Source: Aurantiochytrium sp. KH105
Lineage: Eukaryota; Sar; Bigyra; Thraustochytrida; Thraustochytriidae
NCBI GenBank assembly: GCA_003116975.1
Contig: BGKB01000003.1
Coordinates: 496,001 to 560,000, forward strand
Direction of reading: 5' to 3'
Length of the DNA: 64,000 nt
Positions 1 to 64,000 of the stretch are shown here, in pieces. The position numbers were made by a program, and so were the translations under genes. The notes under the pieces are model-generated. The model saw only the letters and a list, made by a program, of their open reading frames with translations, was not told the DNA's origin and searched no databases. The stretch's first letter is position 1, and each line of letters starts with the position of its first letter.

Positions 1-1537
1 ACGAAGCCCGTGGGGGGGAAGCGACCGCATCAGACTTGGCGGAATACGGAACGGTAGCAGAGCCCAGCTTGTGTCCCCTTCGAAGGGTGACGGGGCCGCA
101 CAGTTGGAAGAAGGGGGAGCGCGGCCCTGAGGAGAGAAGTTTGAGTACAGCGACATGGACCTCGCCCAAAGGGGCCGTAAACATTTGGGCATAGGTCTCG
201 AGCGTGAACGTGAAGAAGGACAGAATATTCTGCACATCAGCATCCATCAAGGCTTCGCAACGTGCCAAAAGTGTGTCCACACTTGCGCGCACGAGGTAGG
301 CCGTTGATATAGCTTCCCGCCGGGCATCTTCGCCCTCGTCCAGAATGCTAGCGTCTTCGCCCTCATTGCCTTTGTCCTCGTCCGCGCCATCAGCGTCGCT
401 GCGTTGAGCCTGGCCCTCGGTTTTGCTCTCGCCAGCGTCTCTTGCACGTGCTTGCTCTTGCGCAGTGTCTTTCGATTTGGCGAGGCGAAGGTGAAATCGT
501 AACAAGAATCTCATCCTTTCCCGGAGACCGTCGAAGGCGTTTTGACTGATCGGCGACTCCTTGAGGGCCTGAATGATGGGATCGACAAATTTGCCGTCAG
601 TACTGGGATGCGTGGACCCGACAGAGCTGGAGCGAGAGATCATTCCTGAGCCAGCGGGGTTTTCATTGAAAAAGTTTCCGGTAAAGTCTTGCAAGGACGC
701 GGGTGAAGCGTCTTGTTGTGCGGGGGTGCCCACAGAATCGACTCCTGCAACGGAGAGGTTATCCTCCACATCGGTGCCGCCCCCGCTCCCATCGGCATTG
801 GCGTGCTGGTCCTCGAAATCACTGCCTGACAGAGGCCTGACATTCGCACCAGTATCCATGGCGGTTTGATCCTGCCGTCGAGCTCGACTTACTCCTGCGC
901 TACGACCTGCCATGGCCCTCGTTCTTGAAGCTATTGCAATACCATTTTTCAAAAGATCCTGCATTTGTTCGGCATCGTCAATGTCGTCCTGCAACTCTTC
1001 ATCATCTTCAACTTCATCCTCCTCCTCATCATCATCGTCTTCTTCTTCTTCTTCTTCCTCCTCATCTGCATCACTCGCTTTCATGGCCTCGTTGACATTA
1101 GCATCACGAGTATTGCTGGCCTGAGATAGGGTCCTGGGTATTTTGTCGCTGTATTCTCGTGGCGTGTCGACGTCCATGGCAGAACGAGCCTTCTTCTTCT
1201 TCGTCTGTTCCGCGTCGGAGCCCAAGTCGGGGGCTTCCAGCTCGCGGTGGTTGGGATTGGCTACGACGCCATCTTTGGCGGCCTCCGGCACGAGCTCCGG
1301 GCCGCGCAGATCTCGCGAGCCGTCGCCCCGCGGGCGCGCCTCGTTGGGGTCCGTCGCAGCCTCGCTCGCGCCGGGTTCTGCCGCGCCAGGGCCCGCGCGC
1401 GCGGCGTCGGCGCCCGCCGCGCGGGCGATGGTTGCGTCTCCGCCGCGCGGCGCATCATGCCCCGCCCGCTCCGCACGATGCCCCGGCTGCTGCGGCGGCC
1501 TCGCCTCGGCGCGGCCCTCATCCTCCCCGCCGGCCAT
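1..1537 (-). CDS. Acidic low-complexity protein, 3' part cut by window edge
   Basis: The minus strand is open from the left edge of the window up to a stop near 1748. The first in-frame ATG is at 1537 (begins MAGGEDEGRAEAR), giving at least 512 codons with no stop before the edge. I do not recognise the family. Residues about 1-110 are Ala/Gly/Arg/Pro-rich. A Lys cluster (KKKKAR) lies near residue 115 and a long Glu/Asp tract at about 153-190 (nt 970-1080). A Ser/Asp/Gly-rich linker follows. The last 150 visible residues look more globular, with hydrophobic helices such as LLRFHLRLA and SFFTFTLETYAQMF. A basic patch next to an acidic tract is common in nuclear or chromatin proteins, but that is inference. 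The gene is easy to miss because it has no stop codon inside the window. Confidence 0.6.
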   Translation of the reverse strand, partial: MAGGEDEGRAEARPPQQPGHRAERAGHDAPRGGDATIARAAGADAARAGPGAAEPGASEAATDPNEARPRGDGSRDLRGPELVPEAAKDGVVANPNHRELEAPDLGSDAEQTKKKKARSAMDVDTPREYSDKIPRTLSQASNTRDANVNEAMKASDADEEEEEEEEDDDDEEEDEVEDDEELQDDIDDAEQMQDLLKNGIAIASRTRAMAGRSAGVSRARRQDQTAMDTGANVRPLSGSDFEDQHANADGSGGGTDVEDNLSVAGVDSVGTPAQQDASPASLQDFTGNFFNENPAGSGMISRSSSVGSTHPSTDGKFVDPIIQALKESPISQNAFDGLRERMRFLLRFHLRLAKSKDTAQEQARARDAGESKTEGQAQRSDADGADEDKGNEGEDASILDEGEDARREAISTAYLVRASVDTLLARCEALMDADVQNILSFFTFTLETYAQMFTAPLGEVHVAVLKLLSSGPRSPFFQLCGPVTLRRGHKLGSATVPYSAKSDAVASPPRAS

Positions 1538-2028
1538 CCGCGCTGCGCCGCGGGCTCTCGCTGCCGCGCGCAGTCCGCTCCGCGCGCTCCCTCGCGCTCT
1601 CCGGGCCGCGCTCGGGATTCTCGACTGCTCGCTTGCATTCGAGAGCTCGATCCGCCGCGTCGCGCGAGGCGCGCTTCCGAGTGCCACGCGCCGCGCGCAA
1701 GTGGAGAATGGCCTCCGCGCAAGTGCGCATCCGCTCGCGCAAGTCGGCTATCGGGCCGGCGGGCGGGAGCAAACACGAGTGAACATCATTTTGTTGGTAG
1801 TATTATTTTGGCGGCATGGCACCGACGGGCGGGAAAAGGGAAAGGAAAGGGAAAGGGAAGGAATGAGTTGAGAGCGCCTTGAGCTCGCTGGTCACGAGGT
1901 GCGAGGGCTTGCAGCAGCAGCAGCAGTTGCTGTAGCATGCTGCAGCTGCAGCTAGCCAGGCGCGGAGGAAGGGAGAAGAAAGACACATGAATTGGGGGTG
2001 GATGCGCGCTTGCGCTTGCGCTTGCGAG
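1538..2028. other. Intergenic, no gene seen
   Basis: This spacer lies between the start of the left-edge minus-strand gene and the stop of the next minus-strand gene. It is GC-rich up to about 1780. It then has a purine-rich (GGGAAA)-like run at 1831-1860 and a CAG/CTGCAG-rich patch at 1912-1955. Several short overlapping frames exist, but none has coding character. Confidence 0.5.
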
Positions 2029-2168
2029 CTAGGGGCTCTTAGCCGAAGCGGGAGCAGAGCTTGACGAGGACTGCTGTGGCTCTTGCTTCACGGTCACAGA
2101 AGAGGGACGGGAAGGAGAAGGAGAGGTTTTCTTAGCATCGCCTTGAGCGTTCTCCTGCTTTGTTGGGA

Positions 2169-2209
<41 letters not shown>

Positions 2210-3537
2210 GACAAAAGCTGATATTGAGAAACGTGCTTTTCCCAATAACCCTGACCGCGAAAGCCGTAGACTCCAACCTGAACAGGACGACCATTGGGCA
2301 AGGTCCTCTCGAGGAAGCATGGCCAAATAGCACTTCGTCGCACGTTGCGAAGAATGTCTGATTCCACGGCGGGGGGAAATGGCTTGCGGCCGTCCAAGCC
2401 CGTGACGTGCGCAAGAACAGCGCGGCGGAAGGACTCGTAAGGGTTCTTGAGGGACGAAAGGCGTGTGGCGAGCCACTCCTCGAAGCAGGGCTTGGAGAAA
2501 ACCCCCGAAGCGTTGGCGGTGTTGCGAACCTCGTCAAAGAGAACATGGCGCATAAATATCTGGTAGGCGAGCCCTCCCTGGGCCGCGGACAGGTCCGACG
2601 TAGAACGTCCCTCGAGAGGCGGTAGTGGTGGTGGGGGTGGTGCAAGTACTCTTCGTGGCTCTGACTTAACGCGTTTTGGTGCGGAATAGGTCGGTGTCGA
2701 AGTAAGTCCGCGCTCGGTCGCGCCATGAGCAAGGTCAGCCTCCAACGAGGCGGATACGGAGGACGCGGAGGACGAGGAATGAGAAGAGGGCTGCACGGTC
2801 GTGACCGGAGGCGCAGGTGCAGGCATTGCGGCAGGCGAAGTGAGCTCTGAAGAAGACAATACTTCATGGTGACGCATGAAGTGCTCTTCGGGCGCTTGCT
2901 GCTGTTCAGCATATTCATTTGTGCTGAACACAGATGCGGCAAAGGCCCAAAAATTGCTCTCGGCGTCTGTGGCGGGGCGTGAAGGCGCATGGGTTGCGTT
3001 GGGTGGAATATACAAGGTTGGATCAAAACTTGATCCGAGCGTGAGCGGGGCACCATCAAAGCATCCGAGAGCCGAAAAGGTAGACCCCCTTCTCGATGCA
3101 GAGGAGCCTGATCGATGCGGAACGTCGTTGTGGTGGTCCGCGGGCCACTCTTGACTCACCGTTGAGATTGAAGCGTCGATGTGCTCGTGGCTGAAGCCCA
3201 TAATATCAAAGACAGAAGGACGACGAGAGGCAGCTTGAGCCGATGATGCAGATGCAGACGTTGACGATGACGAGGAGGACGAGGAGGACGACGAGGAGGA
3301 TGAGGATGAGGAAGAAGAGGAGGAGAAAGGGGCATATGATGTGGGTGCGTGCGTACGTTGAAATGGGTTCCGCTCGTCGTGCAGACGTTGCTCTGACTCA
3401 TGCAAGGTGTACATGGCATCCCATGGCGTTTGTTGGTGTTCGTCGAGGCGAGCACGTTTGTAGTGATGAGGGGCATCGAAAGGTTGATCGAGGCCATGCG
3501 GAGTAGGCATGGCACGCTTCGCAAAAGCAGCCGCCAT
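2029..3537 (-). CDS. Poly-Q/poly-S nuclear-type protein, unknown family
   Basis: 502 codons from ATG at 3537 (MAAAFAKRAMPTP). The frame stays open upstream to about 4006, through a CAA run, but without another ATG. A non-AUG start or an upstream exon is therefore possible. Most of the protein is low complexity: a Ser tract of about 21 residues (nt 3255-3315), Pro runs, and a 13-residue Gln tract near the C terminus encoded by pure CAG. Between the low-complexity parts, at about nt 2215-2560, sits a globular stretch rich in Phe, Trp and Arg (FMRHVLFDEVRN, NVRRSAIWPCFLERTLPNG, GVYGFRGQGYWEKHV). It may be a lineage-specific domain. Two matches to the SUMO consensus psi-K-x-E are present (VKSE, VKQE). 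The composition resembles transcriptional regulators; I cannot name a function. Confidence 0.65.
2170..2208. repeat. (CTG/CAG)13 microsatellite coding poly-Gln
   Basis: An uninterrupted run of 13 CTG units on the plus strand, read as CAG (Gln) in the minus-strand gene. Pure trinucleotide runs of this length are prone to slippage, so length differences between strains would be expected. Confidence 0.9.
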
Positions 3538-4320
3538 TGCTGCTTGTTGTTGTTGTTGTTGTTGTTGAAGAAGAAGCGCGTTTGCCTCCGTTTGCACGTG
3601 CGAGCTGGCGTGCGCGTTGCCGCGCGAGCTGGGGCGTTCGTCGTCAGCGCCAGCGCCGGCCGCTCGAGGAGGTTCTTGCTGATTTTGCGTCTTGTGTGAA
3701 TCTTGTTCGCTGCTTGGGCTTGTGCTGGTGCTGGTGGCGCTGGGATCTGGGCGGCTGCCCCGGGGCGGGGAACGGCCCGCGCCGCGAGAACTTATAGTTG
3801 CCTTGTCGTTGTCTCCACGCGGAGAGCCTGGCGTGTGCTTCGCTCGATGCGCTTTGGCTTTTGCATGTGCGGCCCGTCCGCGTGGTTGCCGGGATGCCCG
3901 CGGCGGGATGACGACCGCCTTTGGGTGTTTGCCGACAGCGGCAGAGCTGCGGAGCGCGGGCCTTTGGGCGATTCCCCGTTTGTGTGTTTGTTTGTTCGGG
4001 TCTCGTTAGTTTGCTTCTCCCTCGCACGCAGTGCAGTGCGCGATGCGGCGCACTATTCCAAATGCGAACGCGGACGGTATCTCGCTTGGCTCCGACCTCA
4101 CTTGTGGCGCTCGGTTATCGCTCACCAGCTGCGGTCGCGGGCGATTTTCCTCGTCTTCTTCTCCTGGTCGACGGATGGGTGGGTGGGTCCTTGTTGCGCG
4201 CGCGAAGAGGTTCTACGTGCCTCCGAGCTGGCGCTGGCGCTCGCAGTGGGCCTGACGTGTCTCTCTGTTCGCCTGCCTGTCCGTCTGCTGCGTCGTCTGC
4301 GTCTCACTGGCAGTGTCTGG

Positions 4321-4345
4321 CTTGGCTTGGCTTGGCTTGGCTTGG
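4321..4345. repeat. (CTTGG)5 tandem repeat
   Basis: Five CTTGG units in tandem. A second, slightly shorter copy of the same array lies at 4501-4521, 160 bp downstream, so the repeat is local and recurrent. Confidence 0.9.
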
Positions 4346-4500
4346 CAAGTATTGGCAGTCTGCGTCTTGGGTCCAGCGCGTCTCGCGAGCTGGCAACGTC
4401 TGCGAAGTTGCTGCGCCGCGCTGTGCCTTTTTCTGCTGCTCCTCCTCGTCCGTCCGTCTACCAAGAGTCGAGCACTTGGGTGCTGGGCGTCCGCGCTGGG

Positions 4501-4521
4501 CTTGGCTTGGCTTGGCTTGGC
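4501..4521. repeat. (CTTGG)4 tandem repeat, second array
   Basis: Four CTTGG units matching the array at 4321-4345. The sequence between the arrays is not itself a copy, which suggests independent slippage on a CTTGG-rich background. Confidence 0.85.
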
Positions 4522-4799
4522 CTTTCTTATCTGTCTTGGCCTCGCTCTCGCGCTTGGCCTCGGATACAGATAGACGAGGCCTTGCTGGCCGGTTTGTTGC
4601 TTGGGGCAGCGCGGAGAGGAAGACTCGGTGCTTCGCGTTTCGCGCTTTCTTCCCGCCCGCCCGCCCGCCCGCTGCGCTTCCAGCTCCGCCTCCGCTCCGC
4701 TGCTCTGCTCTGCTATGCTCTTGCTCAATCCGCTCCGCTCCGCGCGCGGCTGCAGCTCGAGGACGAAGCGCTTCTGCGGAGCCCCCGCGCGCGACTACG

Positions 4800-4926
4800 T
4801 CTTCCCTCTTTTTCATTCCTGTTCTTTCCTCTTTACACTTTTTTTCTCTGTTTTTCTCTGTTTTTCTCTGTTTTTCACTGTTTTTTCAATCTTTTCATTT
4901 TTTCTTTTTTTTTTTCGTTCGTTCAG
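4800..4926. repeat. Long polypyrimidine tract with 10-bp repeats
   Basis: About 127 nt, almost entirely C and T on the plus strand, including four near-perfect TTTTTCTCTG units (4841-4880). The tract ends in CAG. It resembles an exaggerated splice-acceptor tract or a nucleosome-excluding poly(dT) region. No coding exon is evident immediately downstream. Confidence 0.85.
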
Positions 4927-4990
4927 ATCCGCTCCGGTGGGCGCCGCGAGCGGCCCTGGGGCTGCCAGCCGTTTATCTCAGCCGGGCTCG

Positions 4991-5054
4991 CTGGTCCTGG
5001 TCCTGTTCCTCATACTGGTCTTGGTGCTGGTCCTGGTCCTGGTCCTGGTGCTGG
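4991..5054. repeat. TCCTGG/TGCTGG 6-bp imperfect repeat
   Basis: About ten imperfect hexamer units (TCCTGG, TGCTGG, TCTTGG) in tandem. They create spurious Leu/Val-rich open frames on plus and Gln/Asp-rich ones on minus. Confidence 0.85.
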
Positions 5055-5144
5055 CAGAGAGAGACTAGTAAACCGACGACCAGCTGGCTGCCTGGCTGCC
5101 TTGCTGCCTCGCTGAAAACAAGCAAACACAGACGGCAAAGTGAA

Positions 5145-5205
5145 TAAACAAACAAACCAACCAACAAACAAACAAGCAAACGAATCGATTGATCGATCGA
5201 TCGAA
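5145..5205. repeat. AAAC array followed by GATC array
   Basis: Tandem AAAC and AACC units at 5145-5180 run directly into GATC units at 5183-5205. The plus strand switches here from pyrimidine-rich (4.3-5.05 kb) to A/C-rich, so strand composition flips within about 100 bp. Confidence 0.8.
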
Positions 5206-5859
5206 CGGGCGAACGTAAAGGCAACCGCCGCTCGCCAGCCAGCCAGGTCGGTTGCTCTCTGACCAAAGAACGACCCTCCCCCACTTCATCGCATCCCAGC
5301 TTTCTCCTGTTCCGCGACTTCCTCACGCCAAGGCCAGGGCCGGCCACCGAACTGGAGCTGCTGCTCAGGCTACTACTGCTGCTGCTGCTGCTGCTGGCAA
5401 GTGGCAAGTGGCAAGTGGCTCGCCCAAAGTGGCGGCTCGAAGCGGCTCGAATCAGCCTCTCTTGACTCAAGGTGACCGACAGGCAGCCAGAGACTGTCTG
5501 TTTGTTTGTTTATTTGAACGACCCATGATTTCTAGAGGGAGTGGGGGAAGATGAAAAGAAAGGTGTGCGCCTGGCAGCCGGCGCGCTGCGGGGGAAAGGG
5601 GAGGGGGGAAGAAGAAATGCGGGGGGAAAGGGGGGGGTGGGCGAGCGGAGCACGTGCAGCGTGCGATCAGGATCATTCGGTTGTTTCTGGCCGCCTCGCC
5701 TTGAGATGCCGCTCGGATCGCACCGGACGCCGCCAGCAGCGCGGCGTTCTTGCCCGCCGGCCCGCCACTCAGCCACCGTCACGTGAGGTGCGAAGCATCT
5801 CAACTTGCGCCAGAACTTTGCTCGCCTCTCGATACAACCCGCCGCTCGCTCGCAGACGC

Positions 5860-5931
5860 AGCCAGCCAAGCCAGCCAGCCAGCCAAGCCAGCCAGCCAAG
5901 CCAGCCAGCCAGCCAGCCAAGCCAGCCAGCT
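5860..5931. repeat. AGCC tandem array (72 bp)
   Basis: AGCC units interrupted regularly by an extra A, giving CCAGCCAAGCCAGC-type higher-order units. This is the longest simple repeat in the gene-poor block. Translated, it gives SQPAK-type peptides, which explains the spurious frames there. Confidence 0.9.
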
Positions 5932-6487
5932 CGGGACACAGGGCGGCGGACGCGAGGCCTCGCCTCGCTCGCCTTCGGGCGTCCGTCACGCCATGCCGCC
6001 GGCCGCCCTGCCGCTGCTGCATCAGTCGTGTCGTCTTCCTCGCCGGGACGGACGTCGCGCCTCTTCGCTTCTCTCCTCTTTTTCCCCTCTTTTTCCTTTC
6101 AAGTCTCCTCCACACTCCTCTTCTCTCCTCTCTCCTGCTCTTCTTCCCTTTTCTCCGCGCTTCTCCCCCACTAGTGCCGGCGCAGCGCGTGCACGCACAG
6201 TGGACGGCTGTGGGGCGTAGGTTAGTTCGTTAGTGCGGCCTCCTCCCACGGCGCACCGCACGCAAGTCACTCTTCTCAGACAGGCAAGCAAGCACAGCAA
6301 ACCAAGCCACGCAGGGCGCGCTGGCTCGGCGCGGCTCGGCTCGGCTCGGCTCGCAGCGCCGACCAGCCGCCTCCCTCCTTCTTCGTTGGTCGTGTGTATG
6401 TTCGGGAGCTTTTGCTTGCTTCGCGTGCTTGCTTGCTTCCATGCTTGTTTAGCTCCAAGTCGCGCACTTCAGAACTGGCTCATGCCG

Positions 6488-6489
<2 letters not shown>

Positions 6490-6518
<29 letters not shown>
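6490..6518. repeat. (TC)14 dinucleotide repeat
   Basis: A pure TC run of about 29 nt, with no associated gene feature recognised. Confidence 0.9.
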
Positions 6519-6521
<3 letters not shown>

Positions 6522-7073
6522 TCGACGAACCAGCCCGACGAGCTCGCCTCGCTGCTCGGCTTCGCGGCTGCGCAGCTCCGGGACTTCGCAGGGCGCTGCG
6601 GCCGGAGCTGGCGGGGCCGTCCATGCCCGCGCGTCAGCCAGAGCCTCGCTGGCCCCGCTCGCAGCGCCCGCAACTCAAGTCTAAGCGAGCAAGACTCGAC
6701 ACGGCTCATGCTCATGGCCACCGCCACCGGCCCCGCCCTGTCGGCACACTCTGGCCGCCGCGCCGGGCTGAAGCCGGACCTCGCGAGGGTGCGTGCGCGC
6801 ACGCGCAGTGTGCTTCTCGAGTCCGGCTTCTCGCGGGGCGGAGCGAAGCGGAGCAGTGCAGAGCAGCACGCACGAAGTCGAGTCAGGAGGAGCCGCGACC
6901 TGGCGCCGCCTACTTGACTCTCCAAGCAAGCAGCCTGCAGCTAGCTAGTTGGAGACGCCGCCGCGGGCGCCGCTGTGGACGCCGCCGTGGACGCCGTCAT
7001 GGACGCCTAGGACTCCGTCCGCCGCTGGCTGGTCGTTGCGGGGTGCTTCGAGCTCGCGAAGGCGACGCCATGA

Positions 7074-7130
7074 TGAGACGAGACGAGACCAGACGAGACG
7101 AGACCAGATCAGACGAGCCGCGAGACGAGC
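7074..7130. repeat. GACGA pentamer repeat
   Basis: Imperfect tandem GACGA/GACCA units over about 57 nt, purine-rich on the plus strand. Confidence 0.8.
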
Positions 7131-8301
7131 CCGACCAAAAAAACTGTCAAGACCCATCCTGCACAAGACTAGTACCCTGGCGGCTGGCAGGTTAGTAGCC
7201 GATTTTCGCATCACTCAACCACGATCATTCCTTGTTTTCAGCCACCAGCCCGGGAGGACAGCATGGATCGATCGTCAATTCAACGCTCGATCCTTAGTCG
7301 ATCGACAAGACCCTCTCACTCACATCAGCCAGGCCGCAAGCAAGCAAGACTCTACTTTTCGCGCTTGCCTGCTGGGTCCATCCTCGCAAGTTTTTGCCTT
7401 CCCGTTCTTCGCGAACCCGTTCCCGAGGACGGAAAATTAGAAAAGGGGCCCGAGGGTTGGACTAGCCTCGCCTATCCTAGCATAGTCTAGCCTGGCCTGG
7501 TCGGGGCCGGTGCTGTGTTTCTCGCTCGCCTCTTCTACAGATATACCATCCATGCACAAACCACTGCCACAAACACTCCAAGCGAAGTGCGTAATCACGG
7601 CCAGCCCTCCTCCTCAACCTGCTGGCTGAACAACCAAGCGATGACTACGATCGATCTTTGGCTCTGTCAATCAATCATTCGTTCTTCCGTGCGTTCGTTC
7701 TCCGCCAGCCGGTCACGACTTGTGCAGCCGCTTGCCATGCTTGGTGGCTGGCTCACTCACTGGCTGATCGCCGATCGAAGCTATACCAGAACATCACATC
7801 GGCCTTGCAGCTTGAGTGTCACAGTGACGACTCCTCAGCTGGCCGCCGCCTCCATTCTCGTTGTGCACGCCTGCTTGCTTGCCACCATGGCCAGTCATGG
7901 CCAGCTGCCGCTCCTCTGCGAGGCAGAACCAAGGAAAAACGAGTCGAGGCCTCGGTCGCCCGCCGTGATGTCGCGATCATCAGCGATCTTCCCGATCGCG
8001 CGAACCGCACGGGCACCCACCCACCTTGAGGCAGGCGAAGATGATGGTCGGCTCCTGCACAAACGCATCGCCCGAGCGATCAACTGCCATCGCCCGCGAT
8101 TGACTGACTGGCGACTGGCGGGTCGATTCATCGATCTATCCATCGATCGTATGAACCATGGCCAATCAAGGCAAGTGAAATTTTCCGCCCTTGCGTCCTC
8201 CTCCCCCTTGCGCCCGTTTTACGAACCGTAGAACGTCCGTCATCTCCTGGCAAGGCAAATCATTGTGTCCCGCCTCGGCAGCGTGGTCGGTGTGGCGACA
8301 G

Positions 8302-8338
8302 CCTAGCCTGCAGCTGCAGCAGGCAGCTGCAGGCTAGG
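8302..8338. repeat. Perfect 16-bp inverted repeat with 5-nt loop
   Basis: The left arm (8302-8317, CCTAGCCTGCAGCTGC) is the exact reverse complement of the right arm (8323-8338). They are separated by AGCAG. The arms contain nested PstI (CTGCAG) and PvuII (CAGCTG) palindromes. No T-run follows, so it is not a typical Pol III or bacterial-type terminator. Confidence 0.9.
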
Positions 8339-8490
8339 ACGCCAAGCTGAGCTCGTACCAACTGCTTGGTCGCCAGCCCGCCAGGCAGGTGGCACGGCTC
8401 GTCGGTCAGCCCAGGAGAAACGGCCGCGCGATCCGTCGCCGTGGCAGAACAGAAAAATCCGTCGCGTCGCGTCGCGTCGTGCCGGCCGTC

Positions 8491-8528
8491 AAAGAAAAGA
8501 AAGAAAGAAAGAAAGAAAGAAAGAAAAG
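8491..8528. repeat. (AAAG)n tetranucleotide repeat
   Basis: About nine GAAA units in tandem on the plus strand, forming a pure purine tract. Confidence 0.9.
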
Positions 8529-9516
8529 CGTGAAGCAGGGCCGCTGGCTCTTCCGGCTGCTAACCACCGCGCTGTAGCTGACTTTGTCCCGAGTTGCGGG
8601 TGTGCACCCACAGCTGCGGCGGCTTCCTCGCGGCCGAGTCCGGGCCGCGGAGGCTCCCGGGGCGCCGCAGCCCTTGCTGCGAACGTGCTGCCGCGGCCGC
8701 CCTCGCTGCTTGTCACTCCCCTGCAGCTGCAGAGTCCGAGCCCTGCGTGCTTTTGGCCGCCATGCACAGGACCGCCTGACAGATGGATTTATACATAGAT
8801 GCTGATGATCGAACACTATTGATGTGGATGAATGAAGGAAGCTCGTCGAGTCCAGACCAGAACCGATCGACCAACCATGCAACTGACACTGCCAAGACCA
8901 TCCGACTCGGCTCGACTTCATTGGCCGACGTGGTTGCGGCTCGCACGCGCGAGCAAGCCAGCGCACGACGGTCGGAGCAAGCTCGGTAGCGGCAGCGGCA
9001 GTGGCACGCCTCTGCGACCAGACAGCTGAGACACCGCGCCCGTGGCCACAGTGCGTGACCGCCGGTGCTGCGCCGGGCCTCTCAAGCGATCAAATCCCTG
9101 ACGGATGTTACCCACGAGCGAAAACGAACGAATAAATGATCCACCTCTGCGACTGCGCGATGATCTCTGCTAGGCAAATGAAAGCAGAGTGAGTGACCGC
9201 CAGAGGTCACGGCTTGGCTGTCTCTACTGACACAGTAACTTGAGGCGCGAAACTGGCTCGCGGCGTGGCGACTCGCGGTCGCTCACGCGTGCAAGCTGGG
9301 CCTCGCCGCCAATAAAGAATTCACAGTCAGGGTCGCGCAGCCCACCAGCACGGTGTGCTGCGGACCATCGCAATCAGCTGCTGATGCCGCCACGATAACT
9401 ACGCCTTGCTGCTTTTCTACATGGTAGCCAATGGCTGGCGGTCGCGGGGTGCGTACGTGCGGGCGGTTGAGCGGAATTTTCCAGCGCTGCCGAGACGCAA
9501 AGTAAGTCACACTTGT

Positions 9517-9540
9517 CGCGCGCGCGCGCGCGCGCGCGCG
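9517..9540. repeat. (CG)12 alternating tract
   Basis: Twelve uninterrupted CG dinucleotides. Alternating CG is the classical Z-DNA-forming sequence. Its persistence suggests that CpG is not depleted by methylation-driven decay here. Confidence 0.9.
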
Positions 9541-10269
9541 AGGGGACGCTGGAAAATTCGATCAACCAAACGAGCCCTGCAAACGACAAAGCGAGGATCG
9601 TCGTGTCTCGTGATGAGAAAGATTCTAAGGACTCGACCTGCTTGTCCTCAGACTGCCTTGGCCTCTTCGCGCGGTTCAGAATTGGCGGTCCCGACTGTGA
9701 GCTTGCGTTCTCATTGTCTTTCTTCCTACTCTGAAAAGTCTCGAACAAGCCAGGCCACAGCACAGACAAGCGAGCGAGCAAACGTAAACGAGCAAGTAAA
9801 ATCTTGAGTGCCGCCAGCCACCTGGCTGACAGTTTGGTGGATCTACGCTGGACATCCCAGCACGGCGTTTTGCAGAAGCTCGCGGTGGTGGCTGCGTGAA
9901 GCTTTCCATCGGCCACATCACGATACATACGACGCGACTGCAACGTGCAAAAATGCTTGATGAGGAGCAAAGGTGATGCTTTTTACGGCGCCTTGGCTTG
10001 GCAACTCGCGCCACGTCAAGTGAGAGGAGATACTAAATAAGTTTAGGGGAGAGACAGAGGACCTAACGGAGGAGATGCGCGACAATGGACGGAGAGATGT
10101 GCAATTCGCTGCAACGCCGTACTACAATTCAAGAGAGTGATGCAGCTCGCCAGCTGATCTGATGAGATCGAAAGGTTTCCGACAATCTTGCGCAAACAAG
10201 AAATATCAGAGACAGAGACTCGACATCACATAGGTGCTTGCCAACCGCCTCTGCACGGTCTGGCTTGGC

Positions 10270-10370
10270 AAAAAGCAGACTTTGACAAATCGACCTTTGG
10301 TAAATCAGCGTTCGGCGAATCAGCCTTTGGCAAATTAGCCTTTGGAAAATCAGCCAATGGCGCATCGCCT
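10270..10370 (+). repeat. 15-bp minisatellite; would encode AFGKS-type pentapeptides
   Basis: About six imperfect 15-bp units of the form TTTGGCAAATCAGCC. In the plus frame they read FDKST, FGKSA, FGESA, FGKLA, FGKSA, NGASP, which resembles a pentapeptide-repeat pattern. The surrounding open frame (10188-10412) lacks an ATG start, so a gene fragment or a plain minisatellite are both possible. Confidence 0.6.
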
Positions 10371-10416
10371 TTTGAAACATTGGGCAAATCAAATCAGTCA
10401 CAGAAAAACTGACGAT

Positions 10417-11427
10417 TCACTGTCGGTCTTCACGAGGGGCTGCATGAACAGTCTCGCACTCAATACAGAGGTTACCCTGCTCATTCAGAATCCTTGTATG
10501 CGCATGGAGAGAACCAGGCAAGGCAGCCTGCGGCGGGTCCTTGACCACCTGCGCGCGCACGTGGGCCTCGGCGGGCCGATGCGTTGGAATACCTGAAAGA
10601 AGATTCACCCTTACCATGGTGGGCGCACCTGCGGCCTCGCCGGAAAGAAACTCTGGACGTTTGCGTACCGCAAGCGCTGCGGCGTGCGCCCCAAGCATCG
10701 TCGCCGCTCCGCCATGAATCGAACCCACCGGGTTGCCGTGGCGAGCGTCGAGAGATACCAAGCCAGCCAAATCGACGGGGGCCTCGTCCTCCGGCCCAAA
10801 GTTATTTTCCTGCTCCTTGATCTTAAAGACCTCCTCAAAGGTCGAGGGCATGGTGAACTCGTGCTCGGGCTGACGATCGAGAACAAGGGATTCCCAGAGT
10901 TTCCTCGTGGTTTCCTGAAATGGTGGCCGGAAGGCAAGATCAAAAATTGCCCCCGAATGCATAAATTTGAGGTGACTTGCACTGATGAGCGGATCCCCGT
11001 CCTCGTCGCTGATGACAATGTCGAGGAACCCAATGGTCCGTCCCACCCTCTGCAGCCTCGTCTCGACCTTAATGCGTTCCCCTGCGCCAACATCGATGGG
11101 TCGCAAGGCACGGCCTTGCAGCTGGATGCTAAAGCCTGGCCTACAACGCTGGTCCCACATGCAGCAGCCGGCATAGGTGCTGATCTCGTCGAGAAGTGCG
11201 ACGGCTGCCTCAAGTCGCATCTTGCCATTCTCGCAGGTCCAGGCCGGGATCTCAGTCGACACGATGCTGTTCTTGGGGCCAAGGAACTCCATGCGCGTCG
11301 TGCCGCCGAGCTCCTCGGGGTGCAAACCAAGCAAGGACCCGAACTTGCCCGTGCGAGATCGCCGCGAAAATTTCCAAAACGCCAGCGCCAGCCTCTTCGA
11401 CGCCGCCGCGCCGCGCCACGTCGCCAT
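10417..11427 (-). CDS. Two-hotdog-domain thioesterase-like protein (acyl-CoA thioesterase family)
   Basis: 336 codons from ATG at 11427; an in-frame ATG at 11544 would add 39 residues. The start MATWRGAAASKRLAL followed by FWKFSRRSR is basic and amphipathic, as in a mitochondrial targeting peptide. Two hotdog-type segments can be seen. The first contains an AVALLDEISTYAG helix and a strand pattern ending FLDIVISDEDGDPLISAS. The second begins with GSIHGGAATMLGAH (His at about residue 238), the G-x-[IV]-H-G-G signature of PaaI/THEM-type acyl-CoA thioesterases, and ends with RILNEQGNLCIECETVH. The family hydrolyses acyl-CoA thioesters. The first half lacks the HGG motif, so probably only the second half has the usual active-site sequence. 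The substrate cannot be read from sequence. Confidence 0.7.
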   Translation of the reverse strand: MATWRGAAASKRLALAFWKFSRRSRTGKFGSLLGLHPEELGGTTRMEFLGPKNSIVSTEIPAWTCENGKMRLEAAVALLDEISTYAGCCMWDQRCRPGFSIQLQGRALRPIDVGAGERIKVETRLQRVGRTIGFLDIVISDEDGDPLISASHLKFMHSGAIFDLAFRPPFQETTRKLWESLVLDRQPEHEFTMPSTFEEVFKIKEQENNFGPEDEAPVDLAGLVSLDARHGNPVGSIHGGAATMLGAHAAALAVRKRPEFLSGEAAGAPTMVRVNLLSGIPTHRPAEAHVRAQVVKDPPQAALPGSLHAHTRILNEQGNLCIECETVHAAPREDRQ

Positions 11428-11782
11428 CGTCCTCTCTTGAAGCCCTCGCTTGCCTTTTTCGCGATCGAGCAATCGAGGTCTGCTCGCAGTTCGCGCCTCT
11501 GCTCCTCTTGTTGCTACTACATTGGCCCGCCCGAGTCTTGACATTGACGACGACAAACAGCGTCACTACCATTATCGTAGTCGTTAAGAGATGCCATATA
11601 GAAATCGCCAGGTGCTATTCGTACCGGACCCGAACGCTTGGCCCAGCCATGAAACCTGCTTGCAAATAGACGAGACCTCTATTCCTGTCAAGGTCCCTCA
11701 CATGAGTGGTGTGGCGCTGTCGAGCAGAGCAGGCGAGAGCGGAGCGAAGTGACGACGCTGCGCCTCTCGCAAAGCTTTCACG
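11428..11782. other. Short divergent intergenic region
   Basis: This spacer separates the minus-strand thioesterase-like gene from the plus-strand gene that starts at 11783. It probably carries both promoters. I see no TATA box, tRNA or repeat I would name. Confidence 0.4.
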
Positions 11783-13132
11783 ATGCAAGTTACGGGCGAC
11801 GGCGCTGGCGCGCTCGACGGGGTCGAGATCGACCCAGACCTGCTCTCGGAATGGAGGGCTGCAGGAGCTGCGACCACGAAAACGAGGACGACGGCGACGA
11901 CGCCACCGACGACGACGACAACTGCAACGGTAGAAGAGGAGTCTCAAGGGTACGAACAACATGAAAAACAGGAGGATGACAAATTCGCGCATCCCAAAGT
12001 GCGGCCAACAATCGGCGAGCGAGTAACGATGGTTATTACCACGAGCCCGAGTCCGGTGAACCCGCTCACCTTTTTCATTGAGGACGTCATCGGCTCGTAC
12101 CTGCAGCACGAGCCGGAAATGCGAGCTTGTCCTAAAATCATTGTTTGCGATGGTGTCAACATTCGCGCTAATCCGAACAAGGGCCACGAAAGGTTTAGGA
12201 TATGCAAGGTTTCGGCCTCGGCCGCTGCGAAATATGAAGAGTACGTGTCTGCGCTGGAAGGGCTCGCTGCAGACCCAGAGCATGATCTCTATGGTGCCAT
12301 CATATTACGCATGGAACGTCGCAAGGGATTTGCGCTTGCGCTCAAAGAGGGCATCAAGAGGGTTCACACCCCATACGTGTTTGTTGTCCAGCATGACCGT
12401 CTTGCGCGCAAGCCTTTTTTCATGCAAAACATGGTCGACGCCTTGGACTCGTACCCCTTTCGCCTCGTCAATTATATTTGTCTCGGAACGAGTAATACGT
12501 ACAAGTTCCCAGCGCATGCCGTGCAGCGCAATCGGATCGATGTTCGTGACTACGCACGGCGGATTCCAGGCACCAACGCAAGCATCGTGCCGCTCATCTT
12601 TTGGTTTGACACGACACATATATGCCGCACCTCATTCTATCTTGACTTTGGGCTGCAACGGCAGGTGCGCACGATCACCCCATTCCACTCGTGGCAGTGG
12701 AAAACGGGCGACTTTGTCGAGGACAAGCTGGGCCAACTCCTCATTAAGCGCGTCAAGGATCGTGGCACAATGCCCGAGTTCCATCGTTTCGGAACATTTA
12801 TGCTCGTCTTTGATGACGACGGTTCGCTCGTGTACCCTGGGTCACGCTGCAGCAAGTATGGCATTACAGAATACGTGGAAACAACCTGGATTGAGCGCCC
12901 AAAACATCTACGCGCGCGGCACATCGTTGTGGCCCACATTAACCAGCGACGCGTACAAAGTGTCATGAAGATTTACAGAGATTCAATGCCCGCGGAGACA
13001 GCCTCGCACGATGCCCTGCAGCAAAGTTATGCGGAAGAGCGCAAGCGTCACGAGCTCATGCGTCAGGCAGCCGCAAAGCTTACCGAGGGTAGCGATGGCA
13101 GTGATAATGACGACGACGACGATGACAAGTAA
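11783..13132 (+). CDS. Putative glycosyltransferase-like (GT-A-like) protein
   Basis: 449 codons from ATG at 11783. The N terminus has a Thr-rich low-complexity tract at residues about 30-50. The core, residues about 75-400, starts with strand-like ERVTMVITTSPSPVNP. It continues with KIIVCDGVNIRAN, GFALALKEGIKRVHTPYVFVVQHDR and FWFDTTHICRTSFYL. An acidic DFVEDKLGQ motif and HIVVAHINQRR follow. The order (nucleotide-binding-like strand, long helix, a [V]QHD-type acidic motif where GT-A enzymes have DxD, then an ED pair) fits GT2-like glycosyltransferases. I could not match it to a named family. There is no signal peptide or membrane segment, so action in the cytosol is possible. The C terminus is Asp-rich (SDNDDDDDDK). 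It converges on QCR7 across a 719-bp spacer. Confidence 0.55.
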   Translation: MQVTGDGAGALDGVEIDPDLLSEWRAAGAATTKTRTTATTPPTTTTTATVEEESQGYEQHEKQEDDKFAHPKVRPTIGERVTMVITTSPSPVNPLTFFIEDVIGSYLQHEPEMRACPKIIVCDGVNIRANPNKGHERFRICKVSASAAAKYEEYVSALEGLAADPEHDLYGAIILRMERRKGFALALKEGIKRVHTPYVFVVQHDRLARKPFFMQNMVDALDSYPFRLVNYICLGTSNTYKFPAHAVQRNRIDVRDYARRIPGTNASIVPLIFWFDTTHICRTSFYLDFGLQRQVRTITPFHSWQWKTGDFVEDKLGQLLIKRVKDRGTMPEFHRFGTFMLVFDDDGSLVYPGSRCSKYGITEYVETTWIERPKHLRARHIVVAHINQRRVQSVMKIYRDSMPAETASHDALQQSYAEERKRHELMRQAAAKLTEGSDGSDNDDDDDDK

Positions 13133-13742
13133 CAACCAGAAAAAGGAAAAGGAGGAGGAGGAGGAGGAGGAGGAGAAGGAACCTATTGCCACAATTAAGT
13201 TAACGCATGGCCACCGCTTGGGTCTGATCTCTCGCCAGGCCTCGTCCTGTTTAGCTCGGGTAGGCCTACGCTGTGAATAACCTTTATTTATTTATTGTTC
13301 TTGAAGTGGTGAGTAGGTGTAGTCTGAAACGAGAAGCAATTTGATTTCTTTGGGCACAGGACAAATGATGTGTTTATTTTTGCCTCTAAAAAGAACGTGT
13401 AGAGCGTTGAAGACGCGGCAAGTAGCCGCCGCCAAAGAAAGTAGAGCGTCGATCAGCTAAAGCTCGTCGACGTCACAAATGACGTGCTCCTGCCAGGACT
13501 TGCCAACTCCCCATTCGTCTTGGATGGTAGCTGCAGCCAAAGAAGTGGTAAAAGCATGGTGTGGGTGGCTGGGCTTTTTTTTTTGCTTTTTCTTTGCTAG
13601 CAAGCTGGGGCCATAAAGCCCGCGCTGACTAACTTTTGGTTCGCTCGCATGTTCATCAACTGATCATTCTAATGGCCACACGATATCATCAAAAAGTCGA
13701 TTTGGTCGATGTACCACAGCCGAAAGAGACGCGCTCGCGAAA

Positions 13743-13787
<45 letters not shown>

Positions 13788-13851
13788 GGATAAAGAGGTG
13801 AAGAGGTGGTTTCGGTCAGAAACAGAACGGGGCAGCCGATGCAGGGCAATT
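13133..13851. other. Convergent intergenic region with GGA and GA repeats
   Basis: This lies between the 3' ends of two convergent genes. It contains a (GGA)n run at 13151-13178, an AT-rich stretch near 13276-13300, a T-run at 13575-13584 and the GA repeat annotated at 13745. No open frame of coding quality is present apart from the antisense shadow of QCR7. Confidence 0.5.
13745..13782. repeat. (GA)n dinucleotide repeat
   Basis: A pure GA run of about 37 nt, some 70 nt downstream of the QCR7 stop codon as the gene is transcribed. Confidence 0.9.
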
Positions 13852-14163
13852 TTACTTGAGCAGCTGGCGCTCCACGCGAAGCTTGCGGAATTCCTCCATG
13901 AGGGGCGCAAGGTAGAACTTGCCAGGCTCCTGGACAGCCTGGATCTCCTTGGGGAGCTCCTCGTGCTTGAAGTTGAGGTCGATCGCCCGGGTGATGCGGC
14001 GCTGGCGGGCGACCTTCTCCGCCGCAGGAAGGTACTGGATTGCCTTCTGCACGTCGGCGTTCTCGGCAATGATGATGTCCTCGTACCGGAGACCGTGCTT
14101 GCGCAGGGCGCCGTTCACGTTGTTCTGGTACATGCGCGCGATGGTGCGGATAATGGCCGACAT
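13852..14163 (-). CDS. QCR7: Cytochrome bc1 complex subunit 7 (14-kDa, QCR7/UQCRB)
   Basis: 103 codons from ATG at 14163, close to the family's usual 100-125. It is a small nuclear-encoded subunit of mitochondrial complex III. It packs on the matrix side against cytochrome b and is needed for assembly. The family pattern is clear: an N-terminal helix, then GLRYEDIIIAENADVQKAI, the conserved ARQRRITRAIDLNFKHEELP block, and PLMEEFRKLRVER near the C terminus. There is no cleavable transit peptide, as is usual for this subunit. It is a single exon. Confidence 0.9.
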   Translation of the reverse strand: MSAIIRTIARMYQNNVNGALRKHGLRYEDIIIAENADVQKAIQYLPAAEKVARQRRITRAIDLNFKHEELPKEIQAVQEPGKFYLAPLMEEFRKLRVERQLLK

Positions 14164-15635
14164 GGTGCTAGCGTAGATGTTGACGAGGCTTCGGCAAACT
14201 TCTGTTGTAGGTGATCATGCAAAACGCGCATCGTGGTCAGTTTTTCCCCCGTCCTCTCATGTCATTCATTCGCTCACATCAATCTTTCTCTAGCTCTTGT
14301 GCTCCCCCCTCCTTCATCCCTGTTGAAAAAAAAAAAAGCAGACACACGATCAACCTCTTGCGGCGCCGCGCCAGGTTCGCCCTCTCGCACCTCCTCGCGG
14401 CCCGCCCGCCCGCTCCTCGTCCGCGTCGCCCGCCAGCGGCCGTCCGTGGCCGTCTTGGCGGGCCTCCTCGTCATCATCATCATCCACATCCTCGGCATCC
14501 TCACGCTGCTGCGCTGCGCCCGCGCGCGAAGCAGCGGCGGCGCGGGCGCGCGACGCGACGCGCCGCGCCCTGGGCGCCCTCCGCGCGCGCGCGCGCCCGC
14601 GCGCCCGCTCGCTCACTCACCTGCAGGCCCGGACGATCGACGAAGGTCCTTTGCTCGGGCGCCTTTCTTTCCCCGCGTCTCTCTCTCTCTCCCTCCCTCT
14701 CTCTGTGTGTGGCTGCAGCGCCGCCACTAACTAACGCACGCTCCGCAGAGAGAGACGCAGAGAGAGAGGCCGGGAGAGGGAGGGAGCACCGCACTTGCAG
14801 CGCGGATAGCCCACTTGCGGGCCGCGCGCGGCCCACTTGCGCGCCCCGCGCGCAAGTCGAGCTCCGCGCCGCTGCAGCGGCCACCGCGCCTCGCGCCAGT
14901 GCGCTGCTGGGTGGGGGGACAGGGGTGGGTCCACCCTGCAGCGGGAACGGGAACGGGAAGGGGAAGGGGGTGTGTGAGCGAGGCTGGGGGGAAGGGGAGG
15001 TCGCGAGGCTTTGACGACTTCCTCTTCGCACGAGTCGGGGCGGCGAAGAGAGATGGGAAAGGATGGCGGAACGATGGGCGTGGGTAGAAAGCAGCTGTGT
15101 AGGTGTGATGATTTGGGAATGGGAGAATGGTCTTGTAATTGTCTTCTTTTGGATGAATGCTGTCCCTAAATCTGAAGAACTTCAATGCAAGTATTGCGCA
15201 TGTATACTAGGCCTACTACTGAGGTTGCTCGAAGGAATCTAAAATGTGCATCATCACTACGCTGATGCAGCGCTGCCTGAACCACCCAAGCACCAGCACA
15301 AGTAGTATCAAGATGTCTACAGTTTTTCCCAATACTTGTATACTAGTAGTAACCTAGAATTTGGCTATGTGAGGAGCGAAACCGCCGACCCAATGACCTT
15401 GCTCGCTTGCTCGCTTGCTCGCTTTCTTGCTCGCTCGCTCGTCGTCAGCTTCCTGCCTGGCTTGCTTGCTAACGAACAGACGGCCAGACGGGCTAGCTCC
15501 AGACCGACAAGCCCGAACACGTTCGTCGCTACTCTGCACCGCGCGGACGAACGAGGTTTCCCTTCCCGCTTGCGATCGGAAGACGCCTTCTAGCCGACGG
15601 CACGTGCGAACTCCAAGGCAAGGCAGGGCAAAACA
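14164..15635. other. Intergenic, simple-sequence rich, no gene seen
   Basis: A 1.5-kb divergent spacer between QCR7 (-) and the P-type ATPase-derived gene (+). It holds an A-run at 14326-14337, CT-rich tracts (14680-14705), GC-rich low-complexity DNA and GCTC/TTGC repeats near 15400-15450. The 267- and 176-codon frames inside it are Arg/Ala/Ser-rich, contradict one another on the two strands and have no domain. Confidence 0.5.
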
Positions 15636-16619
15636 ATGCTCCTTCAGCAGCAGCAGCAGCTGCAGCAGCAGCAGCAGCAGCAGCAGCAGGGCGGCGAAAG
15701 CCCCGTTGTGTACGGCCGCAAGCCCGTCCGAGCCGTGCCGGTGTTGCGCAGACGCGTGGGGCGTGGTGCCACGCATAACTCTGACGGCCTCAGCGGCGCA
15801 CGCGTCGTTCCGAAGGACTACCGCGGCGGCAGCAAAGAGACACGCGAAGCGTGCAAGTGCCAGCACTGCTGCGACGTGTCGCAGCGCGACAAAGAGGTAG
15901 CCGCCACCGACGCCGCGGCAGCGACCGGCTTCGAAGTCGAAGCTTTTCCAGACGGCATGGCACTTGCACGCGTACTCAATGATGAGGTCGCCAAGCAACT
16001 CGACAGCGCTTTCTTCGGCGCCGACTGGCACTACGCCTCGCTTGAGGACCTCGAGGATCGCTTTCAAACAAATCTTCAGCGTGGCATGAGCATGAACGTA
16101 GCCAACGACAAAATTGAGTCTACCGGCCCCAACCTCATCCCCTCGCCGCAGCCCTGCCCATCGTGGTTGTGCTGCCTGCTTCCATGGCTCCGCAACACGC
16201 CGGCTATGCAGGCCTACCGACGCTGCATTGCCGATACGGCCCAGGTCATGCGAGATGGCCGCTGCATTTGCATCGACCCGACCTCTCTCGTGCAAGGCGA
16301 CATTGTTTACATTGAGGAAAATGAGATTGTCCCTGCCGACTGCCGCATCCTCAGCTGCAGCGAAGACCTCAGTCTCTGTGCATTCGAGATTGAAGATGTA
16401 GTTCTCAACGGAGCAGCAACGCTCGGCAACCCTCGCGACTCTTTTCTCGAGTCGCGCAATGTCCTTTACGCCGGAAGCCGACTCGTGTCGGGTCATGCGC
16501 GCGCCATTGTTATCCACACGGGACGCGAGACTGTCATGGGGACGCTCATCAAGCGTGGCTTTTGGCCAGTCGACGCGCACGCTCGATCGGGTGATGAACT
16601 TCCGTTGTTGCCCTTGTGA
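15636..16619 (+). CDS. Truncated P-type ATPase-derived protein (actuator-like, no membrane or catalytic domains)
   Basis: 327 codons from ATG at 15636; starts with a poly-Gln tract. After a Cys-containing linker (CKCQHCC), residues about 115-170 match the cation-ATPase N-terminal region (DWHYASLEDLEDRF, then TNLQRGMS, then TGPNLIPSP). Residues about 203-305 match the actuator domain of P2-type pumps: VMRDGRCICIDPTSLVQGDIVYI, VPADCRIL, then ARAIVIHTGRETVMG. Normal pumps have about 1000 residues. Here the TM1-TM2 hairpin expected between GPN and the actuator is reduced to a short PSWLCCLLPWL. The catalytic TGES loop reads NGAA. The phosphorylation (DKTGT) and nucleotide-binding domains are absent. 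The gene ends 20 residues after TVMG and meets a convergent gene 248 bp on. It cannot pump ions. Either it is a repurposed soluble domain or a decaying gene; the intact frame favours the former. Confidence 0.75.
   Translation: MLLQQQQQLQQQQQQQQQGGESPVVYGRKPVRAVPVLRRRVGRGATHNSDGLSGARVVPKDYRGGSKETREACKCQHCCDVSQRDKEVAATDAAAATGFEVEAFPDGMALARVLNDEVAKQLDSAFFGADWHYASLEDLEDRFQTNLQRGMSMNVANDKIESTGPNLIPSPQPCPSWLCCLLPWLRNTPAMQAYRRCIADTAQVMRDGRCICIDPTSLVQGDIVYIEENEIVPADCRILSCSEDLSLCAFEIEDVVLNGAATLGNPRDSFLESRNVLYAGSRLVSGHARAIVIHTGRETVMGTLIKRGFWPVDAHARSGDELPLLPL
15645..15690. repeat. CAG microsatellite coding poly-Gln
   Basis: CAG run with one CTG interruption, immediately after the start codon of the P-type ATPase-derived gene. 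Confidence 0.9.
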
Positions 16620-16867
16620 TGGGCAGCGTCGGCCTGCGTCTGTTCAACCTCTTTCTCCTGCCCCCTTCCACCCCCCAAAAATCAAATGTATTTAGCAAGT
16701 CACCACCATAAAGATGAAAATATACGAATCTCCGTTTTTAATTATTCCTGGTCTTTCTGCTGATTCTCGACTTTGTACGCAGCGAAAACGTAATATTTCA
16801 TTGTGCAACTTTCTTTGATCTTGTCGTCAAACCCACCATGTCGGCTTCATCCATTGCTCGACCCACC

Positions 16868-18949
16868 TCAAAGCATGCCAGACTGGCCTGGCACGCAGTC
16901 CGGACAAGTATAAAACTCGACAGTCTGCGGAAAGCGCTGCGGAAGTTGAAGACACCTGAGATGAAACCATCTTCCACAGGTGTCGCAACAAATTTCGCCC
17001 CCGCGATTTGATTCTTCCACCAAGGTCTCGCACATGGCACACACAGAAGCTGCAAGACGCCGGGACAGAACAGGAAAACGAAAGTCTCCACCGTCAACAT
17101 GCCCCGGTTCAATGACGACACGGCAGCGACGCGGACGGCTCCGATACGATCGCGGATTTAACGCAGTCTCGTGCGCATCGAGCCATTCCGATGCTGTCTT
17201 GGAAAGCTCGCGCTGGGCTGCGATCTGTTCTACAAATTGCCCGGGCTTGGTAAGCGGGTAAAACGCAACTTCTTCCTCGAGACCAAGCTCATCGGCACGC
17301 GCACAGCACTTTTCAAGCCGGGCCAACAACTCTGTCTCTTTCTCAAGCGCAACGCGCATCTCTCTATCCTTTGCAAAGGTGGAGTCCAGAAAGCTATGGG
17401 CTCGCGTGAATAGCCGCACATGAGTTAAATCCACCTCGGGTGGCGCATCTTCCGGAGCATGTTGGCCCGCGGTGTACCACCGCCGCCACGCCTCTGTTGG
17501 CTCAACACAATGTCGAAGAACCCCAAGCGCATCTCGCAAGACAGCAGCCGCGTCATCGCTGTTGAACTGGTAAGAGCCGCAGTCTGCGCCAAAAATGAGC
17601 TGTGTCGCGCGAGGACGAGGTAGTCCACTTGACATCGTTGATGCAAGGGCCTCAAGCTCCCCGTCAGTCTCGACACCATTTCCTCCAGAAGCTGCAAGGT
17701 CTTCAAGCGCAACACCTGAAGAACCAGCGCGGGTTTCTTCCCCACCCGCACTCGGCGAGGAAACGACGGGTTCCACGTCTTCCAGCGCAAGTTCACACGT
17801 CGGAGGCACATTGAAGAGCTTGCGAAGAATGAACCGGATCGATGACGACAAAATCTCGCCAAGAGGTTCCTCCACTGCGGCGCATGGTTTATCATTGGCA
17901 ATTTCTAGGATCGCCTTGCGCACGACTTGCTCAGCGGGTGTCCGATATCTTGACGATGCACCGCTCGCTGAGGCAGGCAAGTTTGGAGATGTTAACGATG
18001 ATGAAGGTGGAGATGGATTGGTTGATGATTCGGCCTGTGGCGCCGCAGTGGTTCCGCCTTCAGCATCGGGTCCTGGAACCCCGGTCGTCGATGAGGATGA
18101 GGGTGATGCTTGCGAAAATTTGCTTTTGGCGTCATTGGCCTTTACAGTTGAAACGTCTCCAGCGTTTTCAGATGCTCTCTTTGTAAGTTCAGTCCGGATA
18201 GCGCTGGCTGTATTCCCAGCAGGGGCAAGAAGAGCCCCGCGAAGCGCGTCAGCCAGAGCAGGCTTGGCTCGAAATCCTTTGCGAAGACTTTCGGCTACGT
18301 CCCGTGCCTTTGCGAGGCTCTCGAGGGCCCCGAACCAAGGGTCCTCGGACCCTTCGATGCCAATGTTGGGCGTTGTGAGCGGTAGAAGCGTTGAAGTCGC
18401 AAACCTGACGCGTCGCGAACGTTCTTCACCCATCTCGTCTGCAGCTGCGGACACAACGTTGTCTATCAATTGCTCTGCTTTGCAGAATTTATCAGCCTCC
18501 ACGAGAGCGTCGCAGAACCGATCAAGCTCTTTGCGCAAGGCAATTTCCTCCTCTGCAGCTGGATTTGATGTCGACGCCTCCGCCTTGGCAAGGCATGCCC
18601 GCGCGACAGCTTTTACGTGTGCGGTCGCGTCAATGAAATCTTCCTTTGCGGCTGGGACGGATGCTTTGGGCAACGGTGTATCTCCTCGTACAGCCTTGTC
18701 GACCTTTGGTGGTACTGCTTCGTCTGATTCGTCGTGCTTTTGTTCATGTGCTTCATTTATGACAGCATTGATGGAAGCTGGCCCGGATTTTGATGATGCC
18801 GCCACATCTTTGCTTTTGCTCTCCTCGTTTTGTGCATGCGCAATGTTGACCTCGGCGTTCTCCGGGGCCGCCTTGGACGCCTGCTTCCGAGGTCTTTTAC
18901 GGGGCCCTGACCCGGCCGCAGACGAAGGACTCGCCGTGCGTCCCCGCGA

Positions 18950-18980
<31 letters not shown>

Positions 18981-19153
18981 GTCCCCGCTCGCACTTCTGG
19001 GTCCGGGTCCGGGTCCGCGCCCACTGCAGCCGCCGCGCGCCGCTTCTCGCGCTGCGGCGGCGGCGCCCTCGCGGCGGCGGGCTTGGCCGCGGCGTCCGCG
19101 GCCGCCTTCTTCGCAGCGGCCTTCGCGGCGTCGCGCGGCTGCACGCGCGGCAT
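16868..19153 (-). CDS. PHD-finger protein
   Basis: 761 codons from ATG at 19153 (MPRVQPRDAAKAAAKK). The frame is open upstream, but only through a GGAAT repeat and without an ATG. The N terminus is Ala/Lys-rich and basic with NLS-like clusters (GPRKRPRKQASK). The middle is Ser/Ala/Glu-rich and probably disordered, with helical segments. Residues about 707-757 form a C4HC3 PHD zinc finger: CAMC, then ICCDTCGRWFHLRC, then YTCPDC. PHD fingers usually read histone tails, so a chromatin role is likely. The finger is only about five residues from the C terminus, so it is the last module. The gene diverges from the acidic unknown gene at 19506, with 352 bp between start codons. Confidence 0.8.
18955..18983. 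repeat. (CGT)n run coding poly-Thr in PHD gene
   Basis: On the minus strand this is ACG repeated nine times, directly followed by an ATG codon in frame (at 18955). The divergent neighbour gene has the same arrangement at 19860-19892. Confidence 0.85.
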
Positions 19154-19210
19154 GGAATGGAATGGAATGGAATGGGCTGGAATGGAATGGAATGGGCTGG
19201 GCTGGGATGC
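19151..19210. repeat. GGAAT pentamer array at PHD gene start
   Basis: GGAAT units interrupted by GGGCT units in two similar blocks. The array ends at the presumed start codon of the PHD gene, so on that strand it is a CATTC array forming the last 55-60 nt of the leader. Confidence 0.9.
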
Positions 19211-19505
19211 GCCTCGCGCCCGCAAAGAAATGCCGCGCCGCCCGCGCGATGTTCGTCCTCGGCTCCGCGCGCTCGGCGGCCCCGCGGCGCGGGGTCCTCG
19301 CGCGTGGGCGCGAGGTCGCTCGCTCGCTCGCTCGCTCGAGGTGGTTAGGTAGTTGGCGGGCCGTGGTTGGGCGTCTGCCGGGGCTGTTTTCCCGAGTTTT
19401 TTCCGGGTGTTTCCGAGGGTCCGTTTCTGCTTTTTTGGAGTTTTTTCCCGCCGTGTCCGTGTTCACAATGTCAGGACGATCGTGCGCGAGGATCTCGTCG
19501 CCGAC
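19154..19505. other. Divergent promoter region between PHD gene and acidic gene
   Basis: A 352-bp region between two divergent start codons. It carries the GGAAT array at one end, a GCTC repeat at 19320-19340 and a T-rich stretch at 19385-19450. It is the only room for both promoters. Confidence 0.45.
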
Positions 19506-20468
19506 ATGGACGCGCTCGACGCCTTCGAGGGCGGCAAACCCGCGACGGCGCGGCAGCTGGGCCCGCGCGGAGCGCAGGCCTCGGCCGCGGGCGGGCGCGG
19601 CGCAAGGGCGGAGCCGAGCGGGCGGGCCGGCGAGCGGGATCGGGCGATCGACCGGCGGCGGGACTGGAGCGAGCGATCGATGGCGGGCGAGAAGCGCGCG
19701 CGCGACGGCGAGCCGCAAGGCGCGCGCGAGGCGGGCAAGCGGGGCCGCGCGGCGAGCGGCGGGGAGCGTCGAGCGGAGGCAGCAGCAGCAGAAGTGCCGG
19801 CGCGCGCCGCGGCGAGCGTGGACCAGACGGCGGAGGCGGAGGATCGAGCGGCAGCAGCAACGACGACGACGACGACGACGACGACGACAATGTCGTCCTC
19901 GAAGGCGTCGCTCGAGGAGGAGGAGGAGGAGGAGGAGGAGAATGGGAAGCACGCACCTCAAAGCGGGCCCGGCGCAGATGGCGAAACCAGAAATGCTCGC
20001 CAGAAGACGTGGGGACGCGGAGAGAAGGGCAGTGCGGACAAGAAAGATGACGTCGACAACGACGACAACGAAGACGATGAGGAGGAAGAGGAGGAAGAGG
20101 AGGAGCTCACAATAATGCTCGATTTCAAACTGCTCCAGGGCAAGGTCTCGTCGCTTACAGACCTTCCTGAAATTAACGTGCAGCGCGGAATCCGCAAGGA
20201 CACCATCCGCGCGAGCATCGGCGAGTTCGCCTTTGAAGGCGAGGTCAAACCCGCGCTCGGTTCGATCGCGCTCTTCGCCAAGAACAACGAGCTCAAGTCC
20301 TGCTCCTTCGTCGCCACCGTCGACACGACCGCCGACCTCGACACGCTCTCCAAGCAGACGCCAAAGTTCGCCATGCTGCCTCTCCGCATCAAGCCGCCGC
20401 CGCAGCAGCAGCAGCAAAGCGCTGGCTCCACCGACAACACTGTGGGGTCCCCGCGCAACGCAAATTAG
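19506..20468 (+). CDS. Acidic protein with conserved-looking C-terminal domain, unknown family
   Basis: 320 codons from ATG at 19506 (MDALDAFEGGKPATARQ). A downstream in-frame ATG at 19890, just after an ACG (Thr) run, gives MSSSKASLEEEE and would be a 192-residue alternative. The first half is Arg/Ala/Glu-rich and low complexity. Two Glu/Asp tracts follow (about residues 138-146 and 180-200). The last 110 residues look globular, with beta-strand character: ELTIMLDFKLLQGKV, TIRASIGEFAFEGEVKPALG, SIALFAKNNELKSCSF. This could be a small barrel such as occurs in some transcription-factor subunits, but I cannot assign it. The C terminus has Pro and Gln runs. Confidence 0.55.
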   Translation: MDALDAFEGGKPATARQLGPRGAQASAAGGRGARAEPSGRAGERDRAIDRRRDWSERSMAGEKRARDGEPQGAREAGKRGRAASGGERRAEAAAAEVPARAAASVDQTAEAEDRAAAATTTTTTTTTTMSSSKASLEEEEEEEEENGKHAPQSGPGADGETRNARQKTWGRGEKGSADKKDDVDNDDNEDDEEEEEEEEELTIMLDFKLLQGKVSSLTDLPEINVQRGIRKDTIRASIGEFAFEGEVKPALGSIALFAKNNELKSCSFVATVDTTADLDTLSKQTPKFAMLPLRIKPPPQQQQQSAGSTDNTVGSPRNAN

Positions 20469-20520
20469 AGTCCGCGCAGGGACCGACCTGAGAGCGCGGC
20501 GCGGCGCGGCGCGGCGCGGC

Positions 20521-23500
20521 ATGGCGCGACTCGACTCGAGCGCGAGGGCCTCGGAGCATGGAGCTTTGGGTGATCGCAGAGCCAGGGGCACTGCGCGGCG
20601 CGATCATCGCGGCGGAGGTCTCGCGATGCACGCGGAGGCGACCAAGGGCCCCGCGCGACCGCAGACGGCGGTGTGCGCCTGTGACGATTGCCTCGCGAGG
20701 GTCCGCGACGAAGCGCGCGAGCGGGTGCTCGCGCGCAGCGATATCCTGAGGGAGAAAACGAGACGTCCGCGCGGTGGCTATGGCGGCGGCGGCAGCGGCT
20801 ATGGCGGTATGATCGTAGATGCAGGGGCACGGAAGCGCAAAGCGAGAATAAAGACAACAGCAGCCAAGGGGGCATTATGTGCTTCTCGTCATGAGGCCCT
20901 CTTTCGACCGGGAAGCGCTCCTGCGCCAGCGGGAAAAGTGACGCTGCAGCGCTCGTTTCTCGTCAGCAGCAAATCAGCACGACGCAGACTCGGACGAAAT
21001 GATGGTCCAGGGCCAGACAAGCGCCTACGAGAACTGGAACGTATCTTTGGTCTTGTGGAGCAGCGTGGACTCACGCGCGGCAAATTGAAAGCGCGGCAGT
21101 CATCGTCGGTGGCCGCAAACCGTGCGCTTCGGCGCTCGAGACGCATGGAAAAGCTTGGCGAGCGTCGATTTGCAGCCACAGAGGCTCAACGCGTCTGGCG
21201 TGGACACCGTGCTCGCGTGCGAACCAAAAAGCTCGTTCGACGCGTATGTGCTGCCCAAGCGCTCGTACGTGGCCATCTGCAACGAAGATCAGGCCAGCTT
21301 GAAAGCCTTCGTCAAGAGAAAGATGCGGCGACGAGGATACAGGCTCTCGCTCGAAGGAGGCTGGCAACCCGCGCAGCTCAAGACCGGCGTGAAGCGCTTG
21401 ACAGAGCTCGTCACGAAGCCGCTGTACGGAGACAAAACATGGAGCGCCAATCTGCGACGTCCTTACAAGCGACGTGGCGAGCAAGCGTGACGCGTCACGA
21501 TTATGTGGCACGTCGCTCAAGCGTCATCACTGTTCAGTCCGTGTACCGTCGTCGCTGCGCATCGCGCGAAGTCGCCGTCAAGCGGGAAACGCGTCGCCGA
21601 CGAACGATAGCTGCCGTGCAGATTCAGCGCAACGTGCGCGGGCACAACGTACGCGCGGCTCTTCGCACTGCCAAAGAGGACGCCGCTGCCCGTGTGATTG
21701 AAAAGCTGATGCGGTGGTACATGAATCGGGCACAGCTAAGGCTTCATCGCCTTCGCAAAGACAATTTGCGCAACATTTGGCACGATCTGGCGCAAGAGTC
21801 CAGCGGGGAGGCTGGTATCTCATCTTTGCTTCGTGACTATCCCATGTTCGACCGCAACGAGGCCGCTGTGCACGCGGCGCTCTTTGCTGCCTTTGCACGT
21901 CGAAATTTTGACGAAGCAGTGGATCTCGTGCAATCACACGCCGCCGAAGGGGACCCTCGAGCGCGGTATCTTCGCTCTTTGGCCATGCGTCTTGGAGGTC
22001 GTGGAGCGCCGGCAACCTTAATACAGATCGTGGGCCGCGGCAAACAGCTCGAGCTCGACGAGCGTTTGCGCGAGGAACGCGTCACGCCTCGCGTCTTTTT
22101 CGGACCAGGACGAACAACTGCACTTCCGTGCATGGAAGAGCTCGAGTTTCTGCTCCGTATAGCAGTGCAAATGGCCACAGATCCCCATGAGCGCGCCAAG
22201 CGCATCTGCGTGCACGGAGTCTTTCGACATCTTATTGTCAAGGACACGGATGGTGCAGAGCGCATGCTACTCGAGGCGGCGACGCTGACCCCCGAAGACC
22301 CCTTTGTGACCATGTGCTTCTATGGCCGCGCTGCCGCCCCAGACGAGCCTTTGCCAAGCCCTGGGCTCTGCGAGGAAGACTTTGCCGGAAGCGGGGCGCT
22401 TTGCGTGCTTGTGCGCCAAAACCTGCAAATACGCGACTTTGAAGGTGTGCGAGTGGCCGTCTTGGAACGCCGCAGCAAGCATGGCCGCGTCGATCTCATG
22501 TTTTCCCTCTCATTACAGTCGCTTTCGCTGACTGAAGAAAAAGGAAAAGAAAAGGAAGGAGGAAATAGTGGACGTGAGAGAGAGGGCATGGCTCGTAAAA
22601 CGCTCATTGTCACCCACTCGCAACTCCGTGAATGGGCATCCTTCTTGGACCAGCCCGATGCCTTGAACGCATCGGTGGACCCGAAACGCGCCCTTGCACT
22701 CTACGAAGAGCTCGTAGACTCGCTCGATATCGTGCGAACCGATCGAGAGGAGGCAACCTGGAACAGCGTGCAGCCGGCCCTGCGGTTCAAGCAACGCCCC
22801 GTGGGCACACGCGTGCAGCTCACGCGGAACCGCCACTTGCTAAGTCTGACTTTTTTTCTCGAAGAACAACAACGACTTCGCATCACGGCGTACTGTGCTG
22901 CGCTCGACGACACCTTTGCGGTAGTGCTGGGGAAGACGCAAATTGAAGCTCTCTGCATAGACTCTCCCCTCTTGAAGCGGATGTTTGCGGAGCGGGGCTG
23001 GCGTCGCGCAACGCACTTTTCGCCATTGCTTGATCGTGTTGCGGGGCTTCTTGAAGTGTGCGACCCACCCCCTGAGACGCCGCGGTACCTTTCCTACACA
23101 CGATCCGATCAGATGCTGGTCAACAACCGCATTGTAAAGCGACCTTTCAAGCAACAGTACAATTCTTTGGGACTCACCTCTGGCAAATATCTCAAGATTA
23201 GCGGCCTCGAAGATGCAATGCGCGCCGCACGCCGCAATTGGGCCGCAGAGCGCATACAATCTCTCTTTCATTTGCAGCGCGCCTATGATGACTATTATGC
23301 GGCTGTTCTCGATCACGCCGCGGTCGGTCTGCAGCGGTTGTGGCGTGGTCATTGTGCACGACTCGCGAATGCCTCCCACCGCGCCGAGGCGCGCAGACAT
23401 CGTGCAGCATCTCGTTTGGCCGCATTTGGTCACGGGATTCGGCAACGAAAGGCGCTACGCTCGCGTATTCGTCATGTTGTGGGAGATGCCGCCTCTGGTG

Positions 23501-24732
23501 ACTGGCACGCGTACTGGTGCGCTGCGGCTGTCCAACGCAGATGTGGGGGTGCACTCTACGCGAGCATTTTCACCAGCAATTTGGACGACGATGTGAATTT
23601 TGAGGGCCTCCGCGTTTGCAACGGAGACTTTGCTCTCGCACGCGAATTGTACTTTGAGCGCGCGCTGCGAATGCAACCCGAGGCACCGCGGCCATGCATC
23701 GCGTATGCACTTGCAACGATGGAATTTACTGACGACTATGAGGAATCTTTGCGTCTCTTGGCTCGGGCAGAGGCATTGGGACCGGTGCACCCCAAATTTT
23801 ACGATTGGCTCGAGTCCCGACAACGCATTCGTGCCGAGGCCGTGGTGAAGGTGCAGCGCATGTGGCGATTCACACGGAACCTGCCGCGCTATTCGTTTCT
23901 TCTCGCAACAGAGATGGCTTGCGCGCAGCGCGCTATCGACTTAGGTGTTGCCACGGTCGTTGACTGGGAATCACACGTATTCGGCTTGCAAGCTCTGCAC
24001 TGCGACGAAGTAGCTGCCAACGATGTGTATGAACGCACTTTGCTGCGCAAATTTCCAGGCCGTGCATCTTTTCGGCTTGGACATGCCGTTCTGCATCGTC
24101 TTGACTCCGTTGACGCACATCTTTCCAGGTCTGATCTTGGCGGCATTCTCCGTTACTTTCGCCACGCGTGTCTTGCCCAAGATCCTCAAAAGCTTGCCCC
24201 AGCCTTGGCAAACCTGGCACTTCTGTATTGGTATCTGAACGTCTGCGACGAAGCTGAAAGTCTTGTCCGTCGCGCATTGAATCTTGCGCCGGATTGCAGC
24301 GCGGCACTCGAAGTTTTTTATGTGTTCCGGCGCGCCTCGAGCGAGCAATCGAATGGGGATCACGCCAAGAGCACTCTTTTCGATTCACAATCGAGTTTGA
24401 GTGTAGGAAATATTGGTTTGCAAAGTGCCATTCACGAAGCGCTCTCGCGTCGCCTCAAGCTTGAGCGACTTGCCGAGAAGCGTGTCAAGGACGAAATTTT
24501 AGCACGGGCTCGGGAGTGCGAGGAGATGGCGAAACATGACAAGCCCCCTCCGAGTATGGCGAAGCAGCGGACATTGCGCGAGTCGATCATGACACAGAGT
24601 CAAATTGCAGAGGCACGGCGCAAGGCCAAGCAAGAGCGCCGAAGGACCACTAAGATGGAGAACAAGAAAAGGATCAAGAGCAAAAAGAAGAAAACGGATT
24701 GGGATGCAAGGGACCACGACAGCAACACCTGA
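20521..24732 (+). CDS. Large IQ-motif protein with TPR-like repeats
   Basis: 1403 codons from ATG at 20521; the next in-frame ATG is 20626. The frame is open back to 20233, inside the preceding gene. IQ motifs (calmodulin or light-chain binding) cluster at residues about 219-370, for example AQRVWRGHRAR, TRIQALARRRLA and VQIQRNVRGH. More occur near 935 (VGLQRLWRGHCARL) and 1107 (VVKVQRMWRFTRN). Helical-repeat (TPR-like) segments lie at about 450-480, 1025-1095 and 1214-1264 (ALANLALLYWYLNVCDEAESLVRRALNLAPD). The C terminus is a Lys/Glu-rich coiled coil. A Lys/Glu/Gly-rich insert near residues 680-700 follows TTTTCCCTCTCATTACAG, so a small intron there is possible. IQ plus TPR proteins often act in cilia or as calmodulin-dependent scaffolds; the role here is unknown. 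Confidence 0.75.
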   Translation: MARLDSSARASEHGALGDRRARGTARRDHRGGGLAMHAEATKGPARPQTAVCACDDCLARVRDEARERVLARSDILREKTRRPRGGYGGGGSGYGGMIVDAGARKRKARIKTTAAKGALCASRHEALFRPGSAPAPAGKVTLQRSFLVSSKSARRRLGRNDGPGPDKRLRELERIFGLVEQRGLTRGKLKARQSSSVAANRALRRSRRMEKLGERRFAATEAQRVWRGHRARVRTKKLVRRVCAAQALVRGHLQRRSGQLESLRQEKDAATRIQALARRRLATRAAQDRREALDRARHEAAVRRQNMERQSATSLQATWRASVTRHDYVARRSSVITVQSVYRRRCASREVAVKRETRRRRTIAAVQIQRNVRGHNVRAALRTAKEDAAARVIEKLMRWYMNRAQLRLHRLRKDNLRNIWHDLAQESSGEAGISSLLRDYPMFDRNEAAVHAALFAAFARRNFDEAVDLVQSHAAEGDPRARYLRSLAMRLGGRGAPATLIQIVGRGKQLELDERLREERVTPRVFFGPGRTTALPCMEELEFLLRIAVQMATDPHERAKRICVHGVFRHLIVKDTDGAERMLLEAATLTPEDPFVTMCFYGRAAAPDEPLPSPGLCEEDFAGSGALCVLVRQNLQIRDFEGVRVAVLERRSKHGRVDLMFSLSLQSLSLTEEKGKEKEGGNSGREREGMARKTLIVTHSQLREWASFLDQPDALNASVDPKRALALYEELVDSLDIVRTDREEATWNSVQPALRFKQRPVGTRVQLTRNRHLLSLTFFLEEQQRLRITAYCAALDDTFAVVLGKTQIEALCIDSPLLKRMFAERGWRRATHFSPLLDRVAGLLEVCDPPPETPRYLSYTRSDQMLVNNRIVKRPFKQQYNSLGLTSGKYLKISGLEDAMRAARRNWAAERIQSLFHLQRAYDDYYAAVLDHAAVGLQRLWRGHCARLANASHRAEARRHRAASRLAAFGHGIRQRKALRSRIRHVVGDAASGDWHAYWCAAAVQRRCGGALYASIFTSNLDDDVNFEGLRVCNGDFALARELYFERALRMQPEAPRPCIAYALATMEFTDDYEESLRLLARAEALGPVHPKFYDWLESRQRIRAEAVVKVQRMWRFTRNLPRYSFLLATEMACAQRAIDLGVATVVDWESHVFGLQALHCDEVAANDVYERTLLRKFPGRASFRLGHAVLHRLDSVDAHLSRSDLGGILRYFRHACLAQDPQKLAPALANLALLYWYLNVCDEAESLVRRALNLAPDCSAALEVFYVFRRASSEQSNGDHAKSTLFDSQSSLSVGNIGLQSAIHEALSRRLKLERLAEKRVKDEILARARECEEMAKHDKPPPSMAKQRTLRESIMTQSQIAEARRKAKQERRRTTKMENKKRIKSKKKKTDWDARDHDSNT

Positions 24733-25076
24733 TATTGTTGTCCGATTGTATTCAGGAGAGCGCACTGATGCGCTCGCCAGACCATGCACCATGATGTGCA
24801 ACTAGCATAGCAACCTGGAGCCGTGCATGCTGACTCTTATTTTGTGCGCGAACATACCCGCATCTAACATGTGGATCACCTTGACAGCTGTCGGAATTCC
24901 TCCAGCAGTTCCTCATGTTGCTTTCTTTCTTTCTTTCTTTCTCCTCTCCTTTGTCGTTGAACACTTTTACTCACAAGCCTTTTCTCTCGAGTTTTACTTT
25001 GAGAACCATGACTTGCGAAAATGGAAAACACAGGAAAAGTCTTGTTTTTGTTAAATTGGTTTTTCCAAACCAAAAC
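24733..25076. other. Convergent intergenic region
   Basis: This lies between the 3' ends of the IQ/TPR gene (+) and the scramblase gene (-). It contains a TTTC tetranucleotide run at 24921-24943 and AT-rich sequence at 25040-25085. No gene is seen. Confidence 0.5.
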
Positions 25077-25976
25077 CTAATTGTTTTCGTTGCCAGACTT
25101 TTCAAAGAGCTTGTACTCGAGATGATGCGTAGCGGCCATGAGAAGAGCGCGCTGTGCTTCGGTGGAGTCCTCGGGAAATTCAACCACATAGTTGGAGAAT
25201 TGCATCATCATCCGACACAACGCCGCCCCTACGTTATCGCCGCCACCAAATGTACGCTGGACTTTGCCAACTGGACGGCCTTCGGGCGAAAGCACATCAA
25301 AGACCATGTCATTGCGAAAGCACGTACCGCCGCAGCAATTGTTCGAGCTTCCATTGCAGCAGCATTGATTCTCGCGGATGCGGTAGCGCAGCTCGAGCTG
25401 GCCGTCAACAAGCTCGTGGACATCATCGTATTGTGTGCAGAGACAGACGGACTCGAAGCCGCGGCCGCAGTACGGATCGCAGTTCTCGCGAACGCGTCCA
25501 ATGTTGCGTGTCCCATTGGGATCCGCAACGTCGTACAGCGTTGAGGTGATTGGGCAACATATCCATGCTCCAAGCTGGAACGGACGGTCCATGAGGTACT
25601 CGTCGGCTCCAGAGCCACCGTAAAAGTGCAGCTTGAGATTGCGCAGGTTGCCGCACCCAACGTAGTTAAGGCAGACGCGCTCCAAACAGCTACTTTCTTC
25701 TCTGGCCATGAGAGCAGCCGGAAGTAGAGAGAGCTCGCTGCTCTTGGGTTGCCAGCGGTTCGGATCGGTTGACGTTTGCGCGACGTTCTTGTCGTCGGGC
25801 AGCATGCCAACCTTGTAAATGTTCCTGGCCTCGTAAGGCAGGCCCACCAGCGCGGCCGCGGTCTCCGCGCCCTGAAACTGCTGTTGCACAACGATGCCAC
25901 GCGCGCGCGTCAGCTCGACGCGCTGCATGCTCTGCACCTCGGGCACTACGGTTGCCTTGACGACGAGATCGCTCAT
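25077..25976 (-). CDS. Phospholipid scramblase family protein
   Basis: 299 codons from ATG at 25976, a single exon, matching the 250-330 residues usual for the family. Scramblases move phospholipids between bilayer leaflets without ATP and usually need calcium. Family features in order: an N-terminal strand with RGIVVQQQFQGAETAAALVG, a YEARNIYKVG segment, a Cys-rich centre (LNYVGCGNLRNLKLHF, then WICCPITSTLYDV), and DPNGTRNIGRV. A second Cys-rich loop (NQCCCNGSSNNCC) follows, then MVFDVLSPEGRPVGKVQRTFGG and a final hydrophobic segment with YVVEFPEDSTEAQRALLMAATHHLEYKLFE. That segment corresponds to the calcium-site and C-terminal helix region of the family. The Cys-rich stretches could be palmitoylated. 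Confidence 0.75.
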   Translation of the reverse strand: MSDLVVKATVVPEVQSMQRVELTRARGIVVQQQFQGAETAAALVGLPYEARNIYKVGMLPDDKNVAQTSTDPNRWQPKSSELSLLPAALMAREESSCLERVCLNYVGCGNLRNLKLHFYGGSGADEYLMDRPFQLGAWICCPITSTLYDVADPNGTRNIGRVRENCDPYCGRGFESVCLCTQYDDVHELVDGQLELRYRIRENQCCCNGSSNNCCGGTCFRNDMVFDVLSPEGRPVGKVQRTFGGGDNVGAALCRMMMQFSNYVVEFPEDSTEAQRALLMAATHHLEYKLFEKSGNENN

Positions 25977-28900
25977 CGTGCCTGCCTGCTTGCTTGCCTT
26001 GGTCGCTAGCGTCTACGCTTTCCTTTCTCTGTCGTTCGCGATGCTCGCGCGCTCCGTCCGTGGCTCGCGCTACTTTTGCGATACGCTTCTGTTTCTTTGG
26101 ACACGGTGCACGAGCACGTGCCTTCAACGATAGAATAAAGTACACACCTCACACGCTGGAAACTCGAACCTCTGGAACGTCTTCTTTTCGACTTATAAAG
26201 TGACGGAGAACTTCAACTTCAGTTGGCGGTAGGCCTAGTCTGCGGCGAGGAATAGTGCCTTGCTGTTTGGTGATCTCGAGCGCTCTTCCTGTTCGTTATG
26301 TCCCTTGGCAGCTTGAACGTAAAAAAAGAAATCAATCCACGCCGCAGGAATGACCATCGGCACTTTATGAGGAGCCCATCTCCAAGCCTGCCAACTTGAA
26401 GACATACATCATGTGCCCATTATAGGAATACCCAAGCAACCCGCACGGTCAAATAGGAAACATTGCGATGAGCTTCAGACATCGCGGCGGGCAGAGGCTC
26501 TCGCAAGACTCCATCATTCTTACAAGAATGGAAAAATTGTGTGTCTGCAATGGGCGAAAAGAAGAAACTTTTCGCAAACATTTTGAACCCCGATCATGAC
26601 ATGTCCAGCATACTATTTGTCCCTCCAGACGTTGCACAGCTTTGAGATTGGCATCATACGACGGACAACTCTAGTTGACGAGCAGTTTTTGCATGCACGT
26701 GCTCTCAAAGGTTGCATCGCCTTCGGTGCCAGAAAATCATGGTTCTATCTTCCAAGGGAGGAAAAGAACAACTAGTTTGTATTCTCTAATGCCCTGTACT
26801 CTTCGTTTTGTGATGGATGATCGCGAGGACAAATTACGCTGATGCAGCTCTGCAAGCTTGCCCCATAGCCAAGAAAGACGGGTTGCAGCCGCCAGGACCT
26901 CTCTTTTATATTTTGGCCTTCTCATAAACGCCTCATTCGCATTTTCACACAAAGACTCCGTCGCTCGTCCAAGAATACAATCAGTTAGGGACTCGAGCCT
27001 CTTCGGCCGAATCATTTGCGTGTATACCGTCGTCTCTCGGTCACTCGCGGTCAGGCAAGTCTTTTGTCATTCCGATACTTACGCTGACCGCGACTGCGCT
27101 TCGACTACTCCAGAGGCAAGCAAGAAAGCAAGTCGAAGCCAACGACAGCGAGCACCTATAGAACAAGCGATCCAAGGGCAGGCAAAGCTATTTGCTTTGC
27201 TTCACGACGCGGTCGGCGGCCGATCGTGAGAATATCGTCGCGTGGCAAGCCAATATACACTGGGTCAAAACGCATTCAGCTGCAGGTCACGACTTATCAG
27301 CTGCAGAGGGAGATGTTTATTAATGCGCGCGCGACTCGGAGACACTGCAATTTCCGGGTCTTCTCCTAGGACGCGTCTCTGTGAACGAATCTCATCGATG
27401 ACGTAAACCATGGCGAGCCTGGCGACGCGATTGTGATCCATCTCGCAGTGTCGCACGCAATCACTGCAGCTGCAAGCCCTCCTTCGTTCTACAGTGCTGC
27501 AAGCTGCAGCTGCTGCTGTCTGCGAGAGCATCAATCGGAAGCGAAACGAAGCGCTCACCGCGGTCGCTTTCTTTCTTCGCAGGGCTCGAGGGTCGTCGTC
27601 GAGACATCGAGATTTAGGGAGATTTCGGGCCCCGCAGCGAAGCCGCGGCGCCGCGTCGGACGCCCGTCCCGCGTCCCCTCCGCGCCTCTGGAGGCGCGCA
27701 GCCCATCTTGCGGGGCCGGTCCACCCGCCGCTCGCTGCGGGCCAGTGACGCCTGCTCTCTGCGGGGCCCCTGCGTTCGTGGAAATCCGCCTCCGCACGTT
27801 TCCTCGGCGTTTCCCCGCGCCGGGTTGTGTCGGCACGCGACAGTGGTACACTGCCCCGCAGCACCTCCGTTAACCTTCCACAGCGTCTCGCAAAAGCCGC
27901 CGCCGTGTCCTCGTTCGCGGTCGCGGTCTGCAGAGGCGCGCGTGAGGGGCGTCACCTGCGCGGCTGCGGGAGGAGGCGGATCTGGATCCTGGGACGCGCA
28001 GCCGCGATGCCGCCGAGTCCAGAACCGGCGCGGCGCAAGGACTTGGTTTTTTTTGCCGGATAACAACACCACCTTGCTCTTCCTTTGCGTTTACGTTCAA
28101 GTTCAAGTTGGTTGCGTTGCAGTCGCCGCGCTGCTAATTGATCGATCGCCGCCGCCGAAAGCCGCAGCGACAGCGACAGCGACTGGGCCTCTTGCCGCCG
28201 CCCAAGCGCGAATGGACGAACGCAATGTACTTCGGCTTCCGCGAGTCATCTTGCGAGTCATCTCGCGACTTCGCAGCGAAGGCGAGCGCGGCAGGCCTCG
28301 ACCTGAAAGCGCATGTACGTTGGGTCGAGGGGGAGATGCTGCTTGGATGTTGGGCGCAGCAGGACCCGCGTGGCCGGGAGAGCAGGAGGGCGTGGCGCAC
28401 AGCGGCGGGGGCGGATTTCGTGGACGCGTGGCGGAGGTTTCGCGGCGAAGAGCACTGCAGGGCGCGGGGTCGTGATGGCTAGCATTCTTCAACACGAACG
28501 TGAAAGTTTTCGGTGTTGATCGAGGGGCCAAAGGAATGAATGCTGGAAGAAGAACGACTGCGAACAAGGTATACGCAGCAACTCGCCAGAATCGATCATC
28601 AATCGGTCGAACAGCCAGCTGCCATGGCTGCAGGCGGTCGTTCAGTCGCGCGCGCGAGCGAGGGAGCACTTCCGGGTGGGCGAGTGGGCGGGCGAGCGAG
28701 CGAGCGAACGAACGAATGAACGAACCGCGGCCGGGGGCCCGAACGCGCAGAGCGAGCGAGGGCGGGCCGGAGGCGGAGACGGAGGCGGGTTTGGATTCAA
28801 ATCGCACCTCGCCTCCTGGCACTACTGCCGGCTTTCGTTCTCTCGAGGCGACACGGCCGGCGCTCGGAAATGATGGCCAGAGGCAGGGACTCGAGACCGC

Positions 28901-29671
28901 CGCCGGCCCCAGCCAAGACGGCTGCGGCCGCGACCGCGACCGACCGCGACTGCGACACGCCTGCCTTCGCGAGCCGCACTGCCGCTGCCTCTGCGCCCAC
29001 GGGCGTGCCACTAGCGTCGAGGGGTTTTGAATTCGAATTCGAATTTGGATCGGAATTTGAATCTGAAAATTTGAATTCGAATTTGAATTCGAATTTGAGA
29101 TTGAGAGTGAATTCGAGCGTGGTCTGTGCGGAGAATAAATCTTCGAACTCGCTATGCGATGCGCGGCAGAGGGCTGCGGCTGGAGCTCGCGCGCTGCGGA
29201 GGCTCTGCGGCCGCCGGGCCAGCGCAAAGCAAAGCAGAGCCGAGCGTCGAATGCGAGCGCCTCTGCACTGCACTGCACTGCGCGCGGCGCAGCGGCGAAG
29301 GCGCGGCGGCGTCCCCTCCGGGCGCGGCTCTGCTGCTGCTCGGCTCTGCTCTGCTCTGCTCCGCGGGGCACTGCGGGTCTTTCTCTCTCTCTCTCCGTCT
29401 CTCCAAGGCGGGCTCCGTCTGGACAGAGCGGCGCGGTCCCTCTGGGACGCGCGGAGAGAGGGCGCTGGGACGGGCCCCCACTGGGACGCGGCGCGGCGAG
29501 CGAAGATCCGCGCAGGCAGATCGCCGGCGGCGCGAGCAAACCCGAAACCTGCTGCAGCGCGTACGAGAGCGAGAGCGAGAGCGAGGCCGCGGAGATTGGC
29601 GAGGAGCGCGACGTGCAGAGCAGAGCGGGAACGAGCGGAGCAGAGCTTGGAAGCGAAGGAGGAAAGGAAAG
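25977..29671. other. 3.7-kb gene-poor region
   Basis: I see no gene I would defend. Up to about 27.2 kb the sequence is AT-richer and full of stops. From 27.4 to 29.6 kb it is GC-rich with long but contradictory open frames on both strands. These are Arg/Ala/Ser-rich, without domains, and partly driven by repeats (GCGAGCGAGC at 28690-28710, GAATTC units at 29029-29115). The region probably contains the promoter and leader of the gene at 29672 and the leader of the scramblase gene. Confidence 0.5.
29029..29115. repeat. GAATTC/GAATTT hexamer array
   Basis: About twelve imperfect 6-bp units, several of them the GAATTC palindrome. Each unit is nearly self-complementary, so the array can fold back or align in either orientation. 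Confidence 0.85.
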
Positions 29672-30211
29672 ATGAAGAACCAGGAAAAGGACGTGGAGGA
29701 GATCTACAGGCGCGCGTCGGCGGGCAGGCAGGCGGCGGTGAGCGTGCCGGAGTGCCTGTTCCTGAAGCAGAACTTGGCGCAGGACCGCGCCTTCCCGACG
29801 GTGTGCGAGGAGATGCTCACGCGCGCGAACCGCACGGGTCTGCTGGCGAGGCGCAACTCGCGCGTGGCCAAGGCCTGGGACATCTCGGATGGACATGGCG
29901 TGCGCAAGATGGGCGTCACGGAGATCCCCAAGGTCCTCGACACCGTGTCCAAGTCCGGAGCCTCGCAAAGCGCCAACGACATTTACCTCAACTCGCGCTC
30001 GCCCGAGCAACAGGAGAAGATCCGCAGACTTCATGTTCGCACCGCCAGCCGCGGCGCCAAGCCCCGGACGCATGACTCGTTCTACGGCGCCCCAGAAGTG
30101 CAAAAGGACGTCCGCTCCGAGGTCAAGAAGGAGCTCGTCCGCCGCCAGTCTCGTCGCGAGGAGCGCCGCGTTGACGAGCTCCGTAAGGCACAGACACCCC
30201 TCGTCGTGTAA
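29672..30211 (+). CDS. Small hypothetical protein, 179 residues
   Basis: Chosen start ATG 29672 (MKNQEKDVEEIYRRASAGR) with a purine-rich context. The frame is open much further upstream, but only in GC-rich low-complexity sequence. The protein is hydrophilic with regular helices: PECLFLKQNLAQDRAF, SRVAKAWDISDGHGVRKMG, VLDTVSKSGASQSANDIYLNSRSPEQQEK. The tail is charged (EVKKELVRRQSRREERRVDELRKAQ). It has no signal peptide, membrane segment or known motif. The even amino-acid composition and lack of repeats separate it from the spurious frames around it. A 735-codon antisense frame covers it and is rejected. Confidence 0.55.
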   Translation: MKNQEKDVEEIYRRASAGRQAAVSVPECLFLKQNLAQDRAFPTVCEEMLTRANRTGLLARRNSRVAKAWDISDGHGVRKMGVTEIPKVLDTVSKSGASQSANDIYLNSRSPEQQEKIRRLHVRTASRGAKPRTHDSFYGAPEVQKDVRSEVKKELVRRQSRREERRVDELRKAQTPLVV

Positions 30212-31017
30212 TCTGTTCACGTCTCGTTGCCTTTCCAGACCTTTTTCTTTGCCACGAGACCTGCTGCTCAGCCGCACCAGTCTCTGTTCGCGAAGGCAGT
30301 CCTCTCGCACATCACCACACCTATCTATCTAAGCTTTATATACATACTATACGTGCCTACTTTTCCCAGTTTTTGTATCTGACAGAAAGAACTGTTAGCT
30401 TGTCGCCATCTGCGAACAAATAACAACCAAGTTTGTTCTCACCCTAGGCCTACCTACTTCTTCTCTTTCCGTATGGAGACAAGCGACTTTTGCTGACCTC
30501 ATTTGGCTTCGGCAAGAGTTCCTTCTCTTTCACACGCTTTTCGCATCTTTGATGCTTGGCACTGGACACGAATGATCACCCACATGGCACTGCCGTGATG
30601 ACTTCGATCACTATTATTGGTATCACTGGCATCATGACTCACTGTCAATGGCATGGCCTGCAGTGCCATGAGTCACTGGATCAATCACATCGTAACGGTC
30701 ATTTGCACAATACATAGAATACTGGGACTCTGGGCCCCACTTCATTTCTTTCTTTTTTGTTTGCTATCACACTGACATACGAAGCGGCGATCTGCGCGCA
30801 CCAAGCCCAGGCCAAGCGCGGGTCGCGCCCGCTCGCCCGCTTCGAAAAACAGCCAAGGACTTTGGACTCCGGACCTGCTGTTGCTGCTGCTGCTGCTGCT
30901 GAGACCTCGCGTCTCGCTGTCACCGTACAGGCGCACATGCGCACATGCGCACAAGCCGAGCGAGACGCAGACCGGACGCTGACCAAGAGAAGGCAACGTG
31001 CTTCGAGCGAGCGCGTG
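30212..31017. other. Intergenic region upstream of receptor gene
   Basis: About 800 bp, AT-richer than the coding flanks. It probably carries the terminator of the small gene and the promoter of the receptor. A run of related ATCACT/CACTG/CATGGC sequences at 30590-30690 looks like short dispersed repeats. The receptor frame is open upstream to 30757, but without an ATG that would give a signal peptide directly. Confidence 0.45.
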
Positions 31018-34000
31018 ATGGAGAGACGACGACAGCAAGCCTCACGGCAACGCGGACGCCGGCAAAGACCACGAGCTTGGACACAGCTGGCCGGCATCAG
31101 CTTAGTGCTGGCCCTGGCCCTGACGCAAACGAACGCGGACATGACCTGGGCGCCGCAATGTACAGATCGACTGCGCGTATGCCAAGACGGAGAGGACCCC
31201 TTTGGCGGCATCGACCTCGAGGAGAACCCCGCGCGAATATGCTCCGACAACAAGCTCGAACGCGCCACCGTGATTCTTACAGGTGCTGCATGGAGATCCA
31301 GCATGTACAACCTATGGATTGCTCAAATCATTCTCGAGGAACAGCTCCAGGTTCCAGTACGTATCGAAAACGTTAATGGTGGGTCAACACCGTATTGGTA
31401 CTACGACAACAGTGAGCTTGATAAACTTGACGGGCGCGTTTACTCTTGGGACGCCCTCCATCTGGCCTCCACCGGGTCCATGGACTGCTCCACGGGCTTT
31501 AAGGCTATTTACGGTGGAAGCCCGCCAGCAGATCTCCAAGAAGCTGGCTGCACCGAGGATTGCCTCCCTTGCGCACATGCCATGCTCGAAATATGGCCGA
31601 GCGGCCAGGAAGACAACTACAACGAGTATGTTCTCCAGCGCAAAACTGTCGAAGATGGTGGCCGCCTCGGCGCTGTTGGGGAATTTGGCTGGTGGGCCTC
31701 CAAGAGCGTTCTGGACCAAGACCCGCTCCTGTCGTCATTTCGAGGCATGAAGGACGCAAACGCGACGGCAGTTTTCCGATATCCCCTCACGTTTGGTGAA
31801 TATTGCCAGCGCACAGAATCCGAGTGGGGTTTCATTGCTGCAGACTCCAATCCTTTTGCTTTAAACGCCTCTATTCCCTCCCATTTTTGCCACCTCTTCT
31901 TCGAATACGCCCTTCTGGCAGAGTACCAAATTGTTTACTCGCAAAGAATTGACCAAACGTACCACGATACACGCAGCCTTGTGCTCGAGCGTTGCGCGAG
32001 CAACAAAAATACAACAAGTGGACTCGTCTTTTACAGTTTATGCTCGCAATACTGGGTTACGCCAGAGGATCTGCAAGATGCGCTGCCTGTGGCTGCAACG
32101 CAGCTCATTCGCCAGGGATACGACGGTCGCAAATTTCTCTTTGAGGGCACATTTTCTTCCGACGGAACTGGCCTCGGCATGCTGCACTCCACGAGCTGTC
32201 CGGACTCGCCACTCATGCCCGTAACCCCTGGTGCCGAGCCATATGTTCGGTGGCAAAACCAGGGTGCAGACGGATACTCTCGCTTTCAAAACCGCGATTT
32301 TGACATCGTTGCCTCGCATGGTCTGCAGCTCCAGCCGTACAACGTGCGCAGTGAAGTGAGAGAAATATTCGAGGTGTCCGCGAGACTCATGCAAGCAGAC
32401 TCACCCAATGCGTCACCCATGCTCATCAGCTGGTCACGGCCAGATAGTCTCTTTTTGAGGCACAAATACCCCTTGGATGATGAACCATGGGGTAATTATT
32501 CCGGCCCAACCTTCGAGCTTGCAAAAGTTCAACTTCCTGATCATCCCTCCGAGGCGACCTGCGCTCCGTACAAGCGTTCTTTCGAGGACCGATGTACCCT
32601 CACGGAAGAAAATGAGGCGCCAGACGAACTGCAATGCGGCTACCAACCTGAAATCATCTACAAGGCGTTTGCTGCCAACCTGCAAAGCTATGCACCAGAA
32701 GCATATCGATTCTTGCGCCGATTTCAGCTGTCCCTTGATCAACAAGAGCTTTTGCTGGCATCGTTCGATTACGATACCATTTATCGAGAAATGGTCGCGC
32801 CGACACGAGCACGCACCATTGTTTGCGACTGGATTCGCAATAACACAGATATTTGGAAAGCCTGGCTGCCATCGACCTCACACCAAACGCGGTGCTTGGG
32901 AGAGCTTCAGGATCCCTTTGAGCGCGCCGATCTCGAAACATCCTCAACAGATGACGCTAATGCAACCTGCTCTGGGCATGGAACATGTTTCGTGACAGAA
33001 GAGCTCTTGCAAAAACATCCCAACGCTGGCGAATGCGAGTGCGATCAAGGATACGTCGGGGACGACTGTTCGGGGCTCGTTGACCCAGACTTGCTCAATG
33101 TCATCATCGGCAAAGACTTCTTGTTCTGGGTCGTTTTTGGCTTTCAGGTTGCCACGCTCCTCTACATTTCATCTGCGCGCCGCCTCTTCCGGCTGCACGC
33201 AAACGACTCGGTAGTGTTCCAGACGGCACATCCCTGGTTTATCGAGCTCATCATGCAGAGCGCGACAGCAGGCGCCCTTGGCCCCTTTGCGTGGGCTGGG
33301 CCCGTCACAGTCATCCATTGCATGCTGCGCCCCGTCTTTATTGCAGTCCCCTTTGCCATTATCCAGGGAGCCATTTTTACAAAGCTGCAGAGGAAAAAGT
33401 TGCGTCTGGCCATGAACACCGAAGATCTCAAGGCAACCATGCAAGCAATTGGATTCTGCTTGGTATGCCTCTTTGCCCTCTGGTTCGTGGCATTTACGCC
33501 ATCAACAGCCCGCAACAGGCTACCGGTCCGCGTTTGGGAAGAGTACGCTTCCTGCGAATACGGCTCGCAGCTCGCTGCATTTGAGGGCCTCCTTTTGGTC
33601 GGCTGTCTCGTCTTGCTCATCTCAAACTGCCGAACTGCCGTGGAGCTGCGTCTCAAACCAACCTACTTTAACGAAGGGCGCGATCTCATGTTGACGAGTC
33701 TTGCCACCTTTTTCGTGGCGACGCCAAGCTATTTTGCGGCACAGGTGGTCGTCTCCCCCTTGGAAGGCCCAAAGTTCCTTGTAATTTGCATGACCTCTCT
33801 TGCGACAATCTGGGTCGTACTCTACTTTCTCATCCATCCGAAAATTAAGGTTCATCTCTACAGTCCCGAACTTAACAACTTCAAGTTGGGACTCTTCCAT
33901 CCTACTGGCGACCCATCTCTCGCGATCGGCGACCCCGTGGCAGACATGCCCCGCATCCTCGGTGAGGCCGCGGCACGGAGATCTCAGGTGGCCCCATCAG

Positions 34001-35760
34001 CTGCGCGCCCAAGTGTCATCATCGCGCCCGGGTCCAAGATGCTTTCCGGAGAGGGAGCAACAAATGCAACCTCATCAAGACGCCGCATGAGTACCATGGT
34101 CGGATCCGCAATGGCTGCAGTACGGACGCGAGCTCAAGGCGCATCAATGCTTCGCCGCGTATCACAAATGGTCCCTGGCCCCATTAAGAGCGGACTTGCT
34201 CGAGCCTCAATCGTTGTGCCGGTGAATCGGCGTCATCAAGTGCATTTGGAGAACATTCAAGATCTCAATAGCTTGCAAGGCTTTCCCTCACCCGAAGTCG
34301 AGGTGAAGCGTGACCCGCACCATATGCACGACCCGCTCAAGCGCGCCTTGGCATACAGGAGCCCTGAAATGTACATGATCCTGGAGAAAAAGATTCAGGT
34401 TGTTTTGCGCGAAAATGCAGAGCTCACGAAAATCATCGAGGAACACAGAATCGATCCAGTCACTGGAGAAATGGACGAAGATTTCATGGACGCGCTGCAT
34501 CGCATCAAGATGGAGCATGAGGAGCGTGCGAGGCAGATCGAAGACGAACTCTTGGGTGAAATTGATCAACTCGAGGCAGAGCGAGAAGAGGAACGCGAGG
34601 ACATGTTGCGCCGACACCAAGATGACGTTGCAAATCTCGAGCAGGAAAAAGTTGACGCAGTCGAGGTCCTCAAGGCCCAGCACAAGTTTCAACAGCACAA
34701 GCTCATGGTGCTGGAGGCAGAAGGAAAACGCATGGCAAGCACCTTGCGCAATGCGCTCCCTTCATTCGAAATCTTTCTTGCGACGTATAACTTTGGTGTT
34801 TACGCGGAAGGGCTTCGCGTCCAGGGCCTTGACTCGACCGAAAAGCTCATTCTTGCAAGTGCCGACGACCTTCTTCACGCGGGTATACCCATTGGCCACG
34901 TACGCAAGCTACAGACCGTACTTGCTAGCATGAGCGATGCTGCGCCCTCCGTGGCCATGCCCGAGGGCGCAGAACCCAGGGAAGCAATTTCTCTTGTAAC
35001 CGAGTGGGCAGACGATGATTCCCGAATTGAGGGGGCGACCTCGTCGGAGCGACGGCGTCGGAAGCGGTCCGGGAAGCCGAAACTCAAGGTCAAACCAGCC
35101 TGGATCGAAAATTTCGACCCAGCAAGTGGCCGCAAATACCTTATACATCCACTTACGGGCGAGTCCAAGTGGGATGAGAGTGCTGGGCCAAAGAGTCCCG
35201 CGTCCAAGTTCGGGGCTCTTCTAAAGGGCACCGCCTCGCCGTCGCATCGGCAAAGCAAAGAGAAAGCGGGCAGCGTTTCTTCATCGCACGATCCGGGCAA
35301 CGAGGAAGCACTTAGCACCTCGCCATCACACCGCCAAAGCAAGGACGAGGCAAAGTCTGGTACACTTTCGCCGCCGAATGAGGCCTCCGCAGATGCTGCG
35401 GAAGAGACTGACGGGAAACTTCATTCGCGAGGGGCATCGCAGGTAACAGACCAGGAGGGGCTTGAAAAGCAAGTGGACGCTGATGAACAAGATATACACA
35501 CTCGCCAAGAACTCGAGAGCCGTGAACAGCACAAAGGAGGTGAAGACGAAACTTTAGTGGAGAGGAAAAGCTCCAAGAAGCACTCGTCGAGCGACGGCAA
35601 AGGGGGAAAGCGGCTTGCTCTTGACTGTGCGCCCATCGAGCAAGTGTATAGTTCCGATGAGAGCGACCAAGAACTCATTCTTGCAGCCACGTCTTCTGAC
35701 AAGAGCGGCTCCCGAATCGCTTCTGCGAAAAAGGGATTATTCACGAGGAAGAAAAATTAA
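31018..35760 (+). CDS. Class C GPCR with OpuAC-like ligand-binding domain, EGF-like, SAM and WW domains
   Basis: 1580 codons from ATG at 31018. Residues 1-40 are basic, then hydrophobic and end TQTNADM, as in a signal peptide. Residues about 80-620 resemble the bacterial glycine betaine/choline/carnitine binding protein fold (OpuAC): ATVILTGAAWRSSMYNLWIAQIILEEQ at the start, and at the end PEAYRFLRRFQLSLDQQELL with WIRNNTDIWKAWLP. Residues 649-685 are EGF-like (CSGHGTC to CECDQGYVGDDC). Residues about 701-942 hold seven hydrophobic segments of class C type, with HCMLRP in TM3 and a Cys in the second extracellular loop (YASCEYG). The cytoplasmic tail of about 640 residues has a coiled coil (1121-1235), a SAM domain (1246-1305), a WW domain (1360-1388, Trp-Trp spacing 22) and a repeated SPSHRQSK motif. 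It is likely a plasma-membrane receptor; the ligand, perhaps a quaternary amine, is inference. Confidence 0.85.
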   Translation: MERRRQQASRQRGRRQRPRAWTQLAGISLVLALALTQTNADMTWAPQCTDRLRVCQDGEDPFGGIDLEENPARICSDNKLERATVILTGAAWRSSMYNLWIAQIILEEQLQVPVRIENVNGGSTPYWYYDNSELDKLDGRVYSWDALHLASTGSMDCSTGFKAIYGGSPPADLQEAGCTEDCLPCAHAMLEIWPSGQEDNYNEYVLQRKTVEDGGRLGAVGEFGWWASKSVLDQDPLLSSFRGMKDANATAVFRYPLTFGEYCQRTESEWGFIAADSNPFALNASIPSHFCHLFFEYALLAEYQIVYSQRIDQTYHDTRSLVLERCASNKNTTSGLVFYSLCSQYWVTPEDLQDALPVAATQLIRQGYDGRKFLFEGTFSSDGTGLGMLHSTSCPDSPLMPVTPGAEPYVRWQNQGADGYSRFQNRDFDIVASHGLQLQPYNVRSEVREIFEVSARLMQADSPNASPMLISWSRPDSLFLRHKYPLDDEPWGNYSGPTFELAKVQLPDHPSEATCAPYKRSFEDRCTLTEENEAPDELQCGYQPEIIYKAFAANLQSYAPEAYRFLRRFQLSLDQQELLLASFDYDTIYREMVAPTRARTIVCDWIRNNTDIWKAWLPSTSHQTRCLGELQDPFERADLETSSTDDANATCSGHGTCFVTEELLQKHPNAGECECDQGYVGDDCSGLVDPDLLNVIIGKDFLFWVVFGFQVATLLYISSARRLFRLHANDSVVFQTAHPWFIELIMQSATAGALGPFAWAGPVTVIHCMLRPVFIAVPFAIIQGAIFTKLQRKKLRLAMNTEDLKATMQAIGFCLVCLFALWFVAFTPSTARNRLPVRVWEEYASCEYGSQLAAFEGLLLVGCLVLLISNCRTAVELRLKPTYFNEGRDLMLTSLATFFVATPSYFAAQVVVSPLEGPKFLVICMTSLATIWVVLYFLIHPKIKVHLYSPELNNFKLGLFHPTGDPSLAIGDPVADMPRILGEAAARRSQVAPSAARPSVIIAPGSKMLSGEGATNATSSRRRMSTMVGSAMAAVRTRAQGASMLRRVSQMVPGPIKSGLARASIVVPVNRRHQVHLENIQDLNSLQGFPSPEVEVKRDPHHMHDPLKRALAYRSPEMYMILEKKIQVVLRENAELTKIIEEHRIDPVTGEMDEDFMDALHRIKMEHEERARQIEDELLGEIDQLEAEREEEREDMLRRHQDDVANLEQEKVDAVEVLKAQHKFQQHKLMVLEAEGKRMASTLRNALPSFEIFLATYNFGVYAEGLRVQGLDSTEKLILASADDLLHAGIPIGHVRKLQTVLASMSDAAPSVAMPEGAEPREAISLVTEWADDDSRIEGATSSERRRRKRSGKPKLKVKPAWIENFDPASGRKYLIHPLTGESKWDESAGPKSPASKFGALLKGTASPSHRQSKEKAGSVSSSHDPGNEEALSTSPSHRQSKDEAKSGTLSPPNEASADAAEETDGKLHSRGASQVTDQEGLEKQVDADEQDIHTRQELESREQHKGGEDETLVERKSSKKHSSSDGKGGKRLALDCAPIEQVYSSDESDQELILAATSSDKSGSRIASAKKGLFTRKKN

Positions 35761-35857
35761 CCTTCTGAAAACTACCTACCCTCCATTTAAATTGCCAACA
35801 CCGGAATGAGAATAACTCATTTTCTTGCCCCAGACGAAGATTAAAATGCGATACATT

Positions 35858-38132
35858 TTACTCTCTTTCACTGGCCTCCGTTCCCATGGATGTCTTGGAC
35901 GCACCTCCAGTGTCCTTATAAGAGCTAGCGATTGCGCGGATTTTTCGCGAAGTTGCTGCCGAAGATATTACCTTGAGCTGCTTGAGTGCCGGAAGTGCAA
36001 AAATGAATCCGAAACAAAGAGTCGGGAGACTCTGCGAAACGGTTTGCAGCATAATGAGACCAAAACCAGGTGCTGCCTCGCGAAGTACACCGCAATTTGC
36101 TTCGACAGCTGCCTGAGTTTTGTTTGTGACCGCATAGTCCGCTGGAATTTCCCCCTCAGGAACAAGGTCGTAGTTGATTCCCGTGCGAGCACATCGAATC
36201 CACTTGTCAACCTCTGTTCCAAAGGTCTTTGCTTTGGGGAGGAACATAAAGGTCGCAAACGCATTAAGAATGACGAGAATCGTCGAGATCGCTGCGAAAC
36301 GCAGCATGTTAATGGCAAGGTTGTACAGCATTTTAGAGCTCGACCCGCCGCCCCGCTTCATGGAAGCTCCTGTCGCACTGCGGCCCATAGAGCCTGTAAT
36401 GCCAGACATTTTGATCACGATTGCCACCAGGCCAAAGGACAGTCCCACGCAGATGAGACCAATCGCGAGTAGAGGACCCTGGACAAAGATGAGCTCCTCC
36501 ATCTCAGACTCGAAGAGAGGACCGCAAGAGTATGCGTAGCGAATCAGATTCGGGTAGAACATCATTGCCTCGAATGCCGCACCTCCCTCATTCAAGCGGT
36601 AATTGTAAGACGTCATGTACAGCTGATCGGCCTCCATAGCAAAGGTGCCAATACTTAGCACGAGCGGAACGCCAACAATGAGCACAGGAACGAGAATCTT
36701 GAACCCCTTTGATGGCGCATATCGTGACATGTTTTGTGAAGCTTTGAGCTGCCGGAGCACTTTGTAGAGAGTGATCGCGACGCAAATGAGAAGGGCCTGC
36801 AGCAAATGAGGCTTGATCTTTCCAATCTCGCAAAAATCATGCGCATAAGTGTTCGTTCTAAAGTTCAGTGTCTTGTATCCATTGCAGCGCAGATCCTCTG
36901 CAAGAATTGCACTAGGAAGAGCGTCTAGAAAGAAGAGTAAGATGCAAATGACGCCACTGAAAGTGACAACTCGGTCTGTGATATCACGTCGCTTCAGCTT
37001 GGACACGCGCTTGAATTCACTAACAACGATAAGAACAGACAGAGGAAAAGAGATAAAGCCAGGGAGCCACGTCATTACCCACATAAAGGTGTAGTGCACA
37101 TCATCGTAGATAAAGGGCAGTGGGCACGCAATGTCGCATGTCGAGATGCACGCGTCGCAGTCCATGGTCGCGTTGTATGATTCGCTTTCGATATCTCCGC
37201 TTTCAATGCAGTAACTCAGGTTGCCAGGGTACTCAAACTCGATAAAGCCCGTGGACGCGTTCAGCTCGATTGGATAGCGTCTTGAGGTCATTCCCCAAGC
37301 GCATTCCGCCTCACGACAAGCCAAGCTCGCTCCGGATTCAGAAACGCACTCCATCTCGGTTCCATCGTCTTCCATGTAGAACGTGTCTTGAAAGACAGAC
37401 TCTCCATTCCACCCGTCCAAGTACTCAATCAGCATTCCCGTGCCGGACGACCGGGAAGTCTCGGGTACTGCGTCACCAATGGTGTCAGAGCAAAGAAATA
37501 CGGATCCTGCTCCTCCCGCTGCGCTCACAATGGCTGTGTCGCGTGAAGAATGCGCATGCGTAAGTTTTCTGTTCTTGGCAATAAGCAAGCCAGGGCTTGA
37601 AATACGACAGACTACGGAGAAGGTGTGCGAATGCGAGCGCGCTGGACACCCACGCTTTGAAGAGCCGCAAGAGACTCGTTTCAAGTTGTGGAAACTTACT
37701 AAATGTCGACGCGCAATAATCATTGTGAATTGTTTCGCAGTACTCGGTGCAGGGGCGCCGAGGAAGATCGTTTGTTGGGTCGCACAATGGAAATGCGCCC
37801 ATGCAGTTGACACGGAAAAAGTGATACAGACACTCTTGGCTCGAAATGCTCGAGGCCGCAAGACGGAGCCCCTCCAGTCTTGCTTCCACGGACGTCTCCA
37901 TATCATCCATGGTTGTACCTTCCCAAACGAAGACGGACTGGCCTCCGAGACCATATTCGGAGCACCAGCCACCTTCTTCCGGGTACTCCATACACGTTCC
38001 TGAAGCATGGCTTGCGGCTTCAATTTGTTGACCAGTCAAGCCCAGGACCAGGCCACCGGCCAGAGCACAATTGCGGAGCAACATCCACGGCCCGTTGCCG
38101 CGAAGCCGCGTAGCGCGGCGCTCTCGAGGCAT
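35858..38132 (-). CDS. Frizzled/Smoothened-like receptor, copy 1 (two exons)
   Basis: Exon 1 runs from 38132 to 37700 and exon 2 from 37533 (or 37518) to 35858, giving about 702 codons. The donor is GTAAGT after a phase-1 codon; two AG acceptors 15 nt apart both keep the frame. Exon 1 encodes a signal peptide and an Fz cysteine-rich domain: GTCMEYP, WCSEYGL, FFRVNCMGAFPLCD, PRRPCTEYC. Exon 2 has a second Cys-containing ectodomain (CDACISTCDIACPLPF), then seven membrane segments. Conserved blocks include LKRRDITDRV, LLFFLDALPSAILAEDLRC, KPHLLQALLICVAITLYKVL and YPNLIRYAYSCGP. The KTxxxW Dishevelled-binding motif of metazoan Frizzled is absent from the short tail, so signalling probably differs. 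It is a tandem paralogue of the gene ending at 39803. Confidence 0.85.
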
Positions 38133-39802
38133 GAGTTCACTGCCAGTCGCGTTCCTCGCGTGCCAGACTTGAAGTGCCTCGTGATGGCGTTCTGCCGCAG
38201 TCTCTTACCCAACATTTTGTGGTGCGTTTCCGCGAGACAGACTCAAGTGGTCAGCTTCATGGACTTGCAGTCACCCAACCGTAAGATCTCCTGCCGGTTG
38301 CGAAATCGCTCGGTGCTTGACCGTTTCCACATACTTGGACTCGTGTCAATGTCGAAAGGCTCCGAGAGTGAGTCCACCGATACAATCGTTTCAGGCTGCA
38401 CGCAGCATGAACAGCTAGCTAGTCGTGAGGGGGGGTCTCTTTTGGAGCCTTGTAGCGAAAGTGAAACCGTCTATTGTCTAGGAGCAACTGTTCACGCTAA
38501 GGGCGGCTAACTTGAGCAACGTGAAAACTTACTTTCACAACGGATATGTTGCTAGTGCCTCTCTGCGAAGTGGGCAGTGTACGGGGCTGACTTGTGACTG
38601 GGGCTCCAGGGGACGGTGCAGAAGAGTCAAGACTTCAACGGACTGATTGATCGACTCGCGAGGCTGGTCAAGAGAGTGTACGAAAGCCGTTTTTGGCCGA
38701 AGCCGTACGAGTGGCTGCAGCATTCTTGGCCTCCATTCCCTCCGAACAAAGTCCTGCCGACCGAATAAGTACAGCGATCTCACCTCTGTGTGTGTATGGC
38801 TGAATCTTTAGGAGGTTGCGGTTCTCTCAAAGCGAATTCACCGACGAGAACTCGTGTGGCGCGTGTTTGTGTCTCGCAGCGGCTCGTCAAGGGTCCCAGT
38901 GGCCACGATTTCTGGCAGCTGGCGCAATGCGTTTACCTAGACGTTTACCGGTGGTCTGTCGGAGGGAGGGATCGATCAATCGATCGATCGACCCTTGCTT
39001 GTGTCGATTTGGCACGTAACCGAAAGTCTTGGAAGTTCGAAGGTGCGCAACTTCCTGTTCTTCACGACAGGACTTCGATTTGCCACTCCCACTCGGCAAC
39101 CGACCACGGAAAATTTGGCGCGTTAGCCACAAGACAAGACAAGCAGAAGATAAGAGCAGTTTTGGTTAGTTCACCCTGTTGAGACGAGTTTCAAAGTCTT
39201 GCTAAGAGAGAAAAAAAAAAGGAGGAGCATGAGGGAGTAAGCCGACGAACGGTGAGTGGAAATTGTGGTTGCCAAGTGAGACTACATATTTGAAAGTCTC
39301 TTGCCCGTTAGTCATCAACATAACATGAGGGCCGCAGATCATGTTTCTGCAGGAAACGCTGATTCGCAATCATTCTAAAGATCATGAAGCGGTACTCATA
39401 GTCAAGCAAAATCGACAACTTGTACTGTCAGCGTGGCTTCCTTTGCATACATTGACGAAAGAGAAAGGGATCAAGTAGACTGTAGGTTGGGTACCAAAGT
39501 GTCATTCACGCTTGGCGTTGACGAAAGATATCTCGGACAACACGCAAACTCAACAGGCTTTCCAAGCTGGCTGTTATCTTTCGACAGTCATGTCTCTTCA
39601 AGTCAGCGCGAGGAGAGAATTCGAAAACGAAAATTTGAAAGATGCATAAAGTTGTACGTGTTATACTCCAAACATCTTCAATGACGCGGAAAGACGAGCC
39701 AAAGCGTGCTGAAGCAAATTGGCCTTATCCAAAGTGAAATAGAAGTGGGTAGCTCTAGTATGGGGGGAAGGAGAAGAACGAGCCATCGACTCGCAGAACT
39801 TT
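38133..39802. other. Intergenic region between the tandem Frizzled-like genes
   Basis: 1.67 kb upstream of receptor copy 1 and downstream of copy 2. It is AT-richer than the genes. It contains GATCGATC at 38970-38990 and an A-run at 39212-39221. I see no gene and no leftover receptor exon. Confidence 0.5.
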
Positions 39803-41949
39803 CTAATTTTCAGTCTGGGCTGATGACGCAGCTGACAGCGCCTTGGTTGGGGCAGATTTGATCTCCGATGTGTTTGCGGATGTGGCAGTAATCTTGTGCC
39901 ATACGCGGCGAGATTTGATGATCTTGAGCTGCTTGAGCGCGGGGATGGCGAAAATAAAACCAAACGAAAAGGGTGGAAAGCTCATTGTGACGACCTGGAG
40001 CAAGATCAACCCAAACGGTGGCTCACCAAGAGGACCACAGATATCGTCTTGCTCCAAGAACTCCACGGTGATTTCGCCTTCGGTGCTCCACAGCGTGGTG
40101 TCTTCCCCTTGATAACGAACGCCTGTTCGTGCGCAGCGAAACCAGACATCGACATTTTTACCAAATTCCATGGCCTTAGGCAAGAAGAGAGCTGTTGAAA
40201 CAGCATTCAGGATTACGAGCATGGTGCTAACGAAAGCAAATCGAATCATGTTGACGGCCAGCCTGTACACGACGGAGGACGAACCACCGCCACCGCGTGA
40301 TTTGGACTTGCCACTCGAAGGACCAGCGCTTTTGCGCGAGCTCAGTCGCAGTCCCGACATCTTTGCGACGAAGCCAAGCAGATAAAACGAGAAGACTACG
40401 CTGATCGCACCAATAACTAGAAGTGGTCCTTGCACAAAGAGAACCTCTTCTTCTGGTGACCCAAATAATGGCCCACACGAGTACGCATATCGAATCAAGT
40501 TCGGATAGTACATGGTTTCCTCCGCCGTTTCGCCACCCTGGGACTCTCTATAAAGGTAGGAGCTCATGTATAGCTGATCAGCCTCCAGGACAAAGGTGCC
40601 GATGCTCAATAGGCCCGGGACGCCCACAACGAGGCAAGGGACCATTACGCGAAAGAGTCGCGAGGGTACATAGCGGGACATGTGACTCGAAGCACGAAGC
40701 TGACGCAGAACTTTGTACAGGGTAATTGCAACGCAAATGAGCAAGGCCTGCATGAGGTGAGGTTTGATTTTGCCTACCTCACAAAAGTCGTGCGCATATG
40801 TATTCACGCGAAAGTTCATCGTGTCGTGATTATTGCAACGCAGGTTCTCGGCGAGAATCGCGCTGGGCAGAGCATCAAGAAAGAAGAGCAGCACACAAAT
40901 GACAGCGCTCATGCTGGTAACCCAGTCCGTAATGTCGCGACGCTTGAGCTTGAGGATGCGCTTGCGCTCGCTCACGATAACTAGGATTGACAGGGGAAAA
41001 GCGATAAAGCCAGGGAGCCAGCCGAGGACCCACATAAGTGAATACTGCGCATCAGTGTAGATGACAGGGAGAGGGCATCTAATATCGCAGGTGGACGTGC
41101 ACCTGTTGCAATCCATGGTGGCATTGTAATACTCGCTGGTGTTCTTTCCACTTTCGATGCAAAATTCCATGTCTTCAGGATTGATGAAGTCGAGTCGACC
41201 GGATGTTGAGTTCGTTTCGAGAGCGTACCGTACGACGGTGCTTCCCCATCCGCAGGTTTTTTCTGCGCATGCAGAGTTGGTAGAACCCTCGCACACAAAG
41301 GTGTCGCCACTTGGATCCGTGTACGATGGTCCCTCTGGGTACAAAAGTTCTCCGTTCCAGGACTCGAGGTAGTGGTAAAACTGACCCGTGCCTTCGGATC
41401 TCGATGTTTCTGGATGAAGATCTCCGATTGTGTCAGTGCACATCGAGAGCTTATCTCCCATGCCAATGTCGTCGGCTCTCGCTGCGCAAATTTTGAGTTT
41501 CGTTAGTCTACCCTCTGTTGCGAATTTTGGTCACTTCATCGACCACAAAGTCAAATAAACGTACCCGATAGATCAGCACACGCGTCGACTGTTTCTTGGC
41601 AATATGATTGGCAAGGCCGTCGTGGCATTTGTAGTTCGTCATCACAGATTGCAAATGTACCGAGGCAGGCGAGGCGAAAGAACCGGTTCGTGCAATTGCT
41701 GTCGGTGATGCTCGATGTCGCCGTAATAAAGATTCTCATGGTGGCAAGAAATTCTTCTTCTAAACTCTCAATCGTTGTATTCTCCCAAACAAAGACGTCC
41801 TCGCCTTCCAGACCATAGGTAGCGCAAAAGTTTTCGCTTGGATATTGCTGACAGGTGCCCGCCGTATGACTGACGATCGCGCGAGACTCTTGGATTGCAG
41901 AGAGCCCGGCCAGCAGCAGAAGCACGACCCGAATCGCCCAAGGCGCCAT
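39803..41949 (-). CDS. Frizzled/Smoothened-like receptor, copy 2 (two exons)
   Basis: Exon 1 runs from 41949 to 41565 and exon 2 from 41481 to 39803, giving about 687 codons. The 83-nt intron has a GTACGT donor, a TTTGCGCAG acceptor and a CTAAC branch motif upstream of it. It is phase 1, at the same position as in copy 1. Exon 1: signal peptide (VVLLLLAGLSA) and Fz domain with matching cysteines (GTCQQYP, FCATYGL, FFRLACLGTFAICD, PRRPCQSYC). Exon 2: the same second ectodomain (CNRCTSTCDIRCPLPV) and 7TM core, with blocks nearly identical to copy 1 (CVAITLYKVLRQL, YPNLIRYAYSCGPLF, EADQLYM). Differences lie in the ectodomain linkers and the cytoplasmic tail. The KTxxxW motif is absent here too. 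The shared intron shows that duplication came after the intron was gained. Confidence 0.85.
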
Positions 41950-43678
41950 GACTCCGCACAAAGTGAGCTCGTTTCGTCTTTACAAAAGTCGAGCTCGCGT
42001 TGAGTCTTGGCAGCGAGGGAGAATAACGACGAAATTCGAATTAGGGCTTTGTCGCTGATGGTGGTGATCTCGACATTGCCAAATACTAATCTAATACCGA
42101 TGCAACTGAGAGTGAGAAAAACGACGCTTTCGTCGATGTTCGAGGCTCTAATCTTCTAGTGAAGTTCTATTTTAAAACCCAACGTTGTGCCTGTGCTTCC
42201 AATCTACATGCTTCAAAAGGGTCCGGGCACTGAGCTAGCAATGAGCAAGAGTCACTTCAACTACTTATAGGCTACTTCCAGTTCTAGCCGTTGTGGCCGC
42301 AGCGGGCTCAGGCTATAAAGCGTCTGGCTTCCAAGACAGCTCGTCGATGCTTTCGCGACTGATCGCGAACCAGCGATGACAAGCAGGGGTTTAGGGCTCG
42401 TAAACGAACCCCATGTGGCGGTTTTCGCAATGGTGGTCATCTTTTCGAGTCTTTTTGGTGGCCATCGCGGCCCGGACGGAAAGAGGCACAAGGCTCGTCG
42501 CCGCGTGGCCTTGCCAGGTGAAGAAAGACGCTGGCTCGCTAATGGATTGGTCGTCTTATTTTTAGGGTGTCCGTCTCATTGCCCAGAATGGCAACAGAAG
42601 AACGACAGCCAACGTCGTATCATTTCACGACCTGTAAAAACTGCAGGAACTCTGGCGACTCAAAAGGTTGCCTGGGAACGAGGAGGGGAGGGGCCTAGGG
42701 GCAAATTCTCTGCTGACGTCTCCGCGAAGGCCTCTTCCACTGGCAGAGGCGCGCGCGAGAGCTTTCTGTGGACAAGGACGGAAAAAAAAATGTGTCCGTT
42801 TCTTTTCCGGGAACCTTTCGCCGGCTGCGAACAGGCAGCAAGTCAGTCAATATCATCGAGCCAGGCAGCCAAAGTCGCAAACTGCAGCTGCGCACGCAGT
42901 TGCTGCAGGACGGTTTCTACATTTTGCACCCAGCTCGAAATACATACAGCAAGTCAACGTGTCACCCAAGGGCGAGTTGCGACTCACGTCAAGTCGACTA
43001 CTCGCAACAACACCATGAGCAGACCTTCTTCCAATACGCCCATGGAGCTAGTGAACGTCCGCAACCGGTTGCAGTAACGCTCGCCCCAATGTGGAACTTT
43101 TGCAAGCAAGGCTCGAAAGGCCCGGCCGCGAAGATGGCATTTCCCTCGTACGCGCGTCGTTGGAGTGGAGAAGACGAGCCGCAGTGTAGTAGCATGCATT
43201 TGCTTCTAGAGTCCGCTGATAAAGCGTGAAAGATGCGAACGCTGTGCTTGGGTAGCTGTCTTCTGGCCGCTGTTGTGGGCCGCCTTCTTGCCTGCTCATT
43301 CGACACATGACTTCAATCGGCTGGCTATTAATAATTAAAAAGGGGCTTCTCCGGTACGAGCCAGGCATGCTGCTTTGATCTTACCGTGGCCGTGTGTCTG
43401 GCCCGTCGCGGCTGCCACGACTGCGTAGACCGCCGGTTTCTTCGTGTGAAGCGCCCGCACATCACCGACGGTGCCCACGGTTCTGGGGCTGGAGTTGGTA
43501 CCATGGTTCCATGGTACCATGGTACCGAGGGCGGGAGAAGAGATCTCTCCCTCAACCAAGGCAACAAGATCTGCTGCCATGGAGACGGGCGCGCAGAGCG
43601 GCTTCCCCGCGCCTTTCTGCGGAGCGAGCGCGCGGGCGAGGCAGAGTCGCAGCGCGCGAGGGGCCAGGCCGAGACGTG
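41950..43678. other. Divergent intergenic region, no gene seen
   Basis: 1.7 kb between receptor copy 2 (-) and the MFS transporter (+). A 233-codon plus frame (42376-43077) has an ATG but no domain, and its composition matches the surrounding DNA. The GGTACC palindrome cluster is annotated separately. Confidence 0.5.
43497..43526. repeat. GGTACCATGG palindrome cluster
   Basis: GGTACCATGG, two T, CCATGGTACC, ATGGTACC. The first two decamers form a perfect 10-bp inverted repeat with a 2-nt loop, and the third unit overlaps a second palindrome. It lies about 155 bp upstream of the MFS start codon. Confidence 0.85.
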
Positions 43679-45361
43679 ATGGACGAGAGCCAGGATGCCC
43701 GCGAGCCGCTGCTGGCCCGCGAGGAGGCGGGCACCGGCGGCGTCGCGAGTGATGAAGCGGGCGCTGGCTCCAGCGACGGCCCGCAGAGCGCCACGCTCGG
43801 GCCCGTGTTCAGGAGCTACCTCGTGGGGCAGAGCGCGTATGGCCTGCGCGTGTCGCTCTGGTGGGTCGGCCTCTCGCCGCTCATGCTAGCGCTGGTGGGC
43901 AATGAGAACGTACTGGGCGCCGTCAGGGTGGCCTTTAATGTCGCGCTCCTTGTGGTGAGCCCCTTTGCCGGCGTGCTTGCGGAACGCATCAAGCTCGAAA
44001 AGATCCTCACGGCCACGACCGTCGGTCGCGGCGCCATATACGTTGTGCTACTGCCGCTGCTTTGGCTATTCTTTGCCGCGCCCTTTCGCGTCGTGGATTC
44101 GCCGACAACCCTCTTTGTGCTCGCCGTCGTGCTGTGCTTCATCGACGGCATCCAGGTCGCCCTTGCCAATGTTGTCGACGTCGACATGGGCGGCACCGAC
44201 ATTCTGGGCGCACAAAAGGGACTTACTGTGACGGATGCCATGCGAAATAAGCTCAACTCCGTTTTCCATATCTGCTTCGACACCAGCTTCCTTGTCTTCA
44301 CGCCCAGCGTCGCGCTCCTGGCCTGGTACATTGGCGAGCTGGCAGTGGACCAGGGACGTTCCAAGGAGGACGAGGATGCACTGAAGTCGGGCGTCCTCGT
44401 TTGCACCTTTGCGGGCGTCTTTCTTGTCACCTCTCTGATCTCGCTCTATTGCTACATTTATGGGCTCGGGGGTGCCCCTGACGCCGAGGGTGACTATCAA
44501 GTCGCGCCTGGTGATGAGACTGAGCTGAACGAGGGTGCAAACTCGGCGCCAGCCAATGCCCCAGAGACAGCGGAGGAAGACTCGGGCATTCTCAAATCCT
44601 TGTGGGAGGGTGCCGTTTTGACGTGGAGCACACGTCCAATTCGGTGGCGGCTTCTTTTCCTCGGACTCGAAGTTGCTGTAGAAGATGCCATGGTGGCCGT
44701 CGTTGTCACAGAGTACGCCTTTACCTCGCATTACTTTGGAGATGGCGACGCGACGCGAACCAATCTGTTTACGGCGCTCATTGTGGCCGTGGGCAAGGTG
44801 GGCGCAATTGTAGCCGGCTTCTTCATGCACTCATGCTGGGCAGTTCCAACCAAGAAAAAGGGTTTTCGTCCTCTTTTCGCCTCTGTGCTGCTGGCCAGTG
44901 CATCGGTGTGGCTTCTCGTTGTTGCGTACGGGCTCGAGCGGAGCGCACCGAATGACATCCACGGCAAAACGGCCTGGATTTCTCGTGTTCTTGTCTTTCT
45001 CTCCGTGACGCTCTTCTTTTTGCTTTCTACGGCGCCCAAGATTGGATTTGAGACCCTTTTGCAAGGCATGGTGACATCGGTGGAGGGAAGCGGGAAGATC
45101 TTTGGTTTTGTCGGACCCTTTATTTCTATCATTGACTCCATCGTTGTCATGGGTATCTCTCTTGCTTTTAGCATGATGAAGGGGAACTGCTCGGACGGTG
45201 ACTTCGAGTGTCAATCGTCTCACTTTCTTTCTGCGCTTTCGATCACCGCGGCTTTCTATTTAGCGCATGGTATCTTTGAGGCCTTGCTTGGACCGCGCCT
45301 TATGCTCCCTGACGACCAGGCCATGTTACAGAACATGGGTCTCGACCAAGCCGACAATTAG
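43679..45361 (+). CDS. Major facilitator-type membrane transporter, unknown substrate
   Basis: 560 codons from ATG at 43679 (MDESQDAREPLLAREE). The frame is open upstream to 43394 without an ATG. The N terminus is hydrophilic and acidic. About twelve hydrophobic helices follow in two halves, with a hydrophilic acidic loop (about residues 265-305) between them, as in MFS carriers. The first half contains AFNVALLVVSPFAGVLAERIKLEKILTATT, which resembles the MFS loop 2-3 signature (G-x-x-x-D/E-R-x-x). The second half contains FTALIVAVGKVGAIVAGFFMH and FGFVGPFISIIDSIVVMGISLAFSM. There is no signal peptide or substrate-specific motif. It would sit in the plasma membrane or an organelle membrane. 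Confidence 0.7.
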   Translation: MDESQDAREPLLAREEAGTGGVASDEAGAGSSDGPQSATLGPVFRSYLVGQSAYGLRVSLWWVGLSPLMLALVGNENVLGAVRVAFNVALLVVSPFAGVLAERIKLEKILTATTVGRGAIYVVLLPLLWLFFAAPFRVVDSPTTLFVLAVVLCFIDGIQVALANVVDVDMGGTDILGAQKGLTVTDAMRNKLNSVFHICFDTSFLVFTPSVALLAWYIGELAVDQGRSKEDEDALKSGVLVCTFAGVFLVTSLISLYCYIYGLGGAPDAEGDYQVAPGDETELNEGANSAPANAPETAEEDSGILKSLWEGAVLTWSTRPIRWRLLFLGLEVAVEDAMVAVVVTEYAFTSHYFGDGDATRTNLFTALIVAVGKVGAIVAGFFMHSCWAVPTKKKGFRPLFASVLLASASVWLLVVAYGLERSAPNDIHGKTAWISRVLVFLSVTLFFLLSTAPKIGFETLLQGMVTSVEGSGKIFGFVGPFISIIDSIVVMGISLAFSMMKGNCSDGDFECQSSHFLSALSITAAFYLAHGIFEALLGPRLMLPDDQAMLQNMGLDQADN

Positions 45362-45609
45362 GCTTTAGACTCTTGGCACGAGACCAATCTTCATCGTGCA
45401 AATTGTCGTCGCAAGTACGCTGCAAGGGAAACCATAATTCCATTTTAATCTTCTCTGGAATATTTGACTACGTTTGGTTTTCCATTCTCTTTTTTCGGTC
45501 CATTCATCGCGCGGGATGGATGACTATAGATAAGACAAGACAAGACAAAATCCATCCATTTTTCGTCGTCAGCATGCAGACAAAAATAGTAGCTTTCTTT
45601 TTTCTTTTA

Positions 45610-47514
45610 TTAGCGTCCTCCTGAGCGCCCGAACCAGTTCCGCGCGCTGGACAGCCAACCAGAACCCTCTTCTCCTTCCTCTCCTCCCGTCTCGCCATCC
45701 TGGGTCGACGCAGAGGCCGGGTCCTTTGAAGAAGAAATATTTGCCGATGCTGACGCTGACGTCGACGACGATGCCGACTTGGCCGCCTTGGAGCCCTTGG
45801 GCAACTTGCCAATTCTAAGCTCGCTGGAAGCGAGGTCAAAGAGAATCGGGTGCGCCGGCACAGCATCAATCGAGGGCGGAAGCTCGCACAACACAGGGGC
45901 GTCATCCGATGCGGATCCAGACTGCTGGGACACGGCCAGCGACGCAGTGGAGCCCGCAAGGCGCGCGCGGAAAGCATGAGCCAGAGCCAAACACTTGGCC
46001 GCGCGCGTTTTCCGCTCAACATCATCAAGCTGCTTCAGCTGAGACGTGGTGACGCCATCCATGGCGCGAGTCTCCGTAATGCGCGTAAAGTTGTGCTCAA
46101 AGAGGGCGACGGCCTGAGCCCACTTGGCCTGCGCCTGGTACGTGCGCCCGATGAGCAGCGTGCGAAAGGCCGTGCAAATGCCCTCCTGAACCCGCATTTC
46201 GGGAGCCGAGACCACGTCTTCCTCGGCGCTATGCTGTTCAGCATCGGGGCCGAGCAAGTCAAGAATATCGTGCACGCTCTGAAGGGACTGATCGTAGATG
46301 TGGACAAGATCTTGCGGTTTGACGGTCGTCTTTTGGCCGTCCATCTCGCGCAACATCTTGCTCGCATACAACATGTTGCGGTCGATAGAGATGAGCAGCT
46401 TTTGCGTTTTGATGTATGCGCGAATATAGTCGTACTCCTCGGCAATCTTTTCGGGGTTTGCTGTTGAGGAGCTCGACGCCTTTGACGGCTTGGACTTTTC
46501 CTCACGTGCAAGGCGAAGCGTATCATCGCAAACCGAGAGGGTCTCGAGGAAGGCAGCCTCGAGATCATCGCCGTCGCCTCCATCGCCACCAGCAGCGCTC
46601 TTGGCCTCTTCCAACGCGGAGAGCTGGTCACGGATCTCCAAAAGTTTCACGCGGAGCGCTGGACTGCGTACGGGCACCTGGTGTCCGCGCCAGGACACGG
46701 TCGATGCCTGCTCAGCTTGAATCTTGCGGTTCTCCTCGATAACCTTTTTGATTTTTGCCTGCAAGAGGTCGCTGCCTTCGGCTTCAATCTGCAGCTGTTT
46801 CAGAGCGTCCTGGCTCTTGCCAGGGCCTTCCTCACGCGAAAGATTGTACTTGCAGTAGCGCAAGGCCGGCTCAATGTCTTCGATGCGCTCTTGCATGAGC
46901 TCCCGCAGCTCGGGCTCGACGATCGAAGACAGCTGCTCGTATACGTTGCGCGCCTTTTCAAACTCGAGATAGGCGTCTTTCCACCATTCCTTTTCGAGCA
47001 AAAGGTTTCCCTGCATCCATGCGGCATAGGCCTCGGCCTCCAGAGTGGTGCGGTCGTCCGCGACCTCATGGCAGAGTTCCCTCAGCTTGGCGCTCCAGCG
47101 CGTGGCTTTGGCCAGTCGTCGGACAAGGTGCAATCTTTTGCGAGGTTCTTCGCCGTCGCGCTGGTTCTCGTCCTTGAGCTGCATGGCGTACCCCCAGGCA
47201 CGCTCTGCGTTCACCAGCGCCAGCTGCAAGAAGCGCTCATCGGTGCAGTCTTCTGCCGTGAGCTCGCGGCCCTGAAAGGCCTCGCGCGGGTTCTTGCCCG
47301 CGAGTTTGAAGTCCACGCGTTTGTTTTTGCGCAGCCGCCGCAGTCTCCTCGTGCAGTACTGCCTGTACCGCTGGTAGTCGCGGTGGCGCAGCCCGTTCTG
47401 CTGCTGGCTCGTCTTGACGGCCTCCAGGATGTTCAAGGACAGCTTTTCCTGCGGCCCCGCCGCCGCAGCCGCCTCTGCCGCGGGCTCCGTCGGGCCGCCG
47501 TCCTCTGCGCCCAT
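45610..47514 (-). CDS. SRP68: Signal recognition particle subunit SRP68
   Basis: 634 codons from ATG at 47514 (MGAEDGGPTEPAAE). The frame is open to 47721 without a better start. SRP68 pairs with SRP72 and binds and bends SRP RNA, in targeting of ribosomes to the ER. The RNA-binding domain is clear at residues about 25-200: LSLNILEAVKTSQQQNGLRH, then DYQRYRQYCTRRLRRLRK, ending in a helical repeat with RWSAKLRELCHEVADDRTTLEAEAYAAWMQGNLLLEKEWW. A helical body follows (NVYEQLSSIVEPELRELM, YIRAYIKTQKLLISIDRN). The SRP72-binding tail has HPILFDLASSELRIGKLPK. A Ser/Ala-rich C terminus ends GWLSSARNWFGRSGGR. Length is close to the usual 600-630. It is a single exon, divergent from the SAM-domain gene. 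Confidence 0.92.
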   Translation of the reverse strand: MGAEDGGPTEPAAEAAAAAGPQEKLSLNILEAVKTSQQQNGLRHRDYQRYRQYCTRRLRRLRKNKRVDFKLAGKNPREAFQGRELTAEDCTDERFLQLALVNAERAWGYAMQLKDENQRDGEEPRKRLHLVRRLAKATRWSAKLRELCHEVADDRTTLEAEAYAAWMQGNLLLEKEWWKDAYLEFEKARNVYEQLSSIVEPELRELMQERIEDIEPALRYCKYNLSREEGPGKSQDALKQLQIEAEGSDLLQAKIKKVIEENRKIQAEQASTVSWRGHQVPVRSPALRVKLLEIRDQLSALEEAKSAAGGDGGDGDDLEAAFLETLSVCDDTLRLAREEKSKPSKASSSSTANPEKIAEEYDYIRAYIKTQKLLISIDRNMLYASKMLREMDGQKTTVKPQDLVHIYDQSLQSVHDILDLLGPDAEQHSAEEDVVSAPEMRVQEGICTAFRTLLIGRTYQAQAKWAQAVALFEHNFTRITETRAMDGVTTSQLKQLDDVERKTRAAKCLALAHAFRARLAGSTASLAVSQQSGSASDDAPVLCELPPSIDAVPAHPILFDLASSELRIGKLPKGSKAAKSASSSTSASASANISSSKDPASASTQDGETGGEEGEEGSGWLSSARNWFGRSGGR

Positions 47515-48420
47515 CCTCGCCTCGCTGCCTCTCCTCCCTCGCCTGCGCGCGCTGCTCCCGGCCTTCTGCGCGCGCTCGGCCGCGCCCTTCGCGCCAGTCT
47601 GGATCGGGATGGAGCTCTGCGCTCGCTCGCTCGTCCCTCTCGCCCTCTTTCTTCCCTTCTCTGCTTGCGTTCTTCGCCCACCCATCGGCAAACCTAACCG
47701 CGAACCTAACCACCTCGGCACCGGCGGGGAGAAATGGGTTGTCCAAGGAGCCGTTGGCGGAAGGAAGCTCGGCTCGGACTTGGACCGGGTTGGCTGCAGG
47801 GGGGTGAGATGAGGGGCTTGCTCTGGCTGGCACTTTACCAGGCTGAGGCTCGATGCGGTGGGCGATGTAGGGATTTTACAGTTAGAGCCTGTGCGATGAT
47901 GATGATGATGAGGTGAAGAGGTTCTCCGCGCTGTGGAAGAAAAGATGAACGAACGAACGAAGGAACGAGTGCTTGCTTAAGGGGATGCTTGGTGTTTATT
48001 TGCTTGCCTGCACTTGCCGGAGAATGTGATAAAATTCTAGCAAATTGCATGTACGTGCGCACACCGTCTGCTTCAGCTAGTCATTATTATTATTATTATT
48101 ATTATTATTTGGCCTATTCTAGGTTGATTGACTCGGACATTTTTTCGCCCGGTACAGTTCGCAAAGCCTAACAGATAGAACAGAGAGAGCAGGAGGGCAT
48201 TCGAAGCGAGCGAGGTGGACTCTCGTACAGTGGCGCTGATGGAATTAAGCAAGCTAGAACGGCCATTTTGAGCGTGCCTCGTTGAAACACGTTTGTTGTT
48301 GCAATCAGCGTCGCACGCGCTCTTCACCGAAAGCCCTTCGCTGCCTTGATCCTGACAACGTGACAGCGCTCCTCTTCTGTCCGCATTGATTGAGCGATCA
48401 ACGCACAAGGTGACGAGAGC
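47515..48420. other. Divergent intergenic region with ATT repeat
   Basis: 0.9 kb between SRP68 (-) and the SAM gene (+), presumably holding both promoters. It contains GATGATG units at 47896-47912 and (ATT)n at 48082-48109. No gene is seen. Confidence 0.5.
48082..48109. repeat. (ATT)9 trinucleotide repeat
   Basis: A pure ATT run of about 28 nt upstream of the SAM-domain gene. Confidence 0.9.
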
Positions 48421-49392
48421 ATGGCGATGGAGTCGGCCGACCCGCTTCTCGCAATCGTCGTGGTCGACGGCCCCCCGCCACCATGTGAGAGAATGGAACG
48501 AATGAAAATGCGAAGGAAAATCAAACAAGAGCCACGACGATTCCCAATCTCCTTTGACGCAGATGAACACGTACGTTTTTTTGCTTAACCTACTTGTTCA
48601 CTTGCCTGTGTTGGTCTGCTCGCAAGAAAGCAATTCATCCTTCTCTCGACTAACTCTCATGCCGCACCAGCAACGCAAAACCGCCGAACTCGCACAAGGT
48701 TGGAAGCGAAGACAGCAAGCAAAGCACAAGAGAGGCAAACTTGACGACAGCCGCCTCGATCGTGTGCCCGTGGAGCTCTGGAGCGTGACGGATGTGCTCA
48801 TGTGGCTCGACCGTGTCAACTTAGCAAGTCTGAAGCTCAATTTCGACGAACATGATATTGATGGGCCTGCTCTTCTCGAGGTAAGTTGCTTCGTTGGGCT
48901 CGCTGGAATAGCTTGTCAGTGAAAGATAATGAGACTCACCCGAAAATGTTGCAATTGCAACGCAACGAGAAACAGCTTGGTCCTCGCAGACTCGATGAGA
49001 TTGGCGTGCGTGCGCTTGCACACAGAAAGACCGTCACACGTCTTGTGCGTGAGCTCATACAAAGTCAAGAGCACAAAGACAAGCTTGACTCGCAAAAGAA
49101 AGGAAAATCATCTCTCAAACATTGGAGCTCGCTACAACCCGTGTCGCAGAACCAAGTTTCAGGTGACGAGGGCCAAGATGATGCTGAATTTGATGAGGCT
49201 GGGGCTCGAGCAGATTTCCAGCGAGCCGTCATGGCTTGGCGTGCACAGCACGGACGTCCACAGATTAGCGATGTACGGGCGTCAGAGGGCACGTCAAAAT
49301 CAGGATTGGGCAAGAAATCGTTGTTGGCTAGCTTTGATTTTGGCAGCGGAGATACAACCGAGACCACGCAATGGAAGAATCCATTTGCGTAA
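48421..49392 (+). CDS. SAM-domain protein, three exons
   Basis: Built from splice sites. Exon 1 is 48421-48570 (ATG GCG ATG GAG), with donor GTACGT. Exon 2 is 48671-48880, with a CTAAC branch motif and CACCAG acceptor before it and donor GTAAGT after it. Exon 3 is 48976-49392. Both introns are phase 0 (100 and 95 nt), and the joined frame gives 258 codons. The SAM domain spans residues about 83-148 and is interrupted by intron 2. It runs from VELWSVTDVLMWLDRVNLASL to GPALLE, then LGPRRLDEIGVRALAHR and LVRELIQ. The splice rejoins it into a canonical SAM, strong support for the model. The N terminus is basic; the C terminus is acidic then Ser/Gly-rich, with FQRAVMAWRAQHGRPQ before the tail. SAM domains mediate protein oligomerisation. 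The partner is unknown; the receptor at 31018 also has a SAM domain. Confidence 0.8.
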
Positions 49393-49981
49393 AGCTTAAG
49401 CACTTGATCGGGAGGCATAGCCTGGGCCTGCCAGTGAGTGTCGTGTAGAATCGCTGGCCAATTGAATTCCCAAAGACCTATAAAATTCAAATCATCTGTG
49501 TCAGTACAGGGAAGCCACCCATGACTTTAAGAGTCCCATATGCCTCATTCTGATCATCGAACGGCAGGCCTAGACATTTGCAGATGCGTGCTTGAGTCAA
49601 AGTCTTTTCTGGCTGTTTTCGTCGTACGGAAACTCGTGTACCTTTGGCTGTCTTTTCCAGGGGTTGGCGTTGTTTGTAGCTTCTCCATTAGCATTTTCTA
49701 AGCAAGAGCAGAGAAGAAGTAGACTAATAAAAAGAAAGTAAGAATAAATCAACCCAAGGGCCTATACGGATGAATCTGTCTAAGTCTGCAAAGGTGGAGG
49801 CGTCGAGGTGCAATGCCTTGCCAGCCATTTGATAAATGTGCAATACACGACAATGGCAGAGTACAATCTACACACAACGCCGTCTGCTATCGATGCGCAG
49901 GGCGGGAAGGGCCCAAGGCGCGAGCGAAGCTAGCTGCAAGAGGTCCAAAGGGCGCGCCAACGCAGTCGTTCGCTGTACCTC
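49393..49981. other. Convergent intergenic region, nothing recognised
   Basis: About 590 bp between the 3' ends of the SAM gene (+) and the dioxygenase gene (-). It is AT-richer and has no coding frame, repeat or RNA gene I can support. Confidence 0.5.
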
Positions 49982-51544
49982 TTAGCGGTGCGAGGAAGTT
50001 CCAAAGCGCTCATCGCAGCCCAGAATGTCAACGTCCTGCGACATGGTCGTGGACATGACCCGGAACTTGTTAAGAAAGGTGTCCGCATCCAGGTAGCAGC
50101 CCTGCAGGTGGCGCGCCCCGGTCTCGGAGGTGAAGGCGTTGCGTCCGTGAAGCATGCGGCGGTTATTAAAGGTAATGAGATCTCCCGGACGCAGGCGAAA
50201 GAGGAAGCCGTACTTGTCCCACATTTCCTTGGACATGAGCAGCGTCCGGAAAGCGTGGTACGCGCGGTAGTAGGGCTCAACAAAGTCCTCGCGCACGCGA
50301 AGCGGGCCCTCAAAGGGGGGCGCCCAAAAGCAGGCCGTCACCTCGCCCAGGTAGTTGGTGTGGATGTGCGGGCGCTGGTAAAACATGCGCACGGGGAACT
50401 CACGATCAACGTGGTCCTTTTGAAATGTAGCGGGAACCGTGCTGAGAATGTGAAAGTGCTCGGGGTGACGAAGCTTGAACTCTTCCGCGACGGCATGCGC
50501 GTCGATGAGCGTGCTGTCGCCTCCCTTGACGCCTTCGTCGAAACGCAGGCAGTGGAGGAACTGCACGCCCGGCGGGGACTCGTAATAGGCGAGATCCATG
50601 TGCGGCTCCAACGCCTTGTCTGAGTACGCAATGTTGATGGGCTTGGGGGTAGCCTTGACGTCAAAGGTCTCGCCGTAAATTGCGTGCGAGCAGCTGCCCA
50701 CAAGGTTGGCCACCTTCTTCACGGTACCTTCCTCGACAGGGGTCTCTCGGATCATGCAGAAGCCGTCTCTCTCGAGGCGCGATACCCAGTCCCAGGCCCC
50801 GGCGTCGGACGCCATCACATCGGCGAAGTTGACCTCGGGAAGGAAAGTTTTGCTCGAGGTGCGTTCCGCGTGGTAAAAGCTTGCCGCTCGCGAGGCCTGT
50901 TCCTCCTCGATGGCACCGTGCGAGTAGGCGAATCTGCGGAGCCAGCTGGCCTCGTACTCGACTTCCTCGCCGTGGTGGTCGCGCCAGGCGATTGTCACGG
51001 TCTCGCCGTCGTCGAGCACCTCGCAGTTGAGCATGTCGAGCGCGCGGCTGCCGGGGAGGATGGTGCGGTCGTGCTTCTGGCCCGACTGGCTCATGCACCG
51101 CTCGCACTTGCAGTTGTCGCGCAGCCAGCACGCGTCAAACCTGTGCTCCGCGCCGTCCGCGAACCGCACGTGGAGCCCGTCCTCGCCGGCCTCCGCAGAC
51201 GCCACCGCCACGGCCCCCGCCGCGGCCGCCGGGGCCGCCGCCGCCGCGCTAGCCTGCGAGGTCTNCGCCGCCGCGTTAGCCTGCGAGGTCTGCGCCCGCG
51301 CCGGCGCCTTCGCGCGCGCCGCGTCCGCCGCGTCCGCCGGCGTCCGCGGCGTCCGCGTCGCGAGCCCGCGCGCCGCCGGCGTCGTCGTCGCCGCCTTCGC
51401 GAGCGTCGCCGTCGCCGTCGCCGTCGCCGCGCGCATCGTCGTCGTCAGCGCCGCCAGCGCCGGCGCCGCGCCCGCCGCCCGCGCGCGCGCCGCGCCCAGC
51501 CTCAGCCCCGCCGCCACGCCCGCCACGCCCGCCACGCCCGCCAT
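49982..51544 (-). CDS. BBOX1: Gamma-butyrobetaine dioxygenase (carnitine biosynthesis)
   Basis: 520 codons from ATG at 51544. The enzyme hydroxylates gamma-butyrobetaine to carnitine using 2-oxoglutarate, O2 and Fe(II). The related trimethyllysine dioxygenase is the main alternative. The first ~110 residues are Ala/Arg/Thr-rich without acids, like a mitochondrial targeting peptide. Then comes the zinc-binding N-terminal domain with FDACWLRDNCKCERC (CxCxxC) and WRDHHGEEVEYEASWLRRF. The TauD-like catalytic domain has the HxD iron ligands in PHMDLAYYESPPG (His315, Asp317), the distal His in NRRMLHGRNAF and the 2OG-binding Arg in GARHLQGCYLD. One ambiguous base (N, 51265) makes one residue unknown. 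It lies within a 27-bp tandem duplication in the linker. The gene diverges from the Kv channel gene. Confidence 0.85.
   Translation of the reverse strand: MAGVAGVAGVAAGLRLGAARARAAGAAPALAALTTTMRAATATATATLAKAATTTPAARGLATRTPRTPADAADAARAKAPARAQTSQANAAAXTSQASAAAAAPAAAAGAVAVASAEAGEDGLHVRFADGAEHRFDACWLRDNCKCERCMSQSGQKHDRTILPGSRALDMLNCEVLDDGETVTIAWRDHHGEEVEYEASWLRRFAYSHGAIEEEQASRAASFYHAERTSSKTFLPEVNFADVMASDAGAWDWVSRLERDGFCMIRETPVEEGTVKKVANLVGSCSHAIYGETFDVKATPKPINIAYSDKALEPHMDLAYYESPPGVQFLHCLRFDEGVKGGDSTLIDAHAVAEEFKLRHPEHFHILSTVPATFQKDHVDREFPVRMFYQRPHIHTNYLGEVTACFWAPPFEGPLRVREDFVEPYYRAYHAFRTLLMSKEMWDKYGFLFRLRPGDLITFNNRRMLHGRNAFTSETGARHLQGCYLDADTFLNKFRVMSTTMSQDVDILGCDERFGTSSHR
51250..51291. repeat. 27-bp tandem duplication containing the ambiguous base
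   Basis: TAGCCTGCGAGGTCT occurs at 51250-51264 and again at 51277-51291, 27 bp (nine codons) apart. The base after the first copy is N; after the second copy it is G. The ambiguity may reflect read mis-alignment in the repeat or a true variant. Confidence 0.8.
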
Positions 51545-51739
51545 GCTCGCGCCGCGCGCCGTCTGCCTCGCCCCGTTGGCCGTCTGCCGCCGCGCCTCGC
51601 GCGCTCGATGCCGCGCTCGATGCCGCGCTCGATGTCGCGCAGGTCCCCGATGACGACCGCGCGAAGAGGCGCAGAAAGACGGTCTGCCTGCACGCGCCGC
51701 GCGGCTGCGCTGCGAAGCACGCCGCGGCGCCGCGCTCGC

Positions 51740-51771
51740 TGCTCTGCTCTGCTCTGCTCTGCTCTGCTCTG
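51740..51771. repeat. (GCTCT)6 pentamer repeat
   Basis: Six GCTCT units in tandem in the leader or promoter region of the dioxygenase gene. Confidence 0.9.
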
Positions 51772-52204
51772 CGCGGCGCGGCGCGGCGAGGGGAGGGAGG
51801 AGCTGGAGGGAGGGAGGGGAGATCGGCGGGAGCGATGGAGTGATGGGTGATGGCGGGCGATGGCGAGCGCGCGCGGCCGGGCGCTCTCGCTCTCGCTCTC
51901 GCTCTCGCTCTGGCCTTGGGCCTCGCGGCGATGGACGCCGACGCTTGCGCGCGCGCGCGAGGGCCGCGCGAGGGGGGGGGGCGAGAGGAGGGGGGGAGCG
52001 GGAGAAGAAGCGCGGGAGGAGGAGGAGGGGGTGGAGGTGGAAAGCCCGGTTCGCGGATGCCCGAGTCGGGCTCTTTTAGTGTAGGCGATTACCGATTACT
52101 GCTTGCTTGCTAACAGTAGGGAAAGCTGGGCCTCGCAGCAAGGGGTTTACTTACACGCTCCAGCCGACGGGCAGAGAGAAGGCCGGGCGCGCCCTTTCGA
52201 CGCT

Positions 52205-52243
52205 CGGGCAGGCGGGCAGGCGGGCGGGCAGGCGGGCGGGCAG
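52205..52243. repeat. GGCAGGCG/GGCGGGCG G-rich repeat
   Basis: Tandem G-rich units with repeated GGG/GG runs that could form G-quadruplexes, in the upstream region of the Kv channel gene. Confidence 0.8.
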
Positions 52244-52787
52244 ACTGGGCAGCCCGAGGCGGCGGTGGCGGCGGCGGCGACCTGCACTGCAGTGCGCCGC
52301 ATCCTGAAGGGGCCCGCCCGTTCGGCACCCGGGCGCGGGTCGGACGCAGGCAAACAGGGGGGTCCGCTTCCCACATAACATAGGAAATATATCCGTTCGA
52401 AAGGCCTTTGGCGGCGGCGGCAGCGGCCAAGGCCGACTTGGAGTGCCGCGCGAGCAGCAAGAAAGTGGCCATCGAGACGTTCGAAGCGAGGGAAGTCCGC
52501 CCAACCAGGTCGGCGTGCGATTAAGCTGTCAATCAGAAGTAAGCGTGTTTGTACTGACAAGCTTTGCTCCCCTTTTTGCTTTTGGGGTTGCGGCGCTCGT
52601 CGCGGCGTCGTGAGTAGAGCAAACGCAGAGAGAGAGACGCCCAAGGAAGTCGTCCGTCTGGCGAGCAGCGGGGCGCCCTTTGGTTTGGCGAGGGGTAACA
52701 GAGCAAAGCGTAGACGAGGATGAAGCAGAGAGAGAGTCGAGTCTGAAGATCTCGTCTCATTCGCCAAAGGTGCGCGAGCAAGAGAAG

Positions 52788-54737
52788 ATGGCGGCCAAAG
52801 CGGCCCCTCACGGGGAGCTCGACAGGCTCGACTTTGAGAAAATCACCTTGTCGCAGGCGGCGACCCTCGTACGGAGCACGTACCACACAGACAAGCGCAG
52901 AGAGGTCTTACAAAAGATTCCTGCGCGTCTCATCAACCATCGCAGCGTGCACCTCTTCATGTCGCCGGAAACCAAAATGCAGCTGCGCGAGATCTTCGAT
53001 CATATTGATGCAGATAAAAGCAATTCTGTCGACTTTGAGGAAATCCGTGATGGTCTCCTCGCCATGCAGGCTGGCATCTCAGACGATGAAATTCGTGAGC
53101 TCGTGTCGAGCGCTAATGGTAGCGGCACCATCAACTTTCAAGGCTTCGCCGCGCTCATGTTCCATGTCGAAGCCAGGCTTGCCAGGTCCGACGACGCGCA
53201 CCGAGAAGCCCAGAAAGCGAAACGCGCGCAACATTACGCGCACGCTCGACGGCAAACTTCGAGTCCCTGCCTTCGCGTGCTCGCCAAGCTCGCACGCTTC
53301 GCTTCCAAGCTTCGGGCAGGCGTGTGGGCCCTTGTGGACGACCCGGCCTCTTCGACAGCAGCGCGCATTTTCTCCAGCGTCATTCTCTCTCTCATTGTCA
53401 CCTCTTGCATTCTCTTCATGCTCGACGGTGTCCCTGCACTCTCGATTGTTCCTCACCTGCCAGATGCAATCAGTCGCTTCGAAGAGGTCTCGTCGATCAT
53501 CTTCTCCTTCGAGTTCCTTCTTCGAGTCAGCTCTTGCCCTTCTCTATGTTCCTTTGCGCGTAGCCCCGTGAACTGGATCGATCTTGTGGCCGTCATCCCA
53601 TTCTGGCTCGAGCAATACTTGAAGGCGTATCAGCAAGACACAGGCATAAGCGGCGGATCTTTTCGAGCTGTACGCCTTGTTCGCATTTTTCGCGTGCTCA
53701 AGGTCGGCAGATACTTTCGTTGGATGCACGTCTTTGTTGCTACCCTTCAACAAAGCATTTTTCCCTTGGGCATGGTTCTTCTCATCGTGATTATTGGACT
53801 TATCATCTTCGCGTCCCTTGTCTATTACGCAGAGAGAGGCACGTGGGATCCTCTTGCAAGATCTTTCGTCGTCACGCTCGCTGACGGATCGTCTGCGAAC
53901 GCTTCCTTTGACAGTATACCTGGAACCTTTTGGTTTATTATGAGCACGCTCACCACCGTTGGTTATGGTGATATGCGTCCGCGCACGATCATTGGCAAAT
54001 GCTTCGGAATCGCGACCGCCATCTTTGGCATTCTTATTTTGGCCATACCAATCTCGATCATCAGCACCAACTTCCGCGTCGAGTACGAACGTATGAAAAC
54101 GCGTCAAGAGATTGAGCAAGAGCAACTTATGCGCGGAACACTTTCCCCCGAGCAAATCTATCAGCAGATCCACGGTAACAAGCACTTGAAAAAGATTATT
54201 ACCGGCACCAGTGACTTTTCCATGGCCGCTGCCGCCTCAGACAACCAGCATGAACACCAAGGCTTTGCTGCTTCAGTCTACAAGAGCTGTAGGGCAAACC
54301 AGAAGCGAGTCCTCCGCGAACTTCGGCACAAGGAGCGCGACAATCGTCAGGATCTTCTCGACAATCTTCACGCGGTGCAAACACAATATCTCAACGCTCG
54401 ACCAGATGGAGCCGACCATCATCTTGCAGTCACAAATCCACTGGAGTCCGAGTTGCTGCGCGATCGTGCGCCAGGGACACTTTCCGGCGCCGAGCCTGGT
54501 GGCTGTCACGACCCGCAAGACGGCGCCGCGGAAGCGTCACCGCCGCACAATGTACCTTCAGGTCCAGGTTCAGGTCCAGGTCTCTCCCTTGAAGTCAGCA
54601 AGCTGCAGAGTCCGTCGGAAGAAAATCGTCCAGGTCCCACCACCGATGGTGCTCTCTCTGGCGCCGCATCCGCGTCCTCTGATATTGTTGACGATGCGGA
54701 AGTCAACGAGCTACTCCGCCATCTCGATCTTTTGTAA
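52788..54737 (+). CDS. Voltage-gated potassium channel with N-terminal EF-hand
   Basis: 649 codons from ATG at 52788 (context AGAAGATGG); upstream open sequence lacks an ATG. Residues 74-85 are a complete EF-hand loop (DADKSNSVDFEE), followed by a degenerate one (SANGSGTINFQG) that has lost its acidic ligands. The channel core follows: S1 about 192-215, S2 231-252 and S3 259-278. S4 is at 291-312, with Arg or Lys every third residue (RAVRLVRIFRVLK). S5 is 323-347, the selectivity filter TVGYGD at 390-395 and S6 405-430. S6 has AIPISII where Shaker-type Kv channels have PVPV. The C-terminal tail of about 215 residues has a charged helical segment (RVLRELRHKERDNRQDLL) and a Gly/Pro/Ser-rich stretch. 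There is no T1 or cyclic-nucleotide domain. It is likely a plasma-membrane K+ channel tuned by calcium through the EF-hand (inference). Confidence 0.88.
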   Translation: MAAKAAPHGELDRLDFEKITLSQAATLVRSTYHTDKRREVLQKIPARLINHRSVHLFMSPETKMQLREIFDHIDADKSNSVDFEEIRDGLLAMQAGISDDEIRELVSSANGSGTINFQGFAALMFHVEARLARSDDAHREAQKAKRAQHYAHARRQTSSPCLRVLAKLARFASKLRAGVWALVDDPASSTAARIFSSVILSLIVTSCILFMLDGVPALSIVPHLPDAISRFEEVSSIIFSFEFLLRVSSCPSLCSFARSPVNWIDLVAVIPFWLEQYLKAYQQDTGISGGSFRAVRLVRIFRVLKVGRYFRWMHVFVATLQQSIFPLGMVLLIVIIGLIIFASLVYYAERGTWDPLARSFVVTLADGSSANASFDSIPGTFWFIMSTLTTVGYGDMRPRTIIGKCFGIATAIFGILILAIPISIISTNFRVEYERMKTRQEIEQEQLMRGTLSPEQIYQQIHGNKHLKKIITGTSDFSMAAAASDNQHEHQGFAASVYKSCRANQKRVLRELRHKERDNRQDLLDNLHAVQTQYLNARPDGADHHLAVTNPLESELLRDRAPGTLSGAEPGGCHDPQDGAAEASPPHNVPSGPGSGPGLSLEVSKLQSPSEENRPGPTTDGALSGAASASSDIVDDAEVNELLRHLDLL

Positions 54738-55714
54738 ACCGTAGTACACCTACCGACGAACTGCAAAATGTATCATACTACTATACGCATACATCATTCT
54801 AACCATACAATCAAATCACCAGCCTATGCTTAATTCTTCGTGGTGCTCGCTCCTGCTCGTCGTTCGCATCGACCGACGCAGCCTCGGGCGCATCGCCGCC
54901 CGCCCGGGGTTGGGCACAGACAAGAACAAGGTGGGAAGCCTCTTTTCATCAAACCAGACACTCCCTTTTTCGACATATCTTAAACAGGCTGATGTTACTG
55001 AGTCCGTTAAAAGGTAGAGAGGTCTTTCGTTTCTGTCTGTCTGACTGTCTCACTATTTCCAAGTTGGGAGATGGGACTCCCGGAGGCGGACGATGGTGAT
55101 GCGATGGATAATGCGCAGGTCGTGCAATGCAAAGCAAGGCCCACGAGCCACGAGCTTCCTGAACAGCGAAGATATTTACGCCCATGTGCATCTGGCCGCC
55201 AGTCATGAGATAAAGTCACGAAGTAGCAAAAAGCGGATGGAGGGGTGAAGAGGGAGGGCATGAGCGGGAGGGTGTGAACGAACGAGGGAGGGACTATTGA
55301 TCAGAAAAGACGCGTCCAGAGCGAAACCTACGACAAGCCCTCGTTGGCAAAAAGACGTCGAAAGCACGCACGGTCAGGTAGCAGGCGCAAAGTAACAGAG
55401 CAATCAATTTCTGCAAGCAGACCCCTTCTGCTGCTGTTGTCGGAACGCAGCGCCATCGCTGCTGCCGCTCCCGCTGCAGCTGCAGCTGCACTTGCCTCGC
55501 TCGCTTGCAGCTGCCGCTGCAGCTACAGACTTGCACTCGCTCGCTCGCTCACTTACCTGCTTGCTTGCTTGCTTGCACGAGGTTGTAAAGGGAAACGACG
55601 AGCGAGCATTTGGCCGCAATAGAAAATCCTCCGCGCGCGTAGTAAAGGCTGAACCCGACCAGCTACATTGCAATCCATCAGGTGCCCAAGCTCACAAGGC
55701 CAGCCTCTCAGATC
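54738..55714. other. Intergenic region between Kv channel and myosin genes
   Basis: About 1 kb, both flanking genes on plus. The 3' part contains CTGCAGCTGCAG-type palindromic repeats (55471-55525) and GCTTGCTT units (55558-55575). The myosin frame continues upstream to 55682 without an ATG. No separate gene is seen. Confidence 0.5.
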
Positions 55715-58700
55715 ATGGCCGATATGGAGTCTCCCCAACGAACCTGGGGTCCAGACGAGAAGGAATGCTGGAAACTCTTCGACGTCAAAGTCATGGACAG
55801 TGAAAAGTCGGTTGTCCACGTCTGTGACAAGCGTGAGGGTAAAATGCAGACGTTCGATTTATCCGAGGTTCACAGCTTTGACCCAAGCCACCTTGTCGAC
55901 CTCGACAACATCTCCGATATGAACAACGTCCACGAAGGTCCGCTTCTCGATCTCTTAAGGCGGCGTTATGCGAAGAATGTCATCTACACCTTTACCGGCG
56001 ACATTCTCATCAGCATGAATCCGTACAAGAGCGTTTCCGGGCTCTACAAGCTTCCCCAGAGGGATGTCGTGACCTCTGAAGACGCCAAGCCACACCTGTT
56101 TACTGTGGCGGCACGCGCATTGGAGCATTTACGCGAAAACCCCGCAGAGGAACAGACTATCATCATCAACGGCGAGAGCGGTGCTGGCAAGACCGAGGCC
56201 AGCAAGCACATAATCAAACTCCTCAGTCATCTAAGTAGCGACTTGGGTGAAACGTCCCCGGACGACGTCGCCCTCCGCAACGTGCAGAGTCAGATCATCG
56301 ATACGAATCTGTTGCTCGAGGAGTTCGGAAATGCCAAAACTGTTCGGAATGACAATAGCTCGCGATTTGGTAAATACATTCGTCTCGAGTATCAGAATGC
56401 AGGTTTCTCACACCAGAATGCCTTGCTCACGGGCGCCCACATTTCCTACTTCCTGCTCGAGACCTCTCGAATCGTGTCTCGATCGAGCAAGGAAAGAAAT
56501 TACCATGTCTTCTATGCACTCTGCGAAGGAGCCTCCGACGAGGAGCGCCAAGTCCTCGGTATCCAACACGCCAAGGCGTACCGCTACCTGCAGCCTGTCT
56601 CGAAGCCTACCGCCGCCAAGACGCCCGATGCAGGGGATGACAGTGATGCTTATTCCATTGCTGGGCGTGATGAGCAAGAAGTATGGTGCGAGCTGAAGAA
56701 ATCCCTTCGCCGCGTCGGCCTTGACGATAACGACACGCTGGAGATCTCGAGGGGCCTTGCCACCATTCTCGAACTGGGCAACATCGAAGTCAAGGAGCGG
56801 GAGAAGTACACCAATGACAGTGAAACCGTGCAAAACGTCGTAGTGGCCGAGGTCGATCGAACGCAGCCAGCGCTCGTGCACATGACAGAACTTCTTGGAC
56901 TCGAAGTTGAAGCTGTGTGCCGAGCCCTCACAGGTCGCATCGTGGTCTCAAACTCTGCCCGAGGATCGATGCAGCGGGTTGAGTTGAGTCGCTCACAGGC
57001 GATAGAGTCCATCAATGCTTTAGCCAAGGCGATTTACTCGCGTCTCTTTGACTGGCTGCTGGTGCAGATCAATTTGCTTCTCGCGGGCGAGGCAGCTGCC
57101 GCAACCACTACTGCAGATCTATGCAGCTGCATCGGCATCCTCGACATTTACGGCTTTGAAATTCTCGAGCACAACTCCTTTGAGCAGCTCTGCATCAACT
57201 TTGCAAACGAACGGCTGCAGCGTCAGTTCAACTCCAAAGTCTTTGACGCAGAGCAAGAGCGCTACCTCGTCGAAGGCGTTGCCTGGGCAATGGAGGACTT
57301 TGGTGTTGACAACCAGCCATGCATCGATCTCATCGGGCAGACGCGTCTCGGTATTCTCTCCATTCTCGACGAGCAGACGCTCATGCTCTACCATGCCATG
57401 GGCATTAGCTCTGGCACGAGCATCAAGCGTTCGGCACGCCAGGTCGAGGAGCAACTCTTGCAAAAGCTCCATACAGCTCACGGCGGTAAGCACCCGAACT
57501 ACATCAAGCCGCGCATCGCGGGAACCACCTTTAAAGTTCGCCATTTTGCCGGCGTGGTCGAGTATGACGTTATCGAGTTCCCTCGCAAGAATACCGATAC
57601 CTTGCACTCGGACCTCATCATGCTCATGAGTGGCTCCACGCGTCCTTTCGTTCGCGGACTCTTCCAGCGCGATGTTGACGAGTTTTCTCGCGAGCAAGAG
57701 CAGCGTTCCGCAATCGCAAAGAAACGCATCTTTCAGACGAACTCGACGCGCCAGATCAGCGAGCTTGATCGCAAGCTTAATCGCAGGCGCATGGTTGATG
57801 GAGATGCCGAAAACCGCGCACCCAATCAATCTTCCTCGCGACTGTTGAATGATTGCGCTGAAGAAGAAGAAGAAGTGGAAGAAGACCAAAGCGCAACCGA
57901 TGAGGGGAGTTTGGGGGAGTCGTCGCCAACGCCGCCCGCCGACAACGCCAGTGGTGACCTCGAGCAAGAGGGAAAGAATGAGGACAATAATGACGATGGT
58001 GACGACGACGATGATGGCAGCGGGTCAGTGAGGGCCCCGCAGCACAGCTCCGCGAGGTATCATCATCGCACGGGCTCCATAGTGGAGAATATCTTCTCTG
58101 CAGAAGGCTTGCGCGCAAATTTCGCGTCTGAGAGTGGGCAGGGAAGCGCCGCTCAGCTCACCAAGGCCTCTCGCGTCTTTGCAGCACGTAATACGGTGGG
58201 ATTTCGGTTCAAGCAGCAACTGCGTGGTCTCATGACCATTCTCGATGCCGCACGACCGCATTACATCCGCTGCATCAAGCCCAACGCGCGGAAAATGCCG
58301 GACCTCTTTGAGTCTGATCTCGTTCTCGAACAGCTGCGATACATTGGTGTGCTGGAGACAGTGCGGATCCGCAAGACGGGCTACCCTGTCCGCTTTCGCT
58401 TCCCAGAGTTCTGCGCACGCTACGACCTGCTTCTGCGAGACAACGGGCTTCGAGACCTCAGCAACGACGAGATGGGCGTCGACGAAAGTGGTGGGATCTC
58501 CGACGGGATGCGTGAGGTCATCCGCCGTACACTTGACACAAACCTTGAGCCGGGACAGTGGCAGGTTGGCAACACAAGTGTTTTTCTTCGTGATCATCAG
58601 AACGACGCTCTCGATGCCGCACTGCGACGGGTCCAAGGAGAACGCGCCACGCGTATCCAGGCGCTCATGCGACAAGCAATGCAACGCCGGCGTTTTGAAA

Positions 58701-60931
58701 GCCACTTGCGCAAAAAGGGCGCTGCGACGCAGTTGCAAGCCTTTGCGCGAATGTGCAAGGCCTCCAAGGCATTCAAGGCCAGAATTGCCGAAAAGCGCCG
58801 TGTGGAAGCCATCTGGCAGCGTCTTGCTGAGCAGCTATACAAGAAACACCAAGAAAAACGCGCCAGCGCCATTCAGCAGTGGACCCGGGTCTGTCTGGAT
58901 CGCAAGCGCAATGCCGCAGCCGCCAAGATGCAGAGCATTGCAAGAGTCTTTCTCGCCAAGCGTCTTGCCAAGCGTGAGCGAATTCGCCAGGGCACGGAGC
59001 GCGCCCAAGAGGAAGCCGCCGTGAAACTGCAAGCTTTGGTGCGAGGTGTGCTTTCGAGGGCCAAGGTCTGTGGTCTCAAACGCTGGCGAAAGGCTGCTGA
59101 GCGTCTTCAGGTTGCATTGCGAGCATTTTGGCGCAACCGACAACTTGCGCGACGCATGCAGGCCTTGCATGAGGCTGCTCTTGCAGGCAAGTTTGAAGTT
59201 CTCAAGTCCACCTGTGAGCAAGCCCTCGATGAGGACTGGGAAGTCTGTGGAGTCCGCTGGTGGAAACGGAATCTCTGCACGCTTCTGCACTCTGCGGTCG
59301 TCTCGGGAAGCGTGGATACCGTTCGTTTCATTCTCGAGGAAGAGGCTGGTTCTGCGGTGCACGGCATTGCTCTTTCGCATTCGGTCGACGGCGCCGGGAA
59401 CTCTGCATTGCACGAAGCCTCGCGTCTGAAAAGCGAAACTTGCTTTGACTTGTGCAACTTGCTGGTGGACCATGTCGGCGCAAACAGCATGCCGCCTGAA
59501 GAAGACGAAATGCGTCGCGCGGCGCGAGGCAACAACGCTGAAGATGACAAAGTGATGCGCGACCTGTTGCTCAAGCGAAAGGTGCGCAAAACTTTCCACC
59601 GCAGAGTGGTCATGCTCGACCCTTCTAAGGGAACCCTGAGCTATTTTAAAAGCAAGCAGCAGACCACACCACGATGCGCCTTGAACCTTGGCAAGGAATG
59701 CGGAACGACTTTGCGGGTGAGCGACAGGTACCGCAACTGCTTCGAGATCCATTCGCCAGACCTGCTTTCGAACCAGTGCAAGGCCGGCCGAGTGCTCTTT
59801 AAATGTAGTACGCAAAAGCAGCTGCAAGAGTGGCTGTCTGCAATCCGGGGCGTTGAGGGCGTTGGCTTCATGGCAGCTCTTTCCGCACTGGAGCGGATCG
59901 ACCGTATCAGCTGGAGCCAGGTTCTTGCATACATTCTGCAAGAGAACGGCCAACAGCAAACTGTCCTTCACCTCGCTGCGGCACGGAGCCTCGAGCTCAC
60001 ACTTTGGCTCATGGCCGTCGTCTCGTATCAGGGCCCGCTCTCGCTGGTGACCTTTCTCGAGACCCCAGATGCTGCGGGTCTCACGGCACGAGCTCACGCT
60101 GCCCAGGCCGGTCGAAAAGATATCTGCGCTGCCATAGACACACTGCAGGACACCCTCAACCGCAGCTCCAAGCTCGCGTCAGCCGGACGCCGATCCATCA
60201 CTCCACGGACGCTGCTCAGTAGTGCCAAGTCGGGCGGGACCTATTTGTCACTCTACATTGGCCGTCTCTCGATTCCGGGCCCCGAAGGCCTCGAGGACCC
60301 CGTACTCATCATTTCTGTCGTGAATGACGTCTCGGCCAACAAGCTTTTGGAAGAGGAAGAGGAAAAGGAGGGCAGCGGCCGCTCTTCACCACAACCAGCA
60401 CAACTCAAACCAGAGCCGTCTTCTGCAAGCCTGCATGGTGCGGTGAAAGCTGCACAGTCCCGAGCTGCGAGCACCAAGGAGAGCGATCTCGTTGAGGAGA
60501 GGATTGTGCTCCACCCGTTGCACGTCAAGACAAGCACCTCGGAAGATGGCAACACGCTTACCAACACGAGTCTCAATTTCGGCGCAATGTGGCATATGCA
60601 GACCCCCTTGGAGCAGCTCTCCAACTCTGTCACGGTTGTTCTTCAGCTTTGCCATGGCAAAAGTCACAACAAGGTCAAGAGTATCGTGCGTCTTCCCTTC
60701 AATGCGCGAACCATTGGTGTGGGTACGCTGAGCCCTGGACCCCAGGAAATGGTGCCCGCGGAGGTCGACCTCACCCGGAATCCGGGTCCCTTTGCGCGCG
60801 CGGTTGCAATGCTTGGCTTGAACAAGAAGCCCGTTGCAGCCCCTCTCGATCCGACCAAGGAAAACGAGGTCATGAACGTGAAAGTGCACTATAGCCTTCG
60901 TTCGCAGCCTTGCGTCAATTGCTTTGAATAA
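55715..60931 (+). CDS. Myosin with IQ, ankyrin-like, PH and C2-like tail
   Basis: 1738 codons from ATG at 55715 ([11 protein letters not shown]), a single exon. The motor spans residues about 60-930, with P-loop GESGAGKTE (153), switch I [9 protein letters not shown] (212), switch II/relay [23 protein letters not shown] (477 on) and actin-binding [12 protein letters not shown] (about 846). The converter is near 880 ([20 protein letters not shown]). Loop 2 is unusually long and acidic (about 714-770, ending [10 protein letters not shown]). Six or so IQ motifs follow to about 1149. The tail then has two ankyrin-like repeats ([31 protein letters not shown]) and a PH domain (about 1293-1386, ending [11 protein letters not shown]). 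Two more ankyrin-like repeats come next ([33 protein letters not shown]), and then a C2-like region with an acidic insert. There is no long coiled coil, so it is probably monomeric and membrane-directed. Confidence 0.85.
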   Translation: [1738 protein letters not shown]

Positions 60932-61076
60932 TTCAACAACGATGATAGTATGTCTTGATCTCGCCACGACTCACAGTTAACCATGCGTACGAGAACAGGG
61001 AAATATCGTTTTTATTTGGTGAGGAGGGGAAAAGAGAGGAGGATAGATGTTCCATGTATCATTCACGCTTCGTCCG
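60932..61076. other. Short convergent intergenic gap
   Basis: 145 bp separate the stop codons of the myosin gene (+) and the SAC3-like gene (-). Their 3' UTRs almost certainly overlap, so antisense pairing of the transcripts is possible. Confidence 0.6.
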
Positions 61077-64000
61077 TCAAAACTGGGCAAAGTCCACGCG
61101 CATGAAGTCTTCGCCTTCCTCTGCTAGCTCGGCTAGAAACTTGTCTTTGAGAGTCCATTCCGAACGTAGGTTTCCGGCCATTGCCTGAATCGGATGTACA
61201 AGAGTATCCACGATGGCGGGCACGACATCCATGCTTTCGTCGTCCGTGCGCGACAGTTCGCCGGCCTGGCGAAGCACGAGGTCGCGAGGGCTGCGCCGTG
61301 TCCTCTTTGGCGTGGGTTCGATCCTCTCCAGACGCTCCGGCCGCGTCTTGCGTAAAAGGATGGACGACGACGACGACGACGACGACGACGGAACAGCCCC
61401 GGCACACGAGACCTCGAAAACGAGACTTTCTCCTTCGGGCTGGCTACGCTTGTTGTCGAGGACGTGATCAATGAGCAACTGCCAAACGAATGCAATTTCC
61501 TCCGGAAGCAATAGATTCAAGTTGCTCAGCACGGAGGCTCCGATCGCGTTTTCCACAAAAGCCACAATCTGCTCGTCGGGAATGGGCTCGATGGCGTTGT
61601 CTTGTACAAATTGAACGAGGTCGACCTTCGGCGAGGTCTCCGTTTCTGTTGTGGGTTCGGTTCGCGCGGGAGTAGGAGGCGCAAGGCAACAGCGAGTTAC
61701 GGCCTCGCAAGCCGCTTCAATTGTTGATGAATCGTTCCAATCCGTAGGAAGCCCAAATGCATTCGCAAACTCCGGAGCGGGCCATGTCGCATTCTCAGTG
61801 GCGCGAATGCGAGGCACGATGCTTTCACGCAAGTGATCGTTGAAAGCCGTGGTCCACTGCGCCGCCGCATCTCGGGCCACGACCCATGAATCGTCTTCTG
61901 GGCTCGTAAGGTGCGCGGAAGGATACGAGATGTCTTCAATGCGGACAATATCCCGAACAGCGAAACAATGAACCACATTCGATGCAACGCCTTTCTTTTC
62001 CGTGCACATCTCCGCAAGCACCGTCTCAATTGCGTGCGCGCGCCAGAAGCAATGTTCTTCGTGCTCTTGAGCGCTTGCTTCCTCAGGCAGCTTATACTCT
62101 GCAAAGAGCTTCTCTGCCATGTCCAACTCTTCAGAACCTTCAAAGGCCCCGAGCAAGACAGACGCGAACCAGCACTTGAGTTCCTGCGGCGCGAGCGCTA
62201 CGTTCTCGGAACATACTTCAATCTCGGCAGCGCTGAGGCCATAGTCTTGCAGCGCGACCTCTTGCTGCCACGCTTTGATGAAAGCTTGTGCCTGGAGCAT
62301 TGCGTCGATGCGCGGGAAGACTGCCGGGGCCTCCTGGACAAGCCAGCGCAAAAGGGCATCCAGGTCACCCGCAGTGAGCAAGTTGGGGTTATCGAGAAGA
62401 CGATCCGAAGGACAGCAGAGGCTCTGGACCGCCCCAGGCGAATCAAGGCCAAGAAGCTCGCAAACCTGCTCGCGATCGGCGGATGACACTTTGTGCGTCA
62501 CTCGGGTCGCGGCCTCTGGGACCACAATGGCACACACGGTGCAGTCGTTTTGAGCGAGACGCGAGGCGCGCGATATTGCACTGCGGATCTCATCCCACTC
62601 GAAAGGACCAAGAGAAAGAGGATGTGGGACAATTACGCAGAGCGCATCAGCACCCTGTGATTCGCTGATCTCTGGCTCATCGAGACCGCATGCTTTGATC
62701 GCAACGTGCACACGACGTGAGTCTGCCTCCGACGCCACCATCTGGAAAGACGCGAGCGTGGACGTCCCGTGCATGTGACCCGGCCCGCACAAGCGTGCCC
62801 GAATCCACGAGGCTGCAGTTGCGCCGCCCACGTCGTGAGGCGCGGCAGAAAGAACACAAAGTTTCCACGTAAGAAAGTCAGCTTGCCCTGGAGTCGCGCT
62901 CGCGATCATCTGGACCAGGGCCGAAACGTCAAGTCCAGGAGGCAGCGAACGTTTTTGGGGAGCAAACGGAGGAGCTCCCAACGCTGTGAAACTTTGCAGA
63001 GCTTTCTGAGGTCGTGGTGCGGGAGCAAAGACGCCATCGCCGAGAAAAGGTGCGAGACTGGCGCGAAAGGTCCGAACTCGCGCTTTTGCAGCAGTTGAAC
63101 GCCGCGTAAAACGAGTCCAAGCCTCGAAGACGGGTGCCAGACGCTCTCGTCGCGCTGCAATGAGATTTGCGAATTGCTTCTCAACTTGGCGGCTGTGTCG
63201 ATCTTCAGATGACATGCGGACGCGTTCGTGCTGTTCACGTCCACGCTGGAGTTGACGCTTGGCTTCAGCCTGCGCTCGCGCAGCTTCTTCGGCTTCCTTG
63301 CGCATGCGCTCCTGTTCCTCAGCTTGGAGTTTGGCACGAAGCGCGGCCTCTCGAGCCGCCTGAGCTTCTTGTTCCTGACGAGCACGTTCCGCGGCTTCTT
63401 TCTCCTCCTTTGCGAGGCGGACCCGCTCCGCTTCTTGGGCTGCAGCCTGGGCGCGGAGTCGCTCGCGTGTTCTCTCCTCTGCAATTCGAGCATTCTTTGC
63501 TTGTTCTTGTCTTTGCTCTTGCTGCTGCTTTTCTTGTTCTTCTTCTTGAGAGGTATCTCGCGTTGTATTGACAGCTGGGAAATCTGATGCAGGGATCTGC
63601 TCCAGGGTTGGCGGTTGCTGCAATTGGAAGGAAGAATTTTGGCGCTTAAAAGCAGGGCTCGACGACGATTCATTTGACGCGTGGATTTTTTGTGCGACAG
63701 AAAAAGATCCAAATGCAGACGGCTCTTGACTGTTGGAACCTGAACTTCCCCCAAAGACTGGCGCGCTACGCGTGATCTTCGAGTCCTCATGTTCCGATCC
63801 AGAATACGCCAATTGCGAAGCGGTTCCAAATGCCGAGGCTGAATTGCTTTGGAGAGCTGGCGCAGGCGTGGCGAGCGAACCAACTTCCTTCTTGAGAGGT
63901 GCAGTTGAGCTTGACGCGGAGGAAAAAAAGGGTGATGCAGTTGCATTTGAAGCGTTCGTACCAGACTGTGCAAAGGAACCTGTACTTGCTGGAGATGTTG
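61077..64000 (-). CDS. SAC3/GANP (MCM3AP)-like nuclear mRNA-export protein, 5' end outside window
   Basis: The frame is open from the right edge to the stop at 61077, at least 974 codons; the start lies beyond 64000. The visible N-terminal part (nt 63560-64000) is Ser/Ala/Thr-rich with FG-like dipeptides (SAFGTAS, APVFGGSS, SAFGSF), like nucleoporin-type repeats. A long Glu/Arg/Gln-rich coiled coil follows (about nt 63140-63560). After a linker, a globular region (nt 61900-62910) has TWKLCVLSAAPHD, ADALCVIVPHPLSLGPFEWDEI and TVCAIVVPEA. This order resembles the GNAT-like region of GANP/MCM3AP, the TREX-2 scaffold that couples transcription to mRNA export at the pore. The SAC3 domain itself is not visible. 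The tail has a Ser run coded by a TCG repeat. Another FG-nucleoporin-like protein is the alternative. Confidence 0.5.
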   Translation of the reverse strand, partial: TSPASTGSFAQSGTNASNATASPFFSSASSSTAPLKKEVGSLATPAPALQSNSASAFGTASQLAYSGSEHEDSKITRSAPVFGGSSGSNSQEPSAFGSFSVAQKIHASNESSSSPAFKRQNSSFQLQQPPTLEQIPASDFPAVNTTRDTSQEEEQEKQQQEQRQEQAKNARIAEERTRERLRAQAAAQEAERVRLAKEEKEAAERARQEQEAQAAREAALRAKLQAEEQERMRKEAEEAARAQAEAKRQLQRGREQHERVRMSSEDRHSRQVEKQFANLIAARRERLAPVFEAWTRFTRRSTAAKARVRTFRASLAPFLGDGVFAPAPRPQKALQSFTALGAPPFAPQKRSLPPGLDVSALVQMIASATPGQADFLTWKLCVLSAAPHDVGGATAASWIRARLCGPGHMHGTSTLASFQMVASEADSRRVHVAIKACGLDEPEISESQGADALCVIVPHPLSLGPFEWDEIRSAISRASRLAQNDCTVCAIVVPEAATRVTHKVSSADREQVCELLGLDSPGAVQSLCCPSDRLLDNPNLLTAGDLDALLRWLVQEAPAVFPRIDAMLQAQAFIKAWQQEVALQDYGLSAAEIEVCSENVALAPQELKCWFASVLLGAFEGSEELDMAEKLFAEYKLPEEASAQEHEEHCFWRAHAIETVLAEMCTEKKGVASNVVHCFAVRDIVRIEDISYPSAHLTSPEDDSWVVARDAAAQWTTAFNDHLRESIVPRIRATENATWPAPEFANAFGLPTDWNDSSTIEAACEAVTRCCLAPPTPARTEPTTETETSPKVDLVQFVQDNAIEPIPDEQIVAFVENAIGASVLSNLNLLLPEEIAFVWQLLIDHVLDNKRSQPEGESLVFEVSCAGAVPSSSSSSSSSILLRKTRPERLERIEPTPKRTRRSPRDLVLRQAGELSRTDDESMDVVPAIVDTLVHPIQAMAGNLRSEWTLKDKFLAELAEEGEDFMRVDFAQF
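61361..61390. repeat. (GAC)n run coding poly-Ser in SAC3-like gene
   Basis: A GAC run on plus, read as TCG (Ser) codons on the minus strand near the C terminus of the SAC3-like protein. Confidence 0.85.

Follow-up and report, generated by a model that had tools for sequence, protein, structure and literature searches.

Within the window, a 64,000-nucleotide stretch of the Aurantiochytrium sp. KH105 genome, lies a gene whose product is probably a thraustochytrid class C G protein-coupled receptor (GPCR) that senses a solute through an OpuAC-kind head of bacterial ancestry, set in place of the ANF flytrap, with a re-shaped ligand pocket and a SAM-WW tail. In the class C receptors that are familiar, the seven-helix (7TM) domain bears an ANF flytrap. 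The domain content and order of the protein, their conservation, its fold matches and the purifying selection acting on it are direct observations. The order proposed in a first-pass annotation of this DNA, in which an OpuAC-class head and an EGF-like module precede the class C 7TM domain and a coiled coil, a SAM domain and a WW-like domain follow it, was confirmed and is conserved in relatives (Table 1).

Table 1. Features of the receptor gene, in window coordinates; residue limits marked ~ are approximate.
Feature	Position	Strand	Evidence
Coding frame of the receptor	31018..35760	+	Open frame; allele comparison
Likely signal peptide, long basic n-region, hydrophobic stretch ~residues 24-40	31018..31140	+	By eye
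OpuAC-type ligand domain (type II periplasmic-binding-protein fold), ~residues 82-618	31261..32871	+	Sequence, profile and fold matches
W92, TmoX cage W55 position	31291..31293	+	Alignment
W193, TmoX cage W102 position	31594..31596	+	Alignment
Lobe 2 insert, ~residues 255-410	31780..32247	+	Alignments
F423, TmoX cage W177 position	32284..32286	+	Alignment
S473, TmoX cage W222 position	32434..32436	+	Alignment
EGF-like module, residues 647-687, between ligand domain and 7TM	32956..33078	+	EGF_alliinase
Class C 7TM domain, ~residues 692-945	33091..33852	+	7tm_3; model resembles mGlu3/CaSR
Conserved stretch past TM7, NNFKLGLFHPTGDPSLAIGDPVADMPR	33868..33951	+	Family alignment (9 rows)
Coiled-coil region with conserved motif HRIDPVTGEMDEDFMDALHRIK	34345..34737	+	By eye; motif from family alignment
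SAM domain, residues 1248-1300	34759..34917	+	SAM_2 below cut-off alone; family evidence
WW-like domain, residues 1360-1386	35095..35175	+	Below cut-off alone; family evidence
C-terminal tail, charged, low-complexity-looking, poorly conserved	35176..35757	+	Family alignment (9 rows)

Searched singly against Pfam, the protein exceeded the cut-offs for 7tm_3 (45.1 bits, cut-off 33.5, residues 724-942) and EGF_alliinase (27.1 bits, cut-off 25, residues 647-687). It scored under them for WW (22.2 bits, cut-off 26.9, residues 1360-1386), OpuAC (14.9 bits, cut-off 21.2, residues 187-249) and SAM_2 (14.1 bits, cut-off 20.5, residues 1248-1300), and these three predicted assignments draw on family evidence. 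Eight relatives were found among 5.8 billion proteins searched, and a profile search, which scored the 8000 candidates sharing most words, returned the same eight. The ligand domain, EGF, 7TM and coiled-coil motif are common to the relatives in the family alignment, SAM and WW are present in most, and the domain order is kept in other proteins at 38-66% identity. At E<=1 all nine family members matched EGF and 7tm_3, seven of nine WW, 6/9 SAM_2 and 5/9 OpuAC; precomputed Pfam annotation lists OpuAC for none of the eight relatives. P0006 ends ahead of SAM and WW, and P0009 is without the start of the head. The nearest named relative, P0002 from the thraustochytrid Hondaea fermentalgiana, is 96% identical over the alignment, but has a different N-terminus and is missing approximately residues 446-628; as the stretch is present in both alleles of the gene and in all the remaining seven relatives, its absence is perhaps a gene-model fault. 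Another relative (P0004), which shares 51% identity with the window protein, is recorded as coming from the dinoflagellate Durusdinium trenchii; it may be either contamination or a true or transferred gene.

The receptor frame (protein P0001) encodes 1580 amino acids followed by a stop; an in-frame ATG lies upstream at 30937, so its exact start may differ. A search of the genome assembly (76 Mb, 367 contigs) found a second copy of the gene, 98% identical, on contig C19. Many other loci also score as near-identical pairs, and the assembly therefore probably holds both haplotypes. Over 1580 codons the two alleles differ by no indels and by 108 synonymous and 36 non-synonymous codons (dN 0.011, dS 0.108, dN/dS ~0.10). 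In all six parts tested dN/dS stays under 0.3, the ectodomain has dN 0.009 and dS 0.149, and the highest dN is in the part from residue 1311 onward. By these codon differences the frame reads as one protein under purifying selection. The uninterrupted frame described at first pass is thus borne out: it is open throughout and kept in alleles and relatives, which argues against separate transcripts.

The ligand head belongs to the OpuAC superfamily (PF04069) by homology and fold, although the single protein stays under the curated cut-off. An ectodomain profile aligned to an OpuAC-receptor profile over 350 columns with a probability of 99.75% (hhalign, E 2.9e-27). In BLASTP, for which a database of 2e8 letters was assumed, the window ectodomain alone matched all 24 bacterial OpuAC rows at E<=1, with best hits from 3.6e-15 to 0.003, and neither a reversed nor a shuffled control gave a match. 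A good ectodomain model was built from an alignment with the 24 bacterial rows, and its nearest fold matches are proteins binding betaine-type ligands. An earlier model (residues 40-960, nine orthologue rows) left most of the ectodomain below 50 pLDDT and therefore served for the 7TM only. The first-pass annotation had held that an ordinary ANF fold here would overturn the assignment; this was checked and an OpuAC-type fold came out instead. Pfam gave no match at E<=1 to ANF, NCD3G or Cache in the window protein, and EGF was present. In alignment, the C-terminal motif of the head picked out at first pass falls where bacterial OpuAC proteins end (WVDANEDVWRTWLP, for example), and a cysteine pair, C526 and C540, is common to receptors and bacterial proteins in 36/36 aligned rows. 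The lobe 2 insert is found in the group of the window receptor and is missing from the bacterial rows and from those of a second, clustered set of OpuAC receptors.

These clustered receptors are encoded by eight OpuAC-7tm_3 frames (L001-L008, 822-1071 aa) in the same genome, four on C34, three on C258 and one on C204, with haplotypes not separated. Three that were scanned (P0010-P0012) lay well above both cut-offs, scoring 59.6-66.7 bits for OpuAC and 66.8-104.5 bits for 7tm_3, and had no Pfam match to EGF, SAM or WW. Identity to the window protein is 20-23% over the alignment. A Hondaea record (P0014, 'Metabotropic glutamate receptor-like protein B') has, by eye, two OpuAC heads with a cut-short 7TM between them, and may be two adjoining genes merged in the public model.

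A GTDB genome scan gave 59 loci, most of them titled as Chloroflexota (Anaerolineae, Caldilineaceae) or Acidimicrobiia and a few as other groups. From these, 54 ORFs were extracted and 24, hand-chosen for completeness and spread, were aligned; many of the ORFs have a lipoprotein-like start by eye. Ten of 29 neighbouring ORFs at eight loci were scanned. Seven of these, spread over five loci, encode ABC permeases or ATPases; the others were a GMC oxidoreductase, a phosphofructokinase and one without a match. Two verrucomicrobial ORFs (L117:2174-4825 and L121:1578-4271, both + strand) combine OpuAC, PAS and an ANF/Peripla_BP_6-type domain in one protein. The ectodomain tree, from which P0009 was omitted for its incomplete head, joined the two OpuAC receptor groups against the bacteria at low support (56/87) and with a long-branch warning. 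In the 7TM tree, with cut points hand-set from Pfam ranges and L052 left out, the window group and the clustered receptors form an open fork and are not joined.

The ligand pocket was compared in an alignment (A6) of 36 rows, comprising eight window-group proteins, 24 bacterial OpuAC proteins and four OpuAC receptors (P0015-P0018); P0002, whose model is without part of the head, and P0010-P0012 were left out. Pocket positions were assigned by alignment to TmoX. The TmoX pocket is described as W55, W102, F106, E131, W177, F220 and W222 (PMC8918994), and that of DmpX as W35, T64, W84, E113, W152, A153, Y200 and W202 (PMC10030565). The window equivalents of the seven TmoX residues are, in order, W92, W193, Q197, F223, F423, S471 and S473, so that two of the four cage tryptophans are kept, the third is Phe and the fourth Ser. 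Tryptophan occupies the W193 position in all 36 rows, and the W92 position in 24/24 bacterial rows and in six of the seven window-group rows holding the stretch (window included). At the F423 position the eight window-group rows have F in seven and W in one. At S473 they read S, S, E, Y, Y, H, S and Q, whereas the other 28 rows are all W or Y. The group has Ser/Asn at TmoX F220, Gln at F106 and Phe/His/Tyr/Thr at E131, and three residues adjacent to cage positions, E222, R422 and R474, are invariant in 8/8 of its rows. P0015-P0018 read W, W, H/Q, I, W, Y and W at the seven positions, keeping the four cage tryptophans and not E131. All four are also kept in P0010 and P0012 of this genome; in P0011 a Tyr takes the place of W177 (by eye, alignment A4).

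Proteins that bind quaternary amines, TMAO or DMSP have a box of three or four aromatic residues with polar contacts. By alignment this box was not recovered in the window protein, in which the W222 position is lost and the polar E131 position not kept; W92, W193 and F423 may form a three-sided one. We read the pocket as one apparently in use but re-shaped. The proposal at first pass of an osmolyte or quaternary-amine receptor therefore held in part: an OpuAC-class head does sit on a class C 7TM, but the aromatic cage retains two Trp and one Phe and has lost its fourth member. The quaternary-amine reading is partly supported: its ancestry makes it plausible, and the pocket weakens it. The clustered receptors appear better candidates than the window protein for a betaine, TMAO or DMSP receptor, because two of the three compared keep all four cage tryptophans.

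The EGF-like module occupies the place of NCD3G in mGlu and CaSR. Beyond it, the seven class C membrane segments noted at first pass were confirmed by the 7tm_3 score, by seven helices in the AF2 model and by an mGlu/CaSR-like fold, with mGlu3, mGlu2 and CaSR as the best Foldseek matches and mGlu3 reached in a profile search (E 1.1e-7). A crude hydropathy scan flagged only five of the helices; it also left the signal-peptide stretch unflagged, and the signal peptide is therefore assigned by eye alone. Class C hallmarks are described as a cysteine pair, a basic residue at TM3, an acidic residue near TM6 and PK in TM7 (PMC3727952). C768, C846, K789 (the one checked of two basic residues) and E886 are present in 15/15 aligned rows and P941-K942, the PK of TM7, in 9/9 family rows; the PK mark is not common to the clustered OpuAC receptors. 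At 50.8 and 51.5 bits, the two alleles of the gene rank below all others among the 69 7tm_3 matches listed for the genome, so G-protein coupling of this receptor may be unusual. The genome has 27 G-alpha matches over the cut-off, both haplotypes counted, and their presence is only permissive for the predicted coupling. The G-alpha genes, a large set for a unicellular protist, lie partly in small clusters (contigs C314, C245, C160, C38 and others).

In the tail, a SAM domain is recognised at family level, with the single protein under the SAM_2 cut-off. The best E-values among members were 2.5e-6 for SAM_1 and 2.8e-5 for SAM_2, and the family profile matched the SAM of EphA2 alone (E 1.9e-4) and, over two stretches, a SHIP2-SAM/EphA2-SAM fusion chain (E 2.5e-8), in accord with the first-pass call. 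The coiled coil seen at first pass also stands, as a region found by eye that carries the HRIDPVTGEMDEDFMDALHRIK motif in relatives. The WW domain is upheld only as WW-like, given the number of members with a match, since the single score is below the cut-off and the usual end Pro is absent by eye. SAM oligomerisation and WW docking are inferred by analogy with the domain families. A genome search with the receptor tail (342 aa) returned the two alleles only.

Varied heads are common in the class C receptors of this organism, as judged from 29 other class C ORFs, hand-picked at about one per allele pair, of which a few may still be alleles; some were cut by the fetched flank, and L063 was left out because a frame on the wrong strand had been taken for it. 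Ten have ANF, one Peripla_BP_6 only, one PBP_like_2, one Phosphonate-bd, two a weak Cache-like match and 14 no match to a ligand domain. The 992-aa ORF with the phosphonate-binding domain (L066:885-3860, - strand; PF12974 91.5 bits, 7tm_3 52.6 bits) is a possible phosphonate- or phosphate-type receptor. One weak Cache-like match, sCache_2 at 27.5 bits (cut-off 25), lies ahead of 7tm_3 in L023:1306-3753 (-), and the other is below its cut-off; the PBP_like_2 match of L045 is right at the cut-off (27.0).

Eukaryotic genes in the window include myosin and SRP68, and no ABC transporter was found among 10 scanned of its 31 long ORFs. The convergent neighbour of the receptor (P0013, 35858-38023, - strand; 721 aa) shows several membrane-like segments by eye and matched nothing in Pfam at E<=0.1 or in the PDB at E<=1. 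A frame with TauD and GBBH-like_N (49982-51544, -) is a gamma-butyrobetaine-hydroxylase-like gene of the carnitine pathway; its nearness (~14 kb) to a receptor with a betaine-type head is probably chance. Further along, an EF-hand pair precedes an Ion_trans ion channel in a single frame (52680-54737, +), and in a 1749-aa frame (55682-60931, +) a myosin head is joined to IQ, ankyrin repeats and a PH domain downstream of it.

Several known systems share parts of this architecture. The mGlu and CaSR receptors have the same 7TM fold and signature residues, but carry an ANF flytrap and NCD3G where the window protein has OpuAC and EGF. The clustered OpuAC receptors and P0014 have a homologous head and the same 7TM class; the clustered receptors differ in keeping the cage and, in the three scanned, in matching no EGF, SAM or WW. 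The ligand domain of GPR158/mGlyR, to which the window family has a weak profile match (E 0.006), is Cache and not OpuAC, and to our knowledge mGlyR has no SAM or WW. In its published description mGlyR likewise has a ligand domain other than ANF, set on an EGF-like domain above a class C 7TM (PMC12716839). TmoX, DmpX, OpuAC, ProX and ChoX are binding parts of ABC importers, whereas the window protein has such a head on a 7TM; in TmoX and DmpX, as described, the aromatic box is intact, unlike here (PMC8918994, PMC10030565). Oomycete GPCR-bigrams are described as stramenopile 7TM proteins with extra, mostly C-terminal domains, like the window protein, but these are catalytic (PIPK, TKL, INPP, AC, PDE, protease) where ours are binding modules (PMC5784254). 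Six proteins of Allomyces macrogynus have OpuAC (PF04069) on 7tm_3, as the window protein does (Krishnan et al. 2012, PMC3251606), and that joining is therefore not new; these receptors are fungal, and the passages describing them, on which the comparison is based, do not mention EGF, SAM or WW. Binding-protein heads on class C receptors have also been published for diatoms (PMC3727952), and the word OpuAC is absent from the main text of an eLife 2025 survey of choanoflagellate and related receptors. The full order OpuAC-EGF-7TM-SAM-WW was not found described in the open-access literature under the terms searched, so the unfamiliarity claimed at first pass for the full order holds within that scope.

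It is possible, but on balance doubtful, that the window protein is itself an osmolyte or quaternary-amine receptor, holding glycine betaine, choline, TMAO or DMSP in an aromatic cage. The nearest folds bind such ligands, W92, W193 and an aromatic residue at 423 are kept, the clustered receptors retain the cage and the setting is marine; against this, a Ser stands at the W222 position, which orthologues do not conserve, the F220, F106 and E131 positions are changed, and conserved charged residues have arisen in the pocket region. The same partial loss of the cage, together with the large group-specific insert in lobe 2, would fit a head that no longer binds a ligand alone and acts as a structural or dimer partner or a protein binder. 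We think this unlikely, as the ectodomain is under strong purifying selection and E222, R422 and R474 are invariant in all eight rows, as would be expected if the site had been re-shaped and were in use.

The scaffold modules SAM, WW and coiled coil, together with a divergent 7TM, would suit a surface scaffold or adhesion protein that signals through its SAM-WW tail without G-protein action; the retained class C hallmark residues and the rich G-alpha set make this quite improbable. That separate genes have been read as a single frame, or that the assembly is at fault, is scarcely credible: the public Hondaea model without about residues 446-628 hints at it, but the same order recurs at 38-66% identity, the alleles are free of indels and dN/dS is under 0.3 in six parts, and frame fusion and assembly artefact were rejected on these grounds.

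The solute-sensing receptor that we favour would work as follows. A small extracellular solute would close the two lobes of the OpuAC-type head, and the EGF-like module would relay this movement to the seven helices, a role suggested by its place between ligand domain and 7TM, as in mGlyR. The receptor would then act on a G-alpha protein, of which the genome has many; coiled coil and SAM would keep receptors together and the WW domain would dock a partner at the inner face. With half of the Trp cage lost and Glu222, Arg422 and Arg474 invariant, the receptor probably recognises a small solute that either is none of the classic quaternary amines or is bound in another way than they are.

More tentatively, and with the odds in our view against it, a thraustochytrid class C family may sense methylated marine solutes through a head derived from an ABC importer, the clustered members keeping the ligand class and the window receptor being re-tuned and fitted with a SAM-WW scaffold. 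If so, the single-copy window receptor would act as a sensor, clustered at the cell surface, with which food or surfaces are located, and the solutes sensed would be glycine betaine, TMAO, DMSP or chemical relatives. We know of no class C receptor for DMSP, TMAO or betaine, and concrete candidates for the sensing of these solutes by marine protists can now be named. The window protein indicates that the class C head is exchangeable and probably re-tunable, with a different kind of bacterial binding protein carried on the same 7TM class.
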